Source of the DNA: Bacteroidota bacterium
GTDB taxonomy: Bacteria > Bacteroidota > Bacteroidia > Chitinophagales > Chitinophagaceae
Reading direction: 5' to 3'
Assembly (NCBI GenBank): GCA_947458915.1
Contig: CANHAE010000008.1
Span: 1-37,537 of the forward strand
Length of the DNA stretch: 37,537 nt
Both the position numbers and the translations under genes were made by a program. This document shows, piece after piece, positions 1-37,537 of this stretch (positions are counted from its first letter, which is position 1; each line of letters opens with the position of its first letter). Below the pieces are notes generated by a model that worked only from the letters and a program-made list of their open reading frames with translations, did no database searches and was not told where the DNA came from.

Positions 1-387
1 GAAAATGCATTAAAGCAAATTGACGAATCGTATGTAAATGGAAATCCAGCTCACCGTTTACCACATGTAAGCAATATTTCCTTTAAATATGTTGAAGGAG
101 AAGGTTTAATGATGGGCTTTAATAAAGACATCGCTTTATCTTCTGGTTCAGCTTGTACTTCAGCATCACTTGAGCCTAGCTATGTATTAAAAGCATTAGG
201 CTTAGGAGATGATTTAGCACATAGTTCATTACGTTTTGGTTTGGGGAGATATACCACTGAGGAACAAATTGATTTCACTATCAAAGCAGTAACTGACACT
301 GTATTGAAATTGAGAGAAATGAGTCCTTTATGGGAAATGTTTAAAGAAGGAGTGGACATTGATGCAATTCAATGGGCACATCATTAA
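1..387 (+). CDS. iscS: Cysteine desulfurase IscS, C-terminal part (5' truncated by window)
   Basis: The reading frame is open from base 1 and ends at a TAA, giving the last 128 residues of a PLP-dependent cysteine desulfurase. The ORF track shows only the part after an internal ATG. The segment [13 protein letters not shown] is the mobile active-site loop whose Cys carries the persulfide that is handed to the scaffold protein. It is followed by the conserved [17 protein letters not shown] region of the small domain. This enzyme takes sulfur from L-cysteine for Fe-S cluster assembly. It sits 65 bp before iscU and then iscA, so the three are read as one isc operon. The loop sequence together with IscU next door favours IscS over NifS or SufS. 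The PLP-lysine lies outside the window. Confidence 0.95.
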
Positions 388-452
388 ACATTACAAGAGT
401 AGGAAAAAAGTTTCAAGGGTTTATAATTTAAAAATAATTTAAAAATAAAATC

Positions 453-869
453 ATGGCATATTCAGATAAAGTAATCGACCATTATTCTAATCCTAAAAAT
501 GTAGGAACATTAGATAAAGGTGCTAAAAACGTAGGTACAGGCTTAGTAGGCGCGCCAGAATGTGGTGACGTAATGCGTTTGCAAATACAAGTAGACGAAG
601 CAACTGGTATTATTACCGATGCTAAGTTTAAAACCTTTGGTTGCGGTTCTGCAATTGCATCTTCTTCATTAGCTACTGAGTTGTTAAAAGGAAAATCTGT
701 TGATGAGGCTGTAAAAATTGACAACATGGATTTAGTAGAGGAATTAAATTTACCTCCAGTTAAAATTCACTGTTCAGTTTTAGCTGAAGACGCTATCAAG
801 TCAGCAATTAATGATTACCGTGTAAAAAATGGTTTAGAGGAGTTGGTGTTTGAAGAGAGGATACATTAA
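453..869 (+). CDS. iscU: Fe-S cluster assembly scaffold IscU
   Basis: A 138-residue protein of the usual IscU length on which [2Fe-2S] clusters are built from IscS-derived sulfur. All expected ligands are visible: Cys37 and Asp39 in PECGD, Cys64 in FGCGSA, and Cys107 in the LPPVKIHCS motif. The LPPVK part is the site recognised by the HscA chaperone in studied systems. No hscA, hscB, fdx or iscR is seen nearby, so any chaperone must be encoded elsewhere or upstream. The ATG is preceded by an AT-rich leader without a Shine-Dalgarno sequence. That leader carries a short direct repeat (AATTTAAAAAT twice). Confidence 0.97.
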   Translation: MAYSDKVIDHYSNPKNVGTLDKGAKNVGTGLVGAPECGDVMRLQIQVDEATGIITDAKFKTFGCGSAIASSSLATELLKGKSVDEAVKIDNMDLVEELNLPPVKIHCSVLAEDAIKSAINDYRVKNGLEELVFEERIH

Positions 870-906
870 TTAATAATGAGTGCCGGGTGCTAATATTTTG
901 ACAAAA

Positions 907-1260
907 ATGAGTGAAGTAGCAGAAAATACAATTTACGTAAGCGAAAAAGCAAAAGCTAAAGTTAAACAGCTAATGCTTGACGCCGGCGTTGAAAACGACC
1001 CTAGCTACTTTCTAAGAGTGGGTGTGGTTGGAGGCGGTTGTTCGGGACTTAGCTATAAATTAGACTTTGATAATGAGGTTAAACCAATGGATCAGGTTTT
1101 TGAGGATAATGGTGTAAAATTGGTAACCGATTTAAAGAGTTTTTTATACCTAGTAAACACCGAATTGGACTTTTCGGATGGGTTAAACGGCAAAGGATTT
1201 TACTTTAACAATCCCAATGCGAGTAGAAGTTGTGGTTGCGGAGAGAGTTTTGCTGTTTAA
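907..1260 (+). CDS. iscA: A-type iron-sulfur carrier IscA
   Basis: A 117-residue HesB/IscA-family protein (cytoplasmic) that carries Fe-S clusters or iron from IscU to target enzymes. The three conserved cysteines are present: Cys45 in GGGCSGLSY, and Cys109 and Cys111 in the C-terminal SCGCGESF. The ORF track starts at a GTG at 880, but the ATG at 907 gives the normal family N-terminus and is preferred. The gene follows iscU by 37 bp and is closed by a strong terminator, so it ends the isc operon. The name iscA is used because of the isc context; ErpA or SufA homologues share the same motifs. Confidence 0.93.
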   Translation: MSEVAENTIYVSEKAKAKVKQLMLDAGVENDPSYFLRVGVVGGGCSGLSYKLDFDNEVKPMDQVFEDNGVKLVTDLKSFLYLVNTELDFSDGLNGKGFYFNNPNASRSCGCGESFAV

Positions 1261-1298
1261 GTCACCTAATTCATTAATAAGCTATCTTATTTAATAGT

Positions 1299-1329
1299 AA
1301 ACGCCCCGATAACTCGGGGCGTTTTTTTT
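1299..1329 (+). terminator. Rho-independent terminator after the isc operon
   Basis: A perfect 11-bp stem (AAACGCCCCGA / TCGGGGCGTTT) with a 4-nt loop runs into a stretch of eight T residues. It lies 38 bp after the iscA stop and just before the promoter-like motif of the next gene. Confidence 0.95.
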
Positions 1330-1330
1330 G

Positions 1331-1338
1331 TAGCTTTG
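1331..1338 (+). promoter_or_regulatory. Bacteroidota -7 promoter motif for gldFG
   Basis: TAGCTTTG matches the TAnnTTTG -7 consensus exactly. It ends only 4 nt before the gldFG ATG, so transcription would start at or next to the start codon. No good -33 TTG is seen because that position is inside the terminator hairpin. Confidence 0.55.
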
Positions 1339-1342
1339 ACGC

Positions 1343-3796
1343 ATGTGGGCAATATGTAAAAAAGAATGGACGCACTATTTTAGTGGTTTAACGGGGTACT
1401 TAATCATTGGATTTTATTTAGTGGTTAATGGCTTGTTTTTGTTTGTGTTACCAAATTATAATATACTAAATTTTGGATACGCCTCCTTGCAAGTATATTT
1501 CGACATAGCCCCTTGGTTTTTATTAGTGCTAATACCGGCTATTACTATGCGTAGTTTTTCGGAGGAGTACAAGCAAGGGACCTATGAAATTTTAAAAAGC
1601 CTTCCAGTAAGCCCATTGTCATTAGTGACGGCTAAATTTTTGGGAGCAATTTTTATTGTCTTAACTGCACTATTGCCAACCATTTTTTATGCGGTAGCTA
1701 TTGATGCATTAAGTAGTGTTGGGGGATTAGACTGGGGCGCAACGCTTGGGGCCTATTTGGGTCTAGTGCTATTAGCTGCAACCTATACTGCTATTGGAAT
1801 TTTTTCAAGTACATTCACCAAGAATAGTTTAATTGCTTTACTTGTATCCATTGTGCTATCCCTCCTTATTTACAAAGGGTTTGATTTACTAAGCACGATT
1901 ACAGTTTTTAAAAATGGCATGGATTTTTATGTTAGTCAATTAGGCTTATCGGCCCATTATGCTAGTGTGAGTAAGGGTGTTTTAGAATTGCGAGATATTA
2001 TATATTTTGGCTCCATTATTATTTTATTTGGGCTAGGTAGCTTAGAAAAAGTTGCAGGGAAAATTAAGTTTGTATTTGTGTTGGTAATATTAATTGCATT
2101 AAATTATGCAAGTGTAATTATTCCTTTACAATTAGATTTAACAAAGGAGCAACGCTATACTTTAAGCAATAGTTCAAAGGAAATTATTAAGGAACTGCAA
2201 GCGCCTGTAAAAATACATGTATACTTGGCGGGTGATTTGCCTCCTTATTATAAAAAAATTGCTGCTTCAACTGAGGGCTTATTATCGAAATTGCATAAAA
2301 TAAATCCTGTTAATATTGAATGGTCCTTCGAAGTGCCAAGCGAAATGTATAAGGATACTGCTTTATATCAATTTTATGATAGTTTATCAAAGCTAGGCTT
2401 GCCAATTGAAAGGCTACAAGACCAAAACGCGCAAACCGATAAGCGTGTTGACCAATTGCTAATCCCAGGTGCATTAGTGGAAGTGCAAGGACAAGTACCT
2501 TTTCCTATTGATTTAAGAAGTAGTAAAAAATATTTCAAGCCATATAATATTGTAAAAGATATCCCAATGGAGGACTTAGAGGCTAGTGCTAACGCAGCAG
2601 AAGCCTTGCTAGAATATAAATTCATACAAGCAATTTATTTATTGAATAGAACAAAAGTGCCCACAATTGCTTATGCCATTGGTAATGGTCAACCCATTGA
2701 TTTAACGGTGAATGATATTGGGGAAACTTTAAAAAACCAATACAATTTAACGGTCTTTGATTTAAAGAAAGGATACCCAGATGCTAAAAAAATTAAAACT
2801 TTACTCATTGTAAAACCTACATTGCCTTTTACCGAATTGGATAAATTAAAATTAGACCAATATGTAATGAATGGTGGTAATATTATATGGGCAATTGACA
2901 AATTACACGCTGAATACGACAGCCTTCAAAAAACAAGTGGATCCTATGTTGCATTTGATAGAGGGCTAGGTTTGGACGATATGCTTTTTAAATATGGGGT
3001 GCGTATTAACCCCAATTTGATACAGGATTTGAATTGTGCAAAATTGCCTTTAGTGGTAGGTGTTCAACCCGATCGTTCTCCGCTTATTCAAAGAATGCCT
3101 TGGCCTTATTACCCCTTTTTAAATGGCAATGAGACGCATCCAATTACACAAAATATGGAAAGGATTTTGTCAATGTTCCCTTCGAGTATTGATACCATAG
3201 CAAATCCTACAATTCGTAAAACTATTTTGTTAACTACGGATACCAACAGCCGATTCATTGCTTCGCCTACACTTGTCACCTTAAATAGTGTGAAGGACGA
3301 GGCCGATATGTATAGTTTTAATAAGCACAACGTAACCATTGCTGCATTACTTGAAGGCAAGTTTAACTCCTCGTTTGCTAATCGAATTTCAAAGGCTACT
3401 ATGGATAGTGTATTTAATTTAACCGGAGTTCCTTTTCAAGCGAAAGCATTAGCGGCTTCAAAACAAATTGTATTATCGGACGCCGATATTATTACTAATA
3501 AAATTGCACGCAACGAGGATGGAAGCCCTAATCCACTTCCCATGGGAATGATCCCCTATGAGGACTACCAGTTTGGAAATAAAACCTTTTTTTTAAATGC
3601 AATTGAGTATTTAAATGAGCCTTCCAGCCTACTAGAAAGCAGGAGTAAGCAAGTCGTATTGCGCTTGTTAAATAAGGAGAAAGTGGAGGAACGAAGGTTG
3701 TTTTGGCAAATCATTTTAGTAATGGGACCAATTGTGATTTTATTATTAATATTCTTTGTATGGACGAAATATAGAAGCACACAATTTGCTGACTAG
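1343..3796 (+). CDS. gldFG: GldF-GldG fusion: gliding-motility-type ABC permease plus auxiliary protein
   Basis: An 817-residue inner-membrane protein. Residues 1 to about 240 form an ABC-2 type permease like GldF, with about six membrane segments and the SFSEEYKQGTYEIL motif. A further membrane helix (FVFVLVILIALNYASVII) starts the second part, about residues 240-817. That part resembles GldG, a large extracytoplasmic auxiliary domain ending in a C-terminal helix (LFWQIILVMGPIVILLLIFF). In Flavobacterium, gldF and gldG are separate genes needed with the ATPase GldA for gliding. Here they are one frame, with no GldA nearby, so the ATPase must be elsewhere. It may serve gliding or another export role; sequence alone does not tell. 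ATG lies 4 nt after the promoter motif. Confidence 0.85.
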   Translation: MWAICKKEWTHYFSGLTGYLIIGFYLVVNGLFLFVLPNYNILNFGYASLQVYFDIAPWFLLVLIPAITMRSFSEEYKQGTYEILKSLPVSPLSLVTAKFLGAIFIVLTALLPTIFYAVAIDALSSVGGLDWGATLGAYLGLVLLAATYTAIGIFSSTFTKNSLIALLVSIVLSLLIYKGFDLLSTITVFKNGMDFYVSQLGLSAHYASVSKGVLELRDIIYFGSIIILFGLGSLEKVAGKIKFVFVLVILIALNYASVIIPLQLDLTKEQRYTLSNSSKEIIKELQAPVKIHVYLAGDLPPYYKKIAASTEGLLSKLHKINPVNIEWSFEVPSEMYKDTALYQFYDSLSKLGLPIERLQDQNAQTDKRVDQLLIPGALVEVQGQVPFPIDLRSSKKYFKPYNIVKDIPMEDLEASANAAEALLEYKFIQAIYLLNRTKVPTIAYAIGNGQPIDLTVNDIGETLKNQYNLTVFDLKKGYPDAKKIKTLLIVKPTLPFTELDKLKLDQYVMNGGNIIWAIDKLHAEYDSLQKTSGSYVAFDRGLGLDDMLFKYGVRINPNLIQDLNCAKLPLVVGVQPDRSPLIQRMPWPYYPFLNGNETHPITQNMERILSMFPSSIDTIANPTIRKTILLTTDTNSRFIASPTLVTLNSVKDEADMYSFNKHNVTIAALLEGKFNSSFANRISKATMDSVFNLTGVPFQAKALAASKQIVLSDADIITNKIARNEDGSPNPLPMGMIPYEDYQFGNKTFFLNAIEYLNEPSSLLESRSKQVVLRLLNKEKVEERRLFWQIILVMGPIVILLLIFFVWTKYRSTQFAD

Positions 3797-3820
3797 GGAA
3801 TCATTACTTAACTTTAACAC

Positions 3821-4786
3821 ATGACAACAGATCAATTAGTTTATCTCGTATTCGGGTGTGTGATTGCAATCGCATTAGTATTAGATTTAGGCTTCCTAAG
3901 TAAAAAAAATGCAATCATTACAATACGACAAGCTTTAAGACAAACTTTTTTTTGGGTATTATTAGCGCTCGGTTTTTTTATATTTATGTGGGTGGAAGAA
4001 GGCCAAAAATTAGCATTAGAATTTTTAAGTGGCTATTTAATGGAGTGGAGTTTAAGTATTGATAATATTTTTGTATTTATTCTTATATTCAGTTCTTTCA
4101 ACGTGAAAGAAAAATACATACCAAGGGTGTTATTAATCGGGATTTTAACGGCAATAATATTACGTGTATTATTTATTACAGTAGGAGTTGCCTTAGTAGC
4201 TAAATTCTCATGGGTGTTATATATATTCGGCGTATTCTTGGTATATACTGGTTATCATATGTTTACTGCCAAGGACGACGAAGCCTTTGACCCACATGAC
4301 TCAAAAGTGTACAAATTTTTAAAACGTTTCTTGCCTATTGGCAATACCGATGGAGATGGGAAATTTGTAATTAAAGAAAACGGAAGGCCTTTATATACTA
4401 GCTTATTTGTTGTGGTTGTATTACTAGCTGCTATTGATATTGTGTTTGCCTTGGACTCTATTCCTGCGGTAATGGGAATTTCTAAAAGTAGCTTAGTCAT
4501 TTACACTTCTAATATTTTTGCAATCCTTGGCTTACGTTCTTTATTCTTTTTACTAAGAGGTGCAGTGAATGAATTCGAGCATTTACAAAAAGGCATTGCT
4601 ATTGTACTTGTGTTTATTGGTGTTAAAATGTTAGGCGAGCACTATATTAACATGTGGATGGATAAAAATACGCAAGTGTTATTATCCTTAATTGTGATTT
4701 TATTTTGTATTTCAGGATCTATTTTTTACTCCATTTTTTCGAAAAGGCAAAAACTGCCAAAGGATTTGAATGACAAGTCTATTTAA
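3821..4786 (+). CDS. TerC family integral membrane protein
   Basis: A 321-residue protein with about eight or nine membrane helices of the TerC/Alx family (Pfam TerC). Family hallmarks are MEWSLSIDNIFVFILIF near residues 73-89 and the VFALDSIPAVMGIS repeat near 210-225. Both carry the acidic/Asn residues thought to bind a metal ion. Members are linked to tellurium resistance, metal (Mn2+) export or loading of exported metalloproteins, so the exact role here is open. No other ter genes are seen, so a tellurite operon is unlikely. It ends 9 bp before murF-alr and may be co-transcribed. A TAACTTTA sequence, one mismatch from the -7 motif, lies just before the ATG. Confidence 0.9.
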   Translation: MTTDQLVYLVFGCVIAIALVLDLGFLSKKNAIITIRQALRQTFFWVLLALGFFIFMWVEEGQKLALEFLSGYLMEWSLSIDNIFVFILIFSSFNVKEKYIPRVLLIGILTAIILRVLFITVGVALVAKFSWVLYIFGVFLVYTGYHMFTAKDDEAFDPHDSKVYKFLKRFLPIGNTDGDGKFVIKENGRPLYTSLFVVVVLLAAIDIVFALDSIPAVMGISKSSLVIYTSNIFAILGLRSLFFLLRGAVNEFEHLQKGIAIVLVFIGVKMLGEHYINMWMDKNTQVLLSLIVILFCISGSIFYSIFSKRQKLPKDLNDKSI

Positions 4787-4795
4787 TTTTCTTAA

Positions 4796-7240
4796 TTGTC
4801 AACAAGTATTGAAAATATAGCAAGTATTGTAGCGACCGAATCAAAATTGGTTAAGCAAGCAAGTATTGCCTATTTATTAATGGATAGTAGAAAGCTAGCG
4901 TTTCCAAGCGCTACTTTGTTTTTTGCAATCACAACTGCCAATCAGGATGGGCATGTGTATATAAAAGAATTAGTGCAAAAAGGGGTTTACAATTTTGTAG
5001 TGCAGGACCATTTTGATACAAGCAGCTATTCACAAGTTAACTTTATAGTAGTAAGTGATGTAGTGGAAGCGCTTCAAAAAATTGCCGCAATGCATCGCGC
5101 ACAATTTCACTCACCAGTGGTTGGTATAACAGGAAGTAATGGTAAAACAATTGTAAAGGAATGGTTAGCACAGTTACTCGCGCCACATTTTAATATTGTT
5201 AGGAGTCCGAGAAGTTATAATTCTCAAATTGGTGTTCCCCTTAGTGTATGGGAAATGTCTACACAACATAATTTTGCAATCTTTGAAGCCGGTATTTCTC
5301 AAAAAGGAGAAATGGAGGCACTGGCAAATGTAATACAGCCAACAATTGGCATCCTTACAAATATTGGGACGGCGCATGAAGCCGGTTTTGTTTCGGCTAA
5401 AGAAAAGCTTTCCGAAAAATGTATATTATTTCAAAAGGCATCAACAATTATTGTCCCTCATAACCTAATGCAGGATGTGCCTAATGTTACAGGTCAGAAA
5501 ATGATTACATGGGGGTATGACCCATTAGCAACCTTATTTATGGAGCAGGTGATAATCAATAATGGTCAGGTTGAATTAACGGGCATTTTCAATAAAGGCA
5601 CAAAAAAATTAATTGCTCCATTTGTTGATAAAATAGCAATTGAAAATATAATTATTTGCTGGGCAGTACTATTGCATTTAGGTATTGACGAAGTGGCCAT
5701 TCAAGATGGCGTCCTTCAATTACGTCATTTGGAAATGCGTATGCAAATAAGAAAGGCGCAAAATAGTTGCTATTTACTAAACGACAGTTATAGTAACGAC
5801 CTTTCTTCCTTGGCGCTTGCATTAGATTATGCAAAACAGCAAGCGGGTAATTTGCCCATTACTTTAATTTTATCTGATTTCACAAATAGTCCCGCTGCTA
5901 GTTTAGTTAAAGTGGTTGAACTTTTAGTTGCATATCCTATTGGCAAGCTTATTACTATTGGGCCTAATTTGTCGGGATTATTTGTACAAGAAAATCCGAT
6001 GCGTGAACAAGGTTGTGCAATTTACTGTTATAATAGTACTAAGGAATATTTATCATCTTTTGAAGTAGCTGATTTTAAAGATGAATTTATAGTACTGAAA
6101 GGAGCAAGGAAATTTGAGTTTGAAAAAATAAACGCCTTATTACAATTGCAAGTGCATCAAACCCGGCTAGAAGTGAATTTAACTTCGTTGGTTAATAATT
6201 TTAAATACATCAGGCAATTAACTGGACCGCAAGTAAAGTTAATGGCAATGGTTAAGGCCTTTGGCTATGGAAGTGGAAGTATTGAAGTGGCAAGGGTGCT
6301 GCAATTTCATCACGCCGATTATTTGGCGGTTGCCTATGCCGACGAAGGCATCGAGTTACGCAAGGCGGGAATTCGCTTGCCCATTATGGTTATGAATGTG
6401 GATGCTGCTGCTTTTGATGCAATTGTGCAATTTCACCTTGAGCCGGAAATATTTTCGGTAGGGTTATTAAACGAGTTCCAGAAATTTATTCAATCACAAG
6501 CCTTGCATAATTTCCCAATTCATTTAAAATTAAACACGGGAATGAATCGACTAGGGTTTGACATGGATCAAATTAACATTGTTCGCGACCTATTAAAGCA
6601 ACAAAGCGATTTAAAAGTACAATCTATTTTTAGTCACTTAAGTGCTAGTGGGCAAACTAATTTTGCCTCATTTACTAACGAACAGTTGACTATTTTTAAG
6701 CAAGCCGCTGAGCGGATAGAACAAGGATTAGGCTACCCTGTTATTAAACATATTGCTAATTCTGGTGCCATTTCAATGGAAAAAAAGTTCCATTTAAGTA
6801 TGGTTCGATTAGGGATAGGCCTGTACGGAATAGGGGAAGGTAAATTAGAAACAGTAGTCCAATTTTATACTACTATAGCTCAAATACGAAAAGTGGCAGC
6901 AACTGAAACCGTGGGTTATAATAGGTCAGGTAAACTGAATAGGGATAGTATAATAGCAACTGTAAGGCTTGGGTACGCCGATGGCTATAGTAGAAAGCTA
7001 GGTCGCAGCAAAGGCAGTATGTGGGTTAAAGGCAAGCTAGCCCCTGTTGTTGGAGACATATGCATGGATATGACCATGATTGACATTACAGACATTGCAG
7101 GTGTACAAGAAGGGGATGATGTGGAGGTATTTGGCAGTCATTTGACAATTGAACAAGTGGCCAATTGGGCCGAAACCATTCCTTATGAAATTTTAACATC
7201 AATTGGGCAAAGAGTAAAGCGTGTGTATATCCAAGACTAA
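4796..7240 (+). CDS. murF-alr: Bifunctional UDP-MurNAc-tripeptide:D-Ala-D-Ala ligase / alanine racemase
   Basis: An 814-residue fusion of two cytoplasmic peptidoglycan enzymes. The first half (about 1-450) is MurF, which adds D-Ala-D-Ala to the UDP-muramyl tripeptide. It has the ATP-binding GITGSNGKT near residue 112 and a divergent NDSYSNDLSSL in place of the usual DSYNANP. The second half (about 455-814) is a PLP alanine racemase that makes D-Ala from L-Ala. PLP lysine is Lys487 in MVKAFGYGSG, followed by VRLGIGLYGIG, GYADGYSRKLG and VGDICMDMTMID. This fusion is characteristic of Bacteroidota. The start is a TTG; the next in-frame ATG (MDSRKLAF) would cut into the MurF N-domain. No ddl is adjacent. 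Confidence 0.95.
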   Translation: MSTSIENIASIVATESKLVKQASIAYLLMDSRKLAFPSATLFFAITTANQDGHVYIKELVQKGVYNFVVQDHFDTSSYSQVNFIVVSDVVEALQKIAAMHRAQFHSPVVGITGSNGKTIVKEWLAQLLAPHFNIVRSPRSYNSQIGVPLSVWEMSTQHNFAIFEAGISQKGEMEALANVIQPTIGILTNIGTAHEAGFVSAKEKLSEKCILFQKASTIIVPHNLMQDVPNVTGQKMITWGYDPLATLFMEQVIINNGQVELTGIFNKGTKKLIAPFVDKIAIENIIICWAVLLHLGIDEVAIQDGVLQLRHLEMRMQIRKAQNSCYLLNDSYSNDLSSLALALDYAKQQAGNLPITLILSDFTNSPAASLVKVVELLVAYPIGKLITIGPNLSGLFVQENPMREQGCAIYCYNSTKEYLSSFEVADFKDEFIVLKGARKFEFEKINALLQLQVHQTRLEVNLTSLVNNFKYIRQLTGPQVKLMAMVKAFGYGSGSIEVARVLQFHHADYLAVAYADEGIELRKAGIRLPIMVMNVDAAAFDAIVQFHLEPEIFSVGLLNEFQKFIQSQALHNFPIHLKLNTGMNRLGFDMDQINIVRDLLKQQSDLKVQSIFSHLSASGQTNFASFTNEQLTIFKQAAERIEQGLGYPVIKHIANSGAISMEKKFHLSMVRLGIGLYGIGEGKLETVVQFYTTIAQIRKVAATETVGYNRSGKLNRDSIIATVRLGYADGYSRKLGRSKGSMWVKGKLAPVVGDICMDMTMIDITDIAGVQEGDDVEVFGSHLTIEQVANWAETIPYEILTSIGQRVKRVYIQD

Positions 7241-7242
7241 CT

Positions 7243-7250
7243 TATCTTTG
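7243..7250 (+). promoter_or_regulatory. -7 promoter motif upstream of lspA
   Basis: TATCTTTG is an exact match to TAnnTTTG. It starts 2 bp after the murF-alr stop and lies 21 nt before the chosen lspA ATG. It suggests that lspA can be transcribed on its own. Confidence 0.5.
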
Positions 7251-7271
7251 TGTTCCATTTTAATAATAAGT

Positions 7272-7925
7272 ATGAACGGGAAAAAAGTAGCAGCATTTAT
7301 TTTATTGATCATTTTTTTAGACCAAGCCATTAAGTTTTATATTAAACTTAATTATTTTATTGGGGAAGAACATATGCTGTTTGGAACCTGGGGTCGACTA
7401 CACTTTGTAGAAAATGAAGGAATGGCCTGGGGATTAAAATTTGGCGGAGGTTTAGGTAAAATTGCTTTAACCTTATTTCGCTTAATTGCTGTTATTTGGG
7501 GAACCTTCTTAATAAAAGGGTTTATTGAAAAGAAATACCATAATGGTTTTATTATGTGCGCTGCTTTAATTTATGCAGGGGCAATTGGAAATTTAATTGA
7601 CAGTATATTTTACGGGGTAATTTTTGACGCTAGTGTTCCATACACTACTATGGTTGCAAGTTTATTACCAGCAGAGGGAGGCTATTCCAGTTTATTACAT
7701 GGAAAAGTGGTTGACATGTTTTATTTCCCTATTATTACCAATGCCCATTTTCCTAGTTGGGTACCTTATTGGGGTGGGGAAGAATTTGAGTTCTTTCGCC
7801 CAGTTTTTAATTTTGCCGATATGGCAATTAGTACAGGGGTGATTGCGCTTTTTGTATTTCAGAACAAGTTTTTCAGCGATTCTAATGAAAAAACGGCCGA
7901 AAAGGTCGAAAATACAAATATATAA
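7272..7925 (+). CDS. lspA: Lipoprotein signal peptidase (signal peptidase II)
   Basis: A 217-residue membrane aspartic protease that removes signal peptides from prolipoproteins after lipid attachment. Conserved elements are the TM1 Asp (FLDQAIK), FVENEGMAWG (counterpart of FNxGAAFG), GNLIDSIFYG with the first catalytic Asp, VVDMFYFP, and FNFADMAIS with the second. The Arg that usually follows the first catalytic Asp is Ser, and there is an insertion of about 35 residues between the two catalytic regions. As far as I recall both are usual in Bacteroidota LspA, which is longer than the 160-residue enterobacterial enzyme. The track's upstream GTG start would add 17 residues overlapping murF-alr; the ATG at 7272 is preferred. 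Confidence 0.92.
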   Translation: MNGKKVAAFILLIIFLDQAIKFYIKLNYFIGEEHMLFGTWGRLHFVENEGMAWGLKFGGGLGKIALTLFRLIAVIWGTFLIKGFIEKKYHNGFIMCAALIYAGAIGNLIDSIFYGVIFDASVPYTTMVASLLPAEGGYSSLLHGKVVDMFYFPIITNAHFPSWVPYWGGEEFEFFRPVFNFADMAISTGVIALFVFQNKFFSDSNEKTAEKVENTNI

Positions 7926-7936
7926 GCCCTTATTCG

Positions 7937-7944
7937 TACCTTCG
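7937..7944 (+). promoter_or_regulatory. Probable -7 promoter motif upstream of ileS
   Basis: TACCTTCG matches seven of eight positions of TAnnTTTG and lies 31 nt before the ileS ATG in the 50-bp lspA-ileS gap. Confidence 0.4.
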
Positions 7945-7975
7945 TGCCCTAAAAATCAGCTAGGATAAGCGTTTT

Positions 7976-10900
7976 ATGAGCAATCAATACCCCGAATTTA
8001 ATGGACTACATCTGCCTACTATTGAGGCAGAAATATTAGCCGCTTGGAAAAAAGAACAAGCATTTGAACAATCAGTGAGTTTACGTGAAGGCAAAAAGCC
8101 ATTTGTGTTTTTTGAAGGTCCGCCAAGTGCTAATGGGATGCCTGGTATACACCATGTTATTTCAAGAACATTAAAGGATATGGTGTGCCGATATAAAACA
8201 ATGCAAGGTTTTCAGGTTAAAAGAAAAGGTGGATGGGATACCCATGGCTTGCCAGTTGAGTTGGGTGTTGAAAAAGAATTAGGTATCACAAAAGAGGACA
8301 TCGGGAAAAAAATTAGTGTAGAAGAATATAATAAGAAATGTAGAGAAGCGGTATTGCGTTATAAAAAAGAATGGGATGATATTACCAATAAGATGGGATA
8401 CTGGGTTGATTTAAATAACCCTTACATCACCTTCGAAAATAATTACATTGAAACACTTTGGTGGATATTAAGTACGCTTTATAAAAAAGGGTATTTGTAT
8501 CAAAGTGTTAGTATACAACCTTATTCTCCAGCTGCAGGAACGGGATTAAGTTCACACGAATTAAATCAGCCGGGCACTTACAAGGATGTAAAAGACACTT
8601 CGGTAGTTGCCATGTTTAAGGCGATTCATTCTCCAGAAAGTCAATTTATTTTTGATGCAGCTGCTGCAAATGAAAAAAGCAAAGAAGTGTATTATATGGC
8701 GTGGACAACCACTCCATGGACTTTGCCTTCTAACCTTGGGTTAACAGTAGGCCCCAATATTGAGTATGCTTTAGTAGCAACATATAACCCTTACACAGCA
8801 TTGCCGGTAAATGTAATTATAGCAAATGCCTTAATAGCTAAATATTTTAAAGAAGAAGGACAAGGCTTGGATAGTTTTGCAGAAGGGGATAAATTAATTC
8901 CTTGGAAAATAATCGGATCATTTAAGGGTGCTGAATTAAACGGGTTACGTTACGAACAGCTAATGCCTTTTGAGTCGAATGATCCTAAAAATATTGAAGG
9001 CGATCCTTTTAAAATAATTCTTGGCGATTTTGTTACTACTGAAGACGGTACTGGTATAGTGCATACCTCGCCAGCCTTTGGCGCAGATGACTATAAGGTA
9101 GGACAAAAAAATAATTTAGGAATTATAACATTAGTGGACCGTGAAGGAAAATTTGTGGAAGGTGTTGGAGAATTTAGCGGTCGCTATGTAAAAAATTATA
9201 AGGACGAGCAAGATTTTCAAGACGTGAACGTTGATATTTCAGTGAAATTGAAAAAAGAAAATCGCGCATTTAAGGTGGAGAAATATGAACATAATTATCC
9301 GCATTGTTGGAGAACAGATAAGCCAATATTATATTATCCATTAGACGCTTGGTTTATAAAAACTACAGCAGTGAAGGATCGAATGGTAGCATTAAACAAA
9401 ACTATTAACTGGAAACCTAAGAGTACTGGGGAAGGACGTTTTGGCAATTGGTTGGAAAATATGGTGGATTGGAATTTGTCGAGAAGCAGGTATTGGGGAA
9501 CCCCATTGCCAATATGGAGAACAATCGATGGAACAGAAGAAGTTTGTATTGGTTCTATTGAAGAATTAACGCAAGGTTTTTTAGCAGCAAAAGAAAAAGG
9601 GTTTAACAAGGAAGTTTCATTAACAATAAAGGACGGGAAGTTAGATGTTGATTTGCACAAACCATTTGTGGATCAAATTGAATTATTAAGTGCGACTGGT
9701 AAACCTATGTATCGTGTTTCAGATTTGGTGGATGTGTGGTTTGATTCAGGTGCAATGCCATATGCGCAATGGCATTATCCATTTGAGCATAAAGATTTTA
9801 TTGATAAAGGACAAGCCTTTCCTGCAGATTTTATTTGCGAGGGCGTGGACCAGACTCGCGGATGGTTTTATACTTTACATACTTTGGGTGTTATGCTATT
9901 TGATAGTGTAGCCTATAAAGCAGTAATGAGCAATGGTTTAGTATTAGACAAGAACGGCAATAAAATGAGTAAGCGTTTGGGGAATGTAGTGAATCCATTT
10001 GAAACGCTACAAACTTATGGAGCCGACGCAACACGTTGGTATTTGGTTACGAATGCTTCGCCTTGGGATAATTTAAAATTTGATTTATCGGGTATACAAG
10101 AAGTGCAAAGAAAATTCTTTGGCACCTTATATAATACGTATCAGTTTTTTGTATTGTATTCAAATGTAGATGGATTTAAATTTGAACAAACTTATATTCC
10201 AGTTAATCAAAGACCAGAAATTGATCGTTGGATTATTTCTTCTTTAAATAGTTTAACACAAACTGTTACAACAGCAATGGACGACTTCGAACCCACTGTT
10301 GCTGGAAGGGCTATTGAAACTTTTGTGGACGAGCATTTAAGTAATTGGTATGTGCGTTTATGTCGTAGGCGTTTTTGGAAAGGAACGTATACCGATGATA
10401 AAATTAGCGCCTATCAAACTTTGTATGAGTGTTTAGAAACAATCACAAGGCTAATGGCGCCAATTGCACCGTTCTTTTGTGATCAAGTGTATCGTAATTT
10501 AAATGGAGTGACAAATCGTTTTAACGCAACTTCAATACATCATTTAGATTTTCCAATTGCAGATGCATCAAAAATGGATGTTGCTTTGGAGGCGCGCATG
10601 CAAATGGCGCAAGACATTTGTTCCTTAGTTTTATCTATACGAAAAAAAGTAAATATTAAGGTCCGTCAACCATTACAAAAAATATTAATACCCGTTTTAG
10701 ATCCTGCTACTAAATCAGCCATTGAATTAATGGAAGAATTAATTTTGGCAGAAGTTAATGTTAAAGAAATTAATTATATAACCGAAACGGAAGGGGTCAT
10801 TAGTAAAAAGCTAAAACCAAATTTCAAATTATTAGGAGCTAAGCTTGGCACTAAGATGAAAGAAGCCTCTGCCGCTATTGCAGCGCTTAATCAAGCACAA

Positions 10901-11326
10901 ATTAGTCAGTTAGAAAAAGAAGGCGTATTAGATTTAGTGATTGAAGGTTTATCTATTCCATTGTTAATCAGTGAAGTAGATATTATTGCTGAAGATATCC
11001 CAGGTTGGAGTGTAGCTGTGAAGAACGGCTTAACCGTTGCCTTAGACATTAGTTTAAGCCCTGCCTTATTACAAGAGGGAAATGCAAGAGAATTGGTAAA
11101 TAGGGTCCAAAACATCCGAAAAGAGGCCAATTTTGAGCTTACAGACAAGATTTTACTCCGAATTGTGGATAACACCGAACTGAAGGACTCCATTAATAAA
11201 TTTTCAGACTATATTTGCCGCGAAATACTGGCATTGGAGATTGACTGGGTTTCTTCCCTAGAGGAAGGGGTGGATGTCGAAATTAATGACCAAAAATTAA
11301 GGATTTCAGTTTTACAAAAAGGATAA
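7976..11326 (+). CDS. ileS: Isoleucyl-tRNA synthetase, eukaryote-like type (IleS2) with GxHH motif
   Basis: A 1116-residue class I aminoacyl-tRNA synthetase that charges tRNA-Ile in the cytoplasm. The order is: catalytic domain with GPPSANGMPGIHHV near residue 47, GWDTHGLPVE, an editing domain (about 200-420, with AWTTTPWTLPSNLG), DVWFDSGAMPYAQWHYP, the KMSKR loop at 663-667, then anticodon-binding and C-terminal domains. The KMSKR version and the length fit the second, eukaryote-like IleS clade. The canonical HIGH is replaced by Gly57-Ile-His-His60, the swapped GxHH form. Neighbouring lspA and the DksA-like gene lie 50 and 7 bp away; in many bacteria lspA and ileS are also linked. Confidence 0.97.
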   Translation: MSNQYPEFNGLHLPTIEAEILAAWKKEQAFEQSVSLREGKKPFVFFEGPPSANGMPGIHHVISRTLKDMVCRYKTMQGFQVKRKGGWDTHGLPVELGVEKELGITKEDIGKKISVEEYNKKCREAVLRYKKEWDDITNKMGYWVDLNNPYITFENNYIETLWWILSTLYKKGYLYQSVSIQPYSPAAGTGLSSHELNQPGTYKDVKDTSVVAMFKAIHSPESQFIFDAAAANEKSKEVYYMAWTTTPWTLPSNLGLTVGPNIEYALVATYNPYTALPVNVIIANALIAKYFKEEGQGLDSFAEGDKLIPWKIIGSFKGAELNGLRYEQLMPFESNDPKNIEGDPFKIILGDFVTTEDGTGIVHTSPAFGADDYKVGQKNNLGIITLVDREGKFVEGVGEFSGRYVKNYKDEQDFQDVNVDISVKLKKENRAFKVEKYEHNYPHCWRTDKPILYYPLDAWFIKTTAVKDRMVALNKTINWKPKSTGEGRFGNWLENMVDWNLSRSRYWGTPLPIWRTIDGTEEVCIGSIEELTQGFLAAKEKGFNKEVSLTIKDGKLDVDLHKPFVDQIELLSATGKPMYRVSDLVDVWFDSGAMPYAQWHYPFEHKDFIDKGQAFPADFICEGVDQTRGWFYTLHTLGVMLFDSVAYKAVMSNGLVLDKNGNKMSKRLGNVVNPFETLQTYGADATRWYLVTNASPWDNLKFDLSGIQEVQRKFFGTLYNTYQFFVLYSNVDGFKFEQTYIPVNQRPEIDRWIISSLNSLTQTVTTAMDDFEPTVAGRAIETFVDEHLSNWYVRLCRRRFWKGTYTDDKISAYQTLYECLETITRLMAPIAPFFCDQVYRNLNGVTNRFNATSIHHLDFPIADASKMDVALEARMQMAQDICSLVLSIRKKVNIKVRQPLQKILIPVLDPATKSAIELMEELILAEVNVKEINYITETEGVISKKLKPNFKLLGAKLGTKMKEASAAIAALNQAQISQLEKEGVLDLVIEGLSIPLLISEVDIIAEDIPGWSVAVKNGLTVALDISLSPALLQEGNARELVNRVQNIRKEANFELTDKILLRIVDNTELKDSINKFSDYICREILALEIDWVSSLEEGVDVEINDQKLRISVLQKG

Positions 11327-11333
11327 TTTTATT

Positions 11334-12401
11334 ATGGCTACAAAAAAAACAGCTCCTAAAAAAGCCGCACCTGCAAAAAAGGCAGCTCCTGCAAAAAAAG
11401 CAGCGCCTGCAAAAAAAGCAGCGCCTGCAAAAAAGGCGGCACCAGCTAAAAAAGCAGTTCCTGTAAAAAAAGCAGCACCAGCTAAAAAAGCGGCACCTGT
11501 AAAAAAAGCAGCACCAGCTAAAAAAGCGGCACCAGCAAAAAAAGCAGTTCCTACAAAAAAACCAGTACCAGCTCCTAAAAAAGTGGTTCCTGTAAAAAAA
11601 GCTGCACCAGCTAAAAAAGCGGCACCAGCTAAAAAAGTAGTGACACCTGCAAAAGCTGTTCCTGCAAAAAAAGCATCAGTGCCTGTTAAAAAAAATGTAG
11701 CCCCAACAAAACCTGTTGCAAAAACAGCTCCTGTTAAAGCAGCTCCAGCTAAAAAAACAGTTACTCCAGCAAAGCCTGTCTTAAAGACATTGCCAAGTAA
11801 GCCTGTTCCAGTTGTGAAGCCTGTTGAAAAATATGTGCCTCCTGCTAAGCCTGTACCAAAAATACCTACGCCTCCAGTAAAGCCAGTGCGTAAAATAGCA
11901 GAACCAATTAAAGATGTAAAAGTTCCTAAAATCAATAGTAAAAGCAGCGTACCTTATCAACCAGGGTATGTGCCAATGGAAAAAAGAAAAGAAGTAGAAA
12001 GGTCTACTGAAACTTTGGTTAAATATTCTGACGCCGAATTAACCGAGTTTAGAGATTTAATTGCTAAGAAATTAGATGCTGCTAAAAAGGAATTGGTATA
12101 CTTACAAGGATTAATAACGCGCAAAGACGAAATGGGTGGTGATAACGATGACGCCCGCTACATGACAATGGAGGATGGTAGCGTGAGTATGGAAAGAGAG
12201 CAATTAGGCCAAATGGCTAGTCGTCAAATTACTTTCATTGACCATTTAGAAAAAGCCTTAATGCGTATTGAAAATAAAACTTATGGTATTTGTAGAGTAA
12301 CGGGCCGTTTAATAGACAAAGCACGTTTACGCGCTGTTCCACATGCCACTTTAAGCCTAGAAGCAAAATTAGGATATGTAAAGAATAGCAGTGAGCAATA
12401 G
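11334..12401 (+). CDS. DksA/TraR-like protein with a long Lys/Ala/Pro-rich N-terminal tail
   Basis: A 355-residue protein in two parts. Residues 1 to about 200 are low-complexity and very basic, built from AAPAKK-type hexads that resemble histone H1 tails. Residues about 225-350 are a DksA/TraR-like domain: a coiled-coil-like helical stretch, then YGICRVTGRLIDKARLRAVPHATLS. Only one of the four zinc-finger cysteines is left. DksA proteins bind the RNA polymerase secondary channel and tune transcription, often with ppGpp. The tail may bind DNA, RNA or polyphosphate, which is inference. The coding repeat is A-rich, with many runs of 6-7 A. The gene starts 7 bp after ileS and is likely co-transcribed. 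Close Bacteroidota homologues of the C-terminal domain also tend to lack the full zinc finger. Confidence 0.85.
   Translation: MATKKTAPKKAAPAKKAAPAKKAAPAKKAAPAKKAAPAKKAVPVKKAAPAKKAAPVKKAAPAKKAAPAKKAVPTKKPVPAPKKVVPVKKAAPAKKAAPAKKVVTPAKAVPAKKASVPVKKNVAPTKPVAKTAPVKAAPAKKTVTPAKPVLKTLPSKPVPVVKPVEKYVPPAKPVPKIPTPPVKPVRKIAEPIKDVKVPKINSKSSVPYQPGYVPMEKRKEVERSTETLVKYSDAELTEFRDLIAKKLDAAKKELVYLQGLITRKDEMGGDNDDARYMTMEDGSVSMEREQLGQMASRQITFIDHLEKALMRIENKTYGICRVTGRLIDKARLRAVPHATLSLEAKLGYVKNSSEQ
11364..11636 (+). repeat. 18-bp tandem coding repeat (AAPAKK hexads)
   Basis: About fifteen copies of an 18-bp unit such as GCAGCGCCTGCAAAAAAA encode residues 11-101 of the DksA-like protein. Five perfect protein-level copies come first. 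Later copies vary (AVPVKK, AAPVKK, AVPTKK), and one 7-residue unit (PVPAPKK) breaks the register. A looser, more proline-rich version goes on to about residue 195. Confidence 0.95.
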
Positions 12402-12420
12402 TCGCTACAATTGAATAAAG

Positions 12421-12453
12421 AAAAAACCTGATAAGTACTTATCAGGTTTTTTT
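12421..12453. terminator. Bidirectional terminator between the dksA-like gene and msbA-like gene
   Basis: AAAAAACCTGATAAG and CTTATCAGGTTTTTT form a perfect palindrome that is flanked by A and T runs. It can therefore end transcription from both convergent genes. Confidence 0.95.
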
Positions 12454-12495
12454 ATGCAACTTTAAATGCAGCACTTATTTTAGCAGTAAAGCAAT

Positions 12496-14313
12496 TTACT
12501 TCACTTCTTGCATTTCAATTAATTTTTTATAGTATCCTTCTTGAGCAACTAATGAATCGTGATTGCCTCTTTCAACAATCGCCCCTTTTTGTAATACAAT
12601 AATTTCGTCGGCATGACGAATGGTAGATAACCTATGTGCAATTACTATAGAAGTTCTATTTTGCATCATATTATTAATAGCGTCCTGCACTAATTTTTCA
12701 CTTTCAGTATCTAAAGCCGAAGTAGCTTCATCTAAAATTAAAATTGGTGGATTTTTCAAAACAGCACGAGCAATTGTTAAGCGTTGACGTTCGCCTCCAC
12801 TTAGTTTACTGCCACGATCACCAATGACTGTTTGAAATCCATTTTCTTTTTTCATGATAAAATCATAAGCATTTGCAATTTTTGCAGCCTCAATGATTTC
12901 CGCTTCAGTTGCAGTTGGTTTACCAAGTGCAATATTAGCAGCAATGGTATCATTAAACAATATTGGTTCCTGTGTCACCACACTAATTTGTTTCCTTAAA
13001 CTTGATAAACTGTATTCCTTAATATTAACGCCATCAATTAACAAGCTGCCGTTACTTACGTCATGAAAGCGAGGCACTAAATCAGCAAGCGTACTTTTCC
13101 CTGCACCCGACGCACCCACCAATGCGATAGATTTGCCTTTTTGAATAGTTAAATTAATATTACTTAATATATTGGTGTCTTGATAGGAGAATTGTACGTT
13201 TTCAAAATGAATCACATCGTTAAAGCCATTTAAAGTAATGGGATGTGTATTTTCTACAACCATAACAGGGGCTTCTAGTATTTCATTTAAGCGATCTAAA
13301 GTAGCGTTGCCTCTGGTGACATTGTACGCCGATTGTGAAAGGGCTTTTGCAGGATTAATGATTTGTGAAAACAAGGCTATATATACAATAAACTGGCTAC
13401 CCGATAAAATTTCTCCTTTTAACACCAGGTTTCCTCCAAACCACAATACACAACATAAAATAATAACGCCCAAAGTTTCTGAAACTGGGGAAGCTAAATC
13501 ACGACGGTTTAAAAGACGGTTTTTAATTTGAAACACTTCGTCTACTAGACCATAAAATTGCTTCTTTACTTTTTCTTCTGCTGTAAAGGCTTTAATAATT
13601 CTAAGCCCAGTTAAAGTTTCTTCCATTTGGCTCATAATCTCACCCCATTTTACTTGGGCTTTATTGGTATGTTTTTTTAAACTCCTACCAATGCGACCTA
13701 CTATTAATCCAGCTAGGGGCAATAAAATAAATACAAATAAAGTGAGCTTGGCACTTATCAGAAATAAGAAAATTAAAATACCAATAATATTCAAAGGTTC
13801 TTTAATTAATCCTTCCAACGCGCCAATTACTGAACTCTCTAGTTCAGCAATATCATTAGACGACCTACTTAGAATATCGCCTTTCCTTTGTTCGGTGAAA
13901 TAGCCAATGGGCAATTTTAGAATTTTGTCGTATAATAATTTTGAATACTTTTTTGTTACCGCATTTCGGATAGGTGCTAAAAAGTAAAAAGCCAGGTATA
14001 AGAAAATATTTTTCAATAATACCGTCGTCACAAATCCTAGACAAATCCAGCCAAGTGCATTGGTCTTGCCGTATTGAAGAATGTTTTTTTGCAAGAAGCT
14101 ATAAAGTACTTCTTTAATATTCCCAGAGTCGGGGGTTGCAACTACCGCAGTGCTTGAAAATTCATTAATGCCAAAAATGAGGTCCATGAATGGCATTAGC
14201 ATACCCAATGAGAATAAGCTAAACACAATTGACAAGGAAATAAAAAGGGTATACAAGCCCATATAGGCTTTGTATTCTCTGATATAACTAATGATGCGAA
14301 TAAATTTCTTCAT
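12496..14313 (-). CDS. ABC exporter (MsbA/lipid-flippase type), fused permease-ATPase
   Basis: A 605-residue half-transporter with an N-terminal six-helix domain (about 1-330) and a C-terminal ATPase domain (about 355-600). The ATPase has Walker A GASGAGKST near residue 400, signature LSGGERQRL, Walker B ILILDEATSALD and the His switch in IVIAHRLSTI. It would act as a homodimer in the inner membrane. The family includes MsbA (lipid A flippase) and drug or peptide exporters; MsbA-like is the usual annotation for this architecture, but the substrate is not shown. The track begins at a TTG ten codons upstream; the ATG giving MKKFIRIISYI is preferred. A TTACTTTG motif (one mismatch to TAnnTTTG) lies 27 nt upstream on this strand. 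Confidence 0.87.
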   Translation of the reverse strand: MKKFIRIISYIREYKAYMGLYTLFISLSIVFSLFSLGMLMPFMDLIFGINEFSSTAVVATPDSGNIKEVLYSFLQKNILQYGKTNALGWICLGFVTTVLLKNIFLYLAFYFLAPIRNAVTKKYSKLLYDKILKLPIGYFTEQRKGDILSRSSNDIAELESSVIGALEGLIKEPLNIIGILIFLFLISAKLTLFVFILLPLAGLIVGRIGRSLKKHTNKAQVKWGEIMSQMEETLTGLRIIKAFTAEEKVKKQFYGLVDEVFQIKNRLLNRRDLASPVSETLGVIILCCVLWFGGNLVLKGEILSGSQFIVYIALFSQIINPAKALSQSAYNVTRGNATLDRLNEILEAPVMVVENTHPITLNGFNDVIHFENVQFSYQDTNILSNINLTIQKGKSIALVGASGAGKSTLADLVPRFHDVSNGSLLIDGVNIKEYSLSSLRKQISVVTQEPILFNDTIAANIALGKPTATEAEIIEAAKIANAYDFIMKKENGFQTVIGDRGSKLSGGERQRLTIARAVLKNPPILILDEATSALDTESEKLVQDAINNMMQNRTSIVIAHRLSTIRHADEIIVLQKGAIVERGNHDSLVAQEGYYKKLIEMQEVK

Positions 14314-14379
14314 ATTCAAACTATTCTTCGGAATAATGAGCAAAGTAACTAATTTTACAGCGAATCAACGATTTTGATT

Positions 14380-14724
14380 ATGGAAGAAGGTAAAAGACAA
14401 AAACAAGTAGCGGGTGCAATCCAAAGTACCTTAAACGATATATTTCTTAAATTGGGACTTAATAATTTACAAGGGGGAATGGTTTCCATATCTACCGTAA
14501 AAGTGACCCCCGACTTATTGGAAGCCCGTATTTACTTAAGTTTGTTTCAAGTTAAGGATCCAGCTGCATGTTTTAAGCAAATTGAAACACGTGCATGGGA
14601 TATTAAAAAGCATTTGCAAGAGGCGATGAAACAGCAGTTAAGGCGTATTCCTGTATTACATTTTTATTTAGATGACACATTAGACTATGTGTTTAAAATG
14701 GAAGAGATCCTAAAAAAATTATAA
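14380..14724 (+). CDS. rbfA: Ribosome-binding factor A
   Basis: A 114-residue KH-like protein that helps mature the 30S subunit and 16S rRNA 5' end. Recognisable parts are the N-terminal RQKQVAGAIQSTLNDIF, the strand VSISTVKVTPDLLEARIYLS, and the C-terminal LRRIPVLHFYLDDTLDY that is typical of RbfA. The track starts two codons earlier at a TTG (TTG-ATT-ATG); the ATG is preferred. It is divergent from the ABC exporter and its stop is directly followed by the GTG of the next gene, so the two are coupled. No nusA or infB is nearby, unlike in many other phyla. Confidence 0.92.
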   Translation: MEEGKRQKQVAGAIQSTLNDIFLKLGLNNLQGGMVSISTVKVTPDLLEARIYLSLFQVKDPAACFKQIETRAWDIKKHLQEAMKQQLRRIPVLHFYLDDTLDYVFKMEEILKKL

Positions 14725-15939
14725 GTGCATTTTTTATTTGCATGGCGTTATTTTAGAGGCAAGTATGCTTTTCAGGCAATTCAAATAATTGCCTGGGTTA
14801 GTGTTTTTGCCATTGCTATTGGCACGGCTGCTTTAATCACTATATTAAGTGTATCTAATGGTTTTACAGAAGTAGTTAAGGGATTATATGCCGATTTTTA
14901 TGCAGATATACGTGTTACGCCAAAGCAAGGAAAATTTTTCACTATTCAGGACAGTACAACATTTAAGCTACAAGCTATTCAAGGGGTAAAGTGGGTTAGT
15001 AAGACAGTTGAAAACCGAGCATTAATAGTTAAAGAAGGTTTGCAATCGGTTGTGCAAGTAAAAGGAGTAGAAGACACTTATAGCCATATTAATAAAGTAA
15101 GTAATTATTTAAAGCGAGGCAGTTTTGATTTAGGTACTATTTCGAATCCCAAATTGGTAGTAGGTATTGGAGTAGAACAAAAGCTTGGGTTATTTCAAGA
15201 AATACTAGGCGACACTTTGCAACTATACGCTGTAAATAGGTCTGGGAAGGCTTTCACAGCAGTAGGGCAGCTGAATTCTTTACAAGCTACGCAGTCGGGT
15301 GCTTTTTCTGTTCAACAAGAATTTGACGAACAATATGTTTTTACGAATGCTGCTTTTGCACAATATTTATTTGATTTAGATACGAACCAATATACTGCTA
15401 TTGAATTTGCGGTACATGTGAATCAAGAAAGTGAAGTTGTAGAGGCCATTCAAGCAGTTATGGGGGACGGTTTTGTTGTTAAAAACAAATACCAACAAAA
15501 TAGCGACTTGTATAAAATAATGCAGCTGGAAAAGTGGGTTATTTTTGCCATACTTGCATTAATTATGGTGGTGGCTTCTTTTAATTTAGTTGGCGCTTTA
15601 ACAATGTTGGTATTAGAAAAACAAAAAGACATTCATGTTTTACATGCGTTAGGAGCAACACCTTGGGATATTCAAAAAATATTTTTATTACTATCAGGCA
15701 TTATGGCATTTGCGGGTGCTTTTATTGGAGGGCTACTTGCAAGTATTTTTTGTTGGCTGCAGTATAAATTCCATTTTATAAAATTGGCGGGTAATTCTTT
15801 TGTAATTGATTATTATCCAATTAAGCCAATGTTAATGGACTATGTAGCTATTACCACACTAGTAATATTGATTGCTAGTGTAGCTGGGTGGATCCCCGCT
15901 AGAAAAGCCGCATCACGCTTATTTGAAAAAATTGTTTAG
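14725..15939 (+). CDS. LolC/LolE-like (FtsX-family) ABC transporter permease
   Basis: A 404-residue membrane protein with the MacB/LolC layout. One helix is near residues 20-43, followed by a large periplasmic domain (about 45-265). Three helices follow near 268-292, 315-345 and 370-392. The N-terminal FLFAWRYFRGK and the region near LEKQKDIHVLHALGATPWDIQKIFLL are typical of LolC/LolE, which extract lipoproteins from the inner membrane for transport to the outer membrane. No LolD-type ATPase is adjacent, so the partner must be elsewhere. The start is GTG, touching the rbfA stop with no spacer. It may instead be a general FtsX-like permease; the lipoprotein role is inferred. Confidence 0.82.
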   Translation: MHFLFAWRYFRGKYAFQAIQIIAWVSVFAIAIGTAALITILSVSNGFTEVVKGLYADFYADIRVTPKQGKFFTIQDSTTFKLQAIQGVKWVSKTVENRALIVKEGLQSVVQVKGVEDTYSHINKVSNYLKRGSFDLGTISNPKLVVGIGVEQKLGLFQEILGDTLQLYAVNRSGKAFTAVGQLNSLQATQSGAFSVQQEFDEQYVFTNAAFAQYLFDLDTNQYTAIEFAVHVNQESEVVEAIQAVMGDGFVVKNKYQQNSDLYKIMQLEKWVIFAILALIMVVASFNLVGALTMLVLEKQKDIHVLHALGATPWDIQKIFLLLSGIMAFAGAFIGGLLASIFCWLQYKFHFIKLAGNSFVIDYYPIKPMLMDYVAITTLVILIASVAGWIPARKAASRLFEKIV

Positions 15940-15967
15940 GCAATTACTTGCAGGGATAATGCTCAAT

Positions 15968-16003
15968 AAAAAAGCCTAAATCAATTAAGATTCAGGCTTT
16001 TTT
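15968..16003. terminator. Bidirectional terminator between LolC/E-like and transketolase genes
   Basis: AAAAAAGCCTAAATC pairs with GATTCAGGCTTTTTT with one A-C mismatch, around a short AATTAA loop. A and T runs on both sides allow function on both strands of this convergent pair. Confidence 0.9.
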
Positions 16004-16023
16004 ATTAATAGTATTGTAAAGGA

Positions 16024-16863
16024 TTAATAGTCTCCTAATGTTTCTTCTAATTGGCCTAATGCTTTTGCCAATTGGTCGTCGCTTGGAGCAATGCCATGCC
16101 ACTCGTGGCTTCCTTCCATAAAATCAACTCCTTTGCCCATCTCGGTTTTCATTAAAATACAAATTGGCTTGCCTTGTCCTGTTAAGCCTTTTGCTTTTTC
16201 TAAAGTAGCAACGATATTGTCCATATCGTGACCGTCCATATGTAACACCGTCCAATGGAAGGCTTTAAATTTATCTTCTAAACTATCCAAAGACAATACA
16301 GCACTCAAAGGACCATCAATTTGTTGTCCGTTTACATCAATAGTTGCTATATAATTGTCAACTTTATTGTGAGCGGCAAACATAATTGCCTCCCAGTTTT
16401 GACCTTCTTGTAATTCCCCATCACCATGCAATGAGTATATAATGCGATCGTCGTTATTAAACTTTTTAGTTAATGCAGCACCAATTGCCACACTCATTCC
16501 TTGGCCTAAAGAACCGCTTGCAATACGAATGCCAGGAAGGTGTTCGTGCGTAGTTGGATGTCCTTGTAAACGAGAATTTATTTTTCGGAAAGTAGCTAAT
16601 TCTTTAATGTCAAAATAACCAGCCCTTGCTAACACTGAGTAAAACAAAGGAGAAATGTGGCCGTTAGATAAGAAAAATAAATCTTCATTTTTCCCGTCCA
16701 TAGAGAAGTTGGTATCTATTTTCATCACTTTAAAATAAAGTGCTGTTAAGAAGTCGGTGCAACCTAACGAGCCACCTGGGTGACCACTTTGTTGGGCGTG
16801 TACCATTCTTACAATGTCTCTTCTAACTTGGGAAGCAATTTTTGTTAATTCAGTTGTTGGCAT
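16024..16863 (-). CDS. Transketolase, N-terminal (TPP-binding) subunit
   Basis: A 279-residue protein equal to the N-terminal third to half of a full transketolase, which moves two-carbon units in the pentose phosphate pathway. It has SGHPGGSLG (residues 26-34) and the TPP motif GDGELQEGQNWEA starting at 147 with a distal Asn in TIDVNGQQIDG. The frame ends naturally (LGDY then TAA), so it is a split-type subunit and not a truncation. The C-terminal subunit, which is often adjacent in split systems, is not in this window. The track's TTG start adds eight residues; the ATG is preferred. An exact -7 motif lies 21 nt upstream. Family relatives include other TPP enzymes, so the substrate is inferred. 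Confidence 0.88.
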   Translation of the reverse strand: MPTTELTKIASQVRRDIVRMVHAQQSGHPGGSLGCTDFLTALYFKVMKIDTNFSMDGKNEDLFFLSNGHISPLFYSVLARAGYFDIKELATFRKINSRLQGHPTTHEHLPGIRIASGSLGQGMSVAIGAALTKKFNNDDRIIYSLHGDGELQEGQNWEAIMFAAHNKVDNYIATIDVNGQQIDGPLSAVLSLDSLEDKFKAFHWTVLHMDGHDMDNIVATLEKAKGLTGQGKPICILMKTEMGKGVDFMEGSHEWHGIAPSDDQLAKALGQLEETLGDY

Positions 16864-16884
16864 AATATAGAATACTTGTGTGCG

Positions 16885-16892
16885 CAAAGATA
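16885..16892 (-). promoter_or_regulatory. -7 promoter motif upstream of transketolase subunit gene
   Basis: On the minus strand this reads TATCTTTG, an exact match to TAnnTTTG, 21 nt before the ATG. Confidence 0.5.
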
Positions 16893-16929
16893 GAATTCAT
16901 AAGCTAAAAAGCATTGAATTATTTAATAA

Positions 16930-16947
16930 AGGCCTAAAAAAAGGCCT
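16930..16947. repeat. AGGCCT dyad in the divergent tkt-frr spacer
   Basis: Two copies of the self-complementary AGGCCT are separated by six A residues. They lie between the -7 motifs of the two divergent genes. This could form a small hairpin or be a protein-binding site; no function is shown. Confidence 0.35.
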
Positions 16948-16969
16948 ATGTAGAATACGATCATTTGCG

Positions 16970-16977
16970 TAGCTTTG
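16970..16977 (+). promoter_or_regulatory. -7 promoter motif upstream of frr
   Basis: TAGCTTTG is an exact match to TAnnTTTG, 20 nt before the frr ATG. It is the same octamer found before gldFG. It also lies inside the spurious upstream extension of frr in the ORF track, which supports the later start. Confidence 0.55.
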
Positions 16978-16997
16978 TAGCCTCAAATTATCCGTGT

Positions 16998-17561
16998 ATG
17001 TCAGAGGAACTAAAAAAAATCACAAGTGAAGCAGAATTAGCCATGAAAAAGGCGATTAATCACTTGGAAATCGAGATTGCTAAAATAAGGGCTGGGAAAG
17101 CGACTCCTTCTATCTTAGAAGGGATCAATGTGGATTATTATGGAACCCCAACTCCAATAAGCCAAGTGGCAAACGTGCAAGTATTAGACTCAAGAACTAT
17201 AAGTATTCAACCTTGGGAGAAAAACATGCTTGCGCCTATTGAAAGGTCAATAATGGCAGCGAATATTGGCATTACACCCCAAAATGACGGTATAAATATC
17301 CGATTATTCATGCCTCCATTAACGGAAGAGCGTCGTAAGGAGTTATTCAAAAAAGCGAGTGCGGAGGGAGAACAAAGCAAGGTAGCTATTCGTAATATTA
17401 GACGTGATCATATCGAACAAGTGAAGAAGCTACAAAAGGACGGCGCAAGTGAAGATATTTGTAAAGGAGCAGAAGACGAAATCCAAACAATTACGGACAA
17501 GCATATTGCACTTGTTGAAAAGCACCTAGAGGCAAAGGAAAAAGAAATAATGACAGTTTAA
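16998..17561 (+). CDS. frr: Ribosome recycling factor
   Basis: A 187-residue protein that, with EF-G, splits the ribosome after termination so it can be reused. The length and landmarks are standard: KIRAGKATPSILEGINVDYYG, ISIQPWEKNMLAPIERSI, PPLTEERRKEL and the C-terminal helix with the VAIRNIRRD pattern. The track starts at a TTG eleven codons upstream; the ATG at 16998 gives the normal family N-terminus (MSEELKKI). No pyrH or tsf precedes it, unlike the order in many bacteria. It converges with the EamA gene across a shared terminator. Confidence 0.97.
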   Translation: MSEELKKITSEAELAMKKAINHLEIEIAKIRAGKATPSILEGINVDYYGTPTPISQVANVQVLDSRTISIQPWEKNMLAPIERSIMAANIGITPQNDGINIRLFMPPLTEERRKELFKKASAEGEQSKVAIRNIRRDHIEQVKKLQKDGASEDICKGAEDEIQTITDKHIALVEKHLEAKEKEIMTV

Positions 17562-17591
17562 TTTCTATTAAAAAATTTAAAGGCACTCAAT

Positions 17592-17635
17592 AAAAAATGC
17601 CCCCAAAAGTTAGGCACTTAATGGGGGCATTTTTT
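17592..17635. terminator. Bidirectional terminator between frr and EamA gene
   Basis: AAAAAATGCCCCC and GGGGGCATTTTTT form a 13-bp perfect stem around an 18-nt loop that holds a small inner stem (AAGT/ACTT). Flanking A and T tracts suit both strands. Confidence 0.93.
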
Positions 17636-17660
17636 GGTTATATCTATTTGTAAGTATTTA

Positions 17661-18563
17661 CTATCTTTTTTTTCGTAGAAAAGGAAGGAAATTAAAATCA
17701 CCTCGGTTCACAATAAGTACTCCCAATAATATAATTCCTAAGCAAGCAATTTGCATTAAACTTAAGGACTCTCCGTCTAAAACACCCCATACCACCGCAA
17801 TTACAGGAATACCATAGGTTACAAGAGATCCAAATACAATGCCTGCGCGTTTTACTAAAAAATAAAATAAGATAGTAGCAATAGAAGTACCCACAATGCC
17901 AAGTATACTACTCGCCATTAAAGAACGAATTACTAGGGGATCACTAAAATTGTTTTTAAAATAACCGGTAAAATATAAAACGCAAATGCTTGGAATAATT
18001 AAAAATGCAAATGCAACAGAAACTACATTAAGTGAGCCTAGTTGTTGCATATACCTTCCAACTATATTAACGTTGATACCATAAAATAAAGTGGCTAGTA
18101 AAACCAGTCCTGCAAAGGATAAATTGTGCAAGCTAACATCCTTGCCAGCTGCCAATAAAAAGCTTAATCCTACAAATCCAATAATCATTCCAATTACTTT
18201 TATCATACTTGTTTTAACGTTAAAGAAAAGTACGCCTACAATAATGGTAAACATGGGGGTTAATGAATTTAATATACCCGCAAGCGAGCTATCAATTTGT
18301 GTTTCCGCAATGCAAAAAAGGTAGGCAGGAATAAAATTGCCAAGGATACCAGATAAAATTACCAAGCCCATTTTTTTACTTGGAATTATTTTAAGGGCTT
18401 TATAGGCAAATGGAAGCAATATCACACCTGCCGACAACATTCTAAGCGATGCTACCTGGTAAGGTGTAAAAGCTTTTAAGCCCTCCTTCATTAGTATAAA
18501 GGAACTGCCCCATACAACAGAAAGCAGCGCAAAAACGAGCCAATTAGTCCACTTATCTTGCAT
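17661..18563 (-). CDS. EamA/DMT family transporter
   Basis: A 300-residue inner-membrane protein made of two repeats of five helices, as in the drug/metabolite transporter superfamily (two EamA domains, about 8-140 and 150-290). The first repeat starts with VFALLSVVWGSSFILMKEGL, a pattern typical of these exporters. The C-terminus is basic (FLRKKR). Members export amino acids, nucleosides or other small metabolites; the substrate here cannot be told. The gene is monocistronic between two plus-strand genes. A CATCTTTG motif (one mismatch to TAnnTTTG) lies 16 nt upstream of its ATG on the minus strand. Confidence 0.9.
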   Translation of the reverse strand: MQDKWTNWLVFALLSVVWGSSFILMKEGLKAFTPYQVASLRMLSAGVILLPFAYKALKIIPSKKMGLVILSGILGNFIPAYLFCIAETQIDSSLAGILNSLTPMFTIIVGVLFFNVKTSMIKVIGMIIGFVGLSFLLAAGKDVSLHNLSFAGLVLLATLFYGINVNIVGRYMQQLGSLNVVSVAFAFLIIPSICVLYFTGYFKNNFSDPLVIRSLMASSILGIVGTSIATILFYFLVKRAGIVFGSLVTYGIPVIAVVWGVLDGESLSLMQIACLGIILLGVLIVNRGDFNFLPFLRKKR

Positions 18564-18651
18564 TCAATTATAATTTGATCAAAGATGCTCCATTTTTACC
18601 TAAAAGTGGATAAATAATCACCTATTTACGGGGAATTTAAGGAGGTTTGCT

Positions 18652-18659
18652 TTTCTTTG
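18652..18659 (+). promoter_or_regulatory. Probable -7 promoter motif upstream of scpA
   Basis: TTTCTTTG matches seven of eight positions of TAnnTTTG and ends 6 nt before the scpA ATG. Nearby on the minus strand is TTATCCACT (18606-18614), one base from a DnaA box. Confidence 0.35.
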
Positions 18660-18665
18660 TAGCCT

Positions 18666-19550
18666 ATGAGTCAGCATGCTAATTATTCGATTAAAGTGGA
18701 CCAGTTTGAGGGGCCTTTTGATCTTTTACTTTTCTTCATTGAAAGGGACGAGATGGATATTTATAATATTCAGATCACAAAAATCATTAAAGATTTCTTG
18801 GACTTTATTCACGGCCAAGACAAATTAAATATTGAATTAAGTAGCGAATTTATACTTTTCGTATCTACGTTAATGCGTATTAAAGCAAAATTATTATTGC
18901 CGAGAAAAGAAATTGATTCTTCTGGAAATGAAATTGATCCAAGGCAAGAATTAATAGATAAAATATTAGAATACAAAAAGTATAAGGAAGCCGCAGTGCA
19001 GATGGCCGACCTTGAGTCACTTAGGATGTTAATGATGAAGCGTGGCAATATTCAAAAAGAAATGTCATTGGTTGGGGAAGAAGCAGCGGAAGGTACAGAA
19101 CTACAAACAGTTACTTTGTTCAAATTAATGAAGTCTTTTGAGAAAGTTATGACTCGTTTGCAGGATCGTCAAAATAAGCCAGTACACACTGTGGTTAGGT
19201 ATAATTATACCATGGAAGGAAGTAGGGAATATTTATTAAAGTCGGTGCAAGAAGAAAAAACGGTAGCTTTTGAAAAAGTATTTGATATTTGTGAGGACCG
19301 CGTGCATGCTTTATTTCTTTTCTTATCAATACTAGAATTAGCGCAACAAAAATACATGCGCTTGTCTGTTGGGGAAGGTCGAAATAATTTCATAATCGAA
19401 TGGAATGAGAACAGGGAGGACGATTTAGAACCTGGCTATATTGAGCCTGTTGACGCATACGAAACACCTAATTTGGACGCCTTTAAGGATGAACCAAATG
19501 ATACAGCAACATTAACAGGAGAAGGAGATTTTGACCCTAGTTTGAATTAG
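18666..19550 (+). CDS. scpA: Segregation and condensation protein A (kleisin)
   Basis: A 294-residue kleisin that bridges the heads of the SMC dimer in the SMC-ScpA-ScpB condensin, acting in chromosome organisation and segregation. The N-terminal VDQFEGPFDLLLFFIERDEMDIYNI is the classic ScpA opening, followed by LMRIKAKLLLPR. The C-terminal winged-helix region lies near residues 195-250. It ends in an acidic tail of about 40 residues. scpB and smc are not adjacent. The stop lies 25 bp from the stop of convergent dxs, with no terminator hairpin between them. Confidence 0.93.
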   Translation: MSQHANYSIKVDQFEGPFDLLLFFIERDEMDIYNIQITKIIKDFLDFIHGQDKLNIELSSEFILFVSTLMRIKAKLLLPRKEIDSSGNEIDPRQELIDKILEYKKYKEAAVQMADLESLRMLMMKRGNIQKEMSLVGEEAAEGTELQTVTLFKLMKSFEKVMTRLQDRQNKPVHTVVRYNYTMEGSREYLLKSVQEEKTVAFEKVFDICEDRVHALFLFLSILELAQQKYMRLSVGEGRNNFIIEWNENREDDLEPGYIEPVDAYETPNLDAFKDEPNDTATLTGEGDFDPSLN

Positions 19551-19575
19551 TTGGTCATTTAAATGTTAGTAGTTA

Positions 19576-21498
19576 CTAGGCTTCAACTAGTGCCAATTTT
19601 CCAAGCATTGTTTTAACCGCATCGCCAATGGCAGCAGCGTCGTAATGACATTCATGGTGTAATTCTTTTATACTACCATGTTCCACAATTGCATCAGGAA
19701 TACCTAAAATACTTATTTGACTATTGTAGCCATGCGCGTTCATAAATTCCAATACAGCAGTTCCTAAACCACCTACAACCGTACCGTCTTCCACGGTTAC
19801 TATTTTAGTATAGTTTTGAAACACTTCGTGTAATAAATTTTCGTCTAATGGTTTTACAAAACGCATATCATAATGTGCAGGATCGATATCGTCTGTTCTT
19901 AAATTTCTAATAGCAGTTTGAGCAAAATTACCAGGGTGACCAATCGTAAGAATGGCAATATCCTTGCCGTCTTTTAACTTTCTGCCCTTTCCAATTTCTA
20001 TTTTTTCAAATGGTTTCTTCCAATCTACCATCACCCCTTCACCCCTAGGATATCGTATTACAAAAGGTAATTTAATTTCTGGCAATTGTGCAGTGTACAT
20101 GAGATTGCGCAACTCCTGTTCGTTCATAGGAGCTGAAATAATCATATTTGGAATGCATCTGAAAAAAGCTAAATCATAACATCCGTGGTGTGTTGGTCCG
20201 TCTTCTCCCACAAGTCCAGCACGGTCAAGGCAAAATACGACAGGTAGTTTTTGTATAGCTACATCGTGAATTACTTGGTCGTATGCACGTTGCATAAAGG
20301 AAGAATAAATATTACAAAACACTTTTAGCCCTTGTGTTGCCAATCCGGCGCTTAATGTTACGGCGTGTTGTTCGCAAATACCAACGTCAAATGCGCGGTC
20401 CGGCATAACATCCATCATGAATTTCAAAGAACATCCACTAGGCATTGCAGGTGTTACGCCCATGATGTCTAAATTTTGTGTCGCTAACTCAACTAAGGTA
20501 TTTCCAAATACATCCTGGTATTTTGGAGGCTGAGGCGTGTCAATTGTTTTCTTTATAATCTCGCCAGTTAACTTATCAAAAAGTCCTGGAGCATGCCATT
20601 TAGTTTGATTTTGTTCTGCCAACTCGTATCCTTTTCCTTTAACAGTTAGGATATGTAATATTTTAGGGCCAGGAATATCACGTAAATCCTTCAAGGTGTC
20701 AACTAGGTTTGTGATATTATGCCCGTCAATAGGACCGAAATAACGCAGGTTCAATGCTTCAAATAAATTACTGCTTTTTGAAACTACTCCTTTTAAACCC
20801 GCTTCCACCTTTGAGGCCATCTCCCTAGTGAATGTTTTTCCAATAGGTAGCTTCCCCATTAACTGCCAAAGTTCGTCTCTAAATTTATTGTAAGTTGGAG
20901 AGGTACTTATATCCGTTAAATATTCTTTTAATGCACCAACATTAGGGTCAATGCTCATGTTATTATCATTCAAAATAATTAACACATCACTATCAGCAAC
21001 ACCCGCGTGGTTCATAGCTTCGAAAGCCATGCCGGCAGTTAGAGAACCATCGCCAATAATAGCAACCGATTTTCTATTCTCCTTCTTATATTTTGCAGCC
21101 ATGGACATACCTAAGGCAGCTGAAATAGAAGTAGAAGAGTGACCTACACCAAAAGTGTCATATACGCTTTCAGAACGTTTAGGGAAACCACTTAGTCCCT
21201 TATATTTTCTATTTGAAATAAACTGGTCTCTTCTTCCAGTTAAAATTTTATGGCCATAAGCTTGGTGCCCCACGTCCCAGACTAGCTGATCGTAAGGAGT
21301 ATTGTAAACATAATGCAATGCAACACTTAATTCAACAACACCAAGGCTAGATGCGAAATGTCCGCCATGCACACTCACTACATCAATAATGTATTGACGC
21401 AATTCGTCACAAACTTGATTTAACTTCTCCCTAGAGATTTTCTTCAAATCATCGGGGGAATCGATTGTTTTCAATAAAGGACCTGCTTCGAAATGCAT
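19576..21498 (-). CDS. dxs: 1-deoxy-D-xylulose-5-phosphate synthase
   Basis: A full-length 640-residue TPP enzyme that condenses pyruvate with glyceraldehyde 3-phosphate, the first step of the MEP isoprenoid pathway. It has WDVGHQAYGHKILTGR near residue 74, the TPP motif GDGSLTAGMAFEAMNHAG at 149-166 with NDNNMSI, the EQHAVTLSAGLA region, and RAGLVGEDGPTHHG in the pyrimidine domain. Its C-terminal domain ends near MLGKL. It is monocistronic here and divergent from the LytS-type kinase gene. A TACTTTTA motif (one mismatch to TAnnTTTG) lies 17 nt upstream. Its product feeds the prenyl pool used by quinone, carrier-lipid and possibly GGGP synthesis. Confidence 0.97.
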   Translation of the reverse strand: MHFEAGPLLKTIDSPDDLKKISREKLNQVCDELRQYIIDVVSVHGGHFASSLGVVELSVALHYVYNTPYDQLVWDVGHQAYGHKILTGRRDQFISNRKYKGLSGFPKRSESVYDTFGVGHSSTSISAALGMSMAAKYKKENRKSVAIIGDGSLTAGMAFEAMNHAGVADSDVLIILNDNNMSIDPNVGALKEYLTDISTSPTYNKFRDELWQLMGKLPIGKTFTREMASKVEAGLKGVVSKSSNLFEALNLRYFGPIDGHNITNLVDTLKDLRDIPGPKILHILTVKGKGYELAEQNQTKWHAPGLFDKLTGEIIKKTIDTPQPPKYQDVFGNTLVELATQNLDIMGVTPAMPSGCSLKFMMDVMPDRAFDVGICEQHAVTLSAGLATQGLKVFCNIYSSFMQRAYDQVIHDVAIQKLPVVFCLDRAGLVGEDGPTHHGCYDLAFFRCIPNMIISAPMNEQELRNLMYTAQLPEIKLPFVIRYPRGEGVMVDWKKPFEKIEIGKGRKLKDGKDIAILTIGHPGNFAQTAIRNLRTDDIDPAHYDMRFVKPLDENLLHEVFQNYTKIVTVEDGTVVGGLGTAVLEFMNAHGYNSQISILGIPDAIVEHGSIKELHHECHYDAAAIGDAVKTMLGKLALVEA

Positions 21499-21634
21499 TA
21501 TTAAGTTTTGGTATGTAAAAGTAAGTTAATAACATAAATATAGGTTAAAAGTTCAAAGATAAATAGCCCATACCGTATACCTACTTAATTTGCCACTAGT
21601 CCTAAATTAGCGAGCTCGAAGCCGTATTTTGAAG

Positions 21635-21642
21635 TAAATTTG
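21635..21642 (+). promoter_or_regulatory. -7 promoter motif upstream of the LytS-type kinase gene
   Basis: TAAATTTG is an exact match to TAnnTTTG and ends 5 nt before the ATG, which suggests a leaderless transcript. Confidence 0.5.
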
Positions 21643-21647
21643 AGTAG

Positions 21648-22760
21648 ATGAAAAAACTGCACTCCTCTTTTTATTGGACATGCCAGCTGGCAGGGTGGTT
21701 TAGCTATGGCCTAACCATCATATTTTTCTCCTATATTCTTGATAAGCAGTTAAGTCCTATTTTTTATCCTAGAATGGCTATTAATATTATTCTTGGGTTA
21801 CTAATCACGCATTTATTAAGGACCGCAATGTTGCGTTTTGGAATGCGCCCGCCAATGACATCGAATAAGTGGTGGAAGTTATTTTTCCTATTTATCGTAT
21901 CCGCAATTTTGTATAGCGCAGTTGCCAGTTTTATTTTTGAAATTTTTAAGTTGTATGATGCTGGCAAATCAATGACAAACTATTCGTTGCCCGATTTATC
22001 TATTCAACAAATTACGCAAGACTGGCGTTCTGCAAGAGTAGTAAAAAGGTTTTTAATAAGCTTAATATTTGATACGCCAATTTTATTAATATGGATGTCT
22101 GTTTATATTCTTTGGCATTATATTGAATTTTCAAATGCAGAAGAAATACAAAAAATTAAACTAGAAAGTACGATTAAGGAACTGCAACTTAAAACCATTA
22201 AGTCACAAATTAATCCTCACTTTATATTTAATGCACTAAATAGCATACGAGCATTGGTGGACGAAAATCCAATACGTTCAAGACAAGCCATAACCGAGTT
22301 AAGTAATATTTTACGTAGCAGTATATTAGTGGATAAAGTAGAAATTGCACCTTTCGAAAAAGAATTAAATATTGTAAAAGATTATTTAGCACTCGAATAC
22401 ATTCGTTTTGAAGACCGGCTTAAAATAGAATATGATATTGACGCGAATACACTTGTCAATCAAATGCCTCCCATGATGCTACAAACCCTTGTAGAAAATG
22501 CTATAAAACATGGACTAGGAAAGCATGCGGGAGACTGCACAATAAAAATCAGTTCTAAATACGAAGCTCAAAAACATGTGCTAGTAGTTGAAAATACAGG
22601 CCATTTGGCAGCGCAAGAACAGGGAGGGTTTGGACTGAAAAGCACAAGAGACAGATTAAATATTTTGTACAGAGGCAATGCTCAATTTGATATTTACCAA
22701 GGCCTTCCTAATTTAGTGACTGCAAAATTAGTCATCCCAATTTCAAATTTTAAAAACTAA
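21648..22760 (+). CDS. LytS/YehU-type sensor histidine kinase
   Basis: A 370-residue membrane kinase. Four helices (about 8-30, 38-60, 76-100, 135-158) precede a His_kinase domain. The phospho-accepting residue is His191 in QINPHFIFNALNSIRALV. The ATP-binding part has the N-box LVENAIKHGLG and a G-box GGFGLKSTRDRLNILY. There is no large periplasmic domain, so any signal is likely sensed in or at the membrane. The LytTR regulator starts 3 bp after the stop, so the pair form one two-component system. The regulated process is not shown; in other bacteria such pairs control cell-wall, pyruvate or peptide responses. Confidence 0.93.
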   Translation: MKKLHSSFYWTCQLAGWFSYGLTIIFFSYILDKQLSPIFYPRMAINIILGLLITHLLRTAMLRFGMRPPMTSNKWWKLFFLFIVSAILYSAVASFIFEIFKLYDAGKSMTNYSLPDLSIQQITQDWRSARVVKRFLISLIFDTPILLIWMSVYILWHYIEFSNAEEIQKIKLESTIKELQLKTIKSQINPHFIFNALNSIRALVDENPIRSRQAITELSNILRSSILVDKVEIAPFEKELNIVKDYLALEYIRFEDRLKIEYDIDANTLVNQMPPMMLQTLVENAIKHGLGKHAGDCTIKISSKYEAQKHVLVVENTGHLAAQEQGGFGLKSTRDRLNILYRGNAQFDIYQGLPNLVTAKLVIPISNFKN

Positions 22761-22763
22761 GCT

Positions 22764-23495
22764 ATGTCCATAAAAGCAATTATTATAGACGATGAAAGGT
22801 TGGCAAGAAATGAGCTAAAAAAATTATTGGAATTGCATCCCGAAATACAAGTGATAGAAGAAGCAAGTGGCGTAGATGAAGGCATAGAAAAAATTGATTT
22901 AACCAGGCCAGACTTAATTTTTTTAGATATACAAATGCCAGGAAAAACAGGGTTTGATTTATTAGCTGAATTAGAAAAAGCACCAAAAGTAATTTTCACA
23001 ACAGCATACGATGAGTTTGCATTAAGGGCATTTGAGGTAAACGCGTTAGATTATTTATTAAAGCCAATAGACCCTAAAAGACTTGCGGATGCAATTCAAA
23101 AACTACAAGCAGAAATACAACTAGAACAGGCGAGCTTGTCGGGCAATCATAGAGGTCCATTAACTGAACTTGACCAAGTATTTGTTAAGGATGGGGAACG
23201 TTGTTGGTTTGTGAAACTAGCCGAGATAAGGTTATTCGAAAGTGTAGGTAATTATGCAAAAGTTTATTTCTCAACGCATAAACCGCTTATTTTAAAGTCA
23301 TTAAATTCATTAGAAGATAGGCTTGACGATCGTGTCTTTTTCAGAGCCAACAGAAAGCATATTATAAACTTGCATTGGATAGAAAAGATAGAACCGTATT
23401 TTAATGGCGGGTTGCTAGTTGAATTAAAAGGAGGAGAGAAAATAGAAATCAGCCGCCGTCAAACAGTTAAGTTCAAGGAAATGATGAGTTTCTAA
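22764..23495 (+). CDS. LytTR-family DNA-binding response regulator
   Basis: A 243-residue regulator paired with the kinase just upstream. The receiver domain (1 to about 120) has acidic Asp9-Asp10, the phosphorylated Asp55 in FLDIQMPG, a Thr in TTAYDEFALRAF and Lys in DYLLKPID. The C-terminal LytTR domain (about 140-240) binds DNA; it includes FVKDGERCWFV, FFRANRKHIINL and EISRRQTVKFKEM. Target sites cannot be derived from this window. The gene converges on the GGGP synthase gene with a 15-bp gap and no visible terminator. Confidence 0.95.
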   Translation: MSIKAIIIDDERLARNELKKLLELHPEIQVIEEASGVDEGIEKIDLTRPDLIFLDIQMPGKTGFDLLAELEKAPKVIFTTAYDEFALRAFEVNALDYLLKPIDPKRLADAIQKLQAEIQLEQASLSGNHRGPLTELDQVFVKDGERCWFVKLAEIRLFESVGNYAKVYFSTHKPLILKSLNSLEDRLDDRVFFRANRKHIINLHWIEKIEPYFNGGLLVELKGGEKIEISRRQTVKFKEMMSF

Positions 23496-23510
23496 AGCCA
23501 GCTAATTGCA

Positions 23511-24260
23511 TTATTTATTCAAGCCATGTATCGCATTTGCAATAGCCTTAATTAAGGACGGGTCTTTTTCAATAGCATTTCCTACTACAATAATATCAGC
23601 TCCAGCCACACAGTTTGCAATTGCTTTTTCTGGGGTAGTAATACCACCGCCAACTACTAGTGGAATTTGAATGTTTTTAGCTACTTGTTGGATCATTTCT
23701 GTAGGGATGGCATGTTGAGCACCACTACCCGCGTCCATATAAATCAGTTTCAATCCAAGCATTTCTCCCGCCATAGCTGTGCATGCGGCAATATCGTTTT
23801 TGTTTGCCGGGATTGGATTTGTATTTGATATATAAGATACAGTAGTTGGGGTGCCGCCATTAATTAGCATGTAGCCCACAGGGATAATTTCAAGCCCACT
23901 TTGTTTAACAAATGGCGCGCTAATTACGTGCTGCCCAATTAATAGCTCGGGGTTCCTTCCGGAAATCAAGGATAGGTACAATAAGGCGTCTGCTTTTGGC
24001 GTAATTTGGTCCGGTGAACCAGGAAACAGAATAACGGGAATCGTGCAGTGTTTTTTAATTACTGACACAATATGGTCTAAGGTATTGGTAACCACCAAAC
24101 TTCCCCCAACAAAAAAGAAGTCCACTTTAGCTTCTAATGCAATAGCAATGGTTTTTAATAATAAGGTATCGTCAATCTTGTCAGGATCGATTAATACGGC
24201 AAACGCTTTATTCAACTGGACCTTGCTCTTCACAATTTTATCGTATGTTTCTTGCTTCAT
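23511..24260 (-). CDS. Geranylgeranylglyceryl phosphate synthase family protein (PcrB/GGGPS)
   Basis: A 249-residue TIM-barrel enzyme of the GGGPS/PcrB family that joins sn-glycerol 1-phosphate to a polyprenyl diphosphate through an ether bond. Seen motifs are AVLIDPDK near residue 21, DFFFVGGS near 47, and phosphate-binding GGGITTPEKA and VVGNAIEKD near the C-terminus. In archaea this makes the first ether bond of membrane lipids. Bacteroidota carry homologues that biochemical work has assigned to GGGPS, but the final product in these bacteria is uncertain. No G1P dehydrogenase or second prenyltransferase is in the window. It could also use a shorter or longer prenyl chain, as Bacillus PcrB does. 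Confidence 0.9.
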   Translation of the reverse strand: MKQETYDKIVKSKVQLNKAFAVLIDPDKIDDTLLLKTIAIALEAKVDFFFVGGSLVVTNTLDHIVSVIKKHCTIPVILFPGSPDQITPKADALLYLSLISGRNPELLIGQHVISAPFVKQSGLEIIPVGYMLINGGTPTTVSYISNTNPIPANKNDIAACTAMAGEMLGLKLIYMDAGSGAQHAIPTEMIQQVAKNIQIPLVVGGGITTPEKAIANCVAGADIIVVGNAIEKDPSLIKAIANAIHGLNK

Positions 24261-24395
24261 TTCGTATATGCTTGTAGGGTACTACATTTCTTTAGATCCC
24301 CAAAAATATTGATTTTTAATGCTAATATGGGTGCCTTCTTCATTTATTACAAAAAAAACGTATAATAAAACATATTATTTCCTCAGAAACTAACA

Positions 24396-24418
24396 TTGCA
24401 TGGGGATAATTCATGCAA
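24396..24418. promoter_or_regulatory. TTGCATG-N9-CATGCAA dyad upstream of nrdJ
   Basis: Two 7-bp arms form a perfect inverted repeat around nine bases, as in many operator sites. The loop holds part of TGGGGATAA, the complement of TTATCCCCA, which is one base from a DnaA box. The protein that would bind is unknown. Confidence 0.4.
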
Positions 24419-24456
24419 ATCAATAGGGTCGTGGTGTTTGTATTAATCCACTATCC

Positions 24457-24465
24457 TTATCCACA
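24457..24465 (+). promoter_or_regulatory. Perfect DnaA-box sequence upstream of nrdJ
   Basis: TTATCCACA is the classic high-affinity DnaA box. It lies about 118 bp before the nrdJ ATG. DnaA control of ribonucleotide reductase is known for E. coli nrdAB. Here it is only a sequence match, and single 9-mers also occur by chance. Confidence 0.45.
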
Positions 24466-24582
24466 ACCTGTTGATATTTCAGTTAAGGAAGTTTGGATTC
24501 AGAAGGATATTTTCGTATACCCAATAAGGTTTTTAAAATCCTATTGAAATTTTACGACCAACCCTATAAATAGAATTATATC

Positions 24583-27500
24583 ATGGCTAATCCAAAAGCA
24601 AAAAAAGGCTTGCAGTTTCAACGCCTTTTTACAAAAGAAAATCTAACTCCATTTGAACAATTTGAGTATGACTACCGAGACAGTGTCATTAAAAATCCAA
24701 ACGGCGAGAAAGTTTTTGAAATGACAAATGTAGAAGTACCAAAGCAATGGAGTCAAATTGCTACGGATATTCTAGCCCAAAAATATTTTAGAAAAGCAGG
24801 TGTTCCTCAACCCGATGGTTCATTAGGAAGAGAAACGAGTGTTAAACAAGTTGCACATCGTATGGCCAATTGTTGGCGCGTATGGGGTGAGCGTTCTGGT
24901 TATTTCGCAACTGCGAAGGACGCGCAAGTTTTCTACGAGGAATTAGTATATAGTATTTTAAACCAAGCTTGTGTGCCTAACTCTCCACAATGGTTTAATA
25001 CAGGGTTGCATGAAAGCTATGGTATCACAGGTGGTGCACAGGGGCACTATTATGTTGATCCGAAGGATAAACAATTAAAGCGTTCAACAAGTGCGTATGA
25101 GCGTCCTCAGCCGCATGCATGTTTTATTTTAAGCGTGAGTGATGATTTAGTGAACGAAGGGGGTATCATGGATTTGTGGACAAGAGAGGCAAGAATTTTC
25201 AAATATGGTTCTGGTGTTGGTACAAACTTCTCACAAATTAGAGGAGCAAACGAAAAATTATCTGGTGGTGGTTCTTCAAGCGGTTTAATGAGCTTCTTGA
25301 AAATTGGTGATCGTGCTGCTGGTGCAATCAAATCAGGTGGAACAACACGTCGTGCTGCCAAAATGGTTTGCTTGGATTTAGACCATCCAGAAATTTTAGA
25401 ATTCATTAACTGGAAAGTACAAGAAGAAGATAAAGTGGCTGCATTAGTAGCTGCTGGTTATGACAATAGTTATGAAGGAGAAGCGTATGCAACTGTTTCA
25501 GGCCAAAACTCAAATAACTCGGTGCGTATTCCAAATAGCTTTTTTAAAGCATTGTCAGAAGATGGTAATTGGGAATTAAAAGCACGTACCGATGGTCGTG
25601 TGATGAAATCAATTCCTGCAAGAGAAGTATGGGATCAAATTGCGAATGCTGCATGGCGTTGCGCAGATCCAGGAACTCAATATGATACGACGATTAACGA
25701 ATGGCACACTTGTCCTCAAGGTGGACGCATTAATGCATCCAACCCTTGTTCAGAGTATATGTTCTTAGACAATACTGCTTGTAACTTGGCTTCAATTAAC
25801 TTGCGCAAATTCTTTAACGAAGACGACAATAGTTTCGATGTATCAGGATTTGAATATACTTCACGTTTATGGACCACTGTATTAGAGGTTTCTGTTTTGA
25901 TGGCACAATTCCCATCTAAAGAAGTGGCTCAATTGTCATATGATTACAGAACATTAGGCTTAGGTTTTGCCAACTTAGGTTCTATGCTAATGGTAAGCGG
26001 TATTCCTTACGACAGTGAGGAAGCACGAGGTATTGCAGGATCTATCAGTGCGATTATGACTGGTATTGCATACAAAACGTCTGCTGAAATGGCTTCGTTC
26101 TTAGGCACTTTTGATAAGTACCAAGAAAACAAAGAAGACATGTTACGTGTAATGCGTAACCACCGTGCTGCAGCATATGATGCAGAAGATGCTTATGTAG
26201 GTTTAGAAATAAAGCCACAAGGGATTAAAGCTCAATTTACTCCTGACTATTTATTAACTGCTGCTACAAAAGCTTGGGATGATGCAGTTCAATTAGGAGA
26301 AAAATATGGTTATAGAAATGCACAAACAACAGTAATTGCTCCAACAGGAACAATTGGCTTGGTAATGGATTGTGATACTACAGGTGTTGAACCAGATTTC
26401 GCTTTAGTGAAATTCAAGAAATTATCTGGTGGTGGTTATTTCAAAATTATTAACCAATCAGTGCCACAGGCAATGAAGAACTTAAAGTACACTGCTCAAC
26501 AACAAGACGATATTGTTAAGTATGCAGTAGGTGCGGCAAGTTTTGAAGGTGCTCCATTTGTGAACCCTGCAGCTTTATTGGCGAAAGGATTTACACAGGA
26601 AGAAATAGAGAAATTAAATGGTGCTGCGAAATCAGCATTTGAAATCGGATTTATATTCAACCGTTTCACATTGGGCGATGCATGTTTAACGCGTTTAGGA
26701 TTCAAAGAAGCAGAATTTGCTGATTGGAATTTTAACTTGTTAGAAGAATTAGGATTCACTGATGACCAAATTGATGCTGCAAACGATTACGTATGTGGAA
26801 CAATGACAGTAGAAGGTGCACCTCATTTGAAAGACGAACATTTAGCAATATTTGATTGTGCAAACAAATGCGGTAAAAAAGGAGAGCGTTTTATTCATGC
26901 GCATGGTCATATTAGAATGATGGCTGCTTGTCAACCATTCTTATCTGGTGCTATTTCTAAAACAATCAACTTGCCACATGAAGCAACAGTAGAAGAAATT
27001 GCTGATTGTTATTTAATGAGCTGGTCTTTAGGTTTAAAAGCAAATGCATTATACCGTGATGGTTCTAAATTAAGCCAACCATTAAGCAACAAGTCTGATA
27101 AGAAAAAGAAGACTGAAGGTGCTGAAGAAGAAACTGCAGAAGTAGCTTCTCAAATGGTAGACTTAGGAAACTTAACAGTAGACGAGTTATTAGAAGAAGT
27201 GCAAAAGCGTATGGCTGCTTCAACTGATACTACATTCAAGCAACAACTAGCACGTATTGTTGAACGTAAATCTTTGCCTGCAAAACGTAGAGGCTTCACT
27301 CAAAAAGCAAGAATTGGCGGACAAGTATTATTCTTAAGAACTGGCGAATACAACGATGGTAAATTAGGAGAGGTATTTATTGATTTAGCAAAAGAAGGAT
27401 CTACGCTTAGAAGCTTAATGAACTGTTTTGCAATTTCTATCTCTGTAGGTTTACAGTATGGTGTGCCATTGGAAGAATTTGTAGATAAATTTGTATTCAC

Positions 27501-27912
27501 GAAATTCGAACCATCAGGAATGGTGGATCATCCAAATATTAAAACAACTACTTCAATTGTTGACTTTATATTCAGAGCACTTGCTTATGAGTACTTAGGA
27601 AGAACTGATTTAGTACATGTATTAGACAAGCCAACAGTTGAAAACTTAGGGGAGGAGGGCGACATTACCCTTGTGGGAAAGCCTGAGTTGAGTAGCATTC
27701 GCGTAACTGCGCCAGCTGCTACTCCAGTGGCTGCAAAAGCAATTGTTGCTGCTGTTGCTGAAACTGCAGGAGGTTCAATGGACCAAGTAAATGCAGCTGC
27801 AAAAAGCATGCAAAGCGATGCGCCAGCATGTAGTACTTGTGGACATATTACTATCCGCAGCGGTACTTGTTATAAATGCTTAAACTGCGGAACTAGCATG
27901 GGCTGTTCGTAA
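24583..27912 (+). CDS. nrdJ: Adenosylcobalamin-dependent ribonucleotide reductase (class II)
   Basis: An 1109-residue class II enzyme that reduces ribonucleotides to deoxyribonucleotides using a B12-generated thiyl radical. The active-site set is visible: Cys180 (PHACFILS), Asn387-Pro-Cys389-Ser-Glu391 with the thiyl Cys389, and Cys400 (TACNLASINL) 11 residues on, as in Thermotoga NrdJ. The C-terminal region has GQVLFLRTGEYNDGKLGEVFIDL and a Cys-rich end (CSTCG, CYKCLNCG, GCS) that may relay electrons from thioredoxin or bind a metal. A charged linker (KSDKKKKTEGAEEE) lies near residue 840. It depends on B12, so the organism must make or import cobalamin. The gene stands alone with its own terminator. 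Its codon choice looks more regular than that of its neighbours, suggesting high expression. Confidence 0.97.
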   Translation: MANPKAKKGLQFQRLFTKENLTPFEQFEYDYRDSVIKNPNGEKVFEMTNVEVPKQWSQIATDILAQKYFRKAGVPQPDGSLGRETSVKQVAHRMANCWRVWGERSGYFATAKDAQVFYEELVYSILNQACVPNSPQWFNTGLHESYGITGGAQGHYYVDPKDKQLKRSTSAYERPQPHACFILSVSDDLVNEGGIMDLWTREARIFKYGSGVGTNFSQIRGANEKLSGGGSSSGLMSFLKIGDRAAGAIKSGGTTRRAAKMVCLDLDHPEILEFINWKVQEEDKVAALVAAGYDNSYEGEAYATVSGQNSNNSVRIPNSFFKALSEDGNWELKARTDGRVMKSIPAREVWDQIANAAWRCADPGTQYDTTINEWHTCPQGGRINASNPCSEYMFLDNTACNLASINLRKFFNEDDNSFDVSGFEYTSRLWTTVLEVSVLMAQFPSKEVAQLSYDYRTLGLGFANLGSMLMVSGIPYDSEEARGIAGSISAIMTGIAYKTSAEMASFLGTFDKYQENKEDMLRVMRNHRAAAYDAEDAYVGLEIKPQGIKAQFTPDYLLTAATKAWDDAVQLGEKYGYRNAQTTVIAPTGTIGLVMDCDTTGVEPDFALVKFKKLSGGGYFKIINQSVPQAMKNLKYTAQQQDDIVKYAVGAASFEGAPFVNPAALLAKGFTQEEIEKLNGAAKSAFEIGFIFNRFTLGDACLTRLGFKEAEFADWNFNLLEELGFTDDQIDAANDYVCGTMTVEGAPHLKDEHLAIFDCANKCGKKGERFIHAHGHIRMMAACQPFLSGAISKTINLPHEATVEEIADCYLMSWSLGLKANALYRDGSKLSQPLSNKSDKKKKTEGAEEETAEVASQMVDLGNLTVDELLEEVQKRMAASTDTTFKQQLARIVERKSLPAKRRGFTQKARIGGQVLFLRTGEYNDGKLGEVFIDLAKEGSTLRSLMNCFAISISVGLQYGVPLEEFVDKFVFTKFEPSGMVDHPNIKTTTSIVDFIFRALAYEYLGRTDLVHVLDKPTVENLGEEGDITLVGKPELSSIRVTAPAATPVAAKAIVAAVAETAGGSMDQVNAAAKSMQSDAPACSTCGHITIRSGTCYKCLNCGTSMGCS

Positions 27913-27959
27913 GTATTAAATGCATCCGCCCTTTCTGAAAGGTAGGGTCATATAAGTTT

Positions 27960-27988
27960 CAAAAGGGCCCCATATAAGGGCCCTTTTG
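27960..27988 (+). terminator. Terminator after nrdJ
   Basis: CAAAAGGGCCC and GGGCCCTTTTG form an 11-bp perfect stem with a 7-nt loop. The T run is short (four T, then G), so it is less classic than the others. Confidence 0.8.
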
Positions 27989-28090
27989 TATTTCTGCAGC
28001 TGTTCATAAAATCGCCTAAACAAAAACACTTTTCATTCATTTTTTTGATTAAATTTATTCTTTAATTCACCATGCTAAAACGATTGACGT

Positions 28091-29836
28091 ATGTCTGATT
28101 TTCAAGTTAAGGTAGCTCCTAAAAATTATGATGCAGTAATAGTTGGTTCAGGTGCAGGCGGTGGTATGGCAGCTTATGTACTTTCAAAAGCAGGTCTTAA
28201 GGTTTGCTTATTAGAAGCTGGTGCCGATTTTGATCCTGCAAAAAATTCTGCTCAATTGAAAAACCCTTGGGACTCACCACGTCGTGGAGCGAGTTCTAAA
28301 TTCCGACCATTTGGTGAGTTTGACGGTTGTTATTGGGGATGGGATATTGACGGCGAACCTTATACACAAACAAAAGGCAGTGATAAATTTGAATGGTGGA
28401 GAGCTAGAATGGTAGGTGGTAGAACTAATCATTGGGGCCGTATCTCATTACGTTTTGGGCCGCGTGATTTTAAAAGAAAAAGTATTGATGGCTTAGGGGA
28501 TGATTGGCCAATAGGGTATGAGGATATTAAACCTTATTATGATAAAATTGATCGCTTAATTGGAGTATACGGCACGAATGAAGGTTTAGAAAATGACCCA
28601 GATGGTATTTTCTTGCCTCCTCCAAAACCGCGTTTACATGAACTAATGTTTAAGAAAGCAGCAGGGGGTATAAATATTCCTGTGATCCCTTCCCGTCTTT
28701 CTATCTTAACAAAAAAAATTAATGACGAACGTGGTGCTTGTTTTTATTGTGGTCAATGTAATCGTTCTTGTAAAGTGTATGGCGATTTTTCTTCTTCTTC
28801 TGTATTAGTTATGCCTGCTGTGTTAACGGGGAATGTGGATTTAATAACACATGCAATGGCAAGAGAAGTTATTACAGACAAGGAAGGGAAAGCAGTAGGT
28901 ATTTCTTATGTTAATACATTAGACAAGCAAGAATATCAAGTAAACGCAAAAGTGGTAATACTAGGTGCAAGTACTTGTGAAACCGCACGTTTACTATTAA
29001 ACTCTAAATCGACAAAGCACCCTAATGGGCTTGCAAATAGTTCTGGTATTATTGGTCGTTATTTACACGATTCAACAGGTGCTGCTTTAGGTGGTGTGAT
29101 ACCTTCTTTGTTTGGTCGTAAAAGATACAACGAGGATGGTGTTGGTGGAATGCACGTTTATACACCTTGGTGGTTGGATAATAAAAAATTAGATTTCCCT
29201 CGCGGATACCATATTGAATATTGGGGAGGTATGAGCCAACCTAGTTACGGATTTGGAATGGGTCAGCAAGGCTTAAACGGTCAATTTAAAGTGAATGGCA
29301 AAACAAAAGAAGCTGGTGGTTATGGAGAGTCGTTAAAAGAAGACGTCCGCTTTTTCTATGGAGCTAGTGTTGGGATGGGTGGCCGAGGGGAAGCTGTTCC
29401 GAGGTATGACAACTACTGTGAAATTGATAATAATGTGGTGGACAAATATGGTATTCCTGTTTTGAAATTCAATGTGAAAAATTCCGAGTACGAAATTAAT
29501 CAGGCAAAACACATGAAGGAAACCTTTAAAGAAATCATGCATGAAATGGGGGCTGTAATTACTTGGGGTGGAGAAGACGATGCAAGTAATAATTATGGAT
29601 TATCCAATCCAGGAAACATCATTCATGAAGCAGGCACTGTGCGTATGGGTAAAGATAAAAAAACTGCGCCGTTGAATGAATGGGGTCAAGCACATGATTG
29701 TAAAAATTTATTCTGTGTAGATGGTTCTGTATTCACTTCACAAGCAGACAAGAACATCACTTGGACTATTTTAGCATTATCAATGCGTACATCGGAGTAT
29801 ATTTTAGATCAACTCCAAAAACAAAATCTTAAATAA
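28091..29836 (+). CDS. GMC-family FAD dehydrogenase, large subunit with Cys cluster
   Basis: A 581-residue flavoprotein of the glucose-methanol-choline family. The FAD motif VIVGSGAGGGMAAYVLSKAG is at about 15-35, and the C-terminal domain has HEAGTVRMG and NLFCVDGS...KNITWT with the catalytic His and Asn. Residues 217-227 read CFYCGQCNRSC (C-x2-C-x2-C-x3-C), which looks like an Fe-S ligand set. It has no signal peptide, but the next gene, 5 bp on, carries a Tat-like signal. The pair thus resembles periplasmic sugar dehydrogenases whose small subunit carries the large one out. Likely substrates are sugars or glycosides (gluconate, glucose or glucoside 3-dehydrogenase types); which one is not shown. 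Confidence 0.88.
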   Translation: MSDFQVKVAPKNYDAVIVGSGAGGGMAAYVLSKAGLKVCLLEAGADFDPAKNSAQLKNPWDSPRRGASSKFRPFGEFDGCYWGWDIDGEPYTQTKGSDKFEWWRARMVGGRTNHWGRISLRFGPRDFKRKSIDGLGDDWPIGYEDIKPYYDKIDRLIGVYGTNEGLENDPDGIFLPPPKPRLHELMFKKAAGGINIPVIPSRLSILTKKINDERGACFYCGQCNRSCKVYGDFSSSSVLVMPAVLTGNVDLITHAMAREVITDKEGKAVGISYVNTLDKQEYQVNAKVVILGASTCETARLLLNSKSTKHPNGLANSSGIIGRYLHDSTGAALGGVIPSLFGRKRYNEDGVGGMHVYTPWWLDNKKLDFPRGYHIEYWGGMSQPSYGFGMGQQGLNGQFKVNGKTKEAGGYGESLKEDVRFFYGASVGMGGRGEAVPRYDNYCEIDNNVVDKYGIPVLKFNVKNSEYEINQAKHMKETFKEIMHEMGAVITWGGEDDASNNYGLSNPGNIIHEAGTVRMGKDKKTAPLNEWGQAHDCKNLFCVDGSVFTSQADKNITWTILALSMRTSEYILDQLQKQNLK

Positions 29837-29841
29837 ATTTT

Positions 29842-30477
29842 ATGGACAGAAGAAATTCCATCAAAGCATTATTGTTAGGTACTGTTTCAGCAGCAGTTGT
29901 TTTAGATGCTTGTAAGAGCGCAGAAACTACAGTTGCCGCAGTTAGCCAAGATGATTTAATGCAAGAAGAAAAGGATTATTTAGTGAAGGTAAACGCAATG
30001 CCGAAATTCTTTGACGCCCATGAAATGGCTACCATCACAGTATTAGCGGATATTATAATGCCAAAGGATGCAATTAGTGGTTCTGCTACTGATGCTAAGG
30101 TTCCTGACTTTATTGAATTTATTGTAAAGGATATGCCTGACCACCAAGTGCCAATGGCAGGTGGCCTAAAATGGTTAGACTTGCATAGTTATAAAAAGCA
30201 TACAAAATCTTTTATAGCATGCACTAAGGAACAACAAATTGAGATTGTTGATGAAATTGCATATCCAGCAAAAGCAAAGCCGGAAGTAGCGCAAGGTGTA
30301 AGTTTCTTTAACAAAATTCGTGACTTAGTAACAACTGGTTTTTATACTTCTGAAATTGGGGTAAAAGACTTGGGGTATATGGGTAACGTGCCTAACCAAT
30401 GGACAGGTGTGCCAGACGACGTGTTAAAGCAATACGGCTTAGCTTACACGGATAAAGAATTAAAAGAGTGTATTTAA
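29842..30477 (+). CDS. Gluconate 2-dehydrogenase subunit 3-like small subunit with Tat-type signal
   Basis: A 211-residue protein. It starts with MDRRNSIKALLLGTVSAAVV, a twin-arginine-type signal, followed by LDAC that may be a weak lipobox (Asp at the -2 position is unusual). The mature part matches the pattern of the gluconate 2-dehydrogenase subunit 3 family: FFDAHEMATITVLADIIMPKD, the VPDFIEFIV segment and a C-terminal GYMGNVPNQWTG. In known relatives this subunit folds with the GMC subunit in the cytoplasm and carries it across the membrane by Tat. It is co-transcribed with the GMC gene and ends in a strong terminator. No cytochrome c gene follows, so the electron acceptor is not evident. 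Confidence 0.85.
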   Translation: MDRRNSIKALLLGTVSAAVVLDACKSAETTVAAVSQDDLMQEEKDYLVKVNAMPKFFDAHEMATITVLADIIMPKDAISGSATDAKVPDFIEFIVKDMPDHQVPMAGGLKWLDLHSYKKHTKSFIACTKEQQIEIVDEIAYPAKAKPEVAQGVSFFNKIRDLVTTGFYTSEIGVKDLGYMGNVPNQWTGVPDDVLKQYGLAYTDKELKECI

Positions 30478-30495
30478 AATTATATACTTCTCCCA

Positions 30496-30530
30496 AAAAC
30501 AAAGGTCCTCAATTTGAGGACCTTTGTTTT
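30496..30530. terminator. Bidirectional terminator after the dehydrogenase pair
   Basis: AAAACAAAGGTCCTC and GAGGACCTTTGTTTT give a perfect 15-bp stem around AATTT. It can serve the plus-strand dehydrogenase genes and the minus-strand metG transcript. Confidence 0.95.
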
Positions 30531-30557
30531 ATAAAAAATCGTTTTAATTTATATATC

Positions 30558-30625
30558 ATAAGCTAAACTATTCCTCGCTCTCACTGCGCATGCTCGAATG
30601 TTCGCTGCGGAATTATTTAGCTTAT
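30558..30625. repeat. GC-rich imperfect inverted repeat (possible dispersed element) after metG
   Basis: Outer arms ATAAGCTAAA and TTTAGCTTAT are perfect complements. After a 2x2 mismatch, ATTCC/GGAAT extends the stem to 15 of 17 pairs. The 34-base centre is much richer in G and C than the flanks and contains GCGCATGC. It lies between the metG stop and the shared terminator, in the metG 3' untranslated region. The layout recalls REP-like intergenic elements, but copy number cannot be judged from one window. Confidence 0.6.
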
Positions 30626-30641
30626 TTATTTACTTATTAGG

Positions 30642-32780
30642 TTAAGCAATAGTACTACCCGCTGCGATTGCTTCGCTTGGGCTTACAAAGTATAATTTTC
30701 CAGCAGCATCTTCTGCCATTAGTATCATTCCTTTGCTTTCAATACCGCGCATTTTTCTTGGCGCAAGGTTCGCAACAATTGTCACTTGTTTGCCCACTAT
30801 ATCTTCGGGTTTAAAATGCATTGCAATGCCAGACAGTATGGTCCTTTGCTCAAACCCTAAGTCTACTAATAGTTCAAGTAGTTTATCCGCTTTCTCTACT
30901 TTCTTCGCTTCTATAATGGTGCCAACTCGTAAATCAATTTTCCCAAAATCATCAAATACGATTTCAGGTTTTAATTCATTTTTTGTTCCTTCTTTATCGG
31001 CTCCAGTTGGAGTTGTTACAGGGGTGGTTTCCATGTTTATTTTTTTTGCAGCAGCGTTTGCGCTTAGCTGTGTTAATTCCGCTTCAATTTCTGCGTCTTC
31101 AATTTTTCTAAATAGTAATTCAGGAGGGCGTAAGGTATAGCCTACTTTTAATAAGTTAAACTCGCCTGCATTTTCCCACTCTAACATCTTAGGCACCACT
31201 TTCATAAGGTGACACATTTTTTGAGCGGTAAATGGCAAGAATGGGTTAATTAAAATAGCAAGGTTTGCAGATAGTTGCAAACAGCCATGCATACAATTAT
31301 CAATCTTAGCTTGCGCCGTAGGGTCGGTATCAATATTTTTTGCTAAAATCCAAGGCTCTTTCTTTTGCATGTACTGGTTACCAATACGCGCTAAATTAAT
31401 GACTTCAAATTGAGCTTCTCTAAATTTATACAACTCCAGTAACCCAGTAATTTTCTCTTTCGCATCTTTCACTGTTAGCAACAAAGCGTGGTCCTCGTCA
31501 TCTAAATATTCAGGATGAATTTTAGGTACTTTGCTATTGCATAATTTATGCATCAACACCCAAGTTCTGTTTACAAAGTTGGCGAATATGCTTACTAATT
31601 CACCATTCACCGATTCTTGAAAACCTTTCCAAGTAAATTCACTATCCTTTGATTCAGGGGCAATAGCAGTTAAATAAAAACGTAAACTATCTGCTAGTCC
31701 GGTTCCTCCATTCTCTGGTTTAATCCATTTATTGATGTAGTCATCCATTTCGATACTCCAACCTCTTGAAGTACTCATCTTGTCTCCCTCTAAATTCATA
31801 AACTCATTGGCAGGCACATTTTCTGGTAAAATATTCCCATGCAATTTTAACATCACAGGAAAAATAATACAATGAAAAACAATATTGTCTTTTCCAATAA
31901 AGTGCACCAGCTTAGTTTCAGGATCGTTCCAATAAGGTTTCCAGTCCTTATTGTTATTAATAGCCCATTGTTTAGTTGCACTAATATATCCAATAGGTGC
32001 ATCAAACCAAACATATAAAACCTTGCCGTCTCCTCCTGCCACAGGTACTTTAACGCCCCAGTCTAAATCACGTGTAACTGCTCTAGGCTGCAAACCACCT
32101 TCAATCCAGCTTTTACACTGACCTATTACAGCCGGTCTCCAATCGTTTGCGTGTTCTGCTAAAATCCATTTGCGTAAAAAATCTTCATGTCTATTTAATG
32201 GAAGGTACCAATGCGTGGTCTCCTTTTTAATAGGAGCATTGCCACTTAAGGTACTTACCGGATTTATTAATTCCTCAGGGCTCAAACTCTTGCCACATTT
32301 TTCACATTGGTCTCCGTAGGCTTCTGAATGTCCACAGTTAGGACAAGTGCCCTTAATATAACGGTCGGCTAAAAAAGTATTAGCGGCTTCGTCAAAGTAT
32401 TGTTCCGATGTTTTAGTTTCCAAATCACCTTTCGCTTCTAGGTCCTTAAAAAATTCGCTTGCAGTTTCGTGGTGTAAAGGATCGCTTGTGCGATGATAAA
32501 TATCAAATCCGATTCCAAGGTCCTTAAAATTCTGTTCTATAATTGGATGGTACTTGTCAATAATAGCTTGTGCAGTAGTGCCTTCCTTTGTTGCTTGAAT
32601 TGGAATGGCAGTGCCATGCTCGTCACTACCGCAAACAAATACCACGTCTCTTTTTTGAGCCTTTAAATAACGTGCATATATGTCGGCAGGTAAATAAGCG
32701 CCTGCTAGGTGACCAATATGTTTAAGCCCATTAGCATAAGGAAGGGCTGCAGTAATCAAATATCTTTTTGGCGTGTTCAT
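30642..32780 (-). CDS. metG: Methionyl-tRNA synthetase with C-terminal tRNA-binding domain
   Basis: A 712-residue class I synthetase that charges tRNA-Met. It shows the HIGH region ALPYANGLKHIGHLAGAYLP, a zinc knuckle of C-x2-C-x9-C-x2-C type (CPNCG, CEKCG), the KMSTS loop in GDKMSTSRGWS, an anticodon domain, and an EMAP/Trbp111-like tRNA-binding domain at the end (DLRVGTIIEAKKVEKADKL). The track start is 45 codons too early and would overlap the divergent LD-carboxypeptidase; MNTPKRYLITAALPYANG is the normal N-terminus. An exact -7 motif ends 5 nt before this ATG. The family length with this extra domain is about 680-720, which fits. Confidence 0.97.
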   Translation of the reverse strand: MNTPKRYLITAALPYANGLKHIGHLAGAYLPADIYARYLKAQKRDVVFVCGSDEHGTAIPIQATKEGTTAQAIIDKYHPIIEQNFKDLGIGFDIYHRTSDPLHHETASEFFKDLEAKGDLETKTSEQYFDEAANTFLADRYIKGTCPNCGHSEAYGDQCEKCGKSLSPEELINPVSTLSGNAPIKKETTHWYLPLNRHEDFLRKWILAEHANDWRPAVIGQCKSWIEGGLQPRAVTRDLDWGVKVPVAGGDGKVLYVWFDAPIGYISATKQWAINNNKDWKPYWNDPETKLVHFIGKDNIVFHCIIFPVMLKLHGNILPENVPANEFMNLEGDKMSTSRGWSIEMDDYINKWIKPENGGTGLADSLRFYLTAIAPESKDSEFTWKGFQESVNGELVSIFANFVNRTWVLMHKLCNSKVPKIHPEYLDDEDHALLLTVKDAKEKITGLLELYKFREAQFEVINLARIGNQYMQKKEPWILAKNIDTDPTAQAKIDNCMHGCLQLSANLAILINPFLPFTAQKMCHLMKVVPKMLEWENAGEFNLLKVGYTLRPPELLFRKIEDAEIEAELTQLSANAAAKKINMETTPVTTPTGADKEGTKNELKPEIVFDDFGKIDLRVGTIIEAKKVEKADKLLELLVDLGFEQRTILSGIAMHFKPEDIVGKQVTIVANLAPRKMRGIESKGMILMAEDAAGKLYFVSPSEAIAAGSTIA

Positions 32781-32785
32781 TCCTG

Positions 32786-32793
32786 CAAAAGTA
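32786..32793 (-). promoter_or_regulatory. -7 promoter motif upstream of metG
   Basis: On the minus strand this reads TACTTTTG, an exact TAnnTTTG match, with a TTG 20 nt further upstream in a good -33 position. That -33 element would lie inside the first codons of the divergent gene. The motif is 5 nt from the metG ATG, so the mRNA may be leaderless. Confidence 0.55.
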
Positions 32794-32807
32794 CTTAATA
32801 TTGTGGT

Positions 32808-33710
32808 ATGATTCAACCTCCAAACCTGAAGCCCGGAGACACTATTGGGATAGTTTGCCCCGCCGGCGCAATTGATATAAAAATTGTCCAAAATTGTATG
32901 AAAACACTCCAGCAATGGGGGTACAAAGTGCTTTTAGGAGCTACGGTGGAAGCAAAACATCATTCCTTTGCGGGAACGGATAGCGAAAGGGCGGCAGACT
33001 TGCAAAAAATGCTCAACGACCCTTCCATAAATGCCATTTTATGCGGCAGGGGTGGATACGGGGTAAGTAGAATTATTAATGAATTGGACTTTAGCTTATT
33101 CAATAAGCATCCTAAATGGGTTGTAGGCTTTAGTGATATAACCGTATTACATGCGGCAATTCAAAAGCAAAATTGTATGAGTATTCACGGCCCCATGGCA
33201 GCCGCATTTGGCAAAGGGTTAGAAGGAGAAATTTTCACTGATTCCTTAAAAGCCTTGTTGGAAGGGCGAAATATGGAATTAGCGGCTAAACCACATGCGT
33301 TAAATACGCAAGGTAAGGCGGTTGGTATTTTAATTGGAGGGAACCTTTGTTTAGTGGCCCATTTAGTAGGTTCAAAATATGCATTTGACACTAAAGGGAA
33401 AATATTGTTCCTAGAAGACGTAGGTGAATACCACTACAATTTAGACAGGTTAATGATACAAATAAAAAATGCAGGCTTGCTGGAGGACTTGACAGGGCTA
33501 GTTGTTGGAGGTTTTACCGACATGAAGGACAATTCAACCGATTTTGGAGCGACTGCATTTGAAATTATAGCGGCGCACACTGCGGAATATGCTTATCCAA
33601 TTTGTTTCAATTTTCCTATAAGCCATGGATTGAATAATTTTGCTGTAAAAGAAGGAGGCATGTGTGAGTTGAAAATTAATAATGACTTAGTTACTTTAAA
33701 AGAAGTTTAA
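32808..33710 (+). CDS. LD-carboxypeptidase (peptidase family S66)
   Basis: A 300-residue S66 serine peptidase, LdcA-like, that removes the terminal D-Ala from muropeptide tetrapeptides during peptidoglycan recycling. The N-terminal LKPGDTIGIVCPAGAI, the RGGYG motif and the Ser nucleophile in VGFSDITVLH are visible. The acidic member of the triad is in LFLEDVGEYHYNLDR and the His in ISHGLNNFAV. There is no signal peptide, which agrees with a cytoplasmic recycling enzyme. MccF-like self-immunity proteins belong to the same family and are a less likely alternative. The ATG lies only 27 bp from the divergent metG start. Confidence 0.92.
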   Translation: MIQPPNLKPGDTIGIVCPAGAIDIKIVQNCMKTLQQWGYKVLLGATVEAKHHSFAGTDSERAADLQKMLNDPSINAILCGRGGYGVSRIINELDFSLFNKHPKWVVGFSDITVLHAAIQKQNCMSIHGPMAAAFGKGLEGEIFTDSLKALLEGRNMELAAKPHALNTQGKAVGILIGGNLCLVAHLVGSKYAFDTKGKILFLEDVGEYHYNLDRLMIQIKNAGLLEDLTGLVVGGFTDMKDNSTDFGATAFEIIAAHTAEYAYPICFNFPISHGLNNFAVKEGGMCELKINNDLVTLKEV

Positions 33711-33758
33711 ACATCCGTTAATGTTAAGCCCGACTGATTTTTAACCTAATTATTGTAT

Positions 33759-33766
33759 TAAATTTG
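33759..33766 (+). promoter_or_regulatory. -7 promoter motif upstream of the secreted protein gene
   Basis: TAAATTTG is an exact TAnnTTTG match, 18 nt before the preferred ATG at 33785. It overlaps the TTG start of the ORF track, which argues against that start. Confidence 0.5.
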
Positions 33767-33784
33767 AATATAAATCCGAATCAT

Positions 33785-35368
33785 ATGCAAAAGTCTTTTT
33801 TTAGTACCCTGATGGCATTACTACTTAGCATGCAGTTTTCTATGGCCCAATCCTATGTGGTTTCTGGGATTGAGAAAACCGACAAAGAGGGTATGCAGTA
33901 TGAAGTTTTAGGAAAAGTTGCAAACCATTATTGGATTTTTAAAAAGAATGGTGCCAACGCCACTATAGCACAGTATAATGAGCAAATGCAACTTGTAAAA
34001 CAAAACGACCTTTCTTTTTTACCTGCCTCAATGAGTAGTATTGAATTTGTGGCTTATCCAAACAAAGTAATTGCTTTGTTTCAATATCAAATTAAATCAA
34101 CTGTTTACGCAGCATTCGCTGAATTGAATAGGGAAGGGCAATTAGTAGCTGAGCCAAGAATAATTGACACCGTTGAAAAAATTCGTCCTGGCAGTGCCGC
34201 AAAAGTTTTTAATTTACTAATAAGCGAGGACCATCAAAAAATTTCTTTATTTACAGTAAATACAACGCAAGCGTCAGCTATTAAGGTAAAAGTGATTTCG
34301 CTAAATTCGAATTTTGAAAATATTAATGAGGCGTCAATTAGTATTAACTCGAATAATAAAAAAAGCAACTTATCTGATTTTGCAATTGACAATACTGGGA
34401 ACTTGTTGTGTTTAAGAAATACAAAACAAGAAGGTTCAGCGCCTGCTGTGAGTTTATTGTACTTGTCAGCTAATGGAACTGAGGTGATAGAATCCCAAAT
34501 TATAAATAATACTTTGTTATTAGATGACATAAGGTTAAAAATTGACAATAAGTTGGGACACGTAATTCTTAATTCCTTTTATGCTACTTCTAAAAAAGGC
34601 AATGTAGAAGGCCTGTATTCTTATGTTTGGGACTTAGGTGCGAAAAAAGAATTGGCAACTACTGCTAATCGATTTACGGACGCAATAAAAGCTGCAGTAT
34701 CTAGCAAAAGAAATTTAAAAGATGCGTTTGACGAATTTTACTTTGATAAAATTATTACCCAAGCAGATGGTAGTTTTGTAGTGGTTGCAGAAGCTGCTTC
34801 TTCTTTTTCAAACAGAACCGCTTTTTCAAGATGGGATTATTTTTGGGGAGGGCCATTTTATAATCCTTTTATGTTTAATTATTGGAATAGGCCTTTTGGT
34901 TTTTACCCTTGGACTAGATTTGGTTTTGGATTTGGCATGAGTCCTTGGTCATTTGGTTGGGGCGCTTGGATGAACCCTTATGCGTCATTTGGCTACCCTT
35001 CTATAACCTATAAAGCGAATAAAGTAGCGCTAATAGCTATGGATGTGAAAGGCAATGTTACTGGTATAAAAACAATTGATAAAGTGCAGTCCGATGAAAA
35101 TGTAGATGAGTTTATTGGATATGGCACCATTGATAATACTAAAGGAACTAGTTTTGTTTATTATAAAAAACAATCGGGTATCCGTCAATTGGTATTGAAT
35201 ACTTTAACAAAAGAAGGAACCTTGGCTAAAGGAAGCGCCATTATTTTACAGGAAAAGAGATATGAGTGGATGCCTCGTATGTTAAAGCAAGTTGGAGAAA
35301 ATGAAGCCATATTGCCTTATCAATACAAAGACAAAATTGGCTTTGCAAAAATTAAAATAAATAATTAA
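33785..35368 (+). CDS. Secreted protein of unknown function with an aromatic/Gly-rich segment
   Basis: I do not recognise this 527-residue protein. The ATG at 33785 gives a clear Sec signal peptide (MQKSFFSTLMALLLSMQFSMAQ, likely cut after AMAQ or MA), so it is exported to the periplasm or beyond. Residues of the mature part form repeated beta-strand-like stretches (VVSGIEKTDKEG, IAQYNEQMQLV, VEGLYSYVWDLG), as in beta-propeller-like proteins, but this is only a guess. Near residues 350-410 is a segment very rich in Trp, Tyr, Phe, Gly and Pro. The following gene starts 2 bp after the stop, so the two are likely co-expressed. Confidence 0.75.
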   Translation: MQKSFFSTLMALLLSMQFSMAQSYVVSGIEKTDKEGMQYEVLGKVANHYWIFKKNGANATIAQYNEQMQLVKQNDLSFLPASMSSIEFVAYPNKVIALFQYQIKSTVYAAFAELNREGQLVAEPRIIDTVEKIRPGSAAKVFNLLISEDHQKISLFTVNTTQASAIKVKVISLNSNFENINEASISINSNNKKSNLSDFAIDNTGNLLCLRNTKQEGSAPAVSLLYLSANGTEVIESQIINNTLLLDDIRLKIDNKLGHVILNSFYATSKKGNVEGLYSYVWDLGAKKELATTANRFTDAIKAAVSSKRNLKDAFDEFYFDKIITQADGSFVVVAEAASSFSNRTAFSRWDYFWGGPFYNPFMFNYWNRPFGFYPWTRFGFGFGMSPWSFGWGAWMNPYASFGYPSITYKANKVALIAMDVKGNVTGIKTIDKVQSDENVDEFIGYGTIDNTKGTSFVYYKKQSGIRQLVLNTLTKEGTLAKGSAIILQEKRYEWMPRMLKQVGENEAILPYQYKDKIGFAKIKINN

Positions 35369-35370
35369 GC

Positions 35371-36342
35371 GTGGTTTTTTTATTCAGAGACAGGTCGGAC
35401 ATTAATTTGTTTTTTTTAGTCCTATTAAGTGTTTTATTGCATTTTCATTTTTGGATGGAGCCGCCAATGGTGGTTGCTAACGCAACTGATGGACTATTGG
35501 CACAATTTATATTGAATTACATAAAACCACTGCCATCTATAACGTTGGTTATTATTTTTCATATTATTATTCTGAGCCAAGCCATTCAGCTTAATTTATT
35601 GTTAAGCAAGTTGAAAATGTTTCAACAAACAAGTTATTTACCAGCTTTCTCTTATATATTATTAACTGCATTATTTCCTTACTGGGATGTAATTAGCACC
35701 GGTTTAATTGCCAATAGCTTATCCCTTTGGATTTTAGTGAAACTATTGCGCTTGTACGATCAATCACAGCCCAAAACCTTGGAGTTTAATATTGGGCTTA
35801 TTGTAGGCGCTTCAATACTATTATATGAACCAATTGCGATATTAATCCCTGTAGTTTTATTTGCTTTAACTATTATACGACCGTTTAGGATAACGGAGTG
35901 GCTTGTTTTAATAATGGGTATTACTTTGCCTTTTTATTTTATTTTCACTTTTGTTTTTATAACAAATAACACAGCCAATTTTTCTCAATTTCTTCCAAAA
36001 TTAGATTGGAAAAACCCATTAGTACAACCCGAATGGAATGTAATTTTAGCAATTGCGGTATTGACCATCCAGTTTATAGTGGGTATATATTATTGGCAAC
36101 AGCAGCAGTCAAGGTTTATTATTCAAGTAAGAAAATACTGGGGTGTTATGTTGTTAATGTTAGCACTTACCTTTTTTCAGCCAATTATTTTTTCTGCACA
36201 AGGTTTATACGCTTCTGCGGTAATTATTACGCCTTTGGCCTGTTTTATTAGTTTTGGTTATGCTACCCCAAAGGGGCTTTTTATACCTAATTTGTTATTT
36301 TGGGCTGGCGCCTTGGTTATTGTGTATAACCACCTTGTTTAG
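35371..36342 (+). CDS. Polytopic membrane protein of unknown function
   Basis: A 323-residue protein with about eight to ten hydrophobic helices spread along its length and few charged loops. It starts from a GTG, 2 bp after the secreted-protein gene. The N-terminal FRDRSDINLFFLVLLSVLLH and the overall layout recall uncharacterised DUF6427-like membrane proteins of Bacteroidota, but I cannot confirm this without a search. No catalytic motif is seen. It may work with the secreted protein encoded before it. purQ follows after 86 bp with its own promoter motif. Confidence 0.7.
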   Translation: MVFLFRDRSDINLFFLVLLSVLLHFHFWMEPPMVVANATDGLLAQFILNYIKPLPSITLVIIFHIIILSQAIQLNLLLSKLKMFQQTSYLPAFSYILLTALFPYWDVISTGLIANSLSLWILVKLLRLYDQSQPKTLEFNIGLIVGASILLYEPIAILIPVVLFALTIIRPFRITEWLVLIMGITLPFYFIFTFVFITNNTANFSQFLPKLDWKNPLVQPEWNVILAIAVLTIQFIVGIYYWQQQQSRFIIQVRKYWGVMLLMLALTFFQPIIFSAQGLYASAVIITPLACFISFGYATPKGLFIPNLLFWAGALVIVYNHLV

Positions 36343-36379
36343 GTGAAGAATTCGGTATGAATTTAACCGCCTATTTTGG

Positions 36380-36387
36380 TAACTTTG
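36380..36387 (+). promoter_or_regulatory. -7 promoter motif upstream of purQ
   Basis: TAACTTTG is an exact TAnnTTTG match, 41 nt before the purQ ATG. No purine riboswitch is evident in the short leader. Confidence 0.5.
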
Positions 36388-36428
36388 TAGTTCTTTAATA
36401 TTACCCTTTTACGTAAAAATAGTAGTTT

Positions 36429-37091
36429 ATGAAATTTGGCGTTGTGGTTTTCCCAGGCTCGAACTGTGACAGAGATATGCAAGATGCTTTAGAAAAAGAC
36501 CTTGGCTTTAAAGTTGAAATGCTTTGGCATAAGGATAGCGACTTGTCGCATTTTACAACAGACGACTGTATTGTACTTCCTGGAGGATTTTCATACGGCG
36601 ATTATTTACGTTGCGGCGCCATTGCAAAGTTTAGCCCAATGATGCAATCTGTAATAGCATTTGCTAATAAAGGAGGCAAGGTATTAGGGGTTTGTAACGG
36701 GTTCCAAATTTTATGTGAAAGTGGTTTATTGCCAGGTGCTTTATTACAAAACGCAAATCAGCAGTTTATTTGCAAAAATGTTTTTATAAAATCCGAAAAT
36801 AGCAAAGCATTGCAAATACCTATTGCACATGGGGAAGGCAGGTATTATGCCGACAAAGCTACTTTGGAACATTTAGAAAATAACAATCAAATTCTATTTC
36901 GTTATTGCGATGAGCAAGGTGCAATAGGCGGAGCAGCTAATCCAAATGGTGCAACAATGGATATTGCTGGCATTTGTAATGATAAACGTAATGTTTTTGG
37001 TATGATGCCACATCCCGAGCGTGCGACGTCGGAAGCACTTAGCAATATTGACGGCAAGGAAATATTTAAAATACTCGGGTTGTTAAATTAG
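36429..37091 (+). CDS. purQ: Phosphoribosylformylglycinamidine synthase subunit I (glutaminase)
   Basis: A 220-residue class I glutamine amidotransferase that supplies ammonia to PurL for FGAM formation in purine synthesis. It has the N-terminal [29 protein letters not shown], the nucleophile Cys89 in [17 protein letters not shown], and MMPHPERA with the catalytic His and Glu. The short stand-alone form implies a separate small PurL and PurS, which are not in this window. The length is normal for PurQ. Confidence 0.96.
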
Positions 37092-37113
37092 TATATTCCA
37101 TAAATTAAGGTGT

Positions 37114-37537
37114 ATGAAAAAAGCAGTTTTATTTTCTTATTTATTAGTACTTGCATTTTCAGTACAAGCACAAAGGTTAAATCCTGTGAAGTGGTCATAC
37201 AATGCTATTAAAACAGCAACTAATCAGTACGATATTGTATTAACAGCCACTATTGATGCGCCTTGGCATATGTATTCTCAATTCGCCACTAAGGGCCCAA
37301 TACCTACCACTATTACTTTTAAAGCAAACCCATTAGTAAAATTAAATGGTAAAACAAAAGAGATAGGTAAGTTGGAGAAGAATTATGATAAAAATTTTGG
37401 AGCTATTATAGGTACTTTTACAGGCAAGGTGGATTTTAAACAGGCTATTATATTAAAGGCTGTAAGTAAAACAAAAGTAAGCGGTACCATTGAGTATACG
37501 GTTTGTAATGACGAAAAGTGCTTACCACCTGTTACCA
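37114..37537 (+). CDS. DsbD N-terminal-domain protein (3' truncated by window)
   Basis: Absent from the ORF track because no stop is reached. The ATG at 37114, 22 bp after purQ, opens a frame of 141 complete codons to the window end. It begins with a Sec signal peptide (MKKAVLFSYLLVLAFSVQAQ) and continues into a DsbD alpha-like domain: VLTATIDAPWHMYSQ near residue 47 and TVCNDEKCLPP near residue 130. That Cys pair matches the redox cysteines of DsbD-alpha. Full proteins of this type usually go on to a membrane domain and a thioredoxin domain and carry electrons to periplasmic thiol proteins. Whether this copy has those domains is outside the window. Confidence 0.85.
   Translation, partial: MKKAVLFSYLLVLAFSVQAQRLNPVKWSYNAIKTATNQYDIVLTATIDAPWHMYSQFATKGPIPTTITFKANPLVKLNGKTKEIGKLEKNYDKNFGAIIGTFTGKVDFKQAIILKAVSKTKVSGTIEYTVCNDEKCLPPVT

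Follow-up and report, generated by a model that had tools for sequence, protein, structure and literature searches.

Conserved sigma-A-type promoter boxes abutting start codons point to leaderless mRNAs in a Sediminibacterium genome

The window analyzed here, a stretch of 37,537 nucleotides, makes up the whole of contig C8 in a freshwater Sediminibacterium MAG with a genome of 1.9 Mb that is 83% complete. Judged by gldFG, the named relatives nearest to it are Sediminibacterium and other Chitinophagaceae MAGs, with identity of up to 97%. Several genes of the window carry a -7 promoter box of the form TAnnTTTG, or a near match to it, only 4-6 nt ahead of the start codon, which is ATG in all the window cases. 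The gap is defined as the number of nucleotides between the box and the leftmost ATG. The features are listed below.

1299..1329, + strand: intrinsic terminator behind the suf-type genes that lie upstream (stem of 11 bp, -19.2 kcal/mol, z -5.3; terminator scan)
1331..1338, + strand: gldFG -7 box TAGCTTTG, exact TAnnTTTG, gap 4 (gap 4-6 in 72/77 relatives)
1343..3796, + strand: gldFG fusion ORF (ABC-2 permease + ABC_transp_aux), predicted leaderless, ATG at 1343
3809..3816, + strand: TerC/Alx gene -7 box TAACTTTA, gap 4 (TTTA/TTTG box at gap 3-5 in 55/77 relatives)
3821..4786, + strand: TerC/Alx family membrane protein gene (terC), predicted leaderless, ATG at 3821
18652..18659, + strand: scpA variant -7 box TTTCTTTG, gap 6, with T instead of A at position 2 as its single mismatch
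18666..19550, + strand: scpA, predicted leaderless or nearly so, ATG at 18666
21635..21642, + strand: LytS-type kinase -7 box TAAATTTG, exact TAnnTTTG, gap 5 (gap 3-7 in 28/30 genus loci)
21648..22760, + strand: LytS-type histidine kinase gene (His_kinase PF06580), predicted leaderless, ATG at 21648
30642..32780, - strand: metG, predicted leaderless, ATG at 32780
32786..32793, - strand: metG -7 box TACTTTTG, exact TAnnTTTG, gap 5 (18 genomes with gap 5, eight with gap 9-40)
32796..32803, + strand: S66 peptidase gene near-match -7 box TAATATTG, gap 4 (kept in 13 genomes that also have a gap-5 metG box)
32808..33710, + strand: S66 LD-carboxypeptidase gene, possibly leaderless, box at gap 4

The initial annotation had placed TAnnTTTG 4, 5 and 5 nt before the ATGs of gldFG, the kinase gene and metG, and 6 nt before that of scpA with one mismatch, and we verified all of these positions; the scpA mismatch falls at the second base of the box. 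The distance from the -7 box to the transcription start is 4-5 nt in F. johnsoniae (PMC6847099), and the F. psychrophilum box occupies -12 to -5 (PMC9723704). With this box spacing, a gap of 4-6 would put +1 at the A of the ATG or 1-2 nt before it. In the mechanism we propose, these genes would be driven by Bacteroidota-type housekeeping promoters of sigma-A, with TAnnTTTG or a near variant of it as a -7 box placed 4-6 nt ahead of the start codon. RNA polymerase would start at the A of the ATG or 1-2 nt upstream to make a leaderless mRNA, and the ribosome would recognize the 5'-terminal AUG rather than an upstream A-rich leader. The spacing step is carried over from other species, and we infer the exact 5' ends and leaderless translation on that basis.

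For the positional survey, genes were called in 813 kb sampled from the window genome and 550 ATG-started genes were scored. Over the window as a whole, TAnnTTTG is not enriched (60 matches against 61 expected), as would suit a chance match in AT-rich DNA; only its position is enriched. The motif stands at gap 4 in 16 genes and at gap 5 in six, is almost missing at gap 8-13, and forms a second, broad peak at gap 14-23, which corresponds to leadered genes with ordinary leaders of ~10-19 nt. Shuffled upstream regions yielded 0.87 genes at gap 4-5, against the 22 observed, and with the window excluded the box was found at gap 4 in 15 of 525 genes over a distal background of 0.58 per position (Poisson p ~1e-16). 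The promoter core spacing that would place +1 on the start codon is commoner than chance, with its peak at gap 4-5. The same bimodal profile recurs in three more Sediminibacterium samples and is weak in a Lacibacter sample; with five samples pooled, 36 genes had TAnnTTTG at gap 4. TAnnTTTA likewise peaks at gap 4 (27 genes in the pooled samples, five of them operon-internal), and a gap 4-6 peak was looked for with TAnnTTG, one base shorter than TAnnTTTG, and none was seen. The strong positional peak, the shuffled and window-free controls and the conservation described below refute chance for the class and make it an extremely unlikely account of the window cases, although single genes beyond the conserved ones could be chance matches, with ~1.7 such matches to be expected in the set of 23 operon-first genes whose gap is 3-6.

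The position of the box also places it inside the ribosome footprint, and Bacteroidota are known to use upstream sequence preferences (PMC6847099), raising the alternative that it is a translation signal, either Kozak-like or S1-binding, and not a promoter. However, operon-internal starts need translation signals too, and they nearly lack the box (TTTG at gap 3-5 in only 6 of 352). The A-rich preference before the ATG falls instead of rising, the A content at -4 to -1 being 17% in gap-4 genes vs 32% (p = 1e-4), a weakening of the A-rich bias. In the window cases, the 4-6 nt left between box and start leave no room for a ribosome-binding signal. Comparison of two sister clades bears on this alternative as well: the metG box lies at gap 5 in 18 of 26 genomes and at gap 9-40 in the eight of the sister clade, and the scpA box TTTCTTTG lies at gap 5-6 from an ATG in 20 of 29 genomes and 14-21 nt from a GTG start in eight other genomes, again of the sister clade. 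Since the box of metG and scpA persists while the start codon moves, it appears to act as a promoter and not as a ribosome signal, and we regard a translation signal as a highly improbable explanation. Judged by its motif, scpA is a weak candidate, its box also lacking the nearly invariant A at -11; the conservation suggests that the case is a valid one.

At gldFG, the T-tract of the terminator runs right up to the -7 box, so that any start between the T-tract and the ATG gives a leader of at most ~13 nt. The upstream sequence and the terminator vary among relatives, while TAGCTTTG, or a similar sequence such as TAGTTTTG, is kept at gap 4-6 in 72 of 77 gldFG loci; in three Lacibacter-like loci the box is at gap 7. 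The cultured S. salmoneum has the conserved gldFG box too. The G at the third position of TAGCTTTG is virtually absent from the F. johnsoniae promoter set. By direct reading, the region ~19-21 nt ahead of the gldFG box showed no clear -33 TTTG element; we did not treat this element as required because it is barely visible in the F. johnsoniae data too (PMC6847099). In most genomes of the genus, gldF and gldG form one fused ORF, and in other families of the order they are mostly two genes.

The start codons of metG and the divergent S66 gene are 27 bp apart (window 32780-32808), and their facing -7-like boxes are separated by 2 bp, implying that, if both are used, polymerase could sit on only one at a time. 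The S66 case was overlooked by the initial annotation and is weaker than that of terC, which had been overlooked as well. Each of the two boxes has one mismatch to TAnnTTTG, which for TAATATTG falls within the TTT, yet each is conserved. A similar arrangement was seen elsewhere (L033:8185-8230), where genes for an RluA-family pseudouridine synthase and lipB diverge with 44 bp between their start codons, each of the two having TAnnTTTG at gap 4; the class is kept in Lacibacter.

Bacterial genes often have several transcription starts, and stronger upstream promoters might coexist with the proximal boxes so that most of the mRNA would be leadered. We consider this quite unlikely, because a strong terminator directly precedes gldFG and metG lies only 27 bp from the divergent gene, though further promoters upstream may yield some longer mRNAs. 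A different way to obtain a leadered mRNA from a real promoter box would be translation from a downstream codon, and the kinase coding score, taken by itself, favored a start 126 nt further on. Against this, the first residues are conserved in gldFG (MWAICKKE), metG (PKRYL) and terC (TDQ) in the presence of synonymous changes, and a downstream start is therefore very unlikely. In five kinase orthologues (L158, L163, L164, L165 and L168), the box at gap 4 is followed by GTG in place of ATG. These would be leaderless GTG starts; GTG fits leaderless translation less well than ATG in model bacteria.

The leaderless reading that the initial annotation had drawn from motifs 4-6 nt before the ATG gains support from the positional peak, the near absence of the box at operon-internal starts, its conservation in the genus and the reduced A-richness before the ATG, all read from DNA. 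Considering the box and its spacing, its excess over chance, how well it is conserved and how it shifts between clades relative to the start codon, as found in this analysis, we put the probability at roughly 87% that sigma-A promoters with a box 4-6 nt from the start codon, giving rise to leaderless mRNAs, are the correct explanation.

To estimate how common such starts may be, boxes with an exact TTTG at gap 3-6, or with TTTA at gap 4, were tallied and the background was subtracted. Leaderless mRNAs mapped by RNA-seq make up 5.5% in F. psychrophilum (PMC9723704), and ~3.7% in B. thetaiotaomicron have a 5' UTR under 10 nt (PMC7366714). Among the four Sediminibacterium samples, the leaderless-type share of operon-first genes was 5.8-9.9%, and for Lacibacter it was 4.0%; this share misses promoters further from the consensus and is not strictly comparable with the mapped 5.5% and 3.7%. 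Across the class Bacteroidia, gap-4 counts exceeded gap-10 counts in 49 of 49 genomes, the window genome included; for families outside the class, the gap-4/gap-10 ratio was 1.06 in one and 1.21 in another. Genus g30 probably corresponds to Flavobacterium, since the uS3 of g30 matches chain 7jil_h of 7JIL, the F. johnsoniae ribosome, almost perfectly. The excess of ~47 gap-4 sites per genome in this genus is close to the ~49 leaderless mRNAs (5.5% of 890) of F. psychrophilum, supporting the method. In family f39, also outside the class (genomes G076, G108, G135, G150, G154, G162, G185 and G193), gap-4 sites are 4.5 times as frequent as gap-10 sites and the gap-19 excess is almost nil, a profile that looks as if leaderless starts dominate. 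Genome streamlining was considered as a general cause; the proximal share of boxed promoters was 22-31%, with no clear order between small and large Sediminibacterium genomes, and streamlining is thus unsupported in that role, though metG and scpA differ by clade.

The 41 leaderless candidates of the sampled genome are mostly housekeeping genes and include metG, hisS, trmD, trmB, pth, gatB, mnmE, cca and tsaE as well as folD, guaB, dut, uppS, lipB and porU. Genes related to tRNA account for 9 of the 41, compared with 3 of 40 leadered genes (p = 0.06, not significant), so that a tRNA-related enrichment is suggestive only. When orthologues were followed through the sampled genomes, 17 of 23 leaderless genes remained leaderless and 3 of 53 leadered genes looked leaderless (p = 2e-9). 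A broader scenario, which we offer tentatively and hold to be possible but somewhat doubtful, is that leaderless starts in Bacteroidia are old and stably inherited, that genes enter or leave the class as the start codon slides relative to a fixed promoter, and that in compact freshwater Sediminibacterium such starts permit extreme packing, with the promoter abutting a terminator at gldFG and 27 bp shared by metG and S66; they may also favor tRNA-related housekeeping genes.

Bacteroidota mRNAs generally lack a Shine-Dalgarno sequence, which makes it a genuine question how their ribosomes initiate on leaderless mRNAs. The genes described here offer a conserved, named set for testing leaderless initiation, including natural pairs, metG and scpA, which appear leaderless in one clade but have apparently leadered orthologues in the other. 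The exact matches in the window (gldFG, the kinase gene and metG) share the -7 box of the Bacteroidota sigma-A promoter (TTTG / TAnnTTTG), which has been revised to TAHHTTTG in F. johnsoniae (PMC6847099), and the window genome additionally uses TAnnTTTA at gap 4. The leaderless mRNAs mapped in other Bacteroidota have the same promoter type and belong to the same minority class, and the B. thetaiotaomicron examples also take in sensor kinases and transporters. Whereas those comparators were mapped, the Sediminibacterium cases were read from sequence alone in an uncultured organism, with the conservation of orthologues. The TA-led genes of Actinobacteria and Deinococcus-Thermus, with a -10 type box ~10-12 nt before the start codon, were likewise read as leaderless, but their box differs, being TANNNT of the sigma-70 type, and the same survey put many Bacteroidetes genes among the 'atypical' ones (PMC3160421). 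The predicted leaderless starts in the window thus exemplify, in conserved form, a minority class that is already known and not a new kind of system.

Follow-up and report, generated by a model that had tools for sequence, protein, structure and literature searches.

A GIHH form of the class I HIGH signature in a type 2 isoleucyl-tRNA synthetase from a Chitinophagaceae bacterium, and the occurrence of GxHH across the Bacteroidota

Introduction

Few catalytic motifs in biology are as conserved as the class I HIGH signature, and a swap within it is striking. The closest described systems are type 2 isoleucyl-tRNA synthetases (IleRS2) such as those of Streptomyces griseus and Deinococcus radiodurans, in which positions 1 and 3 of HxGH are exchanged (PMC10485003). 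Brkic et al. (2023) found this G/AxHH form in 86 IleRS2 sequences and in no IleRS1, and their mutagenesis in both directions showed that the swap increases the Ki for mupirocin by as much as ∼1000-fold, with millimolar values for the natural enzymes (PMC10485003). DrIleRS2 from D. radiodurans carries a natural ALHH and its mupirocin Ki drops from 6.6 mM to 8.1 µM when the motif is HVGH; the HVGH to GVHH change raises the Ki from 0.20 to 35 µM in TtIleRS2 and from 1.08 to 460 µM in PmIleRS2, a rise of ∼200- to 430-fold (PMC10485003). A Ki of 10 mM has been given for SgIleRS (PMC4861432). Crystal structures revealed a shifted motif helix in IleRS2, which lets the third His occupy the catalytic position without disturbing adenine; in the published model, the third-position His clashes with mupirocin (PMC10485003). 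Our literature search found only Brkic et al. (2023) on the GxHH motif and no work linking IleRS2 and mupirocin to Bacteroidetes. The main text of PMC10485003 contains no word starting with "Bacteroid", although sequences from this group are probably present in the tree of that paper. Variant and mupirocin effect were both described in 2023, and the GIHH IleRS2 reported here is an ordinary member of that variant; what we add is the apparent invariance of the swap across a sample of the phylum.

Gene, protein, and class assignment of ileS

The stretch of DNA analyzed here (the window) is 37,537 nt long, and its ileS gene lies at 7976-11326 on the forward strand. Translation gave 1116 aa including EGPPSANGMPGIHHVISR, with GIHH at residues 57-60 (8144-8155, forward strand) inside EGPPSANGMPGIHHVISRTLKD and the second class I signature, KMSKR, at residues 663-667 (9962-9976, forward strand), as the initial annotation had numbered them. 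That annotation had also described the rest of the enzyme as intact, which agrees with its full length and with the profile searches: the whole protein scored 1015.5 bits against the IleRS model TIGR00392 (cut-off 621.4), and Pfam detected the class I core, the anticodon-binding domain, and a C-terminal DUF5915 (PF00133, PF08264, and PF19302). The ValRS, MupA, and MupB models were each scored below their cut-offs.

On sequence hallmarks and bit scores, the assignment of the product to the eukaryote-like type 2, proposed earlier, holds. HYPFE, a hallmark of eukaryote-like IleRS2 (PMC4861432), is found at residues 600-604 (9773-9787, forward strand). IleRS2 enzymes lack the IleRS1 signatures Tyr59, NKIL, and SSL (E. 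coli numbering) as well as the C-terminal Cys4 cluster (PMC4861432). In the alignment with E. coli IleRS these signatures are replaced in the ileS product (Y by S, NKIL by SRTL, and SSL by TLH), and the Cys4 zinc cluster is absent, a single Cys (1081) being present beyond residue 882. Bit scores to IleRS2 chains in the PDB were 825 (Pm), 731 (Tt), and 642 (cytoplasmic eukaryotic), vs. 331 (Pm) and 319 (Sa) for IleRS1 chains.

Alignment of the motif and comparison with known systems

In ungapped alignments to PDB chains, GIHH falls on HVGH of the P. megaterium and T. thermophilus IleRS2s, and it occupies the position of HIGH in E. coli IleRS. No alternative HxGH in the right context was found in the alignments to solved and reference IleRSs; since the ungapped alignments set GIHH on HVGH or HIGH, there is no true HxGH elsewhere in the protein. 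The reading of the motif as HxGH with its first and third positions exchanged is correct.

GIHH has a G in the first and an H in the third position of HxGH and so conforms to the G-hydrophobic-H-H form. The ileS product differs from the S. griseus and D. radiodurans enzymes in coming from another phylum and in having KMSKR rather than KMSKS. Its best sequence match in the PDB is the GVHH mutant of Priestia megaterium IleRS2 (8c8w, 825 bits), with which the motif aligns residue for residue and ungapped; that mutant is engineered and shows a reduced kcat and a raised KM, whereas the motif of the ileS product is natural. Staphylococcal MupA (NF000257) is likewise of IleRS2 type, with a near full-length match at 38% identity. 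The ileS product is not a MupA, because it reached 803.4 bits against a cut-off of 1900 for that model. MupA is an acquired plasmid gene, whereas ileS here is a housekeeping gene of chromosomal type.

Predicted mupirocin insensitivity

The initial annotation cited a reported GxHH IleS2 with extreme mupirocin resistance and inferred that this strain is naturally insensitive. Such enzymes are on record, with mutagenesis in both directions (PMC10485003), and every sequence-level precondition of the published mechanism that we tested was found in the ileS product. By analogy, the predicted insensitivity is well founded, since Brkic et al. (2023) showed that G/AxHH raises the Ki. Positions 1 and 3 of HxGH are exchanged as in the described form, and by the published mechanism the third-position His would, owing to the shifted motif helix of IleRS2, assume the catalytic place usually held by the first; isoleucine activation should therefore be nearly normal. 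The same His would clash with mupirocin and may bring the Ki to roughly millimolar. The earlier claim, made for this strain, is better extended to the phylum, given the distribution of the motif (below); the swap predicts target-level mupirocin insensitivity for bacteria of the phylum.

Distribution across the phylum and reason for the swap

We searched an even sample of the phylum, 248 genomes from 122 genera. An initial degenerate pattern that required Ala-Asn after GPPx left 88 of the 248 genomes unmatched. Loci read from 28 of these carry GPPTVNG followed by GxHH, which ruled out another motif in those 28, and the corrected pattern matched a GxHH IleRS in all 248 genomes. The HxGH IleRS pattern, which recovered E. 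coli ileS as a positive control, was found in none of them. At ∼90% identity, the named relatives comprise assemblies of Sediminibacterium and of other Chitinophagaceae.

GIHH is paired with KMSKR in all same-order relatives read. We considered and rejected co-variation of KMSKR with GxHH: in other classes of the phylum, most of the GxHH relatives sampled have KMSKS, so KMSKR is a separate and narrower variant. A mobile hyper-resistance ileS on Bacteroidota "plasmid" records was also considered and rejected, as the two records inspected resemble chromosomal segments. NZ_OY725923.1 (Bacteroides finegoldii) and NZ_CP081938.1 (Riemerella anatipestifer) contain ileS-dksA-lspA together with other housekeeping genes, and these records, labeled as plasmids, may be mislabeled chromosomal segments.

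The swap is probably a fixed feature of the phylum that was inherited from its ancestor. We consider it likely that the phylum (Bacteroidota in the broad sense) owes its GxHH IleRS2 to a single fixation in its ancestor, with neither a reversion nor the addition of an IleRS1 since then. If so, intrinsic target-level mupirocin hyper-resistance would be a phylum-wide trait, and a single ancestral fixation would speak against a cause in recent selection by antibiotics. Overall, we are highly confident that ileS encodes the housekeeping, and probably the sole, IleRS of this bacterium, a working enzyme of the G/AxHH IleRS2 form whose swap was vertically inherited and is fixed across the sampled phylum; it would not be a recent adaptation of the strain.

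Why the swap arose is a separate matter. It could be an ancient change that was neutral or selected for some other reason, with mupirocin hyper-resistance as a by-product, and the invariance of the motif over 122 genera does not resemble an answer to an antibiotic made locally by Pseudomonas. However, the published authors prefer environmental antibiotic selection (PMC10485003), and sequences do not separate the two; we give the by-product origin a substantial chance, somewhat short of even. It is about the reason for the swap, not the identity of the enzyme, and is compatible with a working, vertically inherited GxHH IleRS2.

Copy number and authenticity of the swap

The genome is a metagenome-assembled genome of a Chitinophagaceae bacterium near Sediminibacterium (1.9 Mb, 125 contigs, ∼83% complete). 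The initial annotation had asked whether a second ileS exists: the search of this assembly, from which a further copy could be missing, yielded no second IleRS, and two single-contig genomes of the same genus have one IleRS each. The remaining IleRS-like matches in the genome are all canonical, namely a ValRS-like HMGH, a LeuRS-like HVGH, and the HIGH of MetRS (30642-32915 of the window). With HxGH retained in the genome's ValRS, LeuRS, and MetRS, the swap is specific to IleRS. A weak IleRS-like match of 27.9 bits was located in a 414-residue frame on contig C23. In a 2.0-Mb genome of the same family (G155), two GIHH IleRS pattern matches with differing codons were found on contigs C1 and C10, reflecting either a duplicated ileS or contamination.

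These results bear on a reading in which the swap damages catalysis and the ileS product is a degenerate or non-canonical paralogue, the housekeeping role being held by another IleRS. The identical swap does abolish activity in IleRS1, but natural GxHH and AxHH IleRS2s are active (PMC10485003). Moreover, the genome yielded no other IleRS, an HxGH IleRS is missing from the whole phylum sample, and this full-length enzyme has intact domains and is conserved phylum-wide. We regard such a paralogue as very improbable; ileS is probably the sole, housekeeping IleRS gene of this bacterium.

A sequencing or assembly error has a negligible probability, as identical residues recur in independent assemblies with many codon spellings. 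GIHH is present in every same-genus and same-order relative read, and the motif is written in 44 codon spellings among 164 fetched copies (some loci overlap). These shared residues and spellings, together with the GxHH match in every sampled genome, leave neither chance nor sequencing error as the source, and the swapped HIGH motif is confirmed as genuine.

Neighboring genes

The signal peptidase II gene lspA (7221-7925, forward strand; PF01252) is directly upstream of ileS. Upstream of lspA, the ORF at 4796-7240 (forward strand) combines a Mur ligase middle domain with a complete alanine racemase, an apparent MurF-Alr-type fusion. The 534-residue ORF at 33764-35368 (forward strand) gave no Pfam match.

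Directly downstream of ileS is a TraR/DksA-type zinc-finger gene (11334-12401, forward strand; PF01258). Its zinc finger is reduced, YGICRVTGRLIDKARLRAVPHATLS retaining one of the usual four Cys, and its product has a histone H1-like N-terminal extension of ∼210 residues, rich in Lys, Ala, Pro, and Val. The extension could serve a DksA-like factor as a tail that binds DNA or RNA. It is present in nearly all fetched Chitinophagaceae, mostly with ∼255-457 aa in total; in Flavobacterium, Bacteroides, Riemerella, and several other families of the order, the TraR/DksA-type protein is 125-136 aa long and has no extension.
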